Assembly: GCF_005145005.1 (NCBI RefSeq)
Contig: NZ_CP039712.1
Coordinates: forward strand, 465,001 to 529,000
DNA: 64,000 bases
Direction of reading: 5' to 3'
Origin: Vagococcus zengguangii
GTDB lineage: Bacteria; Bacillota; Bacilli; Lactobacillales; Vagococcaceae
Shown: piece after piece, positions 1 to 64,000 of the stretch
Position numbering within the stretch: the stretch's first letter is position 1
How the letters are laid out: the number at the start of each line of letters is the position of its first letter
The notes under the pieces: model-generated
Databases searched by the model: none
Seen by the model: the letters and a program-made list of their open reading frames with translations, nothing else
What the model was told of the DNA's origin: nothing
Program-made: the position numbers and the translations under genes

Positions 1-641
1 TGAAAGCTTGGGGCGTACGTCCTGGCGACATGGTAACACCATACACTGAATACCGTCGTTTAAATGGTTCTAAATACTTATTAGCAAAAGCATGGGATAA
101 CCGTATTGGAACGGCTGTTTCACTAAAAGTTTTAGAAAACTTAGCAGCTGAAGGCCATCCAAATGTCTTGTTTGCAGGTAGCAACGTCCAAGAAGAAGTT
201 GGCTTACGTGGTTCACGCACAAGTACACACTTAGCAAATCCTGATATCGCATTTGCTTTAGATACAGGGACAGCCGGTGATACACCAGGTATGACAGCTA
301 AAGAATCAATGTCTGAACTAGGTAAAGGACCACAAATTTTAATCTTTGATGCGTCAATGATTCCACATCGTAAATTACGTGATTTCGTGATTGATGTAGC
401 GGATGAATTAAATATCCCTTACCAATTAGAAGTAGTAGCCGGTGGCGGGACAGATGCTGGAACAGCACACATTACACGTGATGGTATTCCATCATTAGCA
501 ATCACTGTTTCAACACGTTACTTACATTCTCACACTTCAGTTATTCACGAAGATGACTATTTAAACACAGTTAAATTAGTGACAGAAGTTGTGAAACGAT
601 TAGATAAAGAAACAGTAGAAAAAATTCGTTCATACGAATAA
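1..641 (+). CDS. M42 family metallo-aminopeptidase, C-terminal part (5' end outside window)
   Basis: This is the C-terminal 212 or so residues of a glutamyl-aminopeptidase/endoglucanase-like M42 peptidase, a cytosolic dinuclear metal enzyme that trims N-terminal residues from peptides. The reading frame is open from base 3, upstream of the first ATG at 30, so the gene starts before the window. Visible family motifs are KAWDNRIG (bridging Asp), EEVGLRG (catalytic and metal Glu), DTGTAGDTPG (metal Asp) and YLHSHTS (metal His). The stop at 639-641 is followed at once by a strong hairpin terminator. Substrate specificity within M42 cannot be judged from this part. Confidence 0.9.
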   Translation, partial: KAWGVRPGDMVTPYTEYRRLNGSKYLLAKAWDNRIGTAVSLKVLENLAAEGHPNVLFAGSNVQEEVGLRGSRTSTHLANPDIAFALDTGTAGDTPGMTAKESMSELGKGPQILIFDASMIPHRKLRDFVIDVADELNIPYQLEVVAGGGTDAGTAHITRDGIPSLAITVSTRYLHSHTSVIHEDDYLNTVKLVTEVVKRLDKETVEKIRSYE

Positions 642-651
642 ATAGTCATCA

Positions 652-686
652 AAAAATCCTCTCTGTTAATTGAGAGGATTTTTTTA
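652..686 (+). terminator. Rho-independent terminator after the M42 peptidase gene
   Basis: A stem of ATCCTCTC (656-663) pairs with GAGAGGAT (672-679), extended by A/T pairs, and is followed by a T-run. It ends the peptidase transcript. Confidence 0.85.
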
Positions 687-866
687 GCCGATATAAAATA
701 AAAACAATTAGGGACAATAAAACCAAACAATATTGTATGTTAATTGATTGTTAAATAAGCATTTTTTTAAGAAATACGTTATGATGAGTGTATAAAAAAT
801 TTAATAATAGTCAGATAAACGAAAGAAGTGTAAATTATTATATGTAGAACTGAAAGGAGCTTTATC

Positions 867-1604
867 ATGGAATTAACAGTTTTAGGTTATTGGGGAGCGT
901 ATCCTTGGAATGATGAAGGCACGTCAAGTTACCTCTTAACTTCGGGCGATTTTTCTTTATTAATTGATGCAGGTAGTGGCACATTCAATCAATTAAGAAA
1001 ACACATCGATCCCTTAACATTAGACGCGGTGATTTTATCGCATTATCATCATGATCATATTGCTGATTTAGGCGTTTTACAATTTTATCGTCAGTTGAAT
1101 CAGCAAGTAGATCAACCACTTTTACCAATTTATGGCCATACGGAGCATGAGTTTTATTATTCATCGCTTACGATGCCTAACGTTAGTGAAGGTCATGCGT
1201 ATGCCGAAGGAGATACGACTGAAATTGGCCCATTTAGTATTACTTATTTAAGAACGAAACATCCCGTTCCGTGTTTTGCGATGCGGATTACTGAAAAGGA
1301 AACAGGTAAGTCGTTAGTTTATACCGCGGATTCTGGTTGGATGGATGCTTTTGATGAGTTTGTTAAAGACACCGATTTATTAATTGCCGATAGCTATTTT
1401 TTAAGTGGCACGGAAAATCATCCCGTCCATTTTAGTGTCAAAGAAGTCGCTGAAATGACCGTTCGTGGGAACATTCCAACGGTGATTTTAAGTCACTTGC
1501 AACAACGTATTGACTTAGAGGAATTATTACGACAAGCGAAAGCCATTACTCAAGAGCAGGCGCAAGCGCTACTAGCTAAAACAGGTTTAACCCTAACTAT
1601 TTAA
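867..1604 (+). CDS. yhfI: MBL-fold metallo-hydrolase, YhfI-like
   Basis: A 245-residue metallo-beta-lactamase-fold hydrolase. The zinc motif HYHHDH is at residues 59-64, and later conserved Asp (TADSGW) and His (LSHLQQ) residues complete the usual ligand set. The physiological substrate is unknown for this family. A good ribosome site (GAAAGGAG) precedes the ATG. The next gene, 22 bp downstream, encodes lipoate ligase, and Bacillus subtilis has the same yhfI-lplJ neighbourhood, which supports the assignment. The pair probably forms one transcript ending at the terminator at 2651. Confidence 0.85.
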   Translation: MELTVLGYWGAYPWNDEGTSSYLLTSGDFSLLIDAGSGTFNQLRKHIDPLTLDAVILSHYHHDHIADLGVLQFYRQLNQQVDQPLLPIYGHTEHEFYYSSLTMPNVSEGHAYAEGDTTEIGPFSITYLRTKHPVPCFAMRITEKETGKSLVYTADSGWMDAFDEFVKDTDLLIADSYFLSGTENHPVHFSVKEVAEMTVRGNIPTVILSHLQQRIDLEELLRQAKAITQEQAQALLAKTGLTLTI

Positions 1605-1626
1605 TGAGACTAAAGGAGAATGTCAA

Positions 1627-2631
1627 ATGATTTATGTACCTAACGAAAACAATGACCCACGTGTTAACCTAGCAATCGAAACGTTTTTATTACAAGAGAT
1701 GAAAGTCGATGAGCCTATTTTATTATTCTATATTAACGAGCCATCAATTATTATCGGTCGTAACCAAAATACGATTGAGGAAATAAACTTAGATTATGTG
1801 GAAGAAAATAATATTCATGTTGTGCGCCGCTTAAGTGGTGGTGGTGCGGTTTACCATGATTTTGGTAACTTGAACTTCAGCTTTATTATGCCAGATGATG
1901 GTGAGTCATTCCGTGATTTCAAAAAATTAACAAGCCCAATTATCGAAGCGCTACATTCAATGGGGGTAACGGGCGCTGAATTAAAAGGTCGTAATGACTT
2001 AGTAATCGGCGATAAAAAATTCTCTGGTAACGCGATGTACGCAACAAATGGTCGCATGTTCGCTCACGGTACGATTATGTTAGACAGTGACGTGAATGAA
2101 GTCGTTAAAGCGTTAAAAGTGCGTAAAGATAAAATCGAATCTAAAGGAATTAAATCGATTCGTTCACGCGTAACTAACATTAAACCTTACTTAGATGACG
2201 TTTATCAAAATCTTTCAACTAAAGATTTCCGTGATGATATTTTATTACGTATCTTTAACGTTGACTCAATCGATCAAGTGACAACTTACGAGCTAACTGA
2301 AGCTGATTGGGCAAGAATAAATGAAATTTCTGATAAATATTATCGCAACTGGGATTGGAACTTCGGTAAATCTCCAGAGTTTGATAAAGTTCGTCGTGAA
2401 CGTTTCCCAATCGGTTCAGTCGAAGTGCGCTTAAATGTTGCAGAAGGTAAAATTCAGGCAGCGAAAATTTTTGGCGATTTCTTTGGTTTAGGTGAAATTG
2501 CCGATGTTGAACAAATGTTAGTGGGGACACGTTATACAAAAGAAGATTTACAGCAAGTAGTTAGTCAAATTGATATTAAGAAATATTTTGGCAATATTAC
2601 TGAAGAAGATTTATTAGGATTGTTATATTAA
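1627..2631 (+). CDS. lplJ: Lipoate-protein ligase (LplJ/LplA type)
   Basis: A 334-residue lipoate-protein ligase, which adenylates free lipoate and attaches it to lipoyl domains of 2-oxoacid dehydrogenases or GcvH in the cytoplasm. The N-terminal catalytic domain shows the RRLSGGGAVYHD motif (about residues 68-79) and the substrate-binding segment GRNDLVIGDKKFSGNA. The C-terminal accessory domain occupies roughly the last 80 residues. The length is normal for the one-piece ligases of Firmicutes. AAAGGAG lies 8 bp before the ATG. It is probably co-transcribed with the upstream MBL hydrolase. Confidence 0.92.
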   Translation: MIYVPNENNDPRVNLAIETFLLQEMKVDEPILLFYINEPSIIIGRNQNTIEEINLDYVEENNIHVVRRLSGGGAVYHDFGNLNFSFIMPDDGESFRDFKKLTSPIIEALHSMGVTGAELKGRNDLVIGDKKFSGNAMYATNGRMFAHGTIMLDSDVNEVVKALKVRKDKIESKGIKSIRSRVTNIKPYLDDVYQNLSTKDFRDDILLRIFNVDSIDQVTTYELTEADWARINEISDKYYRNWDWNFGKSPEFDKVRRERFPIGSVEVRLNVAEGKIQAAKIFGDFFGLGEIADVEQMLVGTRYTKEDLQQVVSQIDIKKYFGNITEEDLLGLLY

Positions 2632-2650
2632 CAGGAAATAACATAATATA

Positions 2651-2692
2651 AAAATGGATTTACGATTGATAAAATCGTAAATCCATTTTTTT
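2651..2692 (+). terminator. Rho-independent terminator after lplJ
   Basis: AAAATGGATTTACGAT pairs with ATCGTAAATCCATTTT (16 bp) across a short loop, followed by a run of T. Confidence 0.92.
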
Positions 2693-2785
2693 GCGATGTT
2701 TGATACATAAATATACAAATATTAATATTAAGCGCAAAAATTTATTATTTTCTTAAGAAGGTGATAAGATTTAAATAACAAGTAT

Positions 2786-2911
2786 TTGAATAAATTATTC
2801 GAAGGGGGATTTATAGCGAAACTAGTGACCTATTTATCTGTAAACATTACTTGTACATGATAAGTCAGATAAGATAACGTAACTTAAGTGTTGTACTTGT
2901 TATTAACAAGT
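2786..2911. promoter_or_regulatory. Operator-like inverted repeats in the 319-bp leader before the repeat protein gene
   Basis: The gene-free stretch 2693-3011 has no ORF with a ribosome site. It contains an imperfect inverted repeat TTGAATAA-A-TTATTCGA (2786-2802) and a perfect one, ACTTGTTA-T-TAACAAGT (2895-2911). The hexamer ACTTGT also occurs alone near 2847. These look like binding sites for a dimeric regulator controlling the gene at 3012, but no regulator is identified and no convincing -35/-10 pair could be placed. Confidence 0.35.
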
Positions 2912-3011
2912 GTCAAATGTCTGTTGAGTGACTGATGTTATTATTGGTATGTAGCGTGATAGGGATTCATTATATAGGCGAATATAAAATAAATGTTAGG
3001 GGAGAGTAGAT

Positions 3012-5513
3012 ATGGTAGATGATAAAAAAATGATTCAAGAAAAGGTAATTAATCGTTTTCAACAGTTATTTAATGATAAAGATTATGCCAAGGCAATTGC
3101 TTATTTAGAAAGTCGTAAAGAGTATTTAGGTGACAAGTTTGAAGAAATGATTCAATGGTTCATTACTAATCGCATGTTGAAAATTAGCCAAGCCTCTGAT
3201 TTAGAAGATAATTCACTATTTAAAGATGTATTAGGATTAATCACAACGAATGATTTTAAAAAAGCGAACGCTTTAGTGGATACTAATAAGAACTTACTAG
3301 GCAATCAGTATTTTGATATGAAAAATTTACTGGCATTCGCTCGTAATCAAGCATTGAAGTTAGCTTTACCAGAAGAAGATCATGGTATTGTAGCTGATAT
3401 CAATAAGTTAGTTTCAACTAATCGTTTTGCAGAAGCTAATATTTTAGTCGATGGCTATAAAGATAAATTAGGTAACTTCTATGAAGATATCAAAGATTGG
3501 CTAGCATTTGGTAAAGCAAATCCTGATTATAATACTTACGACATTAAATCGACATTTGATAAAGTAACTGACGCTGTGACTGATAAAGTGTCAGATGCAG
3601 TTGATACAACAGAAAATACGCTTGATAAAGTAGTAGATGTTGTATCAGATAAGTTCACTACAAACACTCCTAACTTCAAATTTGATTTTGATGGCATTAG
3701 TAACTTATTCACAAAAATTGCTAAACCAGATTTAACCGATAAATTAGCAGGATTATTGATGGATAAAAACTACAATCAAGCGAATCTATTAGTTGACCGT
3801 AACAAAAAAGATTTTGGTGACTATGTGAATGATGTGAGAGCGTTAATTAACACGGCGAAAACACCAGGATTTAACATAAATTGGACTAAATTAGTCCCAG
3901 GTTTAGGTGTAGCCACAGCGGCCGGTAAAATGGCTAATAAATTAACAGGTAGCACGCCAGACATTAAATTTGATTTTGACGGCGTAAAAAACTTATTTGC
4001 AAAAATTGGTAAACCAAATTTAACCGATAAATTAGCAGGGTTCTTGATGGACAAAAATTACAATCAAGCTAACTTATTAGTTGACCGTAACGAAAAAGAT
4101 TTCGGCGACTATGTGAAAGATGTTAAAGGTTTAATCAATTTCGCTAAAGGAACACCAGACTTTAACTTAGACTGGACAAAATTAGTCTCAGGTTTAGGTG
4201 TAGCCACAGCGGCCGGTAAAATGGCTAATAAATTAACAGGTAGCACGCCAGACATTAAATTTGATTTTGACGGTGTGAAAAACTTATTCACAAAAATTGG
4301 TAAACCAGATTTAACCAATAAATTAGGTGGTTTCTTAATGGATAAGAAATATAACGAAGCTAATTTATTGGTTGATCGTAACGAAAAAGATTTTGGAGAT
4401 TACGCAAATGATGTAAGAGCTTTAATTAGTAAGGCGAAATTGACACCAAACTTTGATTTGGACTGGACAAAATTAATTCCTAGTTTAGGTGCAGCCGCAG
4501 CTTTACCAAAAGTTGGTTTAGTTGATGGTAAAGATACAAAAGTAAAAGTTGAAGCAACACCAGAGATCGCTAGCTTAAAAACTGAAGAAAAACCTAAAAA
4601 ATCATTATTAGGTAGCTGGTTACCATGGGTATTAGGTTTAGGTGCTTTAGGTTTATTAGGCGGTTTACTTGGATTGTTCAATCCAAAAGATGATGAAGTG
4701 GCATTAAATACAGCAACATCATCATCTGAAACAGCGGTAGTGGAAGAAAGTTCAAGTGAAAAAGTTGTAGTTGAAGATAGTTCAGAAGCAGATAAAGCTA
4801 ATTCATTATTAGATCCAGCCAAAATTACTTCGGTTTTCCCAGCAATTGATTTAGGCAGCAAAGTTAAAATTCAAGACTTTGCCACTAAATTTGCAGATGG
4901 GACAGATTTAGGCGACATCGATTTAACCAAAGAATATACGGTTGACAAAGTAGAAGAAAAAGCAGATGGAGATGCTAAACGTTCTTACTTCTTACCAGAA
5001 CTTAACAAATGGATTAGTGAAAAAGACTTATTCCCAGAATTACCAACGGTTGACGTTGACCCAATTAGTATCGCATCTAAATTTCCAGCTCTAGCAAAAG
5101 GTGCTAAAGTGAAATTACAAGATTTTGCGGACAAATTTACAGATGGTTTAGCTATTCCAGATGCAGACTTTGGTAAGGAATTTACAATTGCAGGCATTAA
5201 AGAAGTAGCAGATGGTGATTCAACTCGTGCTTACTACTTAGAAGAAGCGCGTCAATGGATTAGCGAACATAACTTATTTTCTAAAGAAGCGGTTAATGAT
5301 AAATTAAAAGAAGCAACATTTGCAATCGGTCAAACAGTTAAAGTTGCAGAACATGCGACTCACTACGAAGAACGTAATGAAATTCCAGCAGATGTTAAAG
5401 GTAAAGAATATATTGTAGAAGATATTCATGTTATCGATATTGATGATTCTAATATTGCCTATAAACTACAAGGTTTAGATTACTGGGTAATTCAACAAGA
5501 TATCATTAAGTAA
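3012..5513 (+). CDS. Large membrane-anchored repeat protein of unknown function
   Basis: 833 residues, no recognised family. No signal peptide is seen. The N-terminal half carries about six copies of a helical repeat of roughly 45 residues with the pattern L-x-DKxYxxANxLVDxNKxxxGDxxxDVxxLI. The first three copies are diverged and the last three are near identical, each followed by a linker (TKLVPGLGVATAAGKMANKL). Residues about 175-215 form an amphipathic, coiled-coil-like stretch (VTDKVSDAV). One membrane segment lies near 533-555, preceded by Lys residues (EEKPKKS), which suggests an N-in/C-out orientation. Outside come a Ser/Glu-rich spacer and three SH3-like repeats of about 75 residues with a KVKIQDFATKF...WISEKDLF pattern. 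GGGGAGAG precedes the ATG. A role in envelope sensing or scaffolding is only a guess. Confidence 0.85.
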   Translation: MVDDKKMIQEKVINRFQQLFNDKDYAKAIAYLESRKEYLGDKFEEMIQWFITNRMLKISQASDLEDNSLFKDVLGLITTNDFKKANALVDTNKNLLGNQYFDMKNLLAFARNQALKLALPEEDHGIVADINKLVSTNRFAEANILVDGYKDKLGNFYEDIKDWLAFGKANPDYNTYDIKSTFDKVTDAVTDKVSDAVDTTENTLDKVVDVVSDKFTTNTPNFKFDFDGISNLFTKIAKPDLTDKLAGLLMDKNYNQANLLVDRNKKDFGDYVNDVRALINTAKTPGFNINWTKLVPGLGVATAAGKMANKLTGSTPDIKFDFDGVKNLFAKIGKPNLTDKLAGFLMDKNYNQANLLVDRNEKDFGDYVKDVKGLINFAKGTPDFNLDWTKLVSGLGVATAAGKMANKLTGSTPDIKFDFDGVKNLFTKIGKPDLTNKLGGFLMDKKYNEANLLVDRNEKDFGDYANDVRALISKAKLTPNFDLDWTKLIPSLGAAAALPKVGLVDGKDTKVKVEATPEIASLKTEEKPKKSLLGSWLPWVLGLGALGLLGGLLGLFNPKDDEVALNTATSSSETAVVEESSSEKVVVEDSSEADKANSLLDPAKITSVFPAIDLGSKVKIQDFATKFADGTDLGDIDLTKEYTVDKVEEKADGDAKRSYFLPELNKWISEKDLFPELPTVDVDPISIASKFPALAKGAKVKLQDFADKFTDGLAIPDADFGKEFTIAGIKEVADGDSTRAYYLEEARQWISEHNLFSKEAVNDKLKEATFAIGQTVKVAEHATHYEERNEIPADVKGKEYIVEDIHVIDIDDSNIAYKLQGLDYWVIQQDIIK
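3681..4512 (+). repeat. Three long tandem in-frame repeats inside the repeat protein gene
   Basis: Repeat starts at 3681, 3969 and 4260 (TTTGATTTTGA...) give periods of 288 and 291 bp. The first two copies are almost identical over long stretches and the third is more diverged and incomplete. Each encodes one helical repeat plus linker. Such DNA identity makes copy number prone to change by recombination. Confidence 0.9.
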
Positions 5514-5522
5514 TTAAGCAAT

Positions 5523-5560
5523 AAAAAGAGCCATGACGATTGAAGTCATGGCTCTTTTTG
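5523..5560. terminator. Bidirectional terminator between the repeat protein gene and trpS
   Basis: AAAAAGAGCCATGAC pairs perfectly with GTCATGGCTCTTTTT, with A-tract and T-tract on the two sides, so it can end both convergent transcripts. Confidence 0.92.
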
Positions 5561-5566
5561 CGATAG

Positions 5567-6580
<1,014 letters not shown>

Positions 6581-6790
6581 TCAAATTCCTTTCAAATCAT
6601 TCTTTTTTGATTATACTCCAAAAACACAAAAAAAAATACCATAGTGATTGAAACAATTCCTAGAATTATCAATAAAAAAAGCACAAGTGACTATTTTATG
6701 CAGTAATTGAGCTTGTTAAGAACTTCGTTAATTATCATTTTTTTATCATAACCTCTTAATAAAACGCTAGTAATTCGCAATATTATAAGG

Positions 6791-6796
6791 TATAAT
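6791..6796 (+). promoter_or_regulatory. Candidate -10 element for spx
   Basis: A consensus TATAAT at 6791-6796 lies 60 bp before the spx ATG in an AT-rich region. No good -35 hexamer stands at the right distance, so it is a weak call. Confidence 0.35.
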
Positions 6797-6856
6797 AAAG
6801 TGTATATAAAAGTTTTGTTTGTTGGTAAAGGTTTTGGAAAAAGGGGTTGATATTTA

Positions 6857-7255
6857 ATGTTGACATTATACACTTCTCCTAGTTGTACTTCATGTCGTAA
6901 GGCACGTGCTTGGTTGGTTGAGCACGAGATTCCATTCAAGGAGCGTAATATTTTTTCTGATCCATTAAATATTACAGAGCTGAAGGCAATTTTGAGATTA
7001 ACAGAAGATGGTACTGAGGAAATTATTTCTACAAGGTCAAAAGTGTTTCAAAAATTAGAAATGGATCTGGATGACTTGCCATTAGATGAATTATTAAAGC
7101 TAGTTCAAGAAAATCCTGGTCTATTAAGACGTCCGATAATGTTGGATGAGAAACGTCTGCAAGTAGGCTTTAACGAAGACGAAATTCGTCGTTTCTTACC
7201 AAGAGAAGTAAGAGCTTTAGAATTAAGACATGCTCAATTAATGGCGGGCCTGTAG
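6857..7255 (+). CDS. spx: Spx-type transcriptional regulator (ArsC-like fold)
   Basis: A 132-residue Spx protein, a redox-sensing regulator that binds the RNA polymerase alpha C-terminal domain under thiol stress. The N-terminal CTSC (residues 10-13) is the CxxC redox switch. The segment [17 protein letters not shown] contains the conserved Arg and the RPI motif that separate Spx from arsenate reductases. Length matches Spx (131-132). AAGGGG precedes the ATG. The mecA gene follows directly; in Bacillus MecA with ClpC targets other regulators and the spx-mecA neighbourhood is typical of Firmicutes. Other Spx paralogues may exist elsewhere. Confidence 0.92.
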
Positions 7256-7282
7256 TTCTAAAGGGTTAATTATTTAAATGCT

Positions 7283-7319
7283 AAGGGAGGGACAGGTGAC
7301 TGTTACCAGCCCTTTTTTG
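7283..7319 (+). terminator. Probable terminator after spx
   Basis: AAGGG pairs with CCCTT around an interrupted stem (GGT/ACC inner pairs) followed by TTTTTT. The stem is imperfect, so the call is moderate. Confidence 0.5.
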
Positions 7320-7405
7320 CGTTTAGCTTGATTTTATAGCGAGAATTGTAGATAATATAATGAATAATGTAGTATAATTAGGTTAGAGAAAAGAGGTGTC
7401 GGCCT

Positions 7406-8068
7406 ATGGAAATGGAACGTATAAATGAAAACACCATTCGTGTATTAATTGAAAATGCAGATTTAGAAGCAAGAGGGGTTAGCTTTCTTGATTTATTAGG
7501 TAATCATAAAGAAATTGAAAACTTTTTTTATAGTATTTTAGAAGAAGTGGATATCGATGAGCAGTTTCAAGAAACTGATGCGGTGACTTTTCAAGTGTTA
7601 CCAAATCGTAATGGTTTAGAACTGTTTATCAGTAAAAATATGATGATGTCAGAGCCTGATTCAGATGAAGATGAATTAGATGATGAATATAATGAAGAAT
7701 CATCGTTTACTGATTTTATCAAAAAGCAGTTTGATGCCGCTCAAGATATTAAAAATGTACATACCCAAGATAATCCAGCAGTGTTAGACTATGTTTTTGA
7801 ATTTTCTTCCTTTGAAAACTTAATTAAAATGGTGGATACCTATCATTTTGAAGACAATTTGACTGACTTGTATGTATTGAATAAACGTTACTATTTATCA
7901 ATGAAATTTTTAACTAAACTAAAATCAGATCGTGCTATTAAAAATGATGTGGCATGTATTTTGGAATTTGGACAAATGAGCCAAAAGTCGCCAGAGGTTT
8001 TAAAAGAGTATGGAGAACTCATCATGGCGGACGATACATTAGATCAAATTAAACATTATTTTAAATAA
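7406..8068 (+). CDS. mecA: Adaptor protein MecA
   Basis: A 220-residue MecA adaptor that hands substrates to the ClpCP protease. The N-terminal substrate-binding domain begins MEMERINENTIRVLIEN, a hallmark of the family. An acidic linker (DSDEDELDDEYNEE, about residues 87-103) leads to the C-terminal ClpC-binding domain with FEFSSFENLIKM. This is the proteolytic adaptor, not the staphylococcal resistance gene of the same name. AGAGGTGT precedes the start, and TATAAT at 7373 may be its -10. It is followed by a perfect terminator. Confidence 0.93.
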   Translation: MEMERINENTIRVLIENADLEARGVSFLDLLGNHKEIENFFYSILEEVDIDEQFQETDAVTFQVLPNRNGLELFISKNMMMSEPDSDEDELDDEYNEESSFTDFIKKQFDAAQDIKNVHTQDNPAVLDYVFEFSSFENLIKMVDTYHFEDNLTDLYVLNKRYYLSMKFLTKLKSDRAIKNDVACILEFGQMSQKSPEVLKEYGELIMADDTLDQIKHYFK

Positions 8069-8070
8069 GC

Positions 8071-8104
8071 AAAAAGTCGTCCAAATATCTTGGACGACTT
8101 TTTT
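8071..8104 (+). terminator. Rho-independent terminator after mecA
   Basis: AAAAAGTCGTCCAA pairs with TTGGACGACTTTTT around a 6-nt loop, with a T-run directly after the mecA stop. Confidence 0.92.
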
Positions 8105-8129
8105 AAAATGAATAAGAAAAGAGGCCTTT

Positions 8130-8807
8130 ATGAGTTACTCAACCCTATTACTAGATTTAGATAATACGATATTAAGTTTTGATCAGGCTGAAAAATATGC
8201 CTTACGAAAGTTATTAGAAGAACAGGCCATAGATTGGGATGAATCACTTTTTGAAAGTTATCATCAAAAAAACAAAGCCTTATGGCAAGCGCTGGAAAAA
8301 GGGAAAGTAGCACGTGATTATGTCTTATCACAACGTTTTGTTGAATTATTCCATCAACTTGATGTAGAGGTAGATGGTCACGCCATGGATCAATTATTTC
8401 GCTCGTACTTGGCTGAGGAAATCTTTTTTATGCCACGTGCTAAAGAAGTGCTAACGGAATTGAAAAAAGATAAACAGCTATACGTTGTGACCAACGGCGT
8501 GGCTGATACCCAAAAAAAACGCATTGAAAAAGCGGGATTAGCGTCATATTTTGATGAGTTATTTATCTCAGAAGAAATAGGGCATCAAAAACCATCGCCA
8601 TTGTTCTTTGATCACGTTTTAGCTAATGTTGAGGAACAGAATCAGGCAGAGATTTTAGTGGTCGGAGACAGCCTCTCAGCGGATATTTTAGGTGGTAATC
8701 AAGCGGGCCTAGATACGTGTTGGTACTCACCAGGTAAAGCAAATGAAGTCATTCAACCAACGTATCAGATTAAAGCATTAGATGAATTATTAACATTAGC
8801 TAACTAA
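8130..8807 (+). CDS. HAD-family nucleotidase, YjjG-like
   Basis: A 225-residue haloacid dehalogenase-type phosphatase of the YjjG/YfnB group, proposed to dephosphorylate pyrimidine (often damaged or non-canonical) nucleoside monophosphates. Motif I is DLDNT with nucleophile Asp9 and Asp11. The helical cap follows. Motif II is VTNG, motif III the Lys of KPSPLFF, and motif IV GDSLSADI. AAGAGG precedes the ATG. It stands alone between two terminators. Substrate assignment rests on family resemblance only. Confidence 0.82.
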   Translation: MSYSTLLLDLDNTILSFDQAEKYALRKLLEEQAIDWDESLFESYHQKNKALWQALEKGKVARDYVLSQRFVELFHQLDVEVDGHAMDQLFRSYLAEEIFFMPRAKEVLTELKKDKQLYVVTNGVADTQKKRIEKAGLASYFDELFISEEIGHQKPSPLFFDHVLANVEEQNQAEILVVGDSLSADILGGNQAGLDTCWYSPGKANEVIQPTYQIKALDELLTLAN

Positions 8808-8823
8808 TTTCTTTCATAAAATC

Positions 8824-8862
8824 AAAAGCCCCGTGTCCAACTATTTGGACATGGGGCTTTTG
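8824..8862. terminator. Bidirectional terminator between the HAD gene and nrdF
   Basis: AAAAGCCCCGTGTCCAA pairs with TTGGACATGGGGCTTTT (one G-T pair) and separates the convergent genes. Confidence 0.9.
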
Positions 8863-8867
8863 TGTAA

Positions 8868-9836
8868 TTACATACCAATTAAATAATCATCATCTTTCAT
8901 GGCTTCTACGCTTCCAAGTAAGTAACCATTACCAACTTGTGAGAAGAAGTCATGGTTAGAAGTACCCGTTGAAATCCCGTTCATGACAATTGGGTTAACG
9001 TCGTTCGCTGTATCTGGGAATAACGCATTAAATCCTAAGTTCATTAAAGCTTTGTTGGCATTGTAACGTAAGAAAGTTTTTACTTCTTCTGTCCAACCAA
9101 CACCATCATATAATAACTCAGTATAACGTTCTTCATTTTCATAAAGATCATATAATAAGTTGTAAACCCAATCTTCCATTTGTTGTTGTTCTTCTTCAGA
9201 TAGCTCGTTGAACCCTAATTGGAATTTATAACCAATGTAAGTGCCGTGAACTGATTCATCACGAATAATCAATTTAATGATTTCAGCGACGTTAGGTAAT
9301 TTGTTGTTACCTAAGTAGTAAAGTGGTGTATAGAAACCTGAATAGAATAAGAAAGTTTCTAAGAACACACTTGCGACTTTTTTTTCTAAGGCTGAACCGT
9401 TTCGATAAATCTCGTTAATCATTTCAGCTTTTTTTTGTAGAAATTCATTAGTGTTTGTCCATTCAAAAATTTCATCGATTTCAGATTTAGTATTTAACGT
9501 ACTGAAAATTGATGAATAGCTTTTAGCATGAACAGATTCCATGAATTGAATATTGTTTAAAACCGCTTCTTCATGAGGGGTGCGGCAGTCGTTACGAATC
9601 GCTTCCACACCACTTTCAGATTGTACTGTATCTAAAAGGGTTAGCCCACCAAATACGTAGCCGACTAAATCTTTTTCTTGTTGCGATAGTTTGCGCCAGT
9701 CGTCTAAATCATTTGAAAGAGGGATACGCGTATCTAACCAAAATTGCTCGGTTAATTTTTCCCAAGTTGATTTATCAATAACGTCTTCAATGGCGTTCCA
9801 GTTTATCGCAGCGTAATAAGTTTCTTCACGACTCAT
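8868..9836 (-). CDS. nrdF: Class Ib ribonucleotide reductase, beta subunit
   Basis: A 322-residue radical-generating R2 subunit of class Ib ribonucleotide reductase, which makes deoxynucleotides aerobically using a Mn2- or Fe2-tyrosyl centre. The ferritin-like fold shows metal ligands in LDTVQSESGVEAI, ESVHAKSYSSIF and RDESVHGTYIG. It is the last gene of nrdHIEF, 15 bp after nrdE, with GGAGG at 9844-9848. Length is normal. The bidirectional terminator ends the operon. Confidence 0.96.
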   Translation of the reverse strand: MSREETYYAAINWNAIEDVIDKSTWEKLTEQFWLDTRIPLSNDLDDWRKLSQQEKDLVGYVFGGLTLLDTVQSESGVEAIRNDCRTPHEEAVLNNIQFMESVHAKSYSSIFSTLNTKSEIDEIFEWTNTNEFLQKKAEMINEIYRNGSALEKKVASVFLETFLFYSGFYTPLYYLGNNKLPNVAEIIKLIIRDESVHGTYIGYKFQLGFNELSEEEQQQMEDWVYNLLYDLYENEERYTELLYDGVGWTEEVKTFLRYNANKALMNLGFNALFPDTANDVNPIVMNGISTGTSNHDFFSQVGNGYLLGSVEAMKDDDYLIGM

Positions 9837-9851
9837 TGTCCAATTCCTCCT

Positions 9852-12014
9852 CTAAATGACACAGCTTTCACATTGATTGCTTCCGATTTCCTCTTCGTCT
9901 TCAGTGAAAGTACGGACATAATAAATTGATTTAATTCCTTGATGGAAGGCGTAGTGACGTAAAATGTTTAAGTCACGTGTCGTTTGTTTATTTGTATCAG
10001 TTTTCCATTCGTATAATCCTTCTGGTAATTCAGAACGCATGAATAAGGTCATACTCATCCCTTGATCAACGTGTTTTTGCGCAGCTGCATAAACATCGAT
10101 GACACGACGCATATCCATATCATAAGCTGATGTATAGTAAGGCAATGTTTCATTGCTTAAGTATGGGGCAGGGTAGTAAATCTTCCCAATTTTTTTCTCT
10201 TGGCGCTCTTCGATTAAACGCGTAATTGGATGAATACTTGCACTTGTATCATTGATATATGAAATCGAACCATTAGGTGCAACAGCTAAGCGGTTTTGGT
10301 GGTATAAACCATCCGTTTGGACCGCTTCACTTAAAGCTTGCCATGCCTCAGCATCAGGAATAAAGATTCCTTCAAATAGTTCTTTGACTTTGTCTGATTG
10401 TGGTAAAACTGGCGCATTAATGTAGCGTTCAAAGTACTTACCTGATGCATAGTCAGATTTTTCAAAATTGTTGAATGATTGACCACGTTCTTTAGCGATT
10501 TGGTTACTTTCAACTAAAGTCCAGTAGTTTAATAAGCTAAAGTAAACATCAGTAAATTCAATGGATTCTGGTGAGCCATAAGCCATTTGGTTTTTAGCAA
10601 AGTACGAGTGTAAGCCCATCGCACCTAAACCAATCGTATGATTTAAGGCATTTCCGTTTTGGATTGAAGGCACAGCGTCAATACTTGAAGCATCCGTGAT
10701 AAACGTTAAAGCACGCGTCATTGTACGCACTGATTTACCAAAGTCTTGGCTGTTCATTAAGTTTGGAATATTAGTTGAACCTAAGTTACAGCTAATATCA
10801 GTTCCCATGACTTCGTATTCTTGACGGTCGTTCAATACAGAAGGGGTTTGCACTTGTAAAATTTCAGAACATAAGTTACTCATGATGATTTTACCATCGA
10901 TTGGATTTTGACGGTTTGCTTCATCGATGTTGATAATATACGGATAACCTGATTCTTGTTGTAATTTACTAATTTCGTTTTCTAAATCACGAGCTTTGAT
11001 TTTAGTTTTACGAATGTTAGGGTTAGCGACTAATTCGTCGTATTTTTCAGTAATGTCGATATATGAGTAGGGAACACCATATTCACGTTCAATACTGTAC
11101 GGACTAAATAAGTACATGTCTTCATTTTTACGTGTTAATTCGTAAAACTTATCAGGGACTGTTAAACCTAAAGAAAGTGTTTTAACGCGCACTTTTTCGT
11201 CGGCGTTTTCTTTTTTAGTTGATAGGAACATTTCGATATCAGGATGGAAAACATCTAAGTAAACCACGCCGGCACCTTGACGTTGACCTAATTGATTTGA
11301 GTAGCTGAAGCTATCTTCAAATAATTTCATAACGGGAACAACGCCACTAGCTGCACCTTCAAAGCCTTTGATTGGTGCGCCAGCTTCACGTAAGTTAGAA
11401 AGTGAAATTCCAACCCCACCGCCAATACGTGATAATTGAAGGGCACTGTTGATACCACGTCCGATACTGTTCATATCATCAGTTAATTGTAATAAGAAAC
11501 AAGAAACTAATTCACCACGACGTTTACGACCAGCATTTAAGAATGATGGTGTGGCTGGTTGATAGCGTTGGTAAATCATTTCTTCTGCTAAGCTCATTGC
11601 TAAGTCTTCGTTACCATCAGCGAAGTACAACGCGTTAAAAGCCACACGGTCTTCGTAACGTTCTAAATACATTGAGCCATCGTTGCTCTTTAAAGCGTAT
11701 TGAGAGTAAAATTTATAGGCAGCCATAAATGACTTGAACGTAAAGTTTTGTGCAAATAGATAGTCATATAATGAAGCAATGAAGTCCATTGAATACTTCT
11801 CGATAAATTCAGACTCAATGAAGTCGTGCTCGATTAAATAGTTGATTTTTTCAGCAACTGTATTGAATGTCATCGTATTTGGTTCAACATTTTCTTTAAA
11901 GAAAGCATCCAAAGCTTCTTTATCCTTATTTAATGGGATTTGACCATTAACAGGACGATTGATTTCGTTATTCAGTTCAAAATAAGTAACGTTATTCAGT
12001 TCTTTTAGACTCAA
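9852..12014 (-). CDS. nrdE: Class Ib ribonucleotide reductase, alpha subunit
   Basis: A 720-residue catalytic R1 subunit. The segments GELVSCFLLQL and DISCNLGSTN hold the redox-active Cys pair, NLCSEI holds the thiyl-radical Cys, and the C-terminal CESCVI is the tail that accepts electrons from NrdH. It has the short class Ib N-terminus without the ATP-cone of class Ia. The start is TTG at 12014 (MSLKELNNVTYFELNNEINRPV). No ATG lies within the conserved N-terminus, and the start overlaps the nrdI end by 23 bp, which suggests translational coupling. The ribosome site AAGGA lies unusually close to the TTG. Confidence 0.95.
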   Translation of the reverse strand: MSLKELNNVTYFELNNEINRPVNGQIPLNKDKEALDAFFKENVEPNTMTFNTVAEKINYLIEHDFIESEFIEKYSMDFIASLYDYLFAQNFTFKSFMAAYKFYSQYALKSNDGSMYLERYEDRVAFNALYFADGNEDLAMSLAEEMIYQRYQPATPSFLNAGRKRRGELVSCFLLQLTDDMNSIGRGINSALQLSRIGGGVGISLSNLREAGAPIKGFEGAASGVVPVMKLFEDSFSYSNQLGQRQGAGVVYLDVFHPDIEMFLSTKKENADEKVRVKTLSLGLTVPDKFYELTRKNEDMYLFSPYSIEREYGVPYSYIDITEKYDELVANPNIRKTKIKARDLENEISKLQQESGYPYIINIDEANRQNPIDGKIIMSNLCSEILQVQTPSVLNDRQEYEVMGTDISCNLGSTNIPNLMNSQDFGKSVRTMTRALTFITDASSIDAVPSIQNGNALNHTIGLGAMGLHSYFAKNQMAYGSPESIEFTDVYFSLLNYWTLVESNQIAKERGQSFNNFEKSDYASGKYFERYINAPVLPQSDKVKELFEGIFIPDAEAWQALSEAVQTDGLYHQNRLAVAPNGSISYINDTSASIHPITRLIEERQEKKIGKIYYPAPYLSNETLPYYTSAYDMDMRRVIDVYAAAQKHVDQGMSMTLFMRSELPEGLYEWKTDTNKQTTRDLNILRHYAFHQGIKSIYYVRTFTEDEEEIGSNQCESCVI

Positions 12015-12372
12015 TTTCCTTCACTACTTTCTTAAAGTTTTTGACATCCTCGTCTGTTCCACTAAATTCGAACTCGAATAGGAGCGGGATGTTGTAATCT
12101 CGTGCCAAATCTTTGGCGGTAAAAATAAAAAGGTCCGCAAAGTTTCGGTTACCACCACCTGCGACACCAAGAATATTTTGACGATTGCTTTTGTACTCAA
12201 TAAAATCGTTCACTACTTCCGTAACGTCTTCGTCATAAGTAGGAACGACTATAATATAAGGTTCATTCAATTCTGTAAATGGGTTGGTCGGATCAATTTC
12301 AAATGAAGGAAAGTCTAGTTTCTTAATGAAGCGACGTGTTTGCCCAGTTAAGGTAAAATAGACAAGTTTCAT
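11992..12372 (-). CDS. nrdI: NrdI flavodoxin-like maturation factor
   Basis: A 126-residue flavodoxin-like protein that supplies an oxidant to load the Mn2-tyrosyl radical in NrdF. Motifs are FTLTGQTRRF near the N-terminus (phosphate loop), VPTYDE and the GNRNF segment with GVAGGGN typical of NrdI. The start was placed at 12372 (MKLVYFTLTG). Longer in-frame readings would enter the nrdH end and lack family similarity. It lies between nrdH (1-bp gap) and nrdE (23-bp overlap). Confidence 0.93.
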   Translation of the reverse strand: MKLVYFTLTGQTRRFIKKLDFPSFEIDPTNPFTELNEPYIIVVPTYDEDVTEVVNDFIEYKSNRQNILGVAGGGNRNFADLFIFTAKDLARDYNIPLLFEFEFSGTDEDVKNFKKVVKEIESKRTE

Positions 12373-12373
12373 T

Positions 12374-12601
12374 TTAAACCGCCAATGCGCGTAATTGATC
12401 AGGTCGGAAACCAACGATTGTTACAGCATTGTTAGTTAATACTGGGACTGAACGATGTCCTTGTTCTTTCAACCAATCAATATATTGTGGTTCGTCATCG
12501 ATATTGATTTCGTTATATGATAAACGTTGTTCGCTTAAGAAACGTTTTGTCATTTTACATTGAGGACAGTTATTTTTAGTATATAAAGTTAATTCATTCA
12601 T
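12374..12601 (-). CDS. nrdH: NrdH-redoxin
   Basis: A 75-residue glutaredoxin-like protein with thioredoxin-like reduction, the electron donor to NrdE. The active site CPQC is at residues 14-17, and the C-terminal GFRPDQLRAL is the usual NrdH signature for thioredoxin reductase docking. The first gene of nrdHIEF. GGAGGT lies 8 bp before the ATG on the minus strand. Confidence 0.95.
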   Translation of the reverse strand: MNELTLYTKNNCPQCKMTKRFLSEQRLSYNEINIDDEPQYIDWLKEQGHRSVPVLTNNAVTIVGFRPDQLRALAV

Positions 12602-12640
12602 GTGTGGTTACCTCCGCGCTTTTTTCTTTTGATAATAATA

Positions 12641-12668
12641 AGTATACCGCCTTTAGAATAAAAGTCAA
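12641..12668 (-). promoter_or_regulatory. Promoter of nrdHIEF
   Basis: On the minus strand TTGACT (12668-12663) and TATACT (12646-12641) are separated by 16 bp, about 40 bp before the nrdH ATG. It lies directly downstream of the two NrdR-like boxes. Confidence 0.75.
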
Positions 12669-12675
12669 AGGAAAA

Positions 12676-12723
12676 ACACAACATATTGTGTTCCGAACGT
12701 TCGGTAAATACTATGTTTTGTGT
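12676..12723. promoter_or_regulatory. Pair of NrdR boxes upstream of the nrdH promoter
   Basis: Box 1 is ACACAACATATTGTGT (12676-12691) and box 2 ATACTATGTTTTGTGT (12708-12723). The known NrdR consensus is ACACWATATWTWGTGT, usually found as two boxes an integral number of helix turns apart; here the centres are 32 bp apart. The 16-bp spacer holds a perfect 12-bp palindrome CCGAACGTTCGG (12693-12704). NrdR is the ATP/dATP-sensing repressor of ribonucleotide reductase operons. Confidence 0.8.
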
Positions 12724-12725
12724 TT

Positions 12726-12930
12726 TGTGGATAATGTGGAAAAGTCCCGTAAAAGGTAAGATAGCGTGCTTTCTTGTCGATTTACATGGGGATAAGTGAA
12801 TGAGATTAATCTAAAAATGGTAATAAATGAGTCGGAAAATTGTACAAAATATGACACATGACCCCAAGATGTTGTTGTTGAAAATAAAAAATGAATTTTT
12901 CTTGAAAATAAACAGTTGCATTGTGGATAA
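12726..12930. promoter_or_regulatory. Cluster of DnaA-box-like 9-mers between nrdH and the Rrf2 gene
   Basis: Two perfect DnaA boxes (TTATCCACA read on the minus strand) lie at 12726-12734 and 12922-12930. Near matches are TTTTCCACA at 12735-12743, directly abutting the first box, and TTATCCCCA at 12787-12795. All face the same way. The rest of the 380-bp gap 12602-12981 contains the two promoters described separately and no gene. Confidence 0.6.
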
Positions 12931-12953
12931 AAAAAGTCTATAATCATTGTAGA
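12916..12953 (+). promoter_or_regulatory. Promoter and overlapping operator of the Rrf2-pip operon
   Basis: TTGCAT (12916-12921) and TATAAT (12939-12944) are 17 bp apart. A 17-bp near-palindrome, TCTATAATCATTGTAGA (12937-12953), covers the -10 and start site, and its half-site TCTATAATGA recurs at 12961-12970 before the gene. The arrangement suggests autorepression by the Rrf2 protein. A perfect DnaA box overlaps the spacer. Confidence 0.7.
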
Positions 12954-12981
12954 TAAAAAAATCTATAATGAAGGCGAGAAA

Positions 12982-13452
12982 ATGAAATTAACATCTGCAA
13001 CTGAACAAGCTATTGCAGTGGTAGCCTTACTTGCTACACAAGAACCTGAAATAGCATTGTCATCGGAAAGTATTTATCAAAAATTAAATTTATCTAAAAG
13101 TTATGTTCAAAAATTGTTGAGAAAACTAGTGGTAGCTAAACTCATATCAGGCGCAACGGGTAATAGTGGTGGTTTTAGGTTAGACAAGTCTTTAGCTGAC
13201 ATTAGTTTATATGATGTCGTATCAGCAATTGAGGGGGACTTTTGCTCATTAACAAACTCTGGGTTACTAGAAAATACCTTTGATAACTTTGGGGAACAAG
13301 CGCAAGAAGGTCATCAAGTTATTGCAAAATATTTTCGTGAAGCTGATTTCAAGTGGATTTTATATTTAAAAACGATTAGTGTTGAAAAAATAATGAGTGA
13401 AGTATTTGGTGATGGGAAAACAGTGGCTTTCCATGATTGGAATATAGAGTAA
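12982..13452 (+). CDS. Rrf2-family transcriptional regulator
   Basis: A 156-residue winged-helix regulator. The start MKLTSATEQAIAVVALLA and the segment LSKSYVQKLLRKLVVAKLISGATGNSGGFRLDK, with the GGFRL wing, are typical of the family. Only one Cys is present (FCSLTN, about residue 88), not the Cys triad of IscR or NsrR, so an iron-sulfur cluster of that kind is unlikely. It lies in front of the Pip-like membrane protein gene (14-bp gap) and probably controls it and itself through the palindrome over its -10. Confidence 0.85.
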   Translation: MKLTSATEQAIAVVALLATQEPEIALSSESIYQKLNLSKSYVQKLLRKLVVAKLISGATGNSGGFRLDKSLADISLYDVVSAIEGDFCSLTNSGLLENTFDNFGEQAQEGHQVIAKYFREADFKWILYLKTISVEKIMSEVFGDGKTVAFHDWNIE

Positions 13453-13466
13453 GGGAAGGATTTTGT

Positions 13467-16190
13467 ATGAAGCGATTGAAAAAAGTATTTGAATTGTATC
13501 GCCTAGATTGGCATCGTGTTTATCAAAATAAATTAACGTTAATGTTGATCATGGCTTTAATGGTTATTCCTTCATTATATGCATGGTTTAATATTGCAGC
13601 TTTATGGGATCCGTATTCAAGTACGGGAGATATTAAAGTAGCGATTTACTCAGAAGATAAACGTGCAGAGGTAATGGACAAATCGGTCAATATTGGCGAT
13701 GAAATGCTGAAAAATTTGAAAGAAAATGATAATTTTTCCTGGCAATTTGTTAAATCAGAAGCTGAGTTAGATAAGGGTGTTAAAAGTGGAAAATATTATG
13801 CAGGAATTGTCATTCCTAGCGACTTTTCCAAAAACTTGGTTAGTTTTGTCAATGGTGACATTAAAAAACCTGAAATTGATTATCGTGTGAATCAAAAAAT
13901 TAATGCGATTGCGCCAAAAGTAACAGAAAAAGGAGCGAGTGCTATTCAGTCAACGATTGCCACTCAGTTCATTGATACAGTTAGCAAAACCGTTTTTGAG
14001 ACCTTGAATCAAGCAGGTTACAAAATCGATGAAGGACTGCCTACCTTAAATAAGGTGACAAGTAAAATATTATTGGCAGATGAGCATTTAGATGAAATTG
14101 ATGGCTACACTAAAAAAATTACGGAACTAAATGATAAGTTTCCAGAATATAAAGAAAAACTAGATAAAGCCAATGAAGTGGTGGATTATTTACCAAAAGT
14201 AAATGAAGTAGGCGATAAGTTAGTCGAATTAAATAAAAAATTGCCAGAACTAAAAAAAGTTGGAGAATTAGTTGTCACCCTTCAAGGCAAAACTGACCAA
14301 ATAAAAGAGGCTGGTAAGCAAATTAAAACGATTGACGAAGAGTTTGACAAGATCGTCGAAACGTTAAATAAAGCAGTTGATACATCTAAAAAAGGCTTAA
14401 AGATTATTGGAGAAGCGCAAGAAATGTTGCCTGATGTTCAAAGATTTGTTGATCAAGCGAATGGTACGTTACCGACAGTTATTGATGAAGTAGGAAAAAT
14501 TCAAACCGCCTTACCACAAATTGGTGACGGCTTGACGTCTGGTTTAAACGTGGTTGTGTTAGTCGCTCAAAATGTTATGACAACAACCGATAATTTGAAT
14601 GCATTTCTAGATAAAACTGAGTTAGACGATGAAACAAGAGCTGCAATTAAACAAGTATTAGTCGTTCTTCAAACACAATCGGCCAAATTAGATCAAATGA
14701 TTACAAATGTGATTAATACTCTAAATAAATTAATGGCGTTAGCTGGTGATAATAGTTTACAACCGGTTGTCGATCGTTTGAAAAATATCCAAACAGCTGG
14801 ACAAGGCTTGAATCAATTTGTGACAAGTGTCGTGAATGGTTTCGATTCAATGAATACTGAAGAGATTAAAGATAGTATCTCTAAAATTAATCAAATAGCT
14901 GGAGAAATTGGTTCTCATGCAACGAACCTAGAAGGTGAATTACCTTCAATTCAGACAACTATTACGGGAATTTTGACCAATGTTTCAGCGATGCTTGATA
15001 CAGCGAATAACCTGACACATAAAGTCGATGAACAAAATATGTTAGCACAACTAGATGATGTGATGTCAAATACGACCGAGACCATCAATACGGCACTTAA
15101 ATTCTTTGACGAGTATCAAAGTGAATTGCCAAAAATTAAAGAAGAAATTCATACTGCCAATGTTTTATTGAATGACAATATGACGACAGTGATAGATGGT
15201 ATCGATAAAGCGGCTAGTTTTTATCAAAATGACCTACCTAAGTTAGAAGAAAAGATGAATCAAGGCGTGGCGTTTTATCAAAAAGAATGGCCAGCAATTG
15301 AAGAAGAGTTGACCAAAACGTTAGGAACAGTTAATGAGAAAATGCCTGATATTGAGAAAGCTTTAACGCTATCAACAGGCTTTATTAACGACGAATGGCC
15401 AGAAGTGCGTAATGGTATTCAAAAAGCGGCTGATTTAGTTCGAAAAGGTCAAAATAATGTTGATTTAGGTTCTTTGATTAGTTTGCTTAAAAAAGATGCT
15501 AATGATGAGAGTGACTTCTTGTCAAATCCAGTTAAAATTAATGAGCAAGATATCTATCCAGTTCCTAACTATGGATCAGCAAGTGCCCCATTCTATACAG
15601 CGTTGTGTCTGTGGGTTGGATCGGTCTTGTTCTCAAGTATTGCGACAACAGTGGTGCACTTAGATGGTAAACAGAAGAAGCGTTACAGCATGCGTCAACA
15701 ATATGTTTCTCGCTACATGACCTTTATAACAGTAGGATTGGCCCAAGCAGCTATCGTAGCATTAGGTAATCGTTTCTTATTGAATGCCTATATGGTTAAT
15801 CCAGGATGGAACTTCTTATTTACTTTGTTGATTAGTTTAGTCTTCATGTCAATGGTTTATGCCTTAGTCCATTTATTTGGTAATTTAGGTAAAGGAATGG
15901 CGGTTATAATATTAGTGTTGTCTATTTCAGCAGGGGGTGGGAACTTCCCAATTCAAATGTCCGGTAAGTTCTTTAATATGATTCATCCATTCTTACCATT
16001 TACTTATGCGGTTAATTTGTTAAGAGAAACAACAGGTGGTATTTACTGGCCAAATGCGATAAAAAATATTATCGTATTAGCCGCAGTTGGGGCAACATTT
16101 GCTATAATAGGTTATATCCTAGCACCAAAAGTAACCACAATCTTTAGAAAATTAAATGCTAAATTAAAAGAAGGACATTTATTGCATTAG
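13467..16190 (+). CDS. YhgE/Pip family membrane protein (phage infection protein-like)
   Basis: A 907-residue protein of the YhgE/Pip family, related to the permease part of ABC-2 transporters. Lactococcal Pip is a phage c2 receptor, and other members act in export of virulence factors. One N-terminal membrane segment (about residues 20-45, LTLMLIMALMVIPSLYAWFN) is followed by the YhgE domain. A long extracellular region of about 500 residues with heptad-like, Gln/Lys/Glu-rich helices comes next. Five or so membrane segments lie between about residue 700 and the end. The start at 13467 follows AAGGGAAGGA; an ATG 30 bp upstream lacks such a site. It is likely co-transcribed with the Rrf2 gene. 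Natural function is uncertain. Confidence 0.88.
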   Translation: MKRLKKVFELYRLDWHRVYQNKLTLMLIMALMVIPSLYAWFNIAALWDPYSSTGDIKVAIYSEDKRAEVMDKSVNIGDEMLKNLKENDNFSWQFVKSEAELDKGVKSGKYYAGIVIPSDFSKNLVSFVNGDIKKPEIDYRVNQKINAIAPKVTEKGASAIQSTIATQFIDTVSKTVFETLNQAGYKIDEGLPTLNKVTSKILLADEHLDEIDGYTKKITELNDKFPEYKEKLDKANEVVDYLPKVNEVGDKLVELNKKLPELKKVGELVVTLQGKTDQIKEAGKQIKTIDEEFDKIVETLNKAVDTSKKGLKIIGEAQEMLPDVQRFVDQANGTLPTVIDEVGKIQTALPQIGDGLTSGLNVVVLVAQNVMTTTDNLNAFLDKTELDDETRAAIKQVLVVLQTQSAKLDQMITNVINTLNKLMALAGDNSLQPVVDRLKNIQTAGQGLNQFVTSVVNGFDSMNTEEIKDSISKINQIAGEIGSHATNLEGELPSIQTTITGILTNVSAMLDTANNLTHKVDEQNMLAQLDDVMSNTTETINTALKFFDEYQSELPKIKEEIHTANVLLNDNMTTVIDGIDKAASFYQNDLPKLEEKMNQGVAFYQKEWPAIEEELTKTLGTVNEKMPDIEKALTLSTGFINDEWPEVRNGIQKAADLVRKGQNNVDLGSLISLLKKDANDESDFLSNPVKINEQDIYPVPNYGSASAPFYTALCLWVGSVLFSSIATTVVHLDGKQKKRYSMRQQYVSRYMTFITVGLAQAAIVALGNRFLLNAYMVNPGWNFLFTLLISLVFMSMVYALVHLFGNLGKGMAVIILVLSISAGGGNFPIQMSGKFFNMIHPFLPFTYAVNLLRETTGGIYWPNAIKNIIVLAAVGATFAIIGYILAPKVTTIFRKLNAKLKEGHLLH

Positions 16191-16351
16191 GAAAATGATC
16201 GATGCAAAGGAATAGGAGCATCAGTTATTTCAAGTTGAAAAGTAGCTAAAGGTAAATACAACTCAAATGATAAGATTACTTACTTAATTGAATAGTAGTT
16301 TTTTCAACGCTTTGAATGCTTATTTACTATTAGTTAGAGCGATGAATAAAT

Positions 16352-16399
16352 AAAAAATTCCCACCAAAAGAAAGTTTTTTCTTTTGGTGGGAATTTTTT
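16352..16399. terminator. Bidirectional terminator between pip-like and Tim44-like genes
   Basis: AAAAAATTCCCACCAAAAG pairs perfectly with CTTTTGGTGGGAATTTTTT around a short loop. Its right arm overlaps the stop codon of the minus-strand gene. Between 16191 and 16351 nothing else is seen. Confidence 0.93.
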
Positions 16400-17087
16400 A
16401 TCTAATCTCAGTAATAATCAAGTGGCCATTAGGCTTTCTTTTGAAATACCAGTCCTCATTAATGACGCCGCGTCTTTTCTTATCTCCAGAACTTATTTGT
16501 TTGTTATTGATAGTTATAATGTAATCAATCATGGTAGCACAAATGGTTACCTTAAATTGAGTATCATCAAGGGTGGTGTAATTATAGATACTTTCGATAG
16601 TTATTTTTTTGATAATATTTTTTTGTTGTCTTTTTTGCATATTTTGTATTAATTGTAGATGTTGGAGATATAACTCTTCACTATAATAATGTTGACAATT
16701 CGATAAAGTCTGATTAGACCAGTTTTTTTGAATAATAAGATAGAGTGAACTTATTTCTGTTTTTAGTGGTTCTTCCAGGGGGATAGCCCAATAAGGAATG
16801 CTTTCTTGTGGATCTATTGTTTCTTTATTATTTCGTTTCGCTATAATAAATAGACAGATACTACCAGAAAAAATAATTAGTTTATTAAATGATAGTGATG
16901 TACGAGCGTGAGGAGAGTTGTTTATCCGACCATAACTGTTTCGAGATGAGGTATGACCAGCGGAGCTATGATTGCTAGAACCATGACTAACATGACCACC
17001 ACCAGCCGTTGCCATACTATGCGTTGGAAAGGCCAGTAGGCAATTTAAAGATAATGCTAAATAACTTAATAGTATGATTTTCTTCAT
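16398..17087 (-). CDS. Secreted or membrane-anchored protein with Tim44-like domain
   Basis: 229 residues. The N-terminal signal peptide (MKKIILLSYLALSLNCLLAF) is followed by a short Gly/Ser/His-rich stretch (GGGHVSHGSSNHSS). A membrane segment lies near residues 66-84. The C-terminal 130 residues resemble the Tim44/MBA1 fold, with patterns such as YYSEELYLQHLQLIQNM and EDWYFKRKPNGHLIITEI. Members of this group in Gram-positives are of unknown role. The start at 17087 gives the signal peptide; upstream in-frame starts add hydrophobic sequence without a ribosome site. It is divergent from tadA. Confidence 0.7.
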   Translation of the reverse strand: MKKIILLSYLALSLNCLLAFPTHSMATAGGGHVSHGSSNHSSAGHTSSRNSYGRINNSPHARTSLSFNKLIIFSGSICLFIIAKRNNKETIDPQESIPYWAIPLEEPLKTEISSLYLIIQKNWSNQTLSNCQHYYSEELYLQHLQLIQNMQKRQQKNIIKKITIESIYNYTTLDDTQFKVTICATMIDYIITINNKQISSGDKKRRGVINEDWYFKRKPNGHLIITEIR

Positions 17088-17220
17088 TAGATAGGCACTC
17101 TTTTCTAGTATGATTGATATATAATAGCAGACGAATTTGAAGAAAGTATGACTAGTGCGAATTAGTAGCACAAAATTATGATAAAATAAAGATAAATAGA
17201 GAAGGTGAAAGGGTAAGTAG

Positions 17221-17766
17221 ATGGCAGTAGAATTAAGGAACTATACATTAGTTGAAAAAGAGTTTTATATGGAAGAAGCGATTAAGGAAGCTTACCGCGC
17301 TCAGGCTAAAGGAGAAGTACCGATTGGCGCTGTGGTTGTTTATCAAGGGAAAATAGTTGGACGAGGGCATAACTTGCGAGAAACAACGCAAAATGCGATT
17401 ACACATGCTGAGATGATGGCGATTCAAGAAGCGTGTCAATCACTTGGAAGTTGGCGTTTAGAAGAATGTGACTTGTTTGTAACGCTTGAGCCTTGTGTGA
17501 TGTGTAGTGGTGCCATTGTCTTATCGCGTGTTGAGCAAGTGTTTTATGGGGCGGTTGATCCTAAAGGGGGCGCAACGGAAAGTTTATATCAATTATTAAG
17601 CGACGAGCGATTAAACCATCAAGTGGCAATTGAAACGGGAATCTTAGAAGAAGAATGTGGACAATTACTAAAAGACTTTTTTAAAAAGCTACGAGATAAA
17701 AAGAAAGCCAAGAAGCTAGCGGAGAGAGCAAAACTAAATAAAGAAGAAATCGTAAAAAAAGACTAG
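17221..17766 (+). CDS. tadA: tRNA adenosine(34) deaminase
   Basis: A 181-residue zinc deaminase converting A34 to inosine in tRNA-Arg(ACG). The catalytic motif HAEMMAI (His and Glu) and the zinc-binding PCVMC are both present. The C-terminus is Lys-rich. The ATG at 17221 follows AAGGTGAAAGGG. A second in-frame Met at 17269 (MEEAIKEAY) is also possible and would match the start of many homologues. The SRP RNA gene lies directly downstream, as in many Lactobacillales. Confidence 0.94.
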   Translation: MAVELRNYTLVEKEFYMEEAIKEAYRAQAKGEVPIGAVVVYQGKIVGRGHNLRETTQNAITHAEMMAIQEACQSLGSWRLEECDLFVTLEPCVMCSGAIVLSRVEQVFYGAVDPKGGATESLYQLLSDERLNHQVAIETGILEEECGQLLKDFFKKLRDKKKAKKLAERAKLNKEEIVKKD

Positions 17767-17799
17767 CATTTTTTTTGAAGATAGGTTAAAATAATATTT

Positions 17800-17875
17800 G
17801 GCAATGGTTAGGCTATGAATTGTGTCAGGTCCGGAAGGAAGCAGCACTAAGTAGTCTGGCCATGTGCCTTTTTTT
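17800..17875 (+). ncRNA. ffs: Signal recognition particle RNA, small bacterial type
   Basis: The universally conserved SRP core GTCAGGTCCGGAAGGAAGCA (17823-17842), containing the GGAAG-type tetraloop and the asymmetric bulge, is flanked by pairing ends GGCAATGG (17800-17807) and CCATGTGCC (17860-17868). A T-run at 17869-17875 can terminate it. It forms the short hairpin (domain IV) RNA that binds Ffh. Its place between tadA and dnaX is usual in this group. Confidence 0.95.
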
Positions 17876-17906
17876 GTATCTTAAAATAAAAGTTATTTAT
17901 ATAGAA

Positions 17907-17957
17907 GAAACAGGCTCCCGTAATGTATCAATTTGTACATTACGGGGGCCTGTTTTA
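17907..17957. terminator. Strong hairpin terminator downstream of ffs
   Basis: ACAGGC-CCCGTAATGTA pairs with TACATTACGGG-GGCCTGT (an extra base in each arm) and is followed by TTTT. It may back up the ffs T-run and separate it from the repeat cluster and the convergent minus-strand operon. Confidence 0.85.
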
Positions 17958-17960
17958 TTT

Positions 17961-18234
17961 GCATGTGAAGAAGCTAATCGTACCTTTCATCACTTTTTTA
18001 TCCGAATTTCGGAAGTAGCTTCTGCGGAAATATAATGAGCTTCTCAAAAGGATTAAAAATTCTTTCGTCATCTCATGCATATTTCTTGAAGCTGAACACT
18101 TCCTCAATCACTTTATATAATCCGGATTTCAAGCGCAACTTCCTCGGTAATATGTCACGACTCTCAAAAATTATTGCATAATTTTCGTCGCCGTGCGCAT
18201 ATTACTCCGAAGTTAATCGCGCTTTCCATCACTT
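17961..18234 (-). repeat. Hairpin repeat cluster A (two full units, one partial)
   Basis: Read on the minus strand, this begins 1-2 bases after the stop of the TPM-domain gene. Unit A1 (18234-18118) and unit A2 (18115-18000) are about 117-bp imperfect hairpins, and A3 (17999-17961) is a truncated left end. Shared parts are the left end GTGATTGAA...TTAGCTTC, the centre GACGAAAAT...TTTTTGAGA, and the right end GAGGAAGTTGCGC...GAAATCCGGATTA. A1 and A2 use different but internally complementary middle blocks. Same family as the clusters at 23.8 and 62.4 kb. No coding potential. Confidence 0.85.
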
Positions 18235-18235
18235 T

Positions 18236-19057
18236 TTAGAACCCTCGGCCACCGCCGCCGTGTGAGCGTCCGCTACTTGAGGTGAAAGAACCGCCACCTT
18301 TTGTAGTTGTACCACGTGTTGTAGTAGGGCGTGGAATGAAACGTCGTGTGACGCGAACGTCGACTAAATCATTTTTTTGTGTAGCTAAATTTAGTTGTCC
18401 TTGGCTAGCATATGGATAAGTATAGGTGCTTTTCTTCAACGCATATTTAGTATTCACACTTGCATAAGCTGCAATGGCTGCAATACTTGCAATCACAAAA
18501 GCGAATAAGAATTCTAGGCCAGTGATTTTTTTCTGCTTAATTAATTGACCAGTTTCTTCATTATATTTGTAACCATTAGGCATACCTTCGGCGTTAAACT
18601 GCGTAATATTATTAATTACAGCCTGACTTGCTTGGGCGTAGTTCCCGTTGCGCATATATGGTTCGGCGTTATCTAAAATCGTATCGATACGTGAATCACT
18701 GAGTAACGCATGGGTTTTCCCAGAGGTTACAACGTAAAATTCACGATTATCCATATCAATGATGAAAATAAAGCCATCATAGTTCTTTCCAATGCCGTAA
18801 CCATTATAGTCATAAAAATCTGCCGCATAGTCACGAGTGGCATAACCTTCTGCATTGTTAATTGTTAGTACCACCGCATCCATGTTGGTGGTTTGGATAA
18901 AATCTTTAACGTCTTGCTCAACCGCCGCTTTCTCTTCAGCTGTAAAGAGCCCCGCATGATCTAATACTTTAACGTCATTAGCTTGGCTAAGTTGTGGAAA
19001 AAGAAATAACAGACAACTCGCAACTAATAGTAGTAAATATTTTAGCGATGTTCTCAT
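18236..19057 (-). CDS. ydjH: TPM-domain membrane protein, YdjH/YgcG-like
   Basis: 273 residues. The N-terminal signal sequence (MRTSLKYLLLLVASCLLFLF) is followed by an extracytoplasmic TPM domain (VKVLDHAGLFTAEEKAAVEQDV... to about residue 165). A membrane segment (LEFLFAFVIASIAAIAAYAS) and a Gly/Ser/Thr-rich C-terminal tail ending SHGGGGRGF complete it. TPM-domain proteins work in membrane stress or photosystem repair in other bacteria. The start at 19057 overlaps the upstream stop (ATGA) and has GGAGG 9 bp before. It is the last gene of a ydjI-ydjG-ydjH-like operon. The stop is followed directly by hairpin repeats. Confidence 0.82.
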   Translation of the reverse strand: MRTSLKYLLLLVASCLLFLFPQLSQANDVKVLDHAGLFTAEEKAAVEQDVKDFIQTTNMDAVVLTINNAEGYATRDYAADFYDYNGYGIGKNYDGFIFIIDMDNREFYVVTSGKTHALLSDSRIDTILDNAEPYMRNGNYAQASQAVINNITQFNAEGMPNGYKYNEETGQLIKQKKITGLEFLFAFVIASIAAIAAYASVNTKYALKKSTYTYPYASQGQLNLATQKNDLVDVRVTRRFIPRPTTTRGTTTKGGGSFTSSSGRSHGGGGRGF

Positions 19058-20139
19058 ATGAACCAGCCTCCAATCAGCAATAGAATGAAGACTAACCCAA
19101 ATATCCAAGCAGAACGCATGAAGAGACGTTTTTTATCAACGGGTAATTTACCACTAATTTTGCCAGTTTCACCATTCATCGCATAGTAGAACGGTTCGTC
19201 AGGTGGGGTGTTTTTCCCGCGATAAGTCAAAATCCAAATAGGTAGTAACACGTATTGTTGTTTGTCACTAAAATTAGGATAACTAATATTCTCTTGATAA
19301 ACTTGTGTGAAGCCTGTTACGGTATTTTTCATCATCGATGTCCCGTAAGATTGTAGTTCAGCTTGAACTTCTCCTTGAATCTCTTCGTAATCAACGTCAC
19401 GTTTATCCGCTAAAAAGCCTGATAAATATTTGCTTGAAAATGGTTTGGCTTTGGTTAAATCAAATGGCTGTACCGAATCAATCATCGCGACTTTCGAATT
19501 TTTCTTCAAAGCGTTTTTGACTAAGTTTTTAAAAGAAATTTGCCCTTCGCGTACAACGTTGAAGTATTTGGTTTCGGTCATTTCCATATCACCAGCAATC
19601 CAAACGCGGATATTTTTAGCGTTCGCACGGTAAGTTCCATTCATATCACCATCAATGACCCAGTAAGGGAAGTAGACACCTGATATTTTTTCAACCTGTT
19701 CATTGTCAAAAAAATCTTTAGGGACAAATTTTTTCGACTTACCCCATTTTAAGAAAGACTCAATCGCTTCTTGGCGCTCAATTGTAAATGGTACAACGGA
19801 TTCTGGCAAGTATTCACCACTAACTCGTCCGGATAATACGACGGGATTGTGACAGTAGTAGCAAAAAGTGGCGGCAGTTGTTGCTTCCGTCACCACTTCA
19901 GCGCCACAAGTTGGACAACTAAACAGTTCTAAGGTACTGAAGGTTGTATCATTTGGATCGTCAGTTGTTTCATCAGGGACTTCAACCTCAACGTGTTCGG
20001 ATTTTGATGTGACAAGAGAAGTAATGTCTTCTTCTGTAAAATCACTCGAACAATACCCACAATGAAACATTTGAGTAGTTGGATTGAATGTTAATGGCCC
20101 ATCACAGTTGGGACATTTGTGTATCATTACTTCACTCAT
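19054..20139 (-). CDS. ydjG: Zinc-ribbon membrane protein, YdjG-like
   Basis: 361 residues. Two N-terminal zinc ribbons, CPNC...CGYC (about residues 9-30) and CPTC...CYYC (about 75-95), are of the TFIIB type. A large cytoplasmic domain carries the segment GVYFPYWVIDGDMNGTY and is followed by a single membrane segment at the C-terminus (FGLVFILLLIGGWFI). Bacillus subtilis YdjG, partner of YdjH, YdjI and PspA in membrane protection, has the same plan. It is translationally coupled to the TPM gene by a 4-bp overlap. The biochemical role is unknown. Confidence 0.8.
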   Translation of the reverse strand: MSEVMIHKCPNCDGPLTFNPTTQMFHCGYCSSDFTEEDITSLVTSKSEHVEVEVPDETTDDPNDTTFSTLELFSCPTCGAEVVTEATTAATFCYYCHNPVVLSGRVSGEYLPESVVPFTIERQEAIESFLKWGKSKKFVPKDFFDNEQVEKISGVYFPYWVIDGDMNGTYRANAKNIRVWIAGDMEMTETKYFNVVREGQISFKNLVKNALKKNSKVAMIDSVQPFDLTKAKPFSSKYLSGFLADKRDVDYEEIQGEVQAELQSYGTSMMKNTVTGFTQVYQENISYPNFSDKQQYVLLPIWILTYRGKNTPPDEPFYYAMNGETGKISGKLPVDKKRLFMRSAWIFGLVFILLLIGGWFI

Positions 20140-20174
20140 AAAATCGCTCCTTTATTGCGTTGTTAGGTGAAGAG

Positions 20175-21416
20175 CTAAACGGCTGTTCCTGAGAATGGTT
20201 GGCCACATTCTGGACAGAATTTAGGCATTGAGCCGTTGATTGTCACGACTTCTTGACAAGCTCCACAACGCATTTGAATGCCAGCACCTGGTTCTGCAGG
20301 TTTAGCGCCACCACATTCAGAACAGAATTTACCTGTGTTGACTGCTCCGTCGTTAGGACATGTCCATTCGTTAGTGTTAGATTCTGTAGCGTTAGTTGAG
20401 GCATTATTTGCTGCTTGAGCAGCTGCCATTTCACGGTTTGTTTTAGAGGCTTCACCCATGAAACTACCACCCGCGTTCATGCCCATGCCCATACCCATGA
20501 AGGTAGTACCGGCACCCGCTGTGTTAGAACCTGCTGCTTCAATTCCGCTTGCAATAGAACCTTGAACGTAACCTTCACGAATGTTAGCATCGCCAAGCAT
20601 CGCTCCTTTGTTACGCATGTTGATTAATTCTTTAGAGGTGTCATCATAAGAAATGCTAGCAACTGCTGCTGAAACAATTTCGATACCGCGTAGTGTTGTC
20701 CATTTGTCATCTAAGACATTGCCCATATGTTCGCTTAATTCAGTAGATTTAGAAATTAAATGACTCACTTGAGTGCCTTCTACCGACATTTGACCGATAG
20801 TTGTTTGTAAAGCGGTTAAGAATTCATCAGCATATTGTTCTGCTAAACCATCTGCTTCGATTTGTGGGCTTGATTTTGATGCAACGTTTCCATAGAACAA
20901 AATAGGGTCAGTGATTTTAATTGAGTAACTACCATGTGCACGAACAAATAATTCAGCATTATAGAAATTATCAAAATAGTTTAAGGCTGTTTTTGTCCCG
21001 AATTTAATATCAGTAATTTCTTGTAAGTTGATATAAACTACTTGTTGGTTTTGAGGTGAGACACCACCAAATTTGAAACGGCTAAATGATTCTTTAATCG
21101 CTTCTTTTAAATTACCGTTGAATAAAGAAGGAGCACTTTCATTTTTAACAGTATAATAACCTTCCTCAGCTGTGTAATCGATGATTTTTCCACCATCAAT
21201 TAATAACATCATGGTATTAGGGTACACATGGATAACAGAGCCATCAGTAATGACACCATCAGAACGCTTGGTGTTAGAACCTTTACGATCTCTAACCATT
21301 AAAACGCCTTTTGTCATCAACGTACGATTGGTTAAATTATCCGGTTCGATGACCTCAAGCCATTGATCAGCTAGGCTACCAGAAATTGTTGAAACAGCTG
21401 CTTTAATTAATCCCAT
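20175..21416 (-). CDS. ydjI: SPFH-domain protein with C-terminal zinc ribbons, YdjI-like
   Basis: 413 residues. An SPFH/virion-core-like domain occupies about residues 1-280 (GLIKAAVSTISGSLADQW..., RAHGSYSIKITDPILFYGNV). A Gly/Met-rich linker (GMGMGMNAGGSFMGEAS) joins it to two double-Cys ribbons, CPNDG...CSECG and MRCGACQ...CPECG. Bacillus YdjI is the flotillin-like member that recruits PspA to the membrane. First gene of the operon; a minus-strand promoter lies about 35 bp upstream. Homology to the ydjGHI set is clear, but gene order differs and pspA is absent here. Confidence 0.85.
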   Translation of the reverse strand: MGLIKAAVSTISGSLADQWLEVIEPDNLTNRTLMTKGVLMVRDRKGSNTKRSDGVITDGSVIHVYPNTMMLLIDGGKIIDYTAEEGYYTVKNESAPSLFNGNLKEAIKESFSRFKFGGVSPQNQQVVYINLQEITDIKFGTKTALNYFDNFYNAELFVRAHGSYSIKITDPILFYGNVASKSSPQIEADGLAEQYADEFLTALQTTIGQMSVEGTQVSHLISKSTELSEHMGNVLDDKWTTLRGIEIVSAAVASISYDDTSKELINMRNKGAMLGDANIREGYVQGSIASGIEAAGSNTAGAGTTFMGMGMGMNAGGSFMGEASKTNREMAAAQAANNASTNATESNTNEWTCPNDGAVNTGKFCSECGGAKPAEPGAGIQMRCGACQEVVTINGSMPKFCPECGQPFSGTAV

Positions 21417-21450
21417 AAAATAAACACTCCATTCCTATTTTTATAACTAC

Positions 21451-21480
21451 ATTGTATCAACCTTGCAAGTTATTGGACAA
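21451..21480 (-). promoter_or_regulatory. Promoter of the ydjI-ydjG-ydjH-like operon
   Basis: On the minus strand TTGTCC (21480-21475) and TACAAT (21456-21451) are 18 bp apart, upstream of the SPFH gene. A separate TATAAT at 21575-21580 on the plus strand probably serves dnaX, though its -35 is poor. Confidence 0.5.
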
Positions 21481-21627
21481 ATTAAAAGCATTGAAAACAT
21501 CAATCTTTTGATAAATGGTAATGTTATTAAATAACCTGACAACATTAATGATAGTTTTTTAGGCAAAAATTTCGTATAATAGAAAGAGGTATGTTTTTAT
21601 CTAATCAATTAAAGGAGAGAGGTCAAA

Positions 21628-23364
21628 TTGGCATATCAAGCATTATACCGCGTTTGGCGTTCCCAACGTTTTGATGACATTGTGGGACAAAAAACGGTTA
21701 CTCAAACATTAAAAAATGCACTATCGCAACATAAAACCTCTCATGCGTATCTGTTTACCGGACCACGAGGAACAGGTAAAACGAGTGCGGCAAAAATATT
21801 TGCCAAAGCGATTAACTGTCCGAATCAAGTGGACGGCGAGCCATGTAATGAATGCCATATTTGTAAAGCTATTACAGAAGGTCGTCTTAATGACGTTATT
21901 GAAATAGATGCGGCAAGTAATAACGGAGTGGATGAAATTCGTGAAATCCGTGAGAAAGTTAAATACGCGCCCACTCAAGTTTCTTACAAAGTTTATATTA
22001 TTGATGAGGTCCATATGCTGTCGACAGGCGCATTTAATGCGTTATTAAAAACGTTGGAAGAACCACCTCAAAATGTATTATTTATTTTGGCTACAACCGA
22101 ACCACATAAGATTCCGGCGACGATTATTTCTAGGACACAACGCTTTGATTTCAAACGAATTCAAACGGAAGATATCGTGGAACATTTAGGTTATATTTTA
22201 AATGATATGGACTATGCTTATGATGAGCAAAGTCTGTATATTATTGCACGCGCTGCTGAAGGTGGTATGCGTGATGCTTTGAGTTTGTTAGACCAGGCGT
22301 TATCGTTTAGTGATGAACGTTTAACCGAACAAGATGCCTTGCAAGTAACGGGGAGTTTAACTCATGAGATGATGGATCAATACTTAACTGATTGTGCTAA
22401 TGGTGAAGTTGAAGCAGCGTTAGCAGGTGTACAGAAAATATTATCAGAAGGTAAGGAAGCCAATCGTTTTATTGAAGATGTCTTGTTGTATAGTCGTGAT
22501 TTATTGATTTATAAACAAGCACCAGAATTTTTAAACTTACAACGTGGATATGTTTCGGAAGGATTTAAACAATTAGCGAGCGAGTTAACAAATGATAAAA
22601 TTTACCGCTATATTGATTTGTTGAGCGAAACACAACAACAATTAAAAGTTAGTACCCACGCGACGGTTTATTTAGAAGTCGTAACGGTTAAGTTAGCAAA
22701 ATTAAGAATCAACGTACCAAATGATGTGCCAGTAGCTAGTGGTCAAGTGGCGATTGCACCAGAACAATTGGTTCAGTTACAGCAACAATTGGAAGCATTA
22801 CAACAAGAATTAGCCGAAGTTAAGCAAAATGGTGTGACACTAAGTAGCACAACCCCACAAGTCCAATCAGCTAAAACTAAACCAAGTCAGTTCAAATTAC
22901 CAAAAGGTTTAGTTTATAATGTTTTGAAAGAAGCAACCCGTGAAAGTCTGCGAGAAACGCAAGACGTATGGGGCGATTTATTACAAATGTTGTCGACTCG
23001 TGAAAGAGGGATGATTCGTAATAGTCATCCGGTAGCGGCAAGTAATACTGAAGTGGTCGTAACGTTTGATAGTGATTTTGTTTGTCACATGTTGAACAAT
23101 GATGACTCACTTCAACAAGCGATTCAAATGAACTTACAACGCTTAATTCAAAAGCCATTAAAAGCTGTCTTCATTCCAGAAGTCAGCTGGGCGATGTTAC
23201 GTAATGACTACCTAAAAGAACATCCTTTCGAGAAGAAACAAGAAGCAACGATTAGTCCGGATGTACAAGTAGCAGAAATAGATCAACAGCAAGCGAGTCA
23301 AGAAGTGGTCGAAAAAGCCATTGAATTTTTTGGTGAAGAATTAGTTGAAATATCAGAAGAGTAA
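21628..23364 (+). CDS. dnaX: DNA polymerase III subunits gamma/tau
   Basis: A 578-residue clamp-loader ATPase. Walker A is GPRGTGKTS (about residues 45-53). The zinc module CPNQVDGEPCNECHIC, Walker B IIDEVH and the arginine finger segment SRTQRF follow. Domains I-III end near 370, and the rest is the tau tail for helicase and polymerase contact. The start is TTG at 21628 after AAAGGAGAGAGG; the protein MAYQALYRVWR is the standard N-terminus. No obvious slippery A-tract for a programmed gamma frameshift was seen. First gene of the dnaX-ybaB-recR run. Confidence 0.96.
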   Translation: MAYQALYRVWRSQRFDDIVGQKTVTQTLKNALSQHKTSHAYLFTGPRGTGKTSAAKIFAKAINCPNQVDGEPCNECHICKAITEGRLNDVIEIDAASNNGVDEIREIREKVKYAPTQVSYKVYIIDEVHMLSTGAFNALLKTLEEPPQNVLFILATTEPHKIPATIISRTQRFDFKRIQTEDIVEHLGYILNDMDYAYDEQSLYIIARAAEGGMRDALSLLDQALSFSDERLTEQDALQVTGSLTHEMMDQYLTDCANGEVEAALAGVQKILSEGKEANRFIEDVLLYSRDLLIYKQAPEFLNLQRGYVSEGFKQLASELTNDKIYRYIDLLSETQQQLKVSTHATVYLEVVTVKLAKLRINVPNDVPVASGQVAIAPEQLVQLQQQLEALQQELAEVKQNGVTLSSTTPQVQSAKTKPSQFKLPKGLVYNVLKEATRESLRETQDVWGDLLQMLSTRERGMIRNSHPVAASNTEVVVTFDSDFVCHMLNNDDSLQQAIQMNLQRLIQKPLKAVFIPEVSWAMLRNDYLKEHPFEKKQEATISPDVQVAEIDQQQASQEVVEKAIEFFGEELVEISEE

Positions 23365-23401
23365 AATAATTATTATTATAGAAGAAAGTAGGAATTAAAT
23401 T

Positions 23402-23716
23402 ATGATGCGTGGAATGGGAAATATGCAAGGTATGATGAAACAAATGCAAAAAATGCAAAAAGAAATGGCAACAGCTCAAGAAGCTTTAGAAGCTAAAACA
23501 TATACAGGAACAACAACTGGTGATTTAGTAACTGTGACATTTAACGGTAAAAAAGAAATGTTAAGCTTAGATATTAAACCAGAAGTCATCGATCCAGAAG
23601 ATCCAGAAATGTTACAAGATTTAATCATCACAGCCGTGAATGACGCTATCAAAAAAGTAACAGTCGATTCAGAAGCAACAATGGGCAAATACACAAAAGG
23701 CCTACCAGGGTTCTAA
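23402..23716 (+). CDS. ybaB: YbaB/EbfC family nucleoid-associated protein
   Basis: A 104-residue DNA-binding protein of the YbaB/EbfC family. The Met/Gln-rich N-terminal helix ([18 protein letters not shown]) and the motif [14 protein letters not shown] are typical. It binds DNA as a dimer with a tweezer-like shape. It sits between dnaX and recR as in most bacteria. A hairpin repeat unit starts 7 bp after its stop. Confidence 0.95.
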
Positions 23717-23722
23717 AAAAAA

Positions 23723-23905
23723 GGTGCTTGAAAGAGTGCTTAGCTCTGAAAAATAAGATGAATTACGCAAAAAATTTGTTTTTTAATTTTTGGAGTAAGG
23801 GAACTTATTTTGGCAAGAGCTACTCTTGAAAGCCCGTATATAAATTGATTGAAGGCGCGTTTAGCTTCAAGTATATGCGCACGCTGACAGAAGTATTCAA
23901 ATACT
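23723..23905 (+). repeat. Hairpin repeat cluster B (one full unit, one partial)
   Basis: Unit B1 (23723-23839) starts GGTGCTTGAAAGAG and ends CTACTCTTGAAAGCCCG. Its arms pair along their length: AAGAGTGCTTAGCTC with GAGCTACTCTT, AAATAAG with CTTATTT, and ATTACGCAAAAAATT with AATTTTTGGAGTAA. B2 (23845-23905) is a left half related to the GATTGAAGGCGCG...TTAGCTTC subtype and lacks its right arm. The cluster follows ybaB in the sense orientation. Confidence 0.8.
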
Positions 23906-23937
23906 TTAATAATCTTTACCTAAAATTATACAAGGAA

Positions 23938-23970
23938 AGCGGCTGTGATAATTTGTCACAGCTCTTTTTA
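23938..23970 (+). terminator. Terminator between the repeat cluster and recR
   Basis: GCTGTGA (23942-23948) pairs with TCACAGC (23956-23962), followed by TCTTTTT. Together with cluster B it separates ybaB from recR. Confidence 0.75.
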
Positions 23971-24000
23971 AAAGTTCAACAGATAGAAATGAGGAAGAAC

Positions 24001-24597
24001 ATGCATTATCCAACACCGATAGCTAAGTTGATTGAAAGCTATATGAAATTACCGGGCATTGGGGCAAAAACAGCGGCTCGTTTAGCCTTTTATACGATTG
24101 ATATGAAAGAAGATGATGTAACAGAATTTGCGAAAGCGTTAATTAGTGTTAAACGCGATTTACACTATTGCGATGTTTGCGGCAATATTACCGAAAGTGC
24201 TGTTTGTTCAATTTGTCAGGATACATCTCGTGATAAGTCAGTTGTGTTAGTTGTTGAAGAGTCTAAAGATGTCATGTCGATGGAAAAAATGCGTGAATAT
24301 CGTGGTCAATATCATGTTTTACATGGGGTATTATCACCGATGGATGGCACAGGTCCTGATGATATTAATATTACGAGTCTTATCCAACGTTTGCATAATG
24401 ATGAAATAAATGAAGTCATTATTGCTACTAACGCAACAACTGAGGGTGAAGCGACTGCTATGTATTTATCACGCTTAATTAAGCCTGCCGGTATTAAAGT
24501 GACACGTTTAGCTCATGGTTTATCAGTCGGAAGCGACATTGAGTATGCCGATGAAGTGACCTTGCTTAAAGCCGTTGAAGGTCGTCGTGAAATGTAG
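24001..24597 (+). CDS. recR: Recombination protein RecR
   Basis: 198 residues, the usual length, starting [21 protein letters not shown]. The order is helix-hairpin-helix ([14 protein letters not shown]), Cys4 zinc finger ([16 protein letters not shown]) and Toprim domain ([17 protein letters not shown]...). It loads RecA with RecFO in recombinational repair. The ATG at 24001 follows GAGGAAG. The frame stays open 156 bp upstream, but that part is hairpin-repeat DNA, so an upstream start would be an artefact. A terminator lies just before it, implying a promoter of its own that was not located. Confidence 0.95.
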
Positions 24598-24668
24598 GAA
24601 TCAAATAGACAAGTGACGAGTTATCAAGTAAAATTAAAGTAGTAACATATTGGATAGGAGCGAGCAAT

Positions 24669-25304
24669 TTGAGAGGTATTTTTATCACCATAGAAGGTCC
24701 AGATGGCGCAGGTAAGACAAGTGTTGTCAAACGATTGGAAACCTTATTAAAAAATGAATTGGGTGCTGATAAAGTTGTGTTAACTAGAGAACCTGGTGGC
24801 ATTCCAATCGCCGAAGAAATTAGAAAAGTTATTTTAGACCCTAAAAATGTTGAAATGGATGAGCGCACAGAAGCATTGTTGTATGCCGCAGCTCGTCGCC
24901 AGCATTTAGTTGAACGAATCATTCCTGCGTTAAACGAAGGAAAAGTTATTTTGTGTGACCGTTTTGTGGATAGTTCGCTAGCTTATCAAGGAGCAGGACG
25001 TAAAATTGGAATGGAGCCTGTTTTGTCAATTAATGAATTTGCGACTGAAGGCCTTTTACCTGATTTAACTTTATATTTAGATGTTGATTCTGATACTGGT
25101 TTAGAACGTATCCGTCGTGGAAGAAGCGCTGATGAGTTAGATCGTTTAGACCAAGAAAGTGCCGTTTTCCATCAACGTGTCCAACATGGTTATATTAAAC
25201 TAGCAGAAAATGACCCAGAGCGTATCGTAACGATTAATGCTCGTAAGGATTTGAATACGGTTGTTTCAGAAAGTCTTAAAGCAATTAAAGAACGCTTTTT
25301 CTAG
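24669..25304 (+). CDS. tmk: Thymidylate kinase
   Basis: A 211-residue dTMP kinase making dTDP. The P-loop is EGPDGAGKTS, the DR(Y/F) motif CDRFVDSSLAYQG and the LID region RRGRSADELDRL. Start is TTG at 24669, since the protein begins (M)RGIFITIEGPDG; GGAG stands 10 bp before it. It is followed by darA and holB, the conserved order in Firmicutes. Confidence 0.95.
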   Translation: MRGIFITIEGPDGAGKTSVVKRLETLLKNELGADKVVLTREPGGIPIAEEIRKVILDPKNVEMDERTEALLYAAARRQHLVERIIPALNEGKVILCDRFVDSSLAYQGAGRKIGMEPVLSINEFATEGLLPDLTLYLDVDSDTGLERIRRGRSADELDRLDQESAVFHQRVQHGYIKLAENDPERIVTINARKDLNTVVSESLKAIKERFF

Positions 25305-25330
25305 AAGTAACCTCACAGAAAGGTGGAAAG

Positions 25331-25666
25331 ATGATGAAAATAGTACTAGCGATTATACAAGATCAAGATACCCATCGTTTATCAAAAAAGTTTACAGAAA
25401 ATAATGTTCGTGCGACTAAGTTATCGACAACTGGAAGTTTTTTAAAGTCAGGTAACACGACCTTTATTATCGGGATTGAAGACGAACGTGTGGACGAAGT
25501 GTTGGAAATTATCAAAGAAACGTGTGAGTCACGTGAACAATATATGCCTAACCCTACGACAAGTATTGATCCGACGATTGATACCTTTATTGGGGCAACG
25601 ATTAAGGTGCCAATCGGTGGCGCAACGGTCTTTGTCTTGCCAGTCGATAGTTTTCATCAATTCTAA
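25331..25666 (+). CDS. darA: Cyclic-di-AMP receptor of the DarA (YaaQ/PstA) family
   Basis: A 111-residue PII-like protein. Motifs include KIVLAIIQDQD, the TGSFLKSGNTTFIIG loop, and GGATVFVLPVDSF at the end. Homologues bind c-di-AMP as a trimer; the target is not known. Two adjacent ATGs (25331 and 25334) follow AAAGGTGG. The stop overlaps the holB start (TAATG), so they are translationally coupled. Confidence 0.92.
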   Translation: MMKIVLAIIQDQDTHRLSKKFTENNVRATKLSTTGSFLKSGNTTFIIGIEDERVDEVLEIIKETCESREQYMPNPTTSIDPTIDTFIGATIKVPIGGATVFVLPVDSFHQF

Positions 25667-26604
25667 TGATAGACATTCAAACAAAGCAACCTAATATATA
25701 TCGTTTTTTTAAAAAAGTTCTTGAAAAAGAACAATTAGTTCATGCCTACTTATTTGAAGGAGGCACCGGCACTGGTAAATTGGAGACAGCTATTTGGTTA
25801 GCACAGTGCTATTTTTGTGAAGAAGCAACGCTAGCTTGTGGGCATTGTTCGGATTGCTTAAGAATAGAAGAAGGCAATCATCCTGACGTTCATTTAGTCG
25901 AGCCAGATGGTCAAAGCATTAAAATCGATCAAATAGCTCAAATTAAATCGTATTTTGGAAAAAGCGGGTTAGAACGTTCAAAACAGTTTTTAATGATTTC
26001 TCAAGCTGAAAAAATGACGATTCAAGCGGCGAATAGTTTGTTGAAGTTCATTGAAGAACCAAGTGGCTCATTAGAAATCGTATTTATTACCGAGAATAAA
26101 GAGCGTGTTATTTCAACCATTCAATCACGTTGTCAGGTGATTTTCTTTGAACCATTACCAAAAGCTGTTTTTCGACAATCCTTGATTGAAGAAGGTGTCA
26201 GTGAGTCTAAAGTCGACATCCTCGGCAATATGACCACTGATAAAAAAACAGTGCTTGCATTATCAGACGATGAGTGGTTCAATGAATTACAAGAGATGGT
26301 AGAAAAGTGGTTACATTATTTGATTAAACGGGACGCCTATAGTTTTGTCTATGTTCAGCAATATTTGGTCCGTCATTGTAAAGATAAACAGCAACAAGCG
26401 CAGTGTTATCAACTGTTAGTTGCCTATTTAACGTTACTAATTGAAGGACAAAAAACATCGCTATTTAAAGAATTAAGTAGGTGGTCAAAAGCTGAGTTAG
26501 CTAATTTGACTGCGGAAGTGTTACAAGCTGAACAGCATTGGCAAGCAAATGTTTCTTTTCAAGTAACGTTAGAGCAAATGGTATTACATGTCTTAAGAAA
26601 ATGA
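25666..26604 (+). CDS. holB: DNA polymerase III subunit delta'
   Basis: A 312-residue clamp-loader subunit. It has a P-loop-like GGTGTGKLET and a zinc Cys4 (CYFCEEATLACGHCSDC), then the SLLKFIEEPSG segment and SRCQVI. The C-terminal domain is diverged as usual. ATG overlaps the darA stop. It works with DnaX and HolA to load the beta clamp. The ricT gene follows within 10 bp. Confidence 0.93.
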   Translation: MIDIQTKQPNIYRFFKKVLEKEQLVHAYLFEGGTGTGKLETAIWLAQCYFCEEATLACGHCSDCLRIEEGNHPDVHLVEPDGQSIKIDQIAQIKSYFGKSGLERSKQFLMISQAEKMTIQAANSLLKFIEEPSGSLEIVFITENKERVISTIQSRCQVIFFEPLPKAVFRQSLIEEGVSESKVDILGNMTTDKKTVLALSDDEWFNELQEMVEKWLHYLIKRDAYSFVYVQQYLVRHCKDKQQQAQCYQLLVAYLTLLIEGQKTSLFKELSRWSKAELANLTAEVLQAEQHWQANVSFQVTLEQMVLHVLRK

Positions 26605-26614
26605 GGTGAGCGCC

Positions 26615-27433
26615 ATGGTAAAAGTTGTCGGAGTTCGATTTAGAGTAGCAGGACAAGTTTACTATTATTTAGGAGAACCTAACAAAACTTACTCATATAA
26701 TGAGCGCGTCTTAGTTGAAGCGGATAAAAATCAGCAATTAGGCTATGTCGCGATTGCAGAGCGTGAATTATCAAAAGAAGAATTACCTGAAGGATTAAAA
26801 ACAATCATTCGTAGTGCTACTGATAAAGATTTAGCACAAGAAGCACGAAATATAGAAGATGCTAAACAAGCGTTGGCTTTAGCTAAAGCTAAAATCAGAG
26901 AGCACGGCTTAGAAATGAAATTATCAAAAGTCGACTATTCGTTTGATCGTGCTAAATTAATGTTTCAATTCACATCAGATGGTCGCGTTGATTTTCGCGA
27001 TTTAGTTCGTGATTTAGCATCTGAATTTAGAACACGCATTGAATTACGTCAAATTGGGATTCGTGATGAGGCAAAAATACTTGGTGGTATCGGTCCTTGT
27101 GGTCGTCCACTATGTTGTTCAACTTTTTTAGGTGATTTTATGCCTGTATCAATTAAAATGGCAAAAGATCAAAATTTATCGTTAAACCAAACGAAAATTT
27201 CAGGTCTGTGTGGCCGTTTAATGTGTTGTTTAAAATATGAGAACGATATGTATGAAGAGGCACGTCGTGAATTGCCTGATTATGGCTATGAAGTTGAAAC
27301 ACCAGAAGGTAAAGGTCGAGTAATTGGCTTGAATTTATTGGACAGGGTAGTAAAAGTAAAACTGTTTGGAAAAGAAATGCCGATTGATTATGATCATGAG
27401 GAAATAAAAGTTTTAGCAAAAGGAAGAGTTTAA
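26615..27433 (+). CDS. ricT: RicT (YaaT), PSP1-domain protein
   Basis: A 272-residue PSP1-domain protein. Two Cys clusters, CGRPLCCSTF and CGRLMCC, bind an iron-sulfur cluster in the Bacillus RicAFT (Y-complex), which stimulates RNase Y processing and affects phosphorelay. The ATG at 26615 has GAGGTGA 5 bp before it; a GTG 9 bp upstream overlaps that site and is less likely. The stop overlaps the yabA ATG. The holB-ricT-yabA-rsmI order is conserved. Confidence 0.93.
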   Translation: MVKVVGVRFRVAGQVYYYLGEPNKTYSYNERVLVEADKNQQLGYVAIAERELSKEELPEGLKTIIRSATDKDLAQEARNIEDAKQALALAKAKIREHGLEMKLSKVDYSFDRAKLMFQFTSDGRVDFRDLVRDLASEFRTRIELRQIGIRDEAKILGGIGPCGRPLCCSTFLGDFMPVSIKMAKDQNLSLNQTKISGLCGRLMCCLKYENDMYEEARRELPDYGYEVETPEGKGRVIGLNLLDRVVKVKLFGKEMPIDYDHEEIKVLAKGRV

Positions 27434-27774
27434 TGGACAAAAGAACCTTGCATGATGAATTTTCAAATATTGAAAATGATTTGAAACAAATGATTCTTCG
27501 TTTGAGTGAAATGAAGAGCACCGTTGAAAGTTTGACTGAAAAAAATGTCCATCTAGAAGTAGAAAACAAACATTTACGTTCACGCCTAATTGAATTAGAA
27601 AAAGAAACATCTGCGACAGCAACAGGTAAGAACGAGTTATCAAAATCACGTATGAACTTAGAAAAAATTTATGAAGATGGCTTCCATGTTTGTAATATTT
27701 ACTACGGTTCAAGACGTGAGAATGATGAAGAATGTGCCTTTTGTTTGGACGTTATCTACGGCGAACGTAAGTAA
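27433..27774 (+). CDS. yabA: Replication initiation control protein YabA
   Basis: 113 residues. The N-terminal leucine-zipper helix (about residues 5-55, KQMILRLSEMKSTVESL...) mediates tetramer formation. The C-terminal zinc motif FHVCNIYYGSR...CAFC is the DnaA/DnaN interaction end. YabA restrains DnaA by bridging it to the beta clamp. It overlaps the ricT stop (TAATG) and is followed by a terminator. Confidence 0.94.
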   Translation: MDKRTLHDEFSNIENDLKQMILRLSEMKSTVESLTEKNVHLEVENKHLRSRLIELEKETSATATGKNELSKSRMNLEKIYEDGFHVCNIYYGSRRENDEECAFCLDVIYGERK

Positions 27775-27776
27775 GG

Positions 27777-27815
27777 AAGTTGGGAGACAGGTAGAAACTG
27801 ATCCCAACTTTTTTA
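27777..27815 (+). terminator. Rho-independent terminator after yabA
   Basis: AAGTTGGGA (27777-27785) pairs with TCCCAACTT (27802-27810), followed by TTTTT. Confidence 0.85.
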
Positions 27816-27860
27816 CTTAATTAAAGTGGAACAAATAATATAGTTGTAAGGAGTAACGTC

Positions 27861-28736
27861 GTGAATAGACAAAAAAGTTATAAAGAATTAGATGGTAGAG
27901 GCTGTTTGTATTTAGTCCCAACCCCTATTGGTAATTTAGAAGACATTAGCTATCGCGCCCTTAAAATATTGAATGAAGTGGACTGGGTGGCAAGTGAAGA
28001 TACACGTAATACACAAAAATTATTGAATCATTTTGAAATCAAAGTCAATCAAATTAGTTTTCATGAACATAATAGTCAACAACGTATTCCGGAATTAATT
28101 GCCTATTTACAAGCGGGTCAATCGATTGCTCAGGTTAGTGATGCTGGCATGCCTTCTATTAGTGACCCGGGTCATGATTTAGTCCAGGCGTGTATTGTTG
28201 AGAATATTCGCGTGGTGTCTTTACCAGGAGCAACTGCTGGCGTGACTGCCTTGATTGCATCAGGGTTACCCTCGGATCAATTTACTTTTGTCGGCTTTTT
28301 ACCTCGTAAAAAAGGAGAACAAAAAGCGATTTTTGAAAAACTAATGGGGCGAGAAGAAACACAAATAATCTATGAATCACCCTATCGTGTTAAGTCAACA
28401 TTAGAAAATATGCTCGATGTTTATCCAGAGACGCATCCGGTTGTTTTATGCCGTGAGTTGACAAAAATCCACGAAGAGTACTTACGTGGTAGCATTCGTG
28501 AATTGTTAGATTACTTGTCAGAGAACGATATTAAAGGAGAATGTTGTTTACTAATTGGTGGCGGAACTGAGCAACTGGCGCAAGAACAAGCTGAGCAACT
28601 AACTTTAACAATTAAAGAGCATGTCGATACTTTAATGACAGAACAGCAATTATCTTCTAAGGCTGCGATTAAAGAAGTGGCGAAAATTAGAGGGTTGAAA
28701 AAGCAAGAGGTTTATAAAGAATATCATGAGATATAA
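27861..28736 (+). CDS. rsmI: 16S rRNA (cytidine-1402-2'-O)-methyltransferase
   Basis: A 291-residue SAM-dependent methyltransferase of the tetrapyrrole-methylase fold. Signature segments are LYLVPTPIGNLEDISYRAL, ASEDTRNTQKLL, QVSDAGMPSISDPG and the late CRELTKIHEEYLRG. It methylates C1402 of 16S rRNA. Start is GTG at 27861, 8 bp after AAGGAG. It is the last housekeeping gene before the surface cluster. Confidence 0.95.
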   Translation: MNRQKSYKELDGRGCLYLVPTPIGNLEDISYRALKILNEVDWVASEDTRNTQKLLNHFEIKVNQISFHEHNSQQRIPELIAYLQAGQSIAQVSDAGMPSISDPGHDLVQACIVENIRVVSLPGATAGVTALIASGLPSDQFTFVGFLPRKKGEQKAIFEKLMGREETQIIYESPYRVKSTLENMLDVYPETHPVVLCRELTKIHEEYLRGSIRELLDYLSENDIKGECCLLIGGGTEQLAQEQAEQLTLTIKEHVDTLMTEQQLSSKAAIKEVAKIRGLKKQEVYKEYHEI

Positions 28737-29229
28737 GGATACCATGATAGTTTTTAAATACAGATTCTATTATTAATTTTTCACTATTGAAAATATTTTT
28801 GACTAAAAAAAGAAAAATATTTAGTTAATATTTAATTATTTCTCATTATTTTTACTTTAAATTGTAAAATAGGGACATAATAGTTTGTATATATTGTTAA
28901 TATCGTTGATTTTTTAAATTTAAATAATAAATAAAATTTTATTTTAAAAAGTTCAATTCAAAAATAATAATTTTTTGAATTGAACTTTATTTTTTTTTAT
29001 AACTATTATAATTAAGGGTAAATAAGTGAAAAATCTATTGCATACTTTATTTTTTATTAAGAAAGGAGGCATGCACTAGAAAAAGTTAAAATAAACGATT
29101 TTTCACTTAGATACTAGTTGATAAGATAGTCTAGTTTATATAAATCACTATCAAGGGATCGATTAGTTTTTAGAAGAATTATCATCTAGTTTATAAGATG
29201 ATAAAAAATAATGAAGGTAGGGGAAACTA
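28737..29229 (+). other. AT-rich 493-bp intergenic region with terminator and long leader
   Basis: No supported gene. A perfect 17-bp hairpin followed by a T-run at 28946-28998 is given separately. Downstream lies an isolated, near-perfect Shine-Dalgarno sequence AAGAAAGGAGG (29059-29069), followed after 1 base by ATG CAC TAG. Next come two related segments, GTCTAGTTTATA (near 29131) and ATCTAGTTTATA (near 29188), in the leader of the WxL gene at 29230. No promoter could be placed with confidence. Confidence 0.6.
28946..28998 (+). terminator. Rho-independent terminator between rsmI and the WxL cluster
   Basis: AAAGTTCAATTCAAAAA pairs with TTTTTGAATTGAACTTT, with a long T-run after it. Its AT-richness makes it weaker than its length suggests. 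Confidence 0.8.
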
Positions 29230-30183
29230 ATGAAAAAAGTAACACTATTTACAGTACTAGCAAGCTCTATGATTTTTGGAGGAGCCGTTCATGCGGAAGG
29301 ATTACCTGGTTCGGAAATTAGTGAACAAGGTGAAATTACTAATCCTGCAGGGTTTGACTCACAAGGGAAAGTTATTATTAATGAATATACTCCAGATCCA
29401 ACCGATCCAGAAACGACTAATCCGGTAGATCCATTGATTCCAGCGCCAACTGATCCAACTGATCCTGAAAATCCAGGGACTGGCGATAAACATCCATTAA
29501 GTATCGACCAAATCGCTAACTTTACATTTACAAAGGCAAAACAAGATGGACCTGTTGGTATTTATAATGATAGCAAAATATTCAGCTATAATGATGGTAC
29601 TACTAATAATAAACAGCTAGTTTTACAGGATGGTTGGTACTTAAATGCTGAAAATAAATTGATGAAAAAAGTGAAAAAAACAGTTGAAGGAGAATCAGAA
29701 CCTACTGAAATAGAAGTTTATATAGATGAGTCTGGACAAGAATTAGCGGATCAAACAGGTGCTAGTTCAACTGTTTATACAGATGCGAAGGCTTATGCTA
29801 AACGTATCCAAGTGTCTGACCGTCGTAAAGAAGGACAAACTTATGGTTGGAATTTAACTTTAAAAACATCTCCATTTGAAAATGCTGGTAAAGTTTTAGA
29901 TTCTACAATTTTTAATATTCCTATGCAACAAGTAAGTGAAGAAACAGAATTTGGTAGTCCTATTAGCAGTGTTAATGCTAATCCACAAACTTTTATCGGA
30001 GATGCTACTGCGGGTACCACTCAAACAATCGCAAATGTAACCGGTGACAATACTTCTCGTGGTACATGGGTATTTTCTGTAGCTGATGCTACCATGGATG
30101 TAAAAGATCCTAATGCTAAAGGTACCTACACAAGTACTTTTAACTGGACTATTACGGAAGAAACTCCTTCTGAAACACTGTAG
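29230..30183 (+). CDS. WxL-domain cell-surface protein
   Basis: 317 residues. A signal peptide (MKKVTLFTVLASSMIFGGAVHA) is followed by a Pro/Thr/Asp-rich stretch (PTDPETTNPVDP..., about residues 55-85) and a C-terminal WxL domain. That domain carries the proximal motif GWNLTL and the distal motif YTSTFNWTIT...P. WxL domains attach non-covalently to peptidoglycan in enterococci and lactobacilli. It is first in the surface cluster, with its own terminator, so it may be expressed apart from the genes at 30412-36913. AGGTAGGGG lies before the ATG. Confidence 0.9.
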   Translation: MKKVTLFTVLASSMIFGGAVHAEGLPGSEISEQGEITNPAGFDSQGKVIINEYTPDPTDPETTNPVDPLIPAPTDPTDPENPGTGDKHPLSIDQIANFTFTKAKQDGPVGIYNDSKIFSYNDGTTNNKQLVLQDGWYLNAENKLMKKVKKTVEGESEPTEIEVYIDESGQELADQTGASSTVYTDAKAYAKRIQVSDRRKEGQTYGWNLTLKTSPFENAGKVLDSTIFNIPMQQVSEETEFGSPISSVNANPQTFIGDATAGTTQTIANVTGDNTSRGTWVFSVADATMDVKDPNAKGTYTSTFNWTITEETPSETL

Positions 30184-30312
30184 TATTTTTATTTATAGTT
30201 TAATAAAAGGATAGTAGTATCACCAATTTAAGTATTCTATAGTATGTTAAGTTATGAGGACATGATCCATGTTCAAGACTATATCTTTCATTAAGCATAT
30301 AGTGACATAATT

Positions 30313-30360
30313 TTCCTCAATCGTCTTTTTACTTTATAGAATGACGATTGAGGTTTTTTG
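30313..30360 (+). terminator. Rho-independent terminator after the first WxL gene
   Basis: CCTCAATCGTC (30315-30325) pairs with GACGATTGAGG (30343-30353), followed by TTTTTT. The remaining 30184-30411 region shows nothing else. Confidence 0.88.
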
Positions 30361-30411
30361 GTCTTTAGAATAGTTAAAAAATAAAGCGATACGTAAAGGA
30401 GGGAAAAAGAA

Positions 30412-30741
30412 TTGCTGAAGAAATATCGCTACAAGTTATTCATAGTAATTATGACATTGCATTTGTTTATCATTAATCCAATTTCACAACAAGCTTCAAC
30501 TTATGATCATACGGATGTTAGTGTTTCAATTAAAGCACCTTCTGCATCATCAGAAGAAAGTAATGATAACAAACTACCATTGCCTTCAGATGGACAAGCA
30601 ACGATTTCTACCACAAATAATGAGAGATTTCCGCAAACAAATGAAATCACTAGTCAAAACATGTCTTTGTTTGGAGTCTTGATACTATTATGTTCAATCG
30701 TGATTTTATTGAGGGAAAAGGAGGTGTTTGATAATGAATAA
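30412..30741 (+). CDS. Small sortase-substrate-like protein of WxL cluster (FPQTN motif)
   Basis: 109 residues. Signal or anchor helix (YKLFIVIMTLHLFIINPI) at the N-terminus, a Ser/Asn-rich middle, then a sortase-type C-terminus: FPQTNE near residue 73, a hydrophobic stretch (MSLFGVLILLCSIVILL) and a charged end. WxL clusters usually carry a small LPXTG protein in this place. Here the motif is FPQTN, with both the Leu and the Gly replaced. Start is TTG at 30412, 8 bp after AAAGGAGGG. It overlaps the next gene by 8 bp. Confidence 0.82.
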   Translation: MLKKYRYKLFIVIMTLHLFIINPISQQASTYDHTDVSVSIKAPSASSEESNDNKLPLPSDGQATISTTNNERFPQTNEITSQNMSLFGVLILLCSIVILLREKEVFDNE

Positions 30742-31234
30742 GTCACTATTCAAAGTAATTGGGATAATTTTCTTGAGCTTTTTAATAGTAACGAGTCCCA
30801 AGTTATTAGCTACTGAGTTGTCCGGTGAAGGGTATGTTTCAACGGGAACCGTCATGATTCCACCAGGTAACTTATCTCTGAACTGCGTTGATAAATCTTT
30901 AAACTTTGGTGAAATTACTTTGTCTGATAAAACCCAAGTATTATCTAAAACAGGTCAACTAATTATTTCAGATTACACAACCCAGTTTGAAGGTTGGAAT
31001 GTTCAGGTTAAAAAAGTGGATAATCATTGGGATGATTCACTCAAATTAGCCATTAATGATAAAAAAAACAAATTGAATAACGAATTTCAACCTGTTGCTA
31101 ATCAATTACCTGGAGACTACGATGTTTATCAGTCACGAGAATTTTTAGCCTATTTAACGATTTCGCCGAAAGTAATACCAGATAATTATTCCACTAAAGT
31201 GATATGGAGCTTAGTACAAGGACCAGAAAGCTAG
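30734..31234 (+). CDS. Small WxL-domain secreted protein
   Basis: 166 residues. A signal peptide (MNKSLFKVIGIIFLSFLIVTSP) leads straight into a short WxL domain with the proximal motif GWNVQV and the distal motif YSTKVIWSLVQGP. There is no lectin or repeat region. ATG at 30734 follows AAGGAGGTG at optimal spacing, while a TTG 6 bp upstream is less likely. It is probably coupled to the FPQTN gene by overlap. Confidence 0.87.
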   Translation: MNKSLFKVIGIIFLSFLIVTSPKLLATELSGEGYVSTGTVMIPPGNLSLNCVDKSLNFGEITLSDKTQVLSKTGQLIISDYTTQFEGWNVQVKKVDNHWDDSLKLAINDKKNKLNNEFQPVANQLPGDYDVYQSREFLAYLTISPKVIPDNYSTKVIWSLVQGPES

Positions 31235-31268
31235 AATTAAATTTGTAAAAAAGGACGTGAATTTAAAG

Positions 31269-32315
31269 ATGAGTAAAATGATAAAAAAAACAGTTATGCT
31301 GTTGGTTAGTTTAGTATGTCTGATAGCAACGAAACAAATGGTATTTGCCGAACAAGAGGCTGAAGGAATGCTTTCATATATTGTCGAACCAATCTTTTCA
31401 GAAACGCAAGTAAATCCGAATGTTAGTTATTTTGATTTATTATCGAGACCTGGTAACGTAGAGGAATTTAAAATGAAAATTAGTAACACAAGCAATCATC
31501 CAATCAAAGTCAACGTTACTCCATATACTGCTAGAACTGCTACTTCAGGAACAGTTGATTATATGGATGATAATCTACCACTCACTAAGAATCTACCAGT
31601 TGAATTTTCAACAATTGTCTCTAAAAAACAAACGGTCTCATTGAAAAAATTTGAAGAAAAAGTAATTACGTTTGAAATGACACTGCCTGAAAAAGAGTTT
31701 GATGGTTCAATTGTGGGGAGCTTTGTATTTCAAGAAGAAAAAAGTTCAGATGAAAAAGAAAAGGATACGAATAAAAAGGGAAATATTATAATAAAAAATG
31801 TTTTTTCTACTTATATTGCAGCAATTGTTAGAGAAACAGATGTCGTAACCAACCTTGAGTTTGAGCTAGGTAAAGTTGGAATTTCAAATAATAGTGGGAG
31901 TTTTTCGCTAACAAGTGAGATAAAAAATATGTCGCCTAAGTTATTTTCAGATTATTCATTAGAAGGTTCTGTTACTAATAAAAAAGGTGAAAAAGTTGCT
32001 GATATTAAAAATAAATCATTTGCCATGGCACCCAATTCAATTTTTAATTTCTCATCAGCGGTCGATCCGAATAAGTTCGTAACAGGCAATTACGAATTAA
32101 AAATGCGTATTTATAATAAAAATAAGACTGAACATTGGGATTTGTCTAAAAAATTTAGTGTTACTAGGAAAGAACGAGAAGCGATTATAGAGGAAACTTA
32201 TGGTGAGGTTAAATCAGACATCAACTGGTTATTAATTATATTATTAGGATCTATCATCGTTATCTTAATAACTATTTTAATTTACTTAATAGTTAAAAGA
32301 AAAAACAATGATTAG
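31269..32315 (+). CDS. DUF916/DUF3324 membrane protein (WxL-interacting type), copy 1
   Basis: 348 residues. Signal peptide, DUF916 domain (SYFDLLSRPGNVEEFKMKISN..., VTPYTARTATSGTVDY), then DUF3324 (about residues 175-300) and a C-terminal membrane segment (INWLLIILLGSIIVILITILIY) with a Lys/Arg tail. Proteins of this plan bind WxL partners and hold them at the cell surface. ATG at 31269 is preferred; a GTG 12 bp upstream sits almost on the AGGA ribosome site. It resembles the third copy (33357) more than the second. Confidence 0.88.
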   Translation: MSKMIKKTVMLLVSLVCLIATKQMVFAEQEAEGMLSYIVEPIFSETQVNPNVSYFDLLSRPGNVEEFKMKISNTSNHPIKVNVTPYTARTATSGTVDYMDDNLPLTKNLPVEFSTIVSKKQTVSLKKFEEKVITFEMTLPEKEFDGSIVGSFVFQEEKSSDEKEKDTNKKGNIIIKNVFSTYIAAIVRETDVVTNLEFELGKVGISNNSGSFSLTSEIKNMSPKLFSDYSLEGSVTNKKGEKVADIKNKSFAMAPNSIFNFSSAVDPNKFVTGNYELKMRIYNKNKTEHWDLSKKFSVTRKEREAIIEETYGEVKSDINWLLIILLGSIIVILITILIYLIVKRKNND

Positions 32316-32345
32316 TATGAATTACTCAGAACGGATGATGACAGT

Positions 32346-33332
32346 ATGTCGAATAAATTAGTTCGCTTAGTGCTGGTTTTGTTAGGTATGATTCTCTTCT
32401 CTAATAAGAAAGAGGCTACAGATACCGACTTTTCAGTTAGGATATTACCTGCAGCCCACCAATTAGAAGAATATCATAAGTATTTTAATTTATTATTGGC
32501 ACCGGGTGAAACAGATGCATTACCTATTGCTATTTCAAATGAGAGTCAACAAGCTAAAGTATTTACAATAACTATTTGTGACGCTTCAACTAATAGTCAC
32601 GGCATTGTTGATTATTCCAAGGATATCCCTACATTTTACGATGACAAGCGTGTGAAAGTAACCGACCTTTTTGATAAAACAAAGATGCAGGTAACGGTTC
32701 CAGCATGGAGTGAACATCAACTTGAAATTCCTATTAAAATGGTATCTCAAAATTTTGATGGCGTTATCTTGGGTGGGGTAACGATTAGCGAAAAGAAGGA
32801 ATCAGAAGAGATGGTCGCAAATTTATATGCGTATACTTTTGCTATTCAAATCCGTCAAAATTCTCATGAAGTCATACCAAAGATTCACTATCAAAAAATA
32901 GAAGTGGAGCGCTTTGGTTCCGATTATGCGATTGCCATGACACTAAATAACCCAACACAAACTTTAGTCGCACATTTAAAAGGAGAGTTTAAACTGTCTG
33001 ATATTCAGTCAAAAAAAGTTATATATAAAGAAACTCGAGATAATCTTAGTATAGCTCCAAACAATCGTTTTAAATTGCCAATTTATTTGGATGAGAATCT
33101 AAAGAAAGGGCATTACCGTTACGAAATTATTCTTAAAAATACAGAGGATGAGTGGCGTTTTGTAGATGATATTCTAATTACTTCCAAAGAGGAAAATCAG
33201 CTTCACGAATTGGAAGAAAGAAAGAAAATTAATGATAAATTGGTATTTTATATATTATTAACCGTCGTTTTTATCTTATTTTTAATCATAATGAAGGAAT
33301 TACGAGGTAGGAGTAAAATGAAAAATAATTAA
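32346..33332 (+). CDS. DUF916/DUF3324 membrane protein, copy 2
   Basis: 328 residues. Short hydrophobic N-terminus (LVRLVLVLLGMILF), DUF916 (YHKYFNLLLAPGETDALPIAISN, STNSHGIVDY), DUF3324-like second domain, then a C-terminal membrane helix (FYILLTVVFILFLIIM) and basic tail. It is more diverged than its two neighbours. The ribosome site is poor (ATGATGACAGT before the ATG), which may mean lower expression or coupling to the gene 31 bp upstream. Confidence 0.84.
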   Translation: MSNKLVRLVLVLLGMILFSNKKEATDTDFSVRILPAAHQLEEYHKYFNLLLAPGETDALPIAISNESQQAKVFTITICDASTNSHGIVDYSKDIPTFYDDKRVKVTDLFDKTKMQVTVPAWSEHQLEIPIKMVSQNFDGVILGGVTISEKKESEEMVANLYAYTFAIQIRQNSHEVIPKIHYQKIEVERFGSDYAIAMTLNNPTQTLVAHLKGEFKLSDIQSKKVIYKETRDNLSIAPNNRFKLPIYLDENLKKGHYRYEIILKNTEDEWRFVDDILITSKEENQLHELEERKKINDKLVFYILLTVVFILFLIIMKELRGRSKMKNN

Positions 33333-33356
33333 GTCGTTGAAAAAAGGGTGAAATAA

Positions 33357-34394
33357 ATGAAATATAAACATTTAATTGGTTGCTTTATTTTGTTTCTAGT
33401 AGTTTTCTTTAATTCCATGATGACGTATGGAGAGGAAATAGAAGGGGGAATGCCCTATGATGTGCGAATCAATGTACCACAAAGTCAGAAAGAAAAAAAT
33501 TTAGGTTATTTTGATGTCATTGTTCCACCAGATAAAGAACAAGAGTTATCTATTAAGGTTAGAAATATTAGCCCCCAAAAAATAACACTTATATTAACAC
33601 CATATACAGCCACTACTAATGAAAATGGTGATATTGATTATGTAGGCAATCGCCATCAATTAAGTGATAGTATTCCTACAAAATTCAGTGATATTATTTC
33701 AAAAAAACAAACAGTTACACTGGAAAAAGATGAACAAAAAGATGTAGTTTTTACACTCAAAACACCAACTGAAAAATTTGATGGTGTGTTATTAGGTTGT
33801 ATAGATATTCACCAAGAACTAAAAGAACAGCTTGCCGGAGAGAAAGCAGTAAATCAGCAAGTAGGGATTCAAGTAAAAAATATCTTATCACAAACTATAG
33901 GTGTTGTCGTAAGAAATAGTAGAGAAGATGTCAAAGAAGATTTTGGGTTACTTGATGCGACATTGGTCAAAAATGATGAAAATCAAACGTTATCTTTTTC
34001 TATAGAAAATAAAGTGAGTAAAATCCTTAAAGGTTACTCATACGAAGCAAAGCTTTATGATGAAAAAGAGCAACTTATTTTTACGATGAATAAAGAAGAA
34101 TTCGACATGGCACCGAACAGTCTCTATAGAAATTTAGAAAAAATAACTAGTCAGCAACTTAATGAAGAAAGCTATACATTGAAGCTTAAAATTTATAATA
34201 AGAAAAAAAGTCAACAGTGGGAATTGTCAAAAGACATCAAAGTCAAAAAAAATCAAGATGATCGAAATCTTAGTGTTAAAATATCTAAATTGATGCCTAA
34301 TAATGACAAAAATTCGCTTATTTTAATGGCAGCAAGTGGTTTTGCTATTGTATTGCTTATTGCAATAAGTACCGTATTAAGAAAAAAACATTAA
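33357..34394 (+). CDS. DUF916/DUF3324 membrane protein, copy 3
   Basis: 345 residues. Signal peptide (LIGCFILFLVVFFNSMM), DUF916 (GYFDVIVPPDKEQELSIKVRN, LTPYTATTNENGDIDY), DUF3324 with the end pattern YTLKLKIYNKKKSQQWELSKD, and a C-terminal membrane helix (LILMAASGFAIVLLIAIS) with a basic end. The pattern NKKK...W(D/E)LSK is shared with copy 1, a sign of a duplication within the cluster. AAAAGGGTGA precedes the ATG. Confidence 0.88.
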   Translation: MKYKHLIGCFILFLVVFFNSMMTYGEEIEGGMPYDVRINVPQSQKEKNLGYFDVIVPPDKEQELSIKVRNISPQKITLILTPYTATTNENGDIDYVGNRHQLSDSIPTKFSDIISKKQTVTLEKDEQKDVVFTLKTPTEKFDGVLLGCIDIHQELKEQLAGEKAVNQQVGIQVKNILSQTIGVVVRNSREDVKEDFGLLDATLVKNDENQTLSFSIENKVSKILKGYSYEAKLYDEKEQLIFTMNKEEFDMAPNSLYRNLEKITSQQLNEESYTLKLKIYNKKKSQQWELSKDIKVKKNQDDRNLSVKISKLMPNNDKNSLILMAASGFAIVLLIAISTVLRKKH

Positions 34395-34441
34395 ATAATG
34401 ATGTATGTTGTTTAGGCACTTGATGAAAGGAGTGTATGGTA

Positions 34442-36913
34442 ATGAAAAAAAAATTTGTTAAACCTATCATTCAGGGCATTGCTATTTCATTAGTGGGTTT
34501 GTGTTTTAATCCCTTAACTAATAATGCAGCAGAAGAAAAAGCTATTGAAAAAGTCGATATTGATTCGGTTTTTGATATACCAACGATATCAGGTAAAACA
34601 AATGCAGCGTTTGTAGAAAATAATGAAGCGGTATTAACGAATAGTGGAAACTATCAAGTGGGAGCACTGTGGTGTAAACCGGGTTATGAAATTGATCTAA
34701 GTAAAGATTTTCATATGATCGCACACATTAGTCAAGAATCTATAGATAAGACGGATGCAACTGCTGCAGATGGAATGGTATTTGTTATACAAGGGGTAGA
34801 AGATGGTAAGAATCCTGTTTGGTTCACATATCCTGGAGGGTCATTAGGCGCATTGAGAGGAAGCAAAATGGATACCAACCTAGCTGGAAGTTCTAAAGAA
34901 CCTGGGATTCCAAATTCGATTGGCATTGAATTTGATAATTATTTTAATCATCCTAATAATTCAGGAGTTACATACAATAATGATAACTATATGGATAAAA
35001 AGCTAGGGAAAAGTAGTAACACTAAATTACCCCATTCAGCAGTTGTATATCCAAATGGAGGGGTTGACGCAGGGCTAAGTAAACCCAATGTACCAACCTA
35101 TGAAGCCTATTGGGATGGAGGATTAATTGTAGGGAAATGGCAATTGGCTGTTAACCATTATAATACGCAATTTTATTATAATAATGAATTATCAAATGGT
35201 CGTTACAATCGTTTTGAAGTTATATACAGTGGTGGAAATTTATCATATAAAATCAATGATTTACCGATGCAAACGGTAGATAAAAATATGTTTATGTATC
35301 ATGTTGCAAATACATCAAATAGTAGAGCCTACTGGGGCTTTACGGCTTCTACAGGACCTAGTAATGATAAATTAACTTCTACTCAAAAAGTTTGGTTTGA
35401 ACAAGTTCCTAATTTAGTAAATGCTGATACTACCGTTACGCTCCTAGATGAAGTCGGTAAACCAATTTCAGAAGGTCAAACAATTCAAGGAGGAGAAGAG
35501 GTTACAGTCAAAGCTAAAGCAAACTGGATAGGTGGAAATCAAAATTGGCAGAATTTAGTGATATCGACCGAGTTGCCTGATTCTTTAGAATTAGTGGCGG
35601 ATACTACAACACTAGATGGAGAAAAATTGGACGATTCAAAAGTTTGGTCTAGAGGTAATTTTACTTCGCCCACGATAGCAAAACTAGGGTCTAATGATGG
35701 CAATACGCAAACAGATAGTGAAGTTGTCTTTAAAGTTAAGGCTAAAAATGATAAGAAATACGAAGACCAATTCTTTACTTTTAATTTTCAAGGAGATAAT
35801 GCCTTATATAATGACATCAAAAGCACCTCTTTTATTGTAGATATTGCTGATTTATGGATAAATATCGTGACACCAAAAGAGGGTGATGTTATGTATTACA
35901 CTCCTTATACTGAAGAACAAGAGCCAATTAATGTTCACGTAAATTGGGGAGAAGAATCAGGTAATGGTGGAAAGCAAACATTAAAAATCAAACAGGAAGG
36001 ACAAGCGGATATCATAGTTGAAGAAGCCGATATTAGTGGAACAACGGGTGATTGGAATGTAGATATTGCAAAATACATCTATAGTAATGACGACCGAACG
36101 ACTGAAATACCTTTTGGCTCTTTTAGTTTAGAAGCAATTTTAGCCCCTCAATCGGGAAATAGTACTAGTTCAATTGTTAATCTATCTAAGAAAAGTCCCC
36201 CGTTCATTGTTAACATGGACACGTTAGAGGGTAAAATTTTTAATCGTGGTCAAACGGTAAATATATCGGGTCAATTAATCGATATGGATAGCAATCAACT
36301 AACGTATCATTTACTTTTAGATGACGTTGAAGTCTTTAAATTAGAGAGTCAAGAGATTGAGATGGGACAAAATACATCAATTGCTTTTAATTACACAATA
36401 CCCGAGGATTATACCCGAGGAAATTACCATGCAACTTTTTATGCAGAAGATAACGAAGGGCATCGTTCAAAAGTGGCTGATTTAGGAACGTTTACAATAG
36501 ATGGTATTTTTAATTTAAATGTTCCAAGTACGTTTGAGTACGGTAAGGTTGAAATCGGTAATAAAAACTATTTAGTAAATATCGGTGACGTAGAAGTAAT
36601 AGACTCTCGCATCACAAAAGCTAAATGGAATTTGAATGTACAATTAGAAAAAAATTTTTCCAAAACGTTAGCTGAGGGCAAAGAACAAATAACGCCAGAT
36701 AATTTCTTTAGTTATCATATGGGAAGTACGGTTAAATTAATTAACAGTAGCACTTCTCAATCGGTACTTGAAAATCAATTAGTAGGTGAAGAAGAGTTAG
36801 GGATAATTTTACCACAAAATAATCAAGATGGTTTTTATATAAAGAGTAATACTGAACTAACTAAAGGAACGTATGAAGCAGTGTTACATTGGTCATTAGA
36901 TACTGTTCCTTAA
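34442..36913 (+). CDS. Large WxL-type surface protein with L-type lectin-like domain
   Basis: 823 residues. Signal peptide (about 1-30), then a legume-lectin-like domain (about 50-300) with features such as DGMVFVIQG, NSIGIEFDNYFNH and RAYWGFTASTGPSND. Beta-sandwich repeats follow (about 310-660), and a C-terminal WxL domain has the motifs AKWNLNVQL and YEAVLHWSLDTVP, the latter fitting YxxxLxWxLxxxP. It probably binds host or environmental glycans and is held to the wall by the WxL domain. ATG at 34442 suits the AAGGAG spacing better than the ATG at 34436. Last gene of the operon. Confidence 0.88.
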   Translation: MKKKFVKPIIQGIAISLVGLCFNPLTNNAAEEKAIEKVDIDSVFDIPTISGKTNAAFVENNEAVLTNSGNYQVGALWCKPGYEIDLSKDFHMIAHISQESIDKTDATAADGMVFVIQGVEDGKNPVWFTYPGGSLGALRGSKMDTNLAGSSKEPGIPNSIGIEFDNYFNHPNNSGVTYNNDNYMDKKLGKSSNTKLPHSAVVYPNGGVDAGLSKPNVPTYEAYWDGGLIVGKWQLAVNHYNTQFYYNNELSNGRYNRFEVIYSGGNLSYKINDLPMQTVDKNMFMYHVANTSNSRAYWGFTASTGPSNDKLTSTQKVWFEQVPNLVNADTTVTLLDEVGKPISEGQTIQGGEEVTVKAKANWIGGNQNWQNLVISTELPDSLELVADTTTLDGEKLDDSKVWSRGNFTSPTIAKLGSNDGNTQTDSEVVFKVKAKNDKKYEDQFFTFNFQGDNALYNDIKSTSFIVDIADLWINIVTPKEGDVMYYTPYTEEQEPINVHVNWGEESGNGGKQTLKIKQEGQADIIVEEADISGTTGDWNVDIAKYIYSNDDRTTEIPFGSFSLEAILAPQSGNSTSSIVNLSKKSPPFIVNMDTLEGKIFNRGQTVNISGQLIDMDSNQLTYHLLLDDVEVFKLESQEIEMGQNTSIAFNYTIPEDYTRGNYHATFYAEDNEGHRSKVADLGTFTIDGIFNLNVPSTFEYGKVEIGNKNYLVNIGDVEVIDSRITKAKWNLNVQLEKNFSKTLAEGKEQITPDNFFSYHMGSTVKLINSSTSQSVLENQLVGEEELGIILPQNNQDGFYIKSNTELTKGTYEAVLHWSLDTVP

Positions 36914-36930
36914 ATATGCAAAGATAAAAG

Positions 36931-36967
36931 AAAATCTAAACAAAATATTTTTGTTTAGATTTTTTTG
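36931..36967 (+). terminator. Rho-independent terminator of the WxL operon
   Basis: AAAATCTAAACAAAA pairs with TTTTGTTTAGATTTT around a 4-nt loop, followed by T-run. Confidence 0.82.
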
Positions 36968-37112
36968 ATAATTTTTTAAAAATTATTGTTATTAAAAATA
37001 TAATAAATGGTTGTTTAATATATTTGTGTTAGAATTTAGTTTAGTTAAATATTTATATAAAAATAATATCTCATATTAATAAAATGAATATAAAAAGGTT
37101 AAGGTGAAACGA

Positions 37113-38516
37113 ATGATTGACAAATTGTTAAGTAAAAGAGATCAGGAAAAGTATTTAATAATTAAGTTTATACAACAAAAAGGATACAATTATATAACGG
37201 AGGAAGAAGTTGCTGAGACTACAGGGTTAAGTTTAAAAAAAATACGTAATTTGACAGAACAAATTAAGGAAGATAGCAAGGCGATATATGGTGAAACGAA
37301 CGAGTTGCATAAAGCCCTCCAAATAAAGAATCGAACATATCATAAGTCTTTGGAATACAATCCGTATAATTATTTTAAGTTTTATTTGTCTAATACCTTA
37401 GCATGTCAATGGTTAATTAAGATGTATTTAGAGGAAGATATTATATTGGAATCTGATGCTAAAGGAAACAGAATGACTTTATCAACCATTTACAGGAAGT
37501 GGCACACGTTTCAAGAGACTATGTTATCTTTCAATTTGAAGATTGTCAAAACTAAACAACATCTTTATCGTTTAGATGGTGATGAAACCACAATTCGTTA
37601 TATATATTACTATATTTTTATGTTATTAGATTACCCTGTTTCTATTAGTTCAGAATGTGAAAAATTGATTTTCGAGCCATTCTACAAAGCACCCTTATCT
37701 AGTAGAGAAGGAGAGCTTGCGTCGGTTAAAATAATGCTATTAATTACATTAAATCGAGCAAAAAACTATCCGATTAATCCAGATAATCGTCATGATTTTT
37801 CGATTATTCAGTTGATTCATAGTAAGGATCAATTTATTGAGATGTTTAATACTACTTCTATCAAGGAACAAATACCTGAGAGTGACTTGAATCAAGAATT
37901 AGATTTTTTATATTTCTTCTTGAATGTGGAAAATACTTATAGCTATGTTACTTTTGATAGTGAAACCATAGGCATCTTTCCTTTTGCTGAGAATAAATAT
38001 ATTCAAATTACGAATGATATATATGTATATATATATGAAAAATTTGATATTCAACTAAATACAAATCAACTCTTTTCTTTTTATTTAAATTGTTATTTTG
38101 CCATTAGAAAAAGAGAAGTGTTTAATAGTATCGTAGATTTTAAATTGAGTGAGGCAATTTCAAGGGATTATGAGCTATTTAAGAAACAAATAGGTGACTA
38201 TCAATTTGAAAAACATCTTTCTTTAAAGCAACTTTATATCATCATACAGCCATTTCTGTTTCAGACTAAAAAGCAAATAAAAATATTGGTAATTAATCGT
38301 AATGGTGAAGCAGTTATAGAAACAATCGAACAAATGATTAAGAAATCAGCAGATTTTGAACCTCTTTTTGTTAAGAGAATATCTCAAAAACCAGATGTGA
38401 TTGTTACTGATGGACAAACGTTTGGTGCAAAAGATATTCCAACAGTTTGTTTGTCTCAAATACCTAATAAAGTCGAAATTTTTGAATTTATTCAAACAAT
38501 AGAAAACTTATTATAA
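37113..38516 (+). CDS. Mga/AtxA-like transcriptional regulator
   Basis: 467 residues. N-terminal helix-turn-helix domains (YITEEEVAETTGLSLKKIRNLTEQI, and MTLSTIYRKWHTFQETML) of the Mga/M-trans type. A helical PRD-like middle follows, and the C-terminal segment QIKILVINRNGEAVIETIEQ resembles a PTS EIIB domain. Such regulators activate surface-protein operons in response to sugar status. It follows the WxL operon in the same direction after a terminator, and probably controls that cluster. ATG at 37113 follows AAGGTGA; the GTG at 37104 overlaps that site. Confidence 0.82.
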   Translation: MIDKLLSKRDQEKYLIIKFIQQKGYNYITEEEVAETTGLSLKKIRNLTEQIKEDSKAIYGETNELHKALQIKNRTYHKSLEYNPYNYFKFYLSNTLACQWLIKMYLEEDIILESDAKGNRMTLSTIYRKWHTFQETMLSFNLKIVKTKQHLYRLDGDETTIRYIYYYIFMLLDYPVSISSECEKLIFEPFYKAPLSSREGELASVKIMLLITLNRAKNYPINPDNRHDFSIIQLIHSKDQFIEMFNTTSIKEQIPESDLNQELDFLYFFLNVENTYSYVTFDSETIGIFPFAENKYIQITNDIYVYIYEKFDIQLNTNQLFSFYLNCYFAIRKREVFNSIVDFKLSEAISRDYELFKKQIGDYQFEKHLSLKQLYIIIQPFLFQTKKQIKILVINRNGEAVIETIEQMIKKSADFEPLFVKRISQKPDVIVTDGQTFGAKDIPTVCLSQIPNKVEIFEFIQTIENLL

Positions 38517-38536
38517 AGATAGCTATTCTTATAGAT

Positions 38537-38587
38537 AAAAAGCCCTCTACAATTCAATGATAAATAATTCACCAATTGTAGGGGGCT
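38537..38587 (-). terminator. Terminator of the DsbA-family gene (minus strand)
   Basis: On the minus strand AGCCCCCTACAATT pairs with AATTGTAGAGGGCT (one wobble), followed by TTTTT. On the plus strand it is followed by A, so it serves the minus-strand gene, though it may also slow the Mga-like transcript. Confidence 0.8.
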
Positions 38588-38638
38588 AAAAAGTTTATTA
38601 CAATACTTTAATATGTTTTGTCTAAGTAATGCTAGTTA

Positions 38639-39244
38639 TTAAAATGTTTTAAATATCTCGTCACTACCTGTACCATTTAACAATACTCGGTCTTTATAGA
38701 AAGTTGGAACTGAGTGAATACCACGTTTTCCAGCTAAATGAATATCTGCTAAGACAGCTTGTTTGTATTGCTCAAAGTTTTGATGGAATAACTCAAGATC
38801 TAAACCTAAGTCAGTTAAAACACTTTCGATATAGTTGATGTCAAAATAATCTTTGCCATGTTCCCAGTGTCCTGCCATCACCGCGCGGAAATACTCAGCT
38901 TGTTTGCCTTGTTCAATCGCAAATTGGAAGCCAATATGAGCATTAATGGAATTAGTTGAAATAATATGTTCCACGTCATAATGTAAGCCTAATTCATTGG
39001 CAGCACGACCAATTCCGTCGTTGAAGAACGCAATATATTCTTCTTTGGAATTGAAATTTGAACTTTTTAGACGGTTTTCAACATAGTTTGGATGAGTATT
39101 GGCATCGTTTGGTTGTAGTTGGAAACTTCTAAAACGGAAGTTATCAAGTGGTTGGTTATTTTTTTCTAAAAACTGTAAGTATTTTTCCCCACCAAGGTAT
39201 GAAAAAGGGCAGGCAAAGTCGATATGAATCTCTAAGTTACTCAT
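38639..39244 (-). CDS. DsbA-family oxidoreductase, FrnE-like
   Basis: 201 residues of thioredoxin-fold DsbA type. The N-terminal motif DFACPFSYLGGEKY has the CPFS in place of the CPxC of true DsbA, so only one active-site Cys remains. The late motif GIHSVPTFYKDR carries the cis-Pro. FrnE-like proteins act as cytoplasmic disulfide isomerases or glutathione-transferase-like enzymes. There is no signal peptide. ATG at 39244 has GGAGG 7 bp before it; a TTG directly upstream is less likely. It lies between the Mga-like gene and the insertion sequence. Confidence 0.85.
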   Translation of the reverse strand: MSNLEIHIDFACPFSYLGGEKYLQFLEKNNQPLDNFRFRSFQLQPNDANTHPNYVENRLKSSNFNSKEEYIAFFNDGIGRAANELGLHYDVEHIISTNSINAHIGFQFAIEQGKQAEYFRAVMAGHWEHGKDYFDINYIESVLTDLGLDLELFHQNFEQYKQAVLADIHLAGKRGIHSVPTFYKDRVLLNGTGSDEIFKTF

Positions 39245-39365
39245 CAAAAAACCTCCATATAATTAGTATAAGATAACTATAAAATAGATAGGTTATTTAA
39301 GCAAGTGGTATGCTTACTTAATGTAAGTTTTTGTTCATATAGTTTATAAGAAAAAACACAAGTTA

Positions 39366-39390
39366 TGTAGTGAACCCCAAAAGTTAGACT
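39366..39390 (+). repeat. IS inverted repeat, orfB side
   Basis: Begins TGTAGTGAACCCCAAAAG and ends TTAGACT. A stem TCGGAG/CTCCGA (39395-39418) followed by TTTTTT on the plus strand lies just inside, between the end and orfB. Confidence 0.85.
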
Positions 39391-39427
39391 TTATTCGGAG
39401 TAGAGAAATCTGCTCCGATTTTTTATT

Positions 39428-40225
39428 TTATGCAGCTAATTTTAGTCGATAAGCCACTGGGCTTAAACCATCTAATTTCACTTTAATTCTCTTATGATTG
39501 TAGTAGTGAATCCATTTTTCTATTGCCTCTTTTAATTCTTCAAAACTATGAAAGACTTTACCATAATACATTTCTTGCTTTAATAACCCAAAGAAATTTT
39601 CCATTAGAGAATTGTCTAAACAGTTTCCCTTACGGGACATACTTTGGAATATTTTATTATCCTTTAGACATTTAGAATAATTTTTCATTTGATAAGCCCA
39701 TCCTTGATCAGAATGGAAAGTTCGACGATAGGGACAATCGCTTGTTCGTTCAATAGCTGCTAATTGAGCTTGCTCAATCGATTTTGCGTTCGGGTGATTA
39801 GAAATAGCGTAAGAAATAATTTCGCTATTGAACATGTCTAAGTAGGGATCTAAGTAGAGTTTTTTAACGGTTAAAATCCCATTATTTTTTTCATAGTATT
39901 TGAATTCCGTTGTATCAGTTGTGATTTTTTGATGAGGGATAGACGTATAGAATTTTCTGTGAATTCTATTTTTTGCTATTAGCCCTACTTTACCTTTATA
40001 TGAGCTATATTTACGAGACTTACGCATAAACTTAATGACTTTCAATCCTAATTTCTTCATAATTCTCAAAACTTTTTTATGGTTAACCGTTCTTCCTCGA
40101 GTTTTAAGTTCGTTGGTAATACGTCTATAACCATATCGTTCTTCATGTTCATAAAAAATACTGGTAATTTCTTCCTCTAATTCTTTCTTTGGATTATCCA
40201 TTTCAAAACGTTTTTGCCAATACAT
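39428..40225 (-). CDS. IS3-family transposase OrfB (DDE integrase)
   Basis: 265 residues from the first Met. HTH_21 region (EERYGYRRITNELKTRG) then the rve integrase core with the DDE residues in TTDTTEF, FHSDQGWAYQ and CLDNSLMENFFGLLKQE. The frame is open well upstream of this Met, overlapping orfA in the -1 frame, so the working transposase is probably an OrfAB fusion made by programmed -1 frameshifting. An A-run in CTAAGAAAAATGG (near 40339) is a candidate slip site. Confidence 0.93.
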   Translation of the reverse strand: MYWQKRFEMDNPKKELEEEITSIFYEHEERYGYRRITNELKTRGRTVNHKKVLRIMKKLGLKVIKFMRKSRKYSSYKGKVGLIAKNRIHRKFYTSIPHQKITTDTTEFKYYEKNNGILTVKKLYLDPYLDMFNSEIISYAISNHPNAKSIEQAQLAAIERTSDCPYRRTFHSDQGWAYQMKNYSKCLKDNKIFQSMSRKGNCLDNSLMENFFGLLKQEMYYGKVFHSFEELKEAIEKWIHYYNHKRIKVKLDGLSPVAYRLKLAA

Positions 40226-40266
40226 ATAAGTAGCTTTTGGGAATTCTAACTCTGTTAGAAGCTCAA

Positions 40267-40833
40267 CTAATTTGAATTGTCCTCGGAGGCTATGGATGAT
40301 TTTCGCAAGTGTTTCATTTGTTGTTGGGCTTCCATTTTTCTTAGCTTCCTCAATTCCTTTAAATAGGCATTCTGTATTTCTAATGAGCGAACTCGTTTTT
40401 CTAATTCTTCAATCCGCTCTTGATCTGTTTGATTAGCTGGGTATGCTGCTGATTTGTTAGTTTTTTTAGGCATATTAGTTGGTCGACCTTTCTTACTGGA
40501 AAGTCCTTGAATGCCATTCTCTCTGAACTTTTTTACCCATCCAGCTAAAAGAGAATAGTTTGTTATTCCTAAACCGTTGCTAATTTCACGATAGGATTTT
40601 CCGCTTGTTTCATATAACTCTATCGCATCTAACTTAAATTGAACAGAATAACTTTTATTTATTTGACTACGACGTAGTCCAGACTCACCAAATTCCTTAT
40701 AAGTACGTATCCAATGCTCAACTTGAGATTTATTTTTAATTTGGTACTTATTAGCTAAATATTGATAACCACCATAGCTTTTTAAATAATCTATAACTAC
40801 TTTCATTTTAAATTCTTCATCATATTTCACCAT
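40267..40833 (-). CDS. IS3-family OrfA (DNA-binding)
   Basis: 188 residues. Two helix-turn-helix segments (EFKMKVVIDYLKSYGGYQYLANKY and QFKLDAIELYETSGKSYREISNGLG), then a leucine-zipper-like C-terminus (ERIEELEKRVRSLEIQNAYLKEL). OrfA binds the element ends. ATG at 40833 follows GGGGGT, which lies within the arm of a hairpin formed with the element end. Confidence 0.9.
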   Translation of the reverse strand: MVKYDEEFKMKVVIDYLKSYGGYQYLANKYQIKNKSQVEHWIRTYKEFGESGLRRSQINKSYSVQFKLDAIELYETSGKSYREISNGLGITNYSLLAGWVKKFRENGIQGLSSKKGRPTNMPKKTNKSAAYPANQTDQERIEELEKRVRSLEIQNAYLKELRKLRKMEAQQQMKHLRKSSIASEDNSN

Positions 40834-40862
40834 AAAAAATACCCCCAAAAGTTAGATTTTTT

Positions 40863-40887
40863 GGTCTAACTTTTTTGGGGCAGTACA
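40863..40887 (-). repeat. IS inverted repeat, orfA side
   Basis: Read on the minus strand it begins TGTACTGCCCCAAAAAAG and ends TTAGACC. Its inner part pairs with 40852-40866 to form a hairpin just before orfA. Confidence 0.85.
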
Positions 40888-40937
40888 TTAGCCTCATAAC
40901 TAACTTGTGTTTAAATTTATGGTTACAATGGATAAGT

Positions 40938-41942
40938 TTAACTGAATAGAGTACCAAAGAAGTTGCTAATTTTATTCCATAAGTTTGTTAGGAAACCTTG
41001 TGTTTCTTCACTTGATAATTTATCTTTAGCGTTGTTTAAAAATTCTTTCCCGTTATCCATGATATCATCTTTTAAGTTGTTTAATTGTTCTTTTAACTGT
41101 TCGTTATCAATCGATGGCGAATTTTGGAACGCAATCATTGTCTCAATGATTTTTTCTTTTTGTTCTGGTGTCACGAAGTTCTCTAGTTGCTGGTTAGCCA
41201 ATTCTTTATCCACAATCGTGGTGATTTTTTCTTTAGCTTGGTCAGCTGACATTTTATCTAATTTGTCATTGATTTTTTGCAACTCTAATTTAATATCGGC
41301 CATTGCAACAGCTAGATTTTCATCTGAGAATTGGTCGTTACCGCTATTACTATTAGTGATATCAGCTGTCACGGAACTTTCTTGTTGAGCAACTTCACGA
41401 TTTTGGTCGCGCTCATGTTGTTCTTCTTCAGTGGTTGCAGGATCAACTTCATCGTAAATTTTGTAAATGCCTGCCAATGCACCACTTCCGTCCATAACGC
41501 GGACACTTGCGATTTTAATATCAGCGTCAAAAATACCTGATGTAATGGCAGCATTACGATAGTTTGCTTCGGTACGCGCGGTAATATTTTTGGGTGTCAC
41601 GATTTCGACATTCACACCATCACCGTCGTTTGTTCTGACGATATAGGCACTACTATAGGCTTTTGAAGCGCTCGTGAATTCTGGAACATCCGTTACATAT
41701 TTTACTAAGTCATCCCCATTTACGATAAATGAGTTATAAGATGAATCTTTATTGATTCCTAATAAGGTTAAAGTACTTTGCTGTTCTTCATTAGTTAGGC
41801 CATTTCCTAGGGCGACGTTTGGCACGTTCCAGCCTTCATTTTTTGCTTGAGCTGAGCTTGTGTCACTAGCTAAAGCGATGTTGGATGCCAGGAAACTCGC
41901 AATAATGGTCGTTGTGGCAAATAATTGTTTAGTTAATTTCAT
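40938..41942 (-). CDS. Secreted DUF1002 protein
   Basis: 334 residues. Signal peptide (MKLTKQLFATTTIIASFLASNIALA) then a DUF1002 domain (VALGNGLTNEEQQSTLTLLGI..., YSSAYIVRT, ITARTEANYRNAAITSGI). The C-terminal half is acidic and helical and ends in a short amphipathic segment. Function of DUF1002 is unknown. GGAGG precedes the ATG at good spacing. Its terminator has been split by the IS, so transcripts should now run into the element in the same direction as the transposase genes. Confidence 0.85.
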   Translation of the reverse strand: MKLTKQLFATTTIIASFLASNIALASDTSSAQAKNEGWNVPNVALGNGLTNEEQQSTLTLLGINKDSSYNSFIVNGDDLVKYVTDVPEFTSASKAYSSAYIVRTNDGDGVNVEIVTPKNITARTEANYRNAAITSGIFDADIKIASVRVMDGSGALAGIYKIYDEVDPATTEEEQHERDQNREVAQQESSVTADITNSNSGNDQFSDENLAVAMADIKLELQKINDKLDKMSADQAKEKITTIVDKELANQQLENFVTPEQKEKIIETMIAFQNSPSIDNEQLKEQLNNLKDDIMDNGKEFLNNAKDKLSSEETQGFLTNLWNKISNFFGTLFS

Positions 41943-42093
41943 AGTGATACCTCCTGCGTTTATTATACGTCAAGTCCGTTTTAAATCAAAAATATCATCT
42001 GTATCTTAAAAAAATCCTAAAATTTAAACTAAGCAAATGAAGCCATTTTTAGTTATAATATATAGGTTAGTATTTAGAGAGTAGGGGAGAATA

Positions 42094-43398
42094 ATGGATA
42101 ATTATTTAGAGATGTATGCAAATTGGTACCCACAAACGTATCAGTTACGCCATTATCCAATGCAAAGTACCACCGCCACCGCTTTATCGGTTAAGAAACG
42201 TACAGAAGTTTATCGTACGTTGACGTCAGAACAGCAAGCCCTTTTAAATAAACATCGTAAATTTAAAATTCGCTCGCTATTTCTGAAAAATAATTATTTA
42301 AATGATTCCGAGTGGGTCTTTGAAACAGTCAACACGGATTGGTCCTATGACCGTAAAGAAAAGAGCTATCACTTGTTTTGTGATTGTGGGAAGGCATTGA
42401 AATATCAATTTGTCTTGAAATCAACCAAAAGTAAAAAGAAAATTAAACTAGGTATTTCTCATTTTGCTGATCATTTGGGGATTTCGCAAGTTGTTGCAAA
42501 TGAAATTAAAACAGGTGTTAATCACATCGACCTTGCCTTAGATGAGTTGTTGTGGCTGAAAGATCGTGGTTATACCTTTCCAGAGGATTTGTGGAAAAAA
42601 TATGCCTTCGCTTTGTATCGCAATAATACGTTGAAACGACCGGTGCATTTTAATCAACGTCTAGCGCAACGTGTGTTAGAGTTTCGAGAAATTAAGATGC
42701 CGATTTTTATTGCTGATTATCGCGCACTCCTAGATGAAATTGCGAAAGTTAACAAGCAAGTCTTTGATACCAATGAGCGTAATTTCGTGGCAAATCAAGA
42801 GGTGTTTGAAGCGTATTTTCGTGACTTAACAGGTGACATGAAGCAAGGTTATTTCAAACCAGATTACTTTTTTAACCGTAAATTCACGTTTGAGCCCACA
42901 CTTGATTCAACTAAAAAAGGTAGAAAAGTCGCGCTAGAGGGTCATGATTTTATTGAATTATTACATTTACTAAAACAAATCGAACAAGCCAATGATGAGA
43001 CGGGATTAGTGTTGTTTAAGAGTTATTTAGAAAAGAATCAACGTCTGATTATGGATCTTGACTTATATTGGATGATGTATGCAAAATTTAAGAAATATCA
43101 GTTCAAAGAAAATTTCTTTTTAGGTATTCCAAAAGTTTATCGTAACGGGTTATTACGAGCGTTGCGTGTTAAGGAACCAGTCAAAAAAGTAGCCAAACCT
43201 GAGACGACTACTACGAAATTGGTGAAAGAATCAAAAAAAGAGCAGACCAATCAAACGCTAGTGGTTCATTCCAAAACTAATAAAAAGCCATCAGTTAAGC
43301 CCGCCACTAAGCAACTGTTGGACTTATGGCAACATATTGATCAGGCGGAACAAGCGACTGTTTTAAAAGAATTTTTGGAAAATATTAATAAAGGCTAG
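42094..43398 (+). CDS. Unknown protein with CxCG motif
   Basis: 434 residues, not assigned to a named family. The N-terminal part has FCDCGKALKYQF (about residues 90-101) followed by LGISHFADHLGI (about 118-129), a spaced Cys/His set that could bind zinc. The middle is helical and rich in aromatic and basic residues. The C-terminus (about 365-410) is a Lys/Thr-rich low-complexity linker ending in a short helix. No signal peptide or membrane segment. It seems monocistronic. A nucleic-acid-binding role is possible from charge and motif only. Confidence 0.75.
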   Translation: MDNYLEMYANWYPQTYQLRHYPMQSTTATALSVKKRTEVYRTLTSEQQALLNKHRKFKIRSLFLKNNYLNDSEWVFETVNTDWSYDRKEKSYHLFCDCGKALKYQFVLKSTKSKKKIKLGISHFADHLGISQVVANEIKTGVNHIDLALDELLWLKDRGYTFPEDLWKKYAFALYRNNTLKRPVHFNQRLAQRVLEFREIKMPIFIADYRALLDEIAKVNKQVFDTNERNFVANQEVFEAYFRDLTGDMKQGYFKPDYFFNRKFTFEPTLDSTKKGRKVALEGHDFIELLHLLKQIEQANDETGLVLFKSYLEKNQRLIMDLDLYWMMYAKFKKYQFKENFFLGIPKVYRNGLLRALRVKEPVKKVAKPETTTTKLVKESKKEQTNQTLVVHSKTNKKPSVKPATKQLLDLWQHIDQAEQATVLKEFLENINKG

Positions 43399-43524
43399 CT
43401 TATCGTTTAATTATGTGTTATTATAAATAAGTAATATTTTTTAAAAGTCATGGAGCCAATGTTTTCGATGTTATCTCTTAATGAATTTTAGATTTTACAA
43501 TAATTTATAGGAGGTAATTTCATT

Positions 43525-43725
43525 ATGGAAACTGGTACAGTTAAATGGTTTAACGCTGAAAAAGGTTTTGGGTTTATCACTCAAAGCAACGGTCAAGACG
43601 TATTTGCTCACTTCTCAGCTATTCAAGGCGAAGGATTCAAATCTCTTGAAGAAGGTCAAGCAGTAACATTTGATGTTGAATCATCAGATCGCGGACCTCA
43701 AGCCGTAAACATCGTTAAAGCTTAA
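43525..43725 (+). CDS. csp: Cold-shock domain protein
   Basis: A 66-residue cold-shock domain RNA chaperone. RNP-1 is KGFGFIT and RNP-2 VFAHFSAI. A strong AGGAGG precedes the ATG. The 126-bp stretch before it (43399-43524) is AT-rich and likely an untranslated leader, as in thermosensing csp mRNAs. A terminator follows. Confidence 0.94.
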
Positions 43726-43757
43726 TTTTAAACTTTAAAATTAAATTAATGAATAAT

Positions 43758-43797
43758 AAAACCGTTCAATTCTCATTGAGGATTGAACGGTTTTTTG
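43758..43797. terminator. Bidirectional terminator between csp and menC
   Basis: AAAACCGTTCAAT pairs with ATTGAACGGTTTT, with A-tract and T-tract flanks, between convergent genes. Confidence 0.92.
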
Positions 43798-43801
43798 TAT
43801 T

Positions 43802-44908
43802 TTATAAACATTGATGGTCAATTAAATGACGTGTGATAACCTCATGATTTAATTGAACGCCACTACCAGCTGCTGTGGGGCGTAGTATTTTACCGTTACT
43901 AATTTTGAATGGCTGGGTGATGACGTCTTCATAAAAATAACGATCAGAAGCTGATATATCACCAGGAAATGTTAAACTCATTTGAGCAGCAAATTGTAAG
44001 TTTAAGGCTCTGCCAACTCCTGATTCATACATGCCACCTAACCAGACAAGTAGATCGTGCTTACGGCAATAGTCTAAAATTTTAAAGGCTTCCATTAATC
44101 CCCCAACTCGAGGTATTTTTAAATTTATCGCACGACAACTATGCAATTGGTGCGATAATTCAACATCCTTGAGGCTCTTAATGTTTTCATCTAAACAAAT
44201 AGTCGTGGCTAATTCTTGCTGTAAGGTCGCGTGGTCGAGAAAATCATTATCGGCAAAAGGTTGCTCAATCATTTCTAATTGATAAGCATCAAGTTGTTTC
44301 AAATGTTGACTATCGCTTAGAGAGTAGGCAGAGTTTGCATCGACCATTAGCTTTAAATCTGGGAAATGCTGACGTAATGTTTTGACTGGAATCATGTCGT
44401 AACCAGGCTTAATTTTTAGTTTAACCCTTGTATAACCTTCTGCAATGAAATTCGCCACTGTCTGTACGAGTTGTGTCATATCTTCGATAATTCCAATACT
44501 CACCCCAACTGCTACTTCATTATGTAAAGCTTCAGGCATTAACGTTCCTAAGTTTTGATTAGTACGACGAGCATATAAATCCCAAACCGCCGTTTCCAAA
44601 CACGCTTTTGCCATCTCGTTTCCTTTAATCGAGCTGAATAATTCATACACCTCGCTTGGATGACTAAGTGTAGTCTTTTTTAGTAGAGGGACTAAAAACT
44701 GTTGAGCGATTAAGCGAGAACTGGCAAGAGACTCGTATGTATATTCCGGCGTCGCGAGTGTGACTAATTCGCCGTAGCCTTGCGTGCCAAGTTCATCGGT
44801 TAGTACAATCAAATCAAAGGCTTTTTCTTTTAATTCCCCGTAACTTGTTTTGAAAGGTGCTTTTAAAGGAAGCGCCAGTTGATACCAATCAATTTGTTTA
44901 ATTTGCAT
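43802..44908 (-). CDS. menC: o-Succinylbenzoate synthase
   Basis: A 368-residue enolase-superfamily enzyme dehydrating SHCHC to o-succinylbenzoate in menaquinone synthesis. Catalytic KLKIKPG (KxK), metal ligands in MVDANSAY and EQPFADND, and the second-side Lys in LKIPRVGG. ATG at 44908 follows GGAGG; upstream in-frame sequence is the menH end. It is the last gene of the men operon and overlaps menH by 11 bp. Confidence 0.93.
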   Translation of the reverse strand: MQIKQIDWYQLALPLKAPFKTSYGELKEKAFDLIVLTDELGTQGYGELVTLATPEYTYESLASSRLIAQQFLVPLLKKTTLSHPSEVYELFSSIKGNEMAKACLETAVWDLYARRTNQNLGTLMPEALHNEVAVGVSIGIIEDMTQLVQTVANFIAEGYTRVKLKIKPGYDMIPVKTLRQHFPDLKLMVDANSAYSLSDSQHLKQLDAYQLEMIEQPFADNDFLDHATLQQELATTICLDENIKSLKDVELSHQLHSCRAINLKIPRVGGLMEAFKILDYCRKHDLLVWLGGMYESGVGRALNLQFAAQMSLTFPGDISASDRYFYEDVITQPFKISNGKILRPTAAGSGVQLNHEVITRHLIDHQCL

Positions 44909-45755
44909 GAGGTACCTCCAAGAGTATATGATGAATGATTTTTTTGAAAATTTCTGGTCGTTCAAGGTGCACACAATGACCAGTGTTTGCCACAGTCGTC
45001 ACCTGTAGTTGTGGTTGGATACGTTTCATCTCACTAGCGATTTTAACAAATTTATTATCGAGCTCTCCGACAATTAAGTGAATGTTTGGTTCAGTTAAGT
45101 TGGCTAAGGTGTCCCAGTAAGAAGGTTGTCGTCCAGTTCCCATATACTGCAAGCTACACGCTAAACCAACCTTTTGCTGGGTTAATCGTTCATTACGCAC
45201 AGCTTGTTGCACGTCAAGTGATAGTTGTTTTTGAGTATTAAACAATGGAATATTTTGCCAAAAGTCGACAAAGTCAGTTAAAGGTTGATTGATTAAGCGG
45301 CCAGCTAAACGTTGGTCGCTTATTTTGCGCGCCTTGCGTTCTTCCTCAGTTTTTAAACCAGGTGAACCACTTTCTAAAATGATGTGTTCAAACCGTGCCG
45401 GCATTAGCGTGGCTAATCCAAGCGCTAAACGAGCGCCCATTGAATAACCGAGCAAACTGACGCGTTGCAAGGATAAACACTCTAATAATTGAATTAAATC
45501 ATTCAAAACTTGCTCAAACTGGTAACGGTAAGGATGAACAAAGACGCTTGATTGACCGTGTCCGAGAATGTCAACGAGTAAATAGTTATAAGTCGGTGTG
45601 GTTATATTGGGTGCATTGTCATTTTCATCGACTAAAAAACGGAATGTTTCACTCGTACCTGTAAAGCCATGCAAACAGACCAGAGTTGGTTGATTTTTAA
45701 CGAAAGGGGCTAGCCATTCGTAATGATAGGCTACCCCGTTAATTAATTGTTTCAT
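44898..45755 (-). CDS. menH: SHCHC synthase (MenH), alpha/beta hydrolase
   Basis: A 285-residue alpha/beta-hydrolase that eliminates pyruvate from SEPHCHC. Nucleophile Ser in LLGYSMGARLALG, oxyanion segment LVCLHGFTGT, catalytic His in NTGHCVHLE and Asp in VGELDNKF. ATG at 45755 (MKQLINGVAYHYEW) follows AAGGAAG; earlier in-frame sequence belongs to the menD end. It is placed directly after menD (1-bp gap). Confidence 0.92.
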   Translation of the reverse strand: MKQLINGVAYHYEWLAPFVKNQPTLVCLHGFTGTSETFRFLVDENDNAPNITTPTYNYLLVDILGHGQSSVFVHPYRYQFEQVLNDLIQLLECLSLQRVSLLGYSMGARLALGLATLMPARFEHIILESGSPGLKTEEERKARKISDQRLAGRLINQPLTDFVDFWQNIPLFNTQKQLSLDVQQAVRNERLTQQKVGLACSLQYMGTGRQPSYWDTLANLTEPNIHLIVGELDNKFVKIASEMKRIQPQLQVTTVANTGHCVHLERPEIFKKIIHHILLEVPHAN

Positions 45756-45756
45756 A

Positions 45757-47478
45757 TTATAGACTTCCTTTGATAGCTTGCATGATGTCGTCGAGTAATT
45801 GGACGTTACGTTCGCGATTATCTTGCACTTCAATTATTTGGAAGTGAGGTGAATGTTGAGTACTCATTAATCGTTTTTTCAATCCGTCTAGTGAATCGGC
45901 CAAATAGTAGTCAGCCCCGTAAAGTTGTGCCACTAAGCTAAAGTCCATTTCAAGCGGGGTGCCAAATAATGGTTCAAAGTCACTTGCTTCTAATTGATTT
46001 TGTGATAAATAAGAGAAAATCCCCCCACCGTTATTATTTAAAAGTACAATTGTTAAAGATAATTGATAAGCTTTTGCCAACTGTAAGCCGTTCATATCAT
46101 GATAAGTGGCTAAATCGCCAATTAACAAGACATTTTGCTTATCAGGATTGGCTGCACAAATACCTAGTGCGGTTGAAATAATGCCATCAATGCCATTAAC
46201 CCCACGATTACCATAGACGTTGAAGGCTTTTTTGGTAGGTTGGCTAAAACGCTCAACATGACGAATCGCCATACTATTTGATAAGAATAAGTTTCCATCT
46301 TTCGGCATGGTTTCGTGCACCAGACGACTAGCAGTTATTTCAGATAAATCAATTGACTGAAGGTGCTCTTTGACAATTTTTTGCGTTTGCTTTTGAGCGT
46401 TAATCCATCTATTAGTCCAAAAATCCATTGCTGCTTCTGACGGATAAGAACTAGTAAGTAATTGTTTCACCAACGTGCGCGAGTTGCTTGTAATCATTAA
46501 GCGACCTTGACGCAACGAATCTTCCCAATAGCCTTTCTCATCGACTTCAATCACGATGGTGTCTTCAATTGACAAGCCTTTTAACCACAACATGATATTT
46601 TTAGAAACCGGTAAGCGCCCTACTCGAAACACGGAGGTTGGCTTTTCATCAGTTAATTCACTAATGAATAAATCTGCCTGTGACATAATCAAGTCAGATT
46701 GGATGCCACAGTTATCTAAATTAGATAACGGGTCACCCATTATAGGCCAGTTTAGTTTGATGGCTAATTTAACCCAAAGTGCGGTTTCTTCAACAGTCAA
46801 TCCTCCGCCTAAAACAAAGACGCCAGCTTGTCGATTGAGCATATCGGCTAAGTATTTTAAGTCGTTATCATCAAGTTGCATCTGCCCTTTTAAGTGACTG
46901 ATATAATGCGGATGATGTTGTTTTTTCGGTGATAAATCAGGTAACAACGGTTCGCGTAATGGGAAGTTCAAATGAACAGGTCCACTTGGTATTTGCGTCG
47001 CAATTTCAGGCATACGACGTCCTTGCCAAAAGGCATACTGACGCATTGTGTCAGTTGCTTCAGGTAATGCCATTTCAGCAAAAAATTTCACTTGTTGATT
47101 GAACAAATTCAGTTGGTCCATCGTTTGTGAAGCCGCAACTTGACGTAATTCGTGTGGGCGGTCTGTCGTTAATACAATGAGTGGGACACCGCTAGCTTGT
47201 GCTTCACAAATAGCTGGAAAGTAGTTGGCAGCGGCTGTTCCAGATGTACAAACAAGAACAACAGGTTTCAAGGTTGCTTTGGCTAATCCTAGTGCAAAAA
47301 AGGCTGCTGAACGTTCATCCACTTCCACGAACGTTTTGATATTAGGCTCACGGTGGAGTAGTAAGGAAAGAGGGGTTGAACGTGAACCGGGGCTTATCAC
47401 AGCGTAGTTGACGTTGCCAACAACTAAACCTTCAATAAATGATTGCAAATAATCTGTTATGTCACTTTGATGTGTCAT
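45757..47478 (-). CDS. menD: SEPHCHC synthase
   Basis: A 573-residue thiamine-diphosphate enzyme joining isochorismate and 2-oxoglutarate. The ThDP-activating Glu is in FVEVDERSAAFFALG. Pyrimidine-domain segment SPGSRSTPLSLLL and the pyrophosphate-binding LLIGDLATYHDMNGL...LNNNGGGIF (GD...NN motif) are intact. It overlaps menF by 17 bp, suggesting coupling. Length is normal. Confidence 0.95.
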   Translation of the reverse strand: MTHQSDITDYLQSFIEGLVVGNVNYAVISPGSRSTPLSLLLHREPNIKTFVEVDERSAAFFALGLAKATLKPVVLVCTSGTAAANYFPAICEAQASGVPLIVLTTDRPHELRQVAASQTMDQLNLFNQQVKFFAEMALPEATDTMRQYAFWQGRRMPEIATQIPSGPVHLNFPLREPLLPDLSPKKQHHPHYISHLKGQMQLDDNDLKYLADMLNRQAGVFVLGGGLTVEETALWVKLAIKLNWPIMGDPLSNLDNCGIQSDLIMSQADLFISELTDEKPTSVFRVGRLPVSKNIMLWLKGLSIEDTIVIEVDEKGYWEDSLRQGRLMITSNSRTLVKQLLTSSYPSEAAMDFWTNRWINAQKQTQKIVKEHLQSIDLSEITASRLVHETMPKDGNLFLSNSMAIRHVERFSQPTKKAFNVYGNRGVNGIDGIISTALGICAANPDKQNVLLIGDLATYHDMNGLQLAKAYQLSLTIVLLNNNGGGIFSYLSQNQLEASDFEPLFGTPLEMDFSLVAQLYGADYYLADSLDGLKKRLMSTQHSPHFQIIEVQDNRERNVQLLDDIMQAIKGSL

Positions 47479-48844
47479 CTAGTTGTCCTCCAATTCCTCT
47501 TAACATCGGTCTAAATTTTACTTTTGTTTCGATTCGTTCAAGTTCAGCTTGTGAGTCGGCGACAATACCACATCCAGCAAATAATCGTCCGGTTTCACCA
47601 TGGAAGACACCTGAACGAATGCCTACCGCAAACTCCCCTTGATCAGTCGTTGGTTGATACCAACCAATCGGCGCGCCGTATAATCCGCGATTTAGAGGTT
47701 CATTTTTACGAAGCCATTCTAGCGCTAACGCCTTGGGTTCACCACCTAAAGCAGGTGTTGGGTGAAGTTGTTCAACGACATCTAAGAAACGAGTTGCCTC
47801 TGAGCGCTGCGCGATAATCGGTAAGTGTAAATGTTGAATGTCACGATTTTTAAGTAAGACGGGCTCATGAGCGTGAATCTCCGTTTGTGTGATGTTTTCT
47901 AAATCTTTAATAATACGTTGCACGACAATGAGATGTTCTTTGCGATTTTTTTGATCATTCAATAACGCCTCACCTAGTTGTTGATCTTCTAATTCGGTAG
48001 TACCTCGTGGGGTAGAACCCGCAATGCTAGCTGTCACTAATTGCTTGGCGGTTGCCTTTAATAAACGTTCCGGGGTAGCGCCAATAAAGGTGTGCTCACC
48101 AGAACTCAAGCTAAAGAAATAAGTAGCCGCTTGCTGTTGTTTTAAACGTGCCACAATTTGAGCGGGTTCAAATACTTGGTCTTGTTCGACAGCTGTTTCA
48201 CGAGCTAGTACCACTTTAGTTAGGGCAGGCTGTGTTTTGATTTCATTGACGGTTTCTTCAACTAAACTAACCCAAGCTTGCGTTGCGACTTCTTCAGTTT
48301 CAACTTGTGTAACAACAGGAGAGTCCGTAAGTACTTGTGCGACAAGGTGTTCAAATGATGCGATACGTTGCTGCCAAGCGTCTGCTAATGATGTATGGTC
48401 ATCATGTTTGATGTTAATTGTTAAATAAGTTTGCTCTTCATGATTAGTTATGATAAAGGTTGGTATGAAGAAGTAGCCTTGTGCCAATTCTCCCCAAGTA
48501 TCAGCCGGTTGACAGTCTGCTTGGTCAAAAGAAAAACCACCAACTAGCAAGCAACCAGTCGCTTCAATTTTTTGATCAAGGTCTGATCCTTCAAAGATAC
48601 TGCTATTGGTTGGAAGCTGCTTAATTTTTGTGAGACTAGCCTGAGCTTCGCTTAGCAACATTTCAGCCCCCCAAGCACAAAATTGAGTGGTTTGATCAGG
48701 TGTTTCCCAGTACATGTTAGGTTTTAGCTGATCGTTAGTGATTTTTTTGTAAAAAGTTAACGGTGAGTCAGTGCAATCAAGCGGCATGACCCAACTATAA
48801 TAATCATGTTTAGGAGTTGTTAATAATTGACTTGGTATCATCAT
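47462..48844 (-). CDS. menF: Isochorismate synthase
   Basis: A 460-residue chorismate-utilising enzyme converting chorismate to isochorismate. C-terminal domain motifs are KVVLARETAV, GSTPRGTTELEDQ, LHPTPALGGEPK and GRLFAGCGIVADSQAELE. Start at 48844 (or 48841, adjacent ATG) lies inside the menE end (35-bp overlap). It commits chorismate to menaquinone. Confidence 0.94.
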   Translation of the reverse strand: MMIPSQLLTTPKHDYYSWVMPLDCTDSPLTFYKKITNDQLKPNMYWETPDQTTQFCAWGAEMLLSEAQASLTKIKQLPTNSSIFEGSDLDQKIEATGCLLVGGFSFDQADCQPADTWGELAQGYFFIPTFIITNHEEQTYLTINIKHDDHTSLADAWQQRIASFEHLVAQVLTDSPVVTQVETEEVATQAWVSLVEETVNEIKTQPALTKVVLARETAVEQDQVFEPAQIVARLKQQQAATYFFSLSSGEHTFIGATPERLLKATAKQLVTASIAGSTPRGTTELEDQQLGEALLNDQKNRKEHLIVVQRIIKDLENITQTEIHAHEPVLLKNRDIQHLHLPIIAQRSEATRFLDVVEQLHPTPALGGEPKALALEWLRKNEPLNRGLYGAPIGWYQPTTDQGEFAVGIRSGVFHGETGRLFAGCGIVADSQAELERIETKVKFRPMLRGIGGQLDDTSK

Positions 48845-50303
48845 GTCGGATAAACACGTCTCTTTCTTTGGTTAATAAACGATGCTTAGCTAATTTACCA
48901 CTAGCGGTTTTAGGCAATGCATCGCATAAATAAACTTTCTTTGGTTGCTTGTATTTGGCTAATTTACTGCTAGCAAATTGTTGCAAATCTTCAACCTTTA
49001 CAGAGTGGTTTGCTACTACATAGGCAACGGGAATTTGTCCCCATCTATCATCTGATTCACCAACGACTGCGACTTCAGTGAGGGCGGGATGTTGCTTTAA
49101 GACAGCCTCGACTTCAGCGGGATAGATATTTTCTCCACCTGAAATAATTAATTCGCTCAAACGACTAACGACAAATAAGTAGCCTTCCTCATCTAAGTAT
49201 CCTAAGTCACCGGTTCTAAACCAACCGTCGCTCGTCCATTTGGCTAAATGACTAGCTGTTTCATTTAAGTAATGCGTAATGACTTGTGGGCCTTTTAATT
49301 GAATTTCACCTGTTTGCTTGGCTGGTAATCGTTGGTTATTTTCATCCACAATCCTTAGAGACATACCATGAAGGGGTAAGCCACTAGCCCCAATTTTTTT
49401 CAAGGCATCGTTGGCAGAAAGGGCGACCACTTGTGAGCATGTTTCGGTCATGCCATAAGATTGAATGACCGGTAGTTCGAGTTCACGACACGTTAACAAT
49501 GTTTCTTTTGCAACAGGACCGCCTCCTGATAAAAAGGTCTTAAAAGTAGGAGGATAGTGGGCATCTGTTGGAACGTGCGTTATCATTTTTTCTAACATGT
49601 AAGTCACGACTGAGGCAATTGTAACGCGTTCGTTCACAATATCTGTAGTCAATTGTTCAGCATCAAATTTTGGATAGAGGCTAATGCTGCACCCTGTGAT
49701 AAGTTGACGCAAGACAATGGACAGGCCACTAATATGAAAAAGTGGTACGGCACAAGCCCAACAGTCTTTAGCAGTTAAGCCCATATTTAGCTGTGCTGAT
49801 TTAACGTTTGCTTGATGATTACTAAAACGTTGAACGACACCTTTTGGCTTGCCTGTCGTACCAGATGTATACATGATTGAGGTGATATTATTTGCCTCAA
49901 CTAAACGATCAGACTGCTGACTCTTAGACGGTAACAAGCGGCTATCTAGTAGTACAATCTGGCTAATCGATGATAGGGTTGTATGAAATTTAACTTCAGA
50001 CACAACGAACGTCACTTTAGCATCATGCAATTGAAAAAGCAGTTCATCCTGACTCAAATGAGTATTTAGGAACAAAATGTCTTTTTCAAGCGACCATAAT
50101 GCTAAAATGACGTAATACATTTCATCGGAATTTTGGCTCATAAGCCCAATTGTTTTTTCAGAAGTGGGTAGTAAAGCAGCTAGGTAGTCCATCCACCTAG
50201 CCACTTTTTGACCGACTTCTTCGTAACTAATCGTTTGATTGTTCCAGTAGAGAGCAGGTTGCGTTGGTATGTCGTTTATTTTTTCAGTTAATAAACGTAA
50301 CAT
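48810..50303 (-). CDS. menE: o-Succinylbenzoate--CoA ligase
   Basis: A 497-residue acyl-adenylate-forming ligase making OSB-CoA. AMP-binding motif MYTSGTTGKPKGVVQ, A5-like QSYGMTETCS, WFRTGDLGYLDEEG and C-terminal Lys in KTASGKLAKHRLL. AGGAGT precedes the ATG. It follows menB by 11 bp in the operon. Confidence 0.94.
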   Translation of the reverse strand: MLRLLTEKINDIPTQPALYWNNQTISYEEVGQKVARWMDYLAALLPTSEKTIGLMSQNSDEMYYVILALWSLEKDILFLNTHLSQDELLFQLHDAKVTFVVSEVKFHTTLSSISQIVLLDSRLLPSKSQQSDRLVEANNITSIMYTSGTTGKPKGVVQRFSNHQANVKSAQLNMGLTAKDCWACAVPLFHISGLSIVLRQLITGCSISLYPKFDAEQLTTDIVNERVTIASVVTYMLEKMITHVPTDAHYPPTFKTFLSGGGPVAKETLLTCRELELPVIQSYGMTETCSQVVALSANDALKKIGASGLPLHGMSLRIVDENNQRLPAKQTGEIQLKGPQVITHYLNETASHLAKWTSDGWFRTGDLGYLDEEGYLFVVSRLSELIISGGENIYPAEVEAVLKQHPALTEVAVVGESDDRWGQIPVAYVVANHSVKVEDLQQFASSKLAKYKQPKKVYLCDALPKTASGKLAKHRLLTKERDVFIRHDDTKSIINNS

Positions 50304-50314
50304 TTAATTCACTC

Positions 50315-51130
50315 CTATGGGAATTTTGGAAATTGATCGAAATTAGGTTGGCGTTTTTCTTTAAATGAATCGCGACCTTCTTTCGCTTCATCCATTGTGT
50401 AGTAAAGTAACGTTGCGTCACCAGCTAATTGTTGGATACCTGCTAGTCCATCAGTATCAGCGTTCATTGACGCTTTTACCATACGTAATGCTAATGGGCT
50501 CATGGTTAAGATTTGTTCTGCCCATTCCATTGTCACATCTTCGACTTCAGCTAGTGGCACAACAGTGTTTACCCAACCCATTTCTTCCGCCTCTTTGGCG
50601 TTATATTGTTTACACATGAACCAAACTTCTTTAGCTTTCTTATGGCCAATAACGCGTGCTAAGTAGCCAGAACCATAACCACCGTCGAAGCTACCTACTT
50701 TAGGACCAGTTTGTCCAAAAATAGCATTATCTGCTGCAATTGTTAAGTCACAGACTAATTGTAAGACGTTACCGCCACCGATTGAGTAACCTTTTACCAT
50801 CGCGATAACAGGTTTTGGAATCACACGGATTAAACGTTGTAAGTCTAAAACATTTAGACGAGGAATATTATCAGAACCAACGTAACCACCATGGCCACGA
50901 ACTTTTTGGTCCCCACCAGAACAGAAGGCTAAGTCCCCTGCACCTGTTAAAATTATTAAACCAATTGACATATCGTCACGAGCGATTGAAAATGCATCAA
51001 TCATCTCCATTACTGTTAATGGCGTAAAGGCGTTGCGTACTTCTGGACGATTAATCGTAATTTTTGCTACTTTACCTTCTTGTTCAAATAAAATTTCTTG
51101 GTATTCTTTGATTGTTACCCAGTTTCTCAT
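50315..51130 (-). CDS. menB: 1,4-Dihydroxy-2-naphthoyl-CoA synthase
   Basis: A 271-residue crotonase-fold enzyme closing the second ring to DHNA-CoA. Oxyanion segments [15 protein letters not shown] and [15 protein letters not shown], then [16 protein letters not shown] with catalytic Asp/Tyr neighbours. First gene of menBEFDHC, with GAGGAGG before the ATG. The 116-bp gap to divergent menI holds TATAAT on the minus strand (51166-51161), a candidate -10 without clear -35. Confidence 0.96.
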
Positions 51131-51246
51131 TTACGAGACCTCCTCAAATTCATTACTCTCATTATACATAAAAACACACGCAAATGGCTAAAATTTGTTT
51201 TAAATATGTTATACTTTTTACAAATTAATAGCTAGGAGGTATTGAG

Positions 51247-51615
51247 ATGGACGTGTTATCGTATTTAAATATTCAGGTGATTTCAAAAAGTAAAGAACAA
51301 GTAGAGTTAGCAATGCTAATCGAAGATTTCCATAAACAACCATTTGGCATTATGCATGGTGGCATGAATGGTGTTTTGATTGAAACAGCGTGTAGTTTAG
51401 GCGCACTCGAATATCTTGAGCCACCTGTCACTGTACCAGTCGGACTTGATTTACAAGTGAATCATTTGAAAAGCGTCTCAAATGGTGAATTACGCGTAAT
51501 TGCGTCGCCATTGCATGTGGGGAAACAAACACAAGTCTGGCAAGCAGATATTTATCAAAGTGAACAATTAACGAGTACGGGACGTTGTACCTTAATAAAT
51601 AAAACAATGAAATAA
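51247..51615 (+). CDS. menI: 1,4-Dihydroxy-2-naphthoyl-CoA hydrolase (hotdog thioesterase)
   Basis: A 122-residue 4HBT-type hotdog thioesterase. Catalytic segment FGIMHGGMNGVLIETACSLGA and a C-terminal beta pair (GKQTQVWQADIY) are typical. Its place opposite menB supports DHNA-CoA hydrolysis, giving free DHNA; sequence alone would allow other acyl-CoA substrates. AGGAGG stands before the ATG, and TGTTATACT (51208-51215 region) resembles an extended -10. Confidence 0.85.
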   Translation: MDVLSYLNIQVISKSKEQVELAMLIEDFHKQPFGIMHGGMNGVLIETACSLGALEYLEPPVTVPVGLDLQVNHLKSVSNGELRVIASPLHVGKQTQVWQADIYQSEQLTSTGRCTLINKTMK

Positions 51616-51660
51616 AGATTTGTGGGTAGTTAACGTGTAACAGAAGTACAAGAGCTATTT

Positions 51661-51688
51661 GACGTGGTGACAACCACGTTTTTTTTGT
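51661..51688 (+). terminator. Rho-independent terminator after menI
   Basis: ACGTGGT (51662-51668) pairs with ACCACGT (51673-51679) around GACA, with eight T after. Confidence 0.9.
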
Positions 51689-51706
51689 ATTTTTTTAAAA
51701 AAATGG

Positions 51707-51735
51707 TTCATTTATTGTTTGTATTGTGATATTAT
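51707..51735 (+). promoter_or_regulatory. Candidate promoter of the flavoprotein lipoprotein gene
   Basis: TTCATT (51707-51712) and TATTAT (51730-51735) with a 17-bp spacer, 46 bp before the ATG. A TTGTGA half-site (51724-51729) abuts the -10 and recalls CRP/FNR-type sites, but its mate is poor. Confidence 0.45.
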
Positions 51736-51780
51736 TCGCTTGTTCGAAGAAAAAAGTTATTTTATGTTAAAGGGGAAAAC

Positions 51781-53292
51781 ATGATGAAAAGAAAATTTAT
51801 TAGTATGTTATCTTTGTCAGCGGTACTACTGTTAGGGGCATGTAGTAACCAAGAAAAAGAAAAGGCGAGTGATAACAGCTCAACAGATGAATCAACAGAG
51901 GTGACGTCAGGTGCATCAGCCAATGCCAGTGCTAATTTCGAAGGGCTAAAAGACGAATACGATGTGGTAATTATCGGAGCTGGTGGTGGTGGAATGGCTG
52001 CTGCAATCGAAGCGAAAGAAAAGGGCTTAGAGCCAGTAATTTTTGAAAAAATGCCAGTTGCAGGTGGTAATACAATTAAAGCATCAGCTGGAATGAATGC
52101 TTCAGAAACCAAGTTTCAAAAAGAAGCAGGCATTGTGGATAAAAATGAAACCTTCTTCGAAGATACGATGAAAGGTGGAAAAGAAACCAATGATGAAGCG
52201 CTTGTTCATTATTTAGTCGATCATTCTGCTTCAGCAATAGATTGGTTGGATTCAATGGGGATTACCTTAAGTAATATTACAACAACAGGTGGAATGAGTG
52301 TTGAACGTACACACCGCCCAGCTGATGGCTCAGCGGTCGGACAATACTTAGTGTCGGGCTTACTTCGAAATATTGAAGAACGCGAGATTCCGCTTTATAC
52401 GTATTCTGATGTCAAAGAAATTACGATGGCGGATGGCAAAGTTTCAGGCGTAGATGTTTTATTGAATAATGAGGAAGAAAAAGAGATTAAAGCCGATGCG
52501 GTTGTTATCGCAACAGGTGGATTTGGTGCTAACTTCGATATGTTGACTAGCTACAATGAGTCACTAGGTAAATTTGTGACCACTAACCAAGAAGGAAGCA
52601 CAGGTGATGGTATTAAGATGGCACAAGCCGATGGCGCTGAAGTCGTTGACATGGCCGAAATCCAAATCCATCCAACAGTAGAACAAGATACGGCAATGTT
52701 AATTACCGAAGCGGTTCGCGGAGAAGGAGCGATTTTAGTTTCTGATCAAGGGACACGTTTTGTCAATGAAATGGAGACACGTGATAATGTGTCGGCTGCT
52801 ATTTTGGAGTTAGAACAACCAAGTGCTTATTTGATTTTTGATAGTGGTGTGAAAGAACGTGTGACAGCGATTGATTTTTACGAAGAAGCTGGATTAACAA
52901 CAAGCGCCAATACCGTGAAGGAACTGGCAGATAAAATCAAAGTTGATGCTAGTGCACTGGAAGCTACTGTCGCTGATTGGAACAAGAGTGTTTCTGACGG
53001 TAAAGACACAACGTTTGGTCGCGAAACTGGTATGAAGCATGATTTATCAAAACCAGACTACTACGCAATTAAAATCGCACCAGGTATTCATCATACAATG
53101 GGTGGTTTAAAAATTAATACGAAGACAGAAGTATTAGATAAAGAGGGTAAGGCGATTCCAGGTATGTTTGCTGCAGGGGAAGTGACAGGCGGTATTCACG
53201 GGAAAAATCGTATTGGTGGTAATGCAGTTGCTGATATCATTATTTTTGGTCGACAAGCTGGTGACCAATCAGCGGCTTATGTGAAAAAATAA
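51781..53292 (+). CDS. Exported lipoprotein flavin reductase of the fumarate reductase type
   Basis: 503 residues. Lipoprotein signal with lipobox LLGAC (Cys21), Ser/Thr-rich linker (about 22-55), then a flavocytochrome-c-type FAD domain. It has VVIIGAGGGGMAAAIEA, GGNTIKASAGMN, the capping domain and the end GEVTGGIHGKNRIGGNAVAD. The active-site pattern HRPADGS fits fumarate or urocanate-type reductases. No FMN_bind domain is present between the lipobox and the FAD domain, unlike Listeria FrdA, so electrons must come from another protein. It sits beside the men genes, fitting quinone-linked extracellular electron transfer. The acceptor is not certain. Confidence 0.85.
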   Translation: MMKRKFISMLSLSAVLLLGACSNQEKEKASDNSSTDESTEVTSGASANASANFEGLKDEYDVVIIGAGGGGMAAAIEAKEKGLEPVIFEKMPVAGGNTIKASAGMNASETKFQKEAGIVDKNETFFEDTMKGGKETNDEALVHYLVDHSASAIDWLDSMGITLSNITTTGGMSVERTHRPADGSAVGQYLVSGLLRNIEEREIPLYTYSDVKEITMADGKVSGVDVLLNNEEEKEIKADAVVIATGGFGANFDMLTSYNESLGKFVTTNQEGSTGDGIKMAQADGAEVVDMAEIQIHPTVEQDTAMLITEAVRGEGAILVSDQGTRFVNEMETRDNVSAAILELEQPSAYLIFDSGVKERVTAIDFYEEAGLTTSANTVKELADKIKVDASALEATVADWNKSVSDGKDTTFGRETGMKHDLSKPDYYAIKIAPGIHHTMGGLKINTKTEVLDKEGKAIPGMFAAGEVTGGIHGKNRIGGNAVADIIIFGRQAGDQSAAYVKK

Positions 53293-53302
53293 TATTAAAT
53301 GT

Positions 53303-53337
53303 AAAAGGTTGTGATGCTAGTCACAACCTTTTTTTGT
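53303..53337. terminator. Bidirectional terminator containing the stop codon of the MFS gene
   Basis: AAAAGGTTGTGA pairs with TCACAACCTTTT around loop TGCTAG, then T-run. The minus-strand MFS gene stop (TAG, 53319-53317) lies in the loop, so its last codons form one arm. Confidence 0.9.
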
Positions 53338-54522
53338 CTTAGTTAATAAGTGTTCGTGGAGGAGTATCATCATCAGTAAGATAACGCCTAAATAATAGGG
53401 AAATAGTTTAACAGATAGGTGGTTTGCTAGTAAGCCAAAAAGTGGTGGCATGATACAGGTACCAAAATAGGCAAAAGCCATTTGAATCCCAATAATAATT
53501 TGTGACTTATCTTCACCAAAATGAAGGGGTGTTGAATGAATGATACATGGATAAATTGGCGCACAACCTAAGCCAATCATGATTAATCCAACTAATGCTA
53601 ATATGGAACTAAGTGGTAATAAAACGAAAGCAATGCCCAACAAAATTAAAAACTGACCAAGACGAATCATCTGGGTATCATCCATTCGAAAGGTGAGAAA
53701 ACCACTGATTGCACGTCCAATGGTAATCCCAATGAAAAATAGACTAGCAAATTCAGCCGCTTTTTCAGTAGAGATGCCTCGTGCTAGTTGTAAGTAACTG
53801 CTAGACCATAAAGAAGCCGTTTGTTCAAGTGCACAGTAGCAGAAAAAACACCCCATGATTTCTTTAGTACCAGGGATTTTCATTACTTCTTTAATTGCAA
53901 GGGGTTGGTCAGTATGTGTGTGTGTTGTCACAGTTGTGTTGTTTTCTTCTTGAGCGAAGTCAGCTATCTTCTTTTGTTTCCAAAGCGGTAAAGAGCATAG
54001 TAACAAAGCACTTAAAATAATTTGTATGAGACCAATATACAGGTAGCCTTTGTGCCAGTCTTGTTGACTAGTTAGCGCATATCCCATAATGTAAGGACCA
54101 ATTGTTGCGCCCACACCCCACATACAATGTAACCAACTCATATGGCGACTTTCATAGTTGACCGCAACATAATTATTCAAACTAGCATCGACACTGCCAG
54201 CTCCTAGTCCATAGGGAATTGCCCATAAGCAAAGCATCCAGAAGTTTGCGGATAAGTTAAACCCAAGTAAAGCAATGGCAGTTAACACTACACTAACGGC
54301 AGTAACTTTACCAGTCCCTAAGCGTTTGGTTAAACGATCGCTTTGTAGGCTAGAAATAATGGTTCCGATGGCGATAATCATTGAGAGAATACCAGCATAA
54401 GAGATTGGGACGCCAAGTTCAGGATACATAGTCGGCCAAGCTGATCCGAGTAGAGAATCCGGTAGTCCTAAACTAATAAAGGCCAAATAAATAATAGCGA
54501 GTAATAAATGTGTCATCATCAT
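53317..54522 (-). CDS. Major facilitator superfamily transporter
   Basis: A 401-residue, 12-helix MFS protein. Inter-helix loop 2-3 motif SDRLTKRLGTGKV and the repeat near helix 7-9 are visible; the central cytoplasmic loop (about 185-215) is polar with NNTTVTTHTHTDQ. It resembles the YbjJ/FucP-like group, whose members move sugars or remain unassigned. The substrate cannot be told. Three ATGs in a row are at the start; AAAAGGAAT lies before them. Confidence 0.85.
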   Translation of the reverse strand: MMMTHLLLAIIYLAFISLGLPDSLLGSAWPTMYPELGVPISYAGILSMIIAIGTIISSLQSDRLTKRLGTGKVTAVSVVLTAIALLGFNLSANFWMLCLWAIPYGLGAGSVDASLNNYVAVNYESRHMSWLHCMWGVGATIGPYIMGYALTSQQDWHKGYLYIGLIQIILSALLLCSLPLWKQKKIADFAQEENNTTVTTHTHTDQPLAIKEVMKIPGTKEIMGCFFCYCALEQTASLWSSSYLQLARGISTEKAAEFASLFFIGITIGRAISGFLTFRMDDTQMIRLGQFLILLGIAFVLLPLSSILALVGLIMIGLGCAPIYPCIIHSTPLHFGEDKSQIIIGIQMAFAYFGTCIMPPLFGLLANHLSVKLFPYYLGVILLMMILLHEHLLTKTKKGCD

Positions 54523-54583
54523 ATTCCTTTTTATTTCTTCTATAATACAGAAAAAATTGTGTAACCGTTTTAATGATACATGA

Positions 54584-54611
54584 TAAAAAAGGATGTGAAA
54601 AGGTCACATCC
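54584..54611 (-). terminator. Terminator of the AMP-forming ligase gene (minus strand)
   Basis: On the minus strand AGGATGTGA pairs with TCACATCCT around CCTTT, followed by TTTTT. Confidence 0.88.
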
Positions 54612-54628
54612 TAAAATAGTATCAAAGG

Positions 54629-56152
54629 TTATTGCGTTTTAAATTCTTTTTCGATTTGTAAACGTTGGACTTTCATCGTTGCTGTTCTTGGGATTTCTTC
54701 AAATGGTTTGATGATTGGGTGATTCAAGTGTGGTAGATCTTCGATTTGTTTCCACCAAGCATCCCAATCCATCTCTTCATCTGGTCCTAATGCAATAATT
54801 GGTTGTGGTAAATTATCTTTATCACGCACAATTACGACTTCGGCTAGGAAATCTAAGTTATCTAACAAATAATCTTCCAAGGCTAAGTTACTATTAATAT
54901 TCTTGATTAAATCGACTTGACGGTCTTTCAAGTATAGTTGACCGTTGTCATCAATCATTCCCCAGTCACCACTATCCCACCATTCGCCGTGAACGGTAGA
55001 TTGGAAACGGTCATCTTCTTTGTAGTAAGTTAAGGCGCGACCTTTAGATAAGAAGTGGATGTGCCCATCAGTATTAGCGGGTAATTCATTACCTTCTGGG
55101 TCAGCAATTCGAGCTTTGGTTAACCCTTCTAAACCAATTCCCATATTACGGGCGTTGTTGCTGTCAATTGTATCTAGAGTATGAGCTTTTAAAATCATCG
55201 GGCCACATTCACTTTGACCATAAACTTGTAGGAAGATAGGATCATTTGCTTTTGCGGCTTCTAAGAAAGTTTTCATTGTCCCGTTATTAATCGCGTCAAA
55301 AGTTGAGTGGAAGTATTTTAAGCTCGCGAAGGCTTCAGGGCGTGCTTTGGCTGTGAACGTCCATTGTACAAAGTTGTTAGGATGGGTTTCCATTGCGATT
55401 GGTTGATGTTTTTCGACCATATCAGCGACTACTTGGCTATCTGAACTACTAATTGGCATCATTGGGAAGCCCATCGCCATTAATGAAGATACCCCGATGT
55501 TAAAGCGAGAGTGAACAGGTGAGATATGGAACGCTACTAAACGTTTCGCTTCAATACGTGTAAAAATAGTACGTTGCCATAGGGTACGCCAACCCATTGA
55601 ATTCGCTGAGTGACAAATTAATTTTGGAATGCCTGTTGTACCGGATGTATGTGTCATGTAGCTAATTTGATCTAACGGTAAGATACCTTGTTCAACAGGA
55701 GTAGCTGGTTGTTCTAAGAGCTTCGCTACTTCAATTTTACGGTCCGCAGAACTATTGCTAATTGCTTCAACGACCTCTTTGGTTTCATCGTCAAATAAGA
55801 TAAAAGGATTTTCTAAACGGTCCACAAACACTTCCATTGTTTCAGTAGGGAAGTGGTAAGAAATCATTGCAGGTACTGCTCCTAAATAAGACGCAGCGAC
55901 TGCTAATAAATAAGTATCAAAGCGAGGGCTTTTGAAAATAATGATTTTATCTTCTTTTTTTACGCCAAGTCTAGCTAGTTGATACGCGCGTTTTTTAATA
56001 ATTTCTAAACTTTGCTCGTAAGTTGTATGGGTTCCTAATTCTGGAAATGAAGCAAGAACTTCATCAAAAATAATTGGAGTAGTCGGTGCTTCTTGAGCTG
56101 CGACTTGATAATTACTGTATAAATTCAATGGTTGATAACTCAAAATATCCAT
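54629..56152 (-). CDS. Orphan AMP-forming acyl/aryl ligase
   Basis: A 507-residue member of the ANL superfamily. AMP-binding loop THTSGTTGIPKL, A5 motif QVYGQSECGP, A7-like WWDSGDWGMID and the hinge/A8 KDRQVDLIKNINSN are clear. The C-terminal lid is short, and its Lys may be that of TATMKVQRLQ. The substrate is unknown. The N-terminus and the HISPVHSRFN region differ from MenE and acetyl-CoA synthetases. It stands alone with its own terminator, without a carrier protein gene nearby. Confidence 0.85.
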   Translation of the reverse strand: MDILSYQPLNLYSNYQVAAQEAPTTPIIFDEVLASFPELGTHTTYEQSLEIIKKRAYQLARLGVKKEDKIIIFKSPRFDTYLLAVAASYLGAVPAMISYHFPTETMEVFVDRLENPFILFDDETKEVVEAISNSSADRKIEVAKLLEQPATPVEQGILPLDQISYMTHTSGTTGIPKLICHSANSMGWRTLWQRTIFTRIEAKRLVAFHISPVHSRFNIGVSSLMAMGFPMMPISSSDSQVVADMVEKHQPIAMETHPNNFVQWTFTAKARPEAFASLKYFHSTFDAINNGTMKTFLEAAKANDPIFLQVYGQSECGPMILKAHTLDTIDSNNARNMGIGLEGLTKARIADPEGNELPANTDGHIHFLSKGRALTYYKEDDRFQSTVHGEWWDSGDWGMIDDNGQLYLKDRQVDLIKNINSNLALEDYLLDNLDFLAEVVIVRDKDNLPQPIIALGPDEEMDWDAWWKQIEDLPHLNHPIIKPFEEIPRTATMKVQRLQIEKEFKTQ

Positions 56153-56250
56153 TAAAACCCTTCTTTCTATTCATCATTTATTTGGTTATTATGTGAAATA
56201 ACTAACAAGTATTATAACATTAATAAACATTGTTTTTGAAGATTAAAAAC

Positions 56251-56280
56251 AAAAAAATGAGCTGTTTTTTCAGCTCATTT
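56251..56280 (-). terminator. Terminator of the permease gene (minus strand)
   Basis: On the minus strand AAATGAGCTG pairs with CAGCTCATTT around AAAAAA, followed by TTTT. Confidence 0.88.
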
Positions 56281-56289
56281 GATAAGTGT

Positions 56290-57600
56290 CTACTTTTTTT
56301 GTTTGAAATAGTAAACGGGTAGACCAAGTACCGTTAGAAGAATGCCGACTAATGCTAATGATGTTTGAGTAAATAGGGTGTTAATGACAATAAATAGTCC
56401 CCCTAAAATTGCTACTAGCGGTATTACCGGATAAAGTGGTACTTTATAAGGTCGCGCTAAATCGGGTTCCCTTTTTCTTAATATAAAAACTGCAACAAAA
56501 GTTAGTGTATAAAAAATCCAAATAACAAAGACTAACATGTCAGTGAGTAAGTCAAAACTGCCAGAAAACATCATCAAAATGGCAATGGCTAAAATGACCA
56601 AACTACTATTAAAAGGTACTTTTGTTTTGTTTGTTAATTTTAAGAAAAATTGATTGAATGGTAGTAATTGACGTTCAGCCATAGCAAAAGGCACGCGCAT
56701 ACCTGTCATCGTATAGCCGTTAATCCCACCGTATACCGAAATTAGGATGCCAAGCGTAACCAGCTTTCCGCCCAATTGTCCAAATAAAACTTTAGCAGCA
56801 TCGCTTGAGGCGTTGCTGTTTCCTGCAATATCACTCATAGGTAGTGCAAAGAGTAACGCTAAATTCATCAACAAGTAAACGATCATGACAAAGAATAGTC
56901 CTAATGAAATCGCTTTGGGTAAATCTTTTTTAGGATTTTTCATTTCGCCGGCAATATTACCAACTAAAATCCAACCATCATAAGCAAACATCGTAGCTAA
57001 TAAGCCATTTCCGAGTTTTGACCATAGACTTCCTGAAGCCGTTATTGAATCTGGTAGGAGGCTAACATCCACTGTATGAGGTGTCATCAAGCCAAAAATG
57101 ATAATTAAAAAGAGAGGGATTAATTTGAAAATGGTTGTGATAGATTGAAAAGCACCACCAATTTTTGCCCCAAGTAAATTAATTAAGGTAATCGAAGTTG
57201 CACATAATATAGCGATGATTATTAATAACTGCTCGTTCAAATGGAACAAGTTGATAAACTGCGTCGCAAAAATAATCGATAATGCCGCAATGTTGGCTGG
57301 AAAGTACACGATTGTTTGTGCCCACCCTAAAAGGAAAGAAGCTAATTTGCCATAAGCACGTTCGATATAAACCATCATACCACCAGTTTTTGGGATTGAG
57401 GCAGCTAATTCGGCGCCAGTTAGTCCGGCACAAATAGAAATAATGCCACCTAATAGCCAAGCAATTAGCCCTAGTGATTCGTTGTCTGTTAAAGAATAAA
57501 CGGTTGCTGATTTAAAGAATACCCCTGCACCAATCACAGTTCCCATTACAGTTGCTAGCGCTGGAAAGAAGGTAATTTCTTTTTTTAATTCTGATTTCAT
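56290..57600 (-). CDS. APC-superfamily amino acid permease (SteT/LAT-like)
   Basis: A 436-residue, 12-helix permease. The first helix carries GTVIGAGVFF, the substrate-binding signature of APC transporters, and the helix 6 segment FAYDGWILVGNIAGEMKNPKKDLPKAI matches the LAT (SteT, serine/threonine exchanger) subgroup. It is divergent from kbl-tdh, making serine or threonine a reasonable substrate, by inference. It is followed by a terminator. Confidence 0.88.
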   Translation of the reverse strand: MKSELKKEITFFPALATVMGTVIGAGVFFKSATVYSLTDNESLGLIAWLLGGIISICAGLTGAELAASIPKTGGMMVYIERAYGKLASFLLGWAQTIVYFPANIAALSIIFATQFINLFHLNEQLLIIIAILCATSITLINLLGAKIGGAFQSITTIFKLIPLFLIIIFGLMTPHTVDVSLLPDSITASGSLWSKLGNGLLATMFAYDGWILVGNIAGEMKNPKKDLPKAISLGLFFVMIVYLLMNLALLFALPMSDIAGNSNASSDAAKVLFGQLGGKLVTLGILISVYGGINGYTMTGMRVPFAMAERQLLPFNQFFLKLTNKTKVPFNSSLVILAIAILMMFSGSFDLLTDMLVFVIWIFYTLTFVAVFILRKREPDLARPYKVPLYPVIPLVAILGGLFIVINTLFTQTSLALVGILLTVLGLPVYYFKQKK

Positions 57601-57696
57601 AAATCCCCCTAATGATACTAAGATTGAAAAAAATATTATATCACAAGCTTTAATAAGATAGAAAACATAATTTTTTTAGCGTGATCATAAAAGTAA

Positions 57697-57725
57697 TTGT
57701 AAACGTTTCAATTGTTGGTTAGAAT
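57697..57725 (+). promoter_or_regulatory. Promoter of kbl-tdh with overlapping cre-like site
   Basis: TTGTAA (57697-57702) and TAGAAT (57720-57725) are 17 bp apart. TTGTAAACGTTTCAAT (57697-57712) matches the CcpA cre consensus WTGNAANCGNWNNCWW at all but one fixed base and covers the -35, where binding would repress. Confidence 0.5.
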
Positions 57726-57776
57726 GGATGTATTAAGATTGTCCGAATAATTAAGGATAATTGAAGGAGGAACATT

Positions 57777-58967
57777 ATGGTGGCTGATAGTTTAGCAAGA
57801 TTTTTAGAAGAAAATTTAATCGCGTTGAATGACAAAGGATTATTCAATACGATTGATGTGATTGAAGGGGCAAATGGTCCAGAAATCATGATTGAAGGGC
57901 GCAAGTTGATTAACTTTGCTTCCAATAACTATTTAGGTTTTGCGACACATCCAGAATTAATTAAAGCTGAAATTGAAGCAGCTGAAACATACGGTGTTGG
58001 TGCAGGAGCAGTGCGCACCATTAATGGCACATTAGATATTCACCGTGCCTTAGAACAAAAAATAGCCGAATTTAAAGGAACCGAAGATGCGATTGCTTTT
58101 CAATCAGGTTTCAACTGTAATATGGGAGCTATCTCAGCTGTGATGAAAAAAGGTGACGCGATCTTATCAGATGAGTTAAACCATGCCTCTATTATTGATG
58201 GTTGTCGTTTATCTGGCGCAAAGATTATTCGTGTCAAACACCAAGACATGGCTGATTTAGAGGCTAAAGCCAAAGAAGTGACCGAAAGTGGCGAGTACAA
58301 TAAAGTCATGTACATTACTGATGGTGTTTTTTCTATGGATGGCGACGTGGCTAAAATAGACGAAATCGTCTCCATTGCCAAAAAATACAATCTAATTACG
58401 TATGTTGATGACGCGCACGGCTCAGGTGTGATGGGGGCAGGTGCTGGGACGGTTAAACATTTCCACATGCAAGAACATATTGATTTCCAAATGGGGACTC
58501 TCTCAAAAGCTATTGGTGTAGTGGGTGGCTATGTAGCCGGTTCTAAACAATTAATTACTTGGTTGAAATCACAAGCGCGCCCGTTCCTGTTTTCAACCTC
58601 GTTAACACCGGGAGCAGCGGCTGCGGCCTTAAAATCAATTGAATTGATGCAAAATAATCCTGAGTATGTTGAGAAACTGTGGGAAAACGCTAATTACTTT
58701 AAAGGAAAATTACAAGCCATTGGCTACGATATTGGTGTATCTGAAACACCGATTACCCCAGTAATTATAGGTGATGAAGCGCTAGCCCAAACATTCTCAA
58801 AAGCGTTAATCGAAGCCGGCGTTTATGCTAAACCGATTGTCTATCCAACCGTCCCTCTAGGAACAGGTCGTATTCGTAATATGCCAAATGCAGCGCATAC
58901 AAAAGAGATGATGGACCACGCCTTAGCAATATACGCAAAAGTCGGCAAAGAGCTTGGGATTATTTAA
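57777..58967 (+). CDS. kbl: 2-Amino-3-ketobutyrate CoA ligase (glycine C-acetyltransferase)
   Basis: A 396-residue PLP enzyme cleaving 2-amino-3-ketobutyrate with CoA to glycine and acetyl-CoA. PLP Lys in [13 protein letters not shown], cofactor Asp/His in [12 protein letters not shown], and FASNNYLG near the N-terminus. Among alpha-oxoamine synthases (BioF, HemA), the adjacent threonine dehydrogenase points to KBL. GAAGGAGG lies before the ATG. It forms an operon with tdh (35-bp gap). Confidence 0.93.
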
Positions 58968-59002
58968 CTAATTGCACTAAAAAATAGAATAGGAGCAAAC
59001 AT

Positions 59003-59986
59003 ATGAGAAGAATTTTAGTAACGGGTAGCTTAGGTCAAATCGGATCAGAATTAGTCGAGCGTTTGCGTCAAGATTTTGGGATAGAGAATGTTATAGCGAC
59101 TGATATTCGTCAACCCATTAACAATCCAGTAGTAGATAACGGTATTTTTGAATTGTTGGACGTCATGGATTATCAAGCGATGCGTGAAATGGTCGCAAGT
59201 TATCAAGTCGATACGTTAATTCACTTGGCAGCCTTACTTTCAGCTGTTGCGGAAGCGAAACCTCAAGTTGGCTGGGAGCTTAATATGGGGGGATTAGTGA
59301 ATGCCTTAGAAGTTGCCCGTGAGTTTAATTTGAAATTCTTCACGCCTAGTTCGATTGGGGCTTTTGGGCCAAATACCCCTAAAGACCAAACGCCACAAGA
59401 CACGATTCAACGTCCGACAACGATGTATGGTGTAACCAAAGTAGCGGGAGAATTGCTATGTGATTATTATTATGAAAAATTTGGGGTCGATACGCGTGGG
59501 GTTCGCTTCCCAGGATTAATTTCTTATAAAACATTACCGGGTGGCGGTACGACTGATTATGCCGTGGATATTTACTATGCTGCTTTACAAAAAGGACATT
59601 ATGATTGCTTTATTGCCCCGGGTACGTTAATGGATATGATGTATATGCCTGATGCGATTGATGCGATTATTCAATTGATGACAGTTGAACCGGAAAAATT
59701 AATTCATCGTAACGCCTTTAATATTTCAGCGATGAGTTTTGACCCTGAAATGATTAAAACGTCTATTCAAAAAGTTATGCCGGAATTTACGATGACTTAT
59801 CAAGTCGATCCAGTTCGACAAACGATTGCCGAATCATGGCCGAACAGTATTGATTCGAGTTGCGCGATTAAGGAGTGGGGATTTGCGCCTAAGTATGATT
59901 TAGATGCGATGACGTGTGAGATGCTTACAAAATTAAGTGAAAAATTTAAGACAGAAAAAACTAAAATGAGAGAATTTTCATTGTAA
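59003..59986 (+). CDS. tdh: L-threonine 3-dehydrogenase, SDR type
   Basis: A 327-residue NAD-dependent epimerase/dehydratase-family protein. NAD motif GSLGQIG at the N-terminus, catalytic YGVTK (Tyr-x-x-x-Lys), and RFPGLISY plus the [10 protein letters not shown] segment fit the short-chain-type threonine dehydrogenases, not the zinc type. It oxidises threonine to 2-amino-3-ketobutyrate, which KBL then cleaves. AATAGGAG precedes the ATG. No terminator separates it from the thrS promoter. Confidence 0.9.
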
Positions 59987-59998
59987 CATTTTTTATAA

Positions 59999-60027
59999 TT
60001 GTCAGATTTTCGAGTCTGTGTTATAGT
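59999..60027 (+). promoter_or_regulatory. Promoter of thrS
   Basis: TTGTCA (59999-60004) and TATAGT (60022-60027) with an exact 17-bp spacer, directly upstream of the T-box leader. Confidence 0.75.
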
Positions 60028-60033
60028 GGATTC

Positions 60034-60280
60034 AATCAGATAGCTATATCAGATAAAAGACACCTGAATTTGCACGCGTACTGTTAGAGAGGGAAATCCT
60101 GGCTGAAAATTTCCTAGTATAGCACAAAGGATGACCACTTTTTAGAATTTGGTTGAAACCAAGTCGGCAGGCGCCGTTATCGCATAATGAGTAGGGACTC
60201 AGTGTCTCTAAATTTAGGTGGAACCACGAAGTCAATTCGTCCTAATATTCCTATAACGGGAATATTAGGGCTTTTTTTAT
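60034..60280 (+). promoter_or_regulatory. T-box riboswitch (threonine) in the thrS leader
   Basis: The T-box core AGGTGGAACCACGAAG (60216-60231) is followed by a terminator CCTAATATTCC / GGAATATTAGG with TTTTTTT (60241-60278). The antiterminator can form between the T-box and the following TTCGTCC side. Stem I carries a distal GCTG-type loop and a candidate threonine specifier codon ACC at 60134-60136 (ATG-ACC-ACT). Uncharged tRNA-Thr would stabilise read-through into thrS. Confidence 0.92.
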
Positions 60281-60308
60281 TTTCTAAAAACAATAAGGGG
60301 GACAAAAT

Positions 60309-62252
60309 ATGTCAGAAATTAAAATTACTTTCCCAGATGGCGCAGTCAAAGAGTTCGCAGCAGGCGTTTCAACTTTCGACATCGCTGAAAGTATCAGCAA
60401 AAGTTTAGCAAAAAAAGCCTTAGCAGGTAAATTTAATGGTGAGCTAGTTGATTTAGTTCGTCCATTAGAAGTTGATGGCTCAATTGAAATCATCACACCA
60501 GACCATGAAGATGCACTAGGTATCTTACGTCACTCAACCGCTCATTTAATGGCCAATGCGATTCGTCGTATTTATCCAAACGTTCACTTTGGGGTTGGTC
60601 CAGCGATTGAAAATGGTTTTTACTATGATACAGATAATGGTGAATCACCTATTTCAGAAGAAGATTTACCATTAATCGAAGCCAAAATGATGGAAATTGT
60701 GAAAGAAAACAATCCAATCGTCCGTAAAGAAGTGTCACGTGCTGAAGCGTTAGAATTATTTAAAGAAGATCCATACAAAGTCGAATTAATTACCGACTTA
60801 CCAGAAGATGAAATTATCACAGTTTACGACCAAGGGGATTTCGTTGATTTATGTCGTGGGGTTCACGTGCCAAGTACTGGTCGCATTCAAGTCTTCAAAC
60901 TATTATCAGTAGCAGGTGCTTACTGGAGAGGTAACTCAGACAATAAGATGATGCAACGTGTTTACGGAACTGCTTTCTTCGATAAAAAAGCCTTAAAAGA
61001 AGATATGCAACGCCGTGAAGAAGCCAAAGAACGTGACCACCGTAAATTAGGGAAAGAACTAGATTTATTCATGGTAAACCCTGAAGTTGGTTCTGGTTTA
61101 CCATTCTGGTTACCAAAAGGTGCGACAATCCGTCGTACTATCGAACGTTACATTACGGATAAAGAAATCAGCTTAGGTTACCAACACGTTTACACACCCA
61201 TTATGGCAAATGTGGAATTATACAAAACATCTGGTCACTGGGATCACTATCATGAAGACATGTTCCCACCAATGGATATGGGTGACGGTGAAATGTTAGT
61301 TTTACGTCCGATGAACTGCCCTCACCACATGATGGTTTACAAAAACGATATCCACAGCTACCGCGAATTACCAATTCGTATCGCTGAATTAGGCATGATG
61401 CACCGTTATGAAAAATCAGGTGCATTATCAGGATTACAACGTGTACGTGAAATGACATTAAATGATGGTCATACATTTGTTCGTCCAGACCAAATTAAAG
61501 ACGAATTCAAACGTACATTACATTTAATGACAGAAGTTTATGCTGACTTTAATATTACTGATTACCGTTTCCGTTTAAGCTACCGTGATCCAGAAAATAC
61601 TGAAAAATACTTTGATGATGATGAGATGTGGATTAAAGCAGAAGCGATGCTGAAAGAAGCAATGGATGACTTAGGTTTAGAGTACTTCGAAGCAACTGGT
61701 GAAGCAGCCTTTTACGGTCCTAAATTAGACGTTCAAGTTAAGACAGCTTTAGGAATTGAAGAAACACTATCAACTATCCAATTGGACTTCTTATTACCTG
61801 AACGTTTTGACTTAACTTACGTAGGTGAAGATGGTGAAAATAATCACCGTCCAGTCGTTATCCACCGTGGAATTGTTTCTACTATGGAACGTTTCGTGGC
61901 GCATTTGACTGAAGTTCACAAAGGGGCATTCCCAACTTGGTTATCACCAGTTCAAGGAACAATCATCCCAGTTAACTTAGACTTACATAGTGATTTTGCT
62001 TACCAAGTCAAAGAAAAATTAGTGGCTCACGGCTTACGTTTTGACGTGGATGCTCGTAACGAAAAAATGGGTTACAAGATTCGTGAATCACAAACACAAA
62101 AAATCCCTTATCAAGTTGTTGTAGGGGACAAAGAATTAGAAGAAGGCACTGTTAACGTTCGCCGCTATGGTAGCAAAGAAACAGCAACTGTAGCCGTTGA
62201 CGAATTCGTAGCCAACGTAGTAGCCGAAGTGAAGAATTTTAGTAGAAATTAG
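60309..62252 (+). CDS. thrS: Threonine--tRNA ligase
   Basis: A 647-residue class II synthetase. TGS domain (1-62), editing domain with [11 protein letters not shown] (zinc-like His pair) and CRGVHVPS, catalytic core with [13 protein letters not shown] (zinc Cys and His), motif 2 [18 protein letters not shown] and motif 3 [11 protein letters not shown]. Anticodon domain at about 545-647. GGGG precedes the ATG. Regulated by the T-box. Hairpin repeats begin directly after its stop. Confidence 0.97.
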
Positions 62253-62580
62253 AGTGATTGAATGAGCGCTTAGCTTTCGAGTAATATGCGCACGATGACG
62301 AAAATTGTGTAACAATTTTTGAGAGTCGTGCCATATTACCGAGGAAGTTGCTCATGAAATCCGGATTAAGTTAGAGTGATTGAAAGCGCGCTTAGCTCCG
62401 ATAAAAATCTCAAATACGACGAAAATATTGTAAATGTTTTTGAGAGTATTTAGATTTTTATGAGGAGTTGCGCTTGAAATCCGGATTACATAAGGTACTT
62501 GAAAGAGCTACTCTTGAAAGCTCGTCAATTAGAGTGATTGAATGAGCGTTTAGCTTCCGAGTAATAAGCGCACGTTGCTT
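62253..62580 (+). repeat. Hairpin repeat cluster C (two full units, one deletion derivative, one half unit)
   Basis: C1 (62253-62368) and C2 (62373-62488) are complete hairpins ending GAAATCCGGATTA. C1 has the arm block TAATATG...GCACGA with mate TCGTG...CATATTA. C2 has TAAAAATCT...AAATAC with GTATTT...AGATTTTTA. C3 (62494-62527) joins the left end GGTACTTGAAAGAG directly to the right end CTACTCTTGAAAGCTCG, as if the inner hairpin were deleted. C4 (62531-62580) is a left half. The cluster follows thrS in its sense orientation. Confidence 0.85.
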
Positions 62581-62613
62581 ATTAAACTCTCTCTTAACAC
62601 GCTAAATATTATC

Positions 62614-62655
62614 CAAAAGTGAGTGGGTATTGTTGCCTGCTCACTTTTGCTTTTA
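62614..62655 (+). terminator. Probable thrS terminator beyond the repeats
   Basis: AAAAGTGAG pairs with CTCACTTTT with inner GGG/CCT pairing, followed by GCTTTT. It lies 360 bp after the thrS stop, so the repeats would be in the thrS 3' untranslated region. Confidence 0.7.
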
Positions 62656-62748
62656 AAGAATCTATTTAAATTGTTTAAATTGCTTTTTTTTTTGCCGGTC
62701 ATTATGTAAAATGAGTAGGTATAGTGACAAGGAAGGAACAATATCGTC

Positions 62749-64000
62749 ATGAAAAAAATCAATAAATTATCAAAAGAAACAATGAATAAAAAGCTATCTT
62801 CCATCCCTTTTCGATTGAATGTTCTGTTTTTTATTGTGTTTGGTTTGTTTGTTGCGCTAATTGGTCAATTAGCTTATCTACAAATTTTTAACAAGGACTA
62901 TTTTGTCGATCGGATTAAATCAGGAGCAACAAGTGTGGTAGAAAGTCAAGCACCTCGCGGGATGATTTATGATGCGAACGGAAAAGTTCTCGTAAGTAAT
63001 AAAGCGAAATCAGCGATTATTTTTACAAAAGGTAAAAATATGACAGCTGAACAAATACTACAGGCTGTCTATCAAATAAATGATATTATTACTGTCACAC
63101 CTGATAAGTTATCAAAACGTGATAAACAAGATTTTTGGTTGGCGAGTGAAGAAAATATCAAAACCGCGCGCGCACGTTTTACTGACAAAGAAAAAGAAAC
63201 GGCTAAACAATTAAGTAATGCGGAAGAATATCAAATGGTTGTCGAGAAAGTGACCGATGAGGATATTGATTTTAATGACCGTCAATTAGCCGCTGCGTCA
63301 ATTTTTAAAAGAATCAATGCTGCGTACGCGTTACAACCGATTTTTATTAAGAATGAAGGGGTAACGAAAGAAGAAATCGCCCTAGTTGGGGAAAATCGTA
63401 CGAAGATTCCAGGATTATCAACTGGCTATGATTGGGAACGTGAATATCCAGAAGACGGTATGTTGAAAACAGTTTTAGGAACAGTTTCAACAGATAAATC
63501 AGGGTTGCCTGATTCAAGCTTAGATTCTTATTTAGCAAAAGGATACTCATTAAATGATCGAGTTGGGATTAGTTATATTGAAAAAGCCTATGAATCTGTG
63601 CTTAAAGGAAGTAAAACACGTTCTGAAGTTAAACTTAATGATCAAAATGAAATTACTGATCAACGTGAAGTTTTTGCAGGACAAAAAGGCGAAAACTTAA
63701 TGTTAACTATTGACATTGATTTCCAAAATAAAGTGGAAGACATTGTTGAATCAGAGTATCGTCGTGTGATGTCTGAAGGGAAAGCCCAGTATTCAGAAGG
63801 AGCTTACGCCGTTGCGATTAATCCACAAACGGGTGAAGTATTGTCGATGGTTGGCTTTCAAAAAGATGAAGATGGTGAGTTAAGTGATGATACACTAGGA
63901 ACGATTAATAAAGCTTTCGTACCAGGGTCAAGTATTAAGGGAGCTACTATTATGGCGGGGTATCAAAATGGTGTTTTACAGCCTAATGAAACCTTAATTG
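62749..64000 (+). CDS. Class B penicillin-binding protein (PBP2-like), 5' part
   Basis: 417 codons are visible and the frame is open to the window end. The order is a short cytoplasmic N-terminus, membrane helix (NVLFFIVFGLFVALIGQLAYL, about residues 24-45) and the PBP dimerisation domain beginning APRGMIYDANGKVLVSN. The transpeptidase domain follows (EGAYAVAINPQTGEVLSMVGF), with the SxxK active-site motif in PGSSIKGATI. The plan matches the enterococcal/lactococcal PBP2b-type elongation transpeptidases, working with RodA. AAGGAAGGA precedes the ATG at 62749. Confidence 0.92.
   Translation, partial: MKKINKLSKETMNKKLSSIPFRLNVLFFIVFGLFVALIGQLAYLQIFNKDYFVDRIKSGATSVVESQAPRGMIYDANGKVLVSNKAKSAIIFTKGKNMTAEQILQAVYQINDIITVTPDKLSKRDKQDFWLASEENIKTARARFTDKEKETAKQLSNAEEYQMVVEKVTDEDIDFNDRQLAAASIFKRINAAYALQPIFIKNEGVTKEEIALVGENRTKIPGLSTGYDWEREYPEDGMLKTVLGTVSTDKSGLPDSSLDSYLAKGYSLNDRVGISYIEKAYESVLKGSKTRSEVKLNDQNEITDQREVFAGQKGENLMLTIDIDFQNKVEDIVESEYRRVMSEGKAQYSEGAYAVAINPQTGEVLSMVGFQKDEDGELSDDTLGTINKAFVPGSSIKGATIMAGYQNGVLQPNETLI

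Follow-up and report, generated by a model that had tools for sequence, protein, structure and literature searches.

The EFAR repeat of Enterococcus faecalis has hitherto been regarded as a species-level curiosity. EFAR, reported by Venditti and colleagues in 2007, is 170 bp long with two stem-loops, and reportedly integrates into stem-loop targets, which it replaces, with stems remaining at its ends. Efa-1 of the same species is 163 bp long, folds into two neighbouring stem-loops and occurs in 65 copies, 18 of them complete (Cozzuto et al. 2008, PMC2267715), and EFAR has been cited as a MITE of enterococci (PMC3733652). BOX, RUP and SPRITE of Streptococcus pneumoniae are likewise small, structured intergenic repeats, clustered and probably parasitic, with BOX being modular (PMC3049150). 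REP and REPIN sequences are hairpins near stop codons for which an effect on translation has been suggested (PMC12306157, PMC3733652); in E. coli, REPs less than 16 nt from the stop codon reduce translation (PMC12306157).

The hairpin family described here resembles BOX, RUP and SPRITE in being small, structured, intergenic, clustered and probably parasitic, with modularity shared by BOX, and resembles REP and REPIN in lying close to stop codons and in a suggested effect on translation. With EFAR/Efa-1 it shares a homologous first hairpin, an intergenic, dispersed, high-copy distribution, modular arms and a MITE-like character. Unlike EFAR/Efa-1, the units in the window have no second (terminator) hairpin; they are 108-112 bp long with one hairpin each, and stand in tandem arrays that abut a stop codon and finish in a truncated last unit. 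Compared by description, BOX and RUP differ in having terminal inverted repeats and target duplications and in not being tied to stop codons, whereas REPs are only 20-40 bp long, and the Y1 (RAYT-type) transposase is absent from the copy-rich genomes considered here.

The window, the whole stretch of 64,000 bp that was analysed, corresponds to bases 465001-529000 of the 2,190,262-bp genome of Vagococcus zengguangii, which lies in one contig. A first-pass annotation had reported nine copies (five full and four partial) and four types of arm block; all nine are present at the positions it gave, and each full unit carries a matching block in both arms (Table 1). Its unit length of 117 bp has to be replaced by a measured paired unit of 108-112 bp and a tandem period of 120-122 bp, and the GACGAAAAT...TTTTTGAGA centre that it assigned to the full units is found in three of the five (18123, 62254 and 62376), the units at 18003 and 23724 being the exceptions. 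The description was also incomplete, missing the stop-codon placement, the sense orientation, the tandem register and the mobility proposed below.

Table 1. Repeat units and neighbouring hairpins in the window (window coordinates).
Feature	Position	Strand	Basis
Full unit, TAATATG/CATATTA type	62254..62363	+	R1 131.2 bits
Full unit, TAAAAATCT/AGATTTTTA type	62376..62483	+	R1 120 bits
Remnant: outer stem (GGTACTTGAAAGAGC/TACTCTTGAAAGC) kept, inner hairpin lost	62493..62523	+	Sequence
3'-truncated partial unit closing the array at 62 kb	62531..62585	+	Genome 527528-527599, 26 bits
Terminator-like hairpin and T-run 3' of the array at 62 kb	62616..62654	+	Sequence; predicted
Full unit, TAATATG type	18123..18232	-	R1 125.8 bits
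Full unit, GAAATAT/ATATTTC type	18003..18111	-	R1 116.2 bits
3'-truncated partial unit, last in the array at 18 kb	17966..17998	-	Sequence
GC-rich hairpin with A and T runs on its flanks, putative bidirectional terminator of convergent genes	17910..17955	.	Predicted
Full unit, AAATAAG/CTTATTT type, between ybaB and recR	23724..23835	+	R1 92.7 bits
3'-truncated partial unit after the 23724 unit	23841..23890	+	
Terminator-like hairpin GCTGTGATAATTTGTCACAGC and TCTTTTT, between array and recR	23939..23969	+	Predicted

The stop codons of thrS (ThrRS; 62250-62252) and ybaB immediately precede the units at 62254 and 23724(+), respectively, and the stop codon of a minus-strand TPM-domain gene (18236-19108) marks the start of the unit at 18123-18232(-). 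RNA folding of the five full window units gave z-scores between -2.7 and -6.3 relative to shuffled sequences. The 3' ends of units are often a perfect palindrome, AATCCGGATT (for example at 62357-62366 and 62477-62486), and the palindromes of adjacent units could pair with one another as an alternative array fold. A bacterial small SRP RNA (RF00169) lies at 17791-17885(+), immediately upstream of the terminator of the array at 18 kb. At 21628-24597 the gene order is dnaX-ybaB-recR, with array and terminator-like hairpin inserted between ybaB and recR; the recR start is probably the ATG at 24001.

An alignment (A1) and a covariance model (R1) were built from 33 full units of this genome alone. 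The search for further copies, which the first-pass annotation had set as a test of the family, returned 46 R1 matches in the 2.19-Mb genome, a count that omits two weak matches opposite in strand to known units. They fall into 26 intergenic clusters of one to three modelled units, invariably head to tail. The fold is one long, interrupted and polar hairpin of ~110 nt; its 5' arm keeps a 4-nt bulge, its internal loop stays unequal, and the two sides of the paired blocks diverge together. Both sides have changed in 29 of the 41 base pairs of A1. Shuffling lowers the share of paired cells from 89.2% to 71.1% and the covariation score from 0.511 to 0.186, and when the arms are slid by 1-3 bases pairing falls to 36-47%. 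Given 46 model matches and covariation far above the shuffled and slid controls, this copy family is not a product of chance. A described ncRNA family, named beforehand as the match that would count against novelty, was not found in Rfam 15, which gave zero matches at the gathering score and sub-threshold matches alone at a permissive one. A kink-turn reading of the GA/AGA loop was dropped, as this loop is limited to one own-genome unit type. One locus (L298, G000:C1:61416-61540, where G000 denotes this genome) holds the sole Enterococcus-like unit (GAGGTTGTG...CACCGTTTA) of the genome; a direct repeat of the unit's 5' end, 15-17 nt long, lies immediately behind it.

Fifty-two units of other genomes, aligned independently (A3), have a fold identical to that of A1, and 25 of the 37 pairs in A3 have changed on both sides. 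The suggestion that paired arm changes preserve the fold is thus borne out by strong covariation in two separate sets of units. In the paired columns of A3, read on the sense strand, G-U was observed 92 times against 149 expected and A-C 19 times against 81; for A1 the corresponding figures were 112 against 182 and 35 against 103. Because G-U is depleted far less than A-C on the sense strand, this pattern favours a sense-strand fold over a double-stranded cruciform, the fold being that of RNA or of single-stranded DNA, which the comparison does not separate.

Placement is equally constrained. The first unit of 23 of the 26 arrays starts, in sense, between -13 and +2 nt from the end of a same-strand stop codon, a position for which ~6% of the intergenic strand-positions in the window would qualify by chance (P ~1e-24). 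In most arrays the last full unit gives way to a 3'-truncated unit, with a terminator-like hairpin after it; the 3' boundaries of arrays vary, the terminators behind them in this genome are diverse, and many arrays face convergent genes. The idea that the first unit is the youngest of its array was abandoned, since R1 scores follow no consistent order and unit type confounds them. Elsewhere, 82 units of other genomes comprise 67 with a gene upstream on the same strand and 15 that do not lie in sense behind a gene; 41 of the 67 sense copies are within 15 nt of the upstream stop and 26 are farther away. The stop-codon rule is therefore general, and looser outside the genus Vagococcus.

A second model (R2), built from A3, matched 97 of the 398 Lactobacillales genomes sampled, in 35 of 80 genera, both being lower bounds under strict search filters. 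It also matched a second family of the class, presumed to be Staphylococcaceae, and the 4-nt bulge and unequal internal loop persist across genera, that family included. Named matches are Enterococcus crotali, Staphylococcus pragensis (5) and S. caledonicus (9); those in Levilactobacillus tujiorum and Sutcliffiella halmapala are weak, and the Listeria marthii and S. pettenkoferi genomes searched gave zero. Copy number ranges from 0 to 83 within one family, and some copies are plasmid-borne. This Firmicute hairpin is also carried by a Pseudomonas aeruginosa plasmid record (NZ_CP151545.1) and by many Listeria and Enterococcus 'phage' records, all probably mislabelled or contaminating host sequence; matches in phage collections, which look like bacterial contigs deposited as phages, were left out.

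The relationship to EFAR/Efa-1 can be drawn more closely through R1. Of 101 related genomes, 24 contain full-length matches to this model, as do 75 of the 106 in the family to which E. faecalis belongs. One genome (G101) was assigned to E. faecalis by an exact 941-bp ddl amplicon and contains 18 full-length R1 matches at E <= 4e-11. Nine of the ten copies inspected there end in a second, terminator-type hairpin, for a total of 168-171 bp; in the tenth this hairpin is visible as well. On size, copy number, fold and species, these copies match Efa-1, and Efa-1 is almost certainly EFAR. The first-pass annotation was right to place EFAR nearest and wrong to treat the family as unnamed, since a model made from this genome alone recovers the E. 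faecalis copies. Fragments of the unit sequence were not found in a relevant context in the papers searched. What appears to be new, in that we have not found it described, is the range through Lactobacillales into Staphylococcus together with the stop-codon rule.

The genome was compared with a congener (G003) that is ~80-90% identical around the array loci and largely syntenic. Seven arrays are missing in the congener (61416, 199441, 1749399, 1873968, 1882774, 1916980 and 1983042), and its empty sites consist of a stop codon, a short spacer and usually the terminator also found in G000. At 1882774 the congener genes are only ~20 nt apart and are separated in G000 by array and hairpin, which indicates that the array inserted into an operon. 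The element itself supplies the stop codon at 1749399. In four slots (2177132, 1878469, 2098022 and 1776747) the two species carry units of different type after gene ends that are nearly identical. The unit at 2183882, by contrast, is identical in the two genomes, and unit and upstream gene end are almost identical (G000:C1:2183882-2184007 and G003:C1:28475-28600) between species that otherwise differ by 10-18%, which we read as probable recent transfer or conversion. Such turnover at fixed slots would be hard to explain without mobility or exchange among copies. Where a local terminator is present it is kept at the empty sites examined, in contrast to the replacement of target stem-loops that EFAR reportedly carries out; no replaced stem-loop was seen at the sites of these genomes, which are 15-18% diverged. 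The sites compared gave no clear case of a target-site duplication or a precise single-unit insertion, and the plasmid pairs compared for clean empty sites gave no clean pair among the matches listed.

Could the paired changes have arisen with no fold being selected? Template switching (quasipalindrome correction in replication) would produce them from DNA hairpins; long imperfect inverted repeats are generally known substrates for arm correction, and whole blocks do change together in both arms here. The same process should erase mismatches too, yet the bulge and the unequal loop persist across genera, and the tolerance of G-U over A-C on the sense strand also speaks against it, making this origin distinctly improbable. 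A non-mobile cis-regulatory element, passed down by vertical descent in the 3' UTRs of certain genes, would suit the strict position and orientation and the several orthologous slots filled in both congeners; we consider it very unlikely, given the seven sites empty in G003, the differing unit types in shared slots, the swing in copy number within one family and the plasmid-borne units.

Another reading is that the units form part of a terminator/anti-terminator, the 5' end of a unit pairing with its own 3' arm or, in other genera, with that of the following terminator, so that the array tunes read-through. In Enterococcaceae and Lactobacillaceae the GAGGYTGNGACA start of the unit recurs in the terminator stem, the 170-bp element of E. 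faecalis always includes the terminator, and arrays with their hairpins part both the genes at 1882774 and ybaB from recR. Even so, the diversity of the terminators behind arrays, their presence at most empty sites where comparison is possible, and the convergent genes opposite many arrays, which leave read-through control with no obvious target, make this role unlikely. A strand-polar hairpin with a fixed left end beside a short motif (TAA or TAG) and no obvious target duplication could also be a derivative moved by IS200/IS605-type single-strand transposases, PATE or REP/RAYT-like. We give this almost no credence: the Y1 transposase (PF01797) was found neither in this genome nor in G022, G024, G025 and G027, which hold 18-83 copies, so that mobilisation in cis is largely refuted, with supply in trans or in the past being possible. 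A requirement for reverse transcriptase was also rejected, as this genome has none; like the Y1 transposases, these enzymes are absent from copy-rich genomes and do not track copy number. The analogy with integron attC sites, also polar folded hairpins in arrays, failed for want of GTTRRRY/RYYYAAC boxes and cassettes.

With homology, fold, covariation, placement, tandem register, presence and absence in the congener and type swapping all observed, we judge this to be a real and well-supported family whose base-pair-compensated fold is common to many Bacilli. It seems likely that its members are non-coding hairpins of the EFAR/Efa-1 type, mobile but non-autonomous, that are transcribed as 3'-UTR RNA, and that the family is mobile we regard as highly probable. 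On this model, a unit would enter in sense immediately behind a stop codon and, if the gene has a native terminator, upstream of it; additional units would join head to tail at 120-122 bp, and the array would close with a 3'-truncated unit. Transcription would then make the units the opening segment of the mRNA's 3' UTR, the sense strand presumably acting as RNA, and a dedicated mobilising enzyme would be expected to exist. As the stem starts a few nt from the stop codon, and E. coli REPs at such distances affect translation, it may slow the terminating ribosome or fix the mRNA 3' end; such a REP-like effect on the host gene is quite possible, if short of probable. More tentatively still, and with some doubt, we suggest a Bacilli-wide mobile element, EFAR being the form it takes in a single species, site-specific at stop codons, building polar arrays and served by undescribed machinery that is neither Y1 nor reverse-transcriptase based.

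If one fold does span Lactobacillales and Staphylococcus, it would rank among the broader small mobile hairpins of Firmicutes and, being absent from Rfam, would be unannotated in many genomes. It raises the questions, testable in ordinary strains, of what targets stop codons and what a strong stem there does to termination and to mRNA ends, for which the empty and swapped slots offer natural pairs for comparison. Should an undescribed stop-codon machinery indeed be at work, every invaded mRNA would have a stable hairpin at its site of translation termination.
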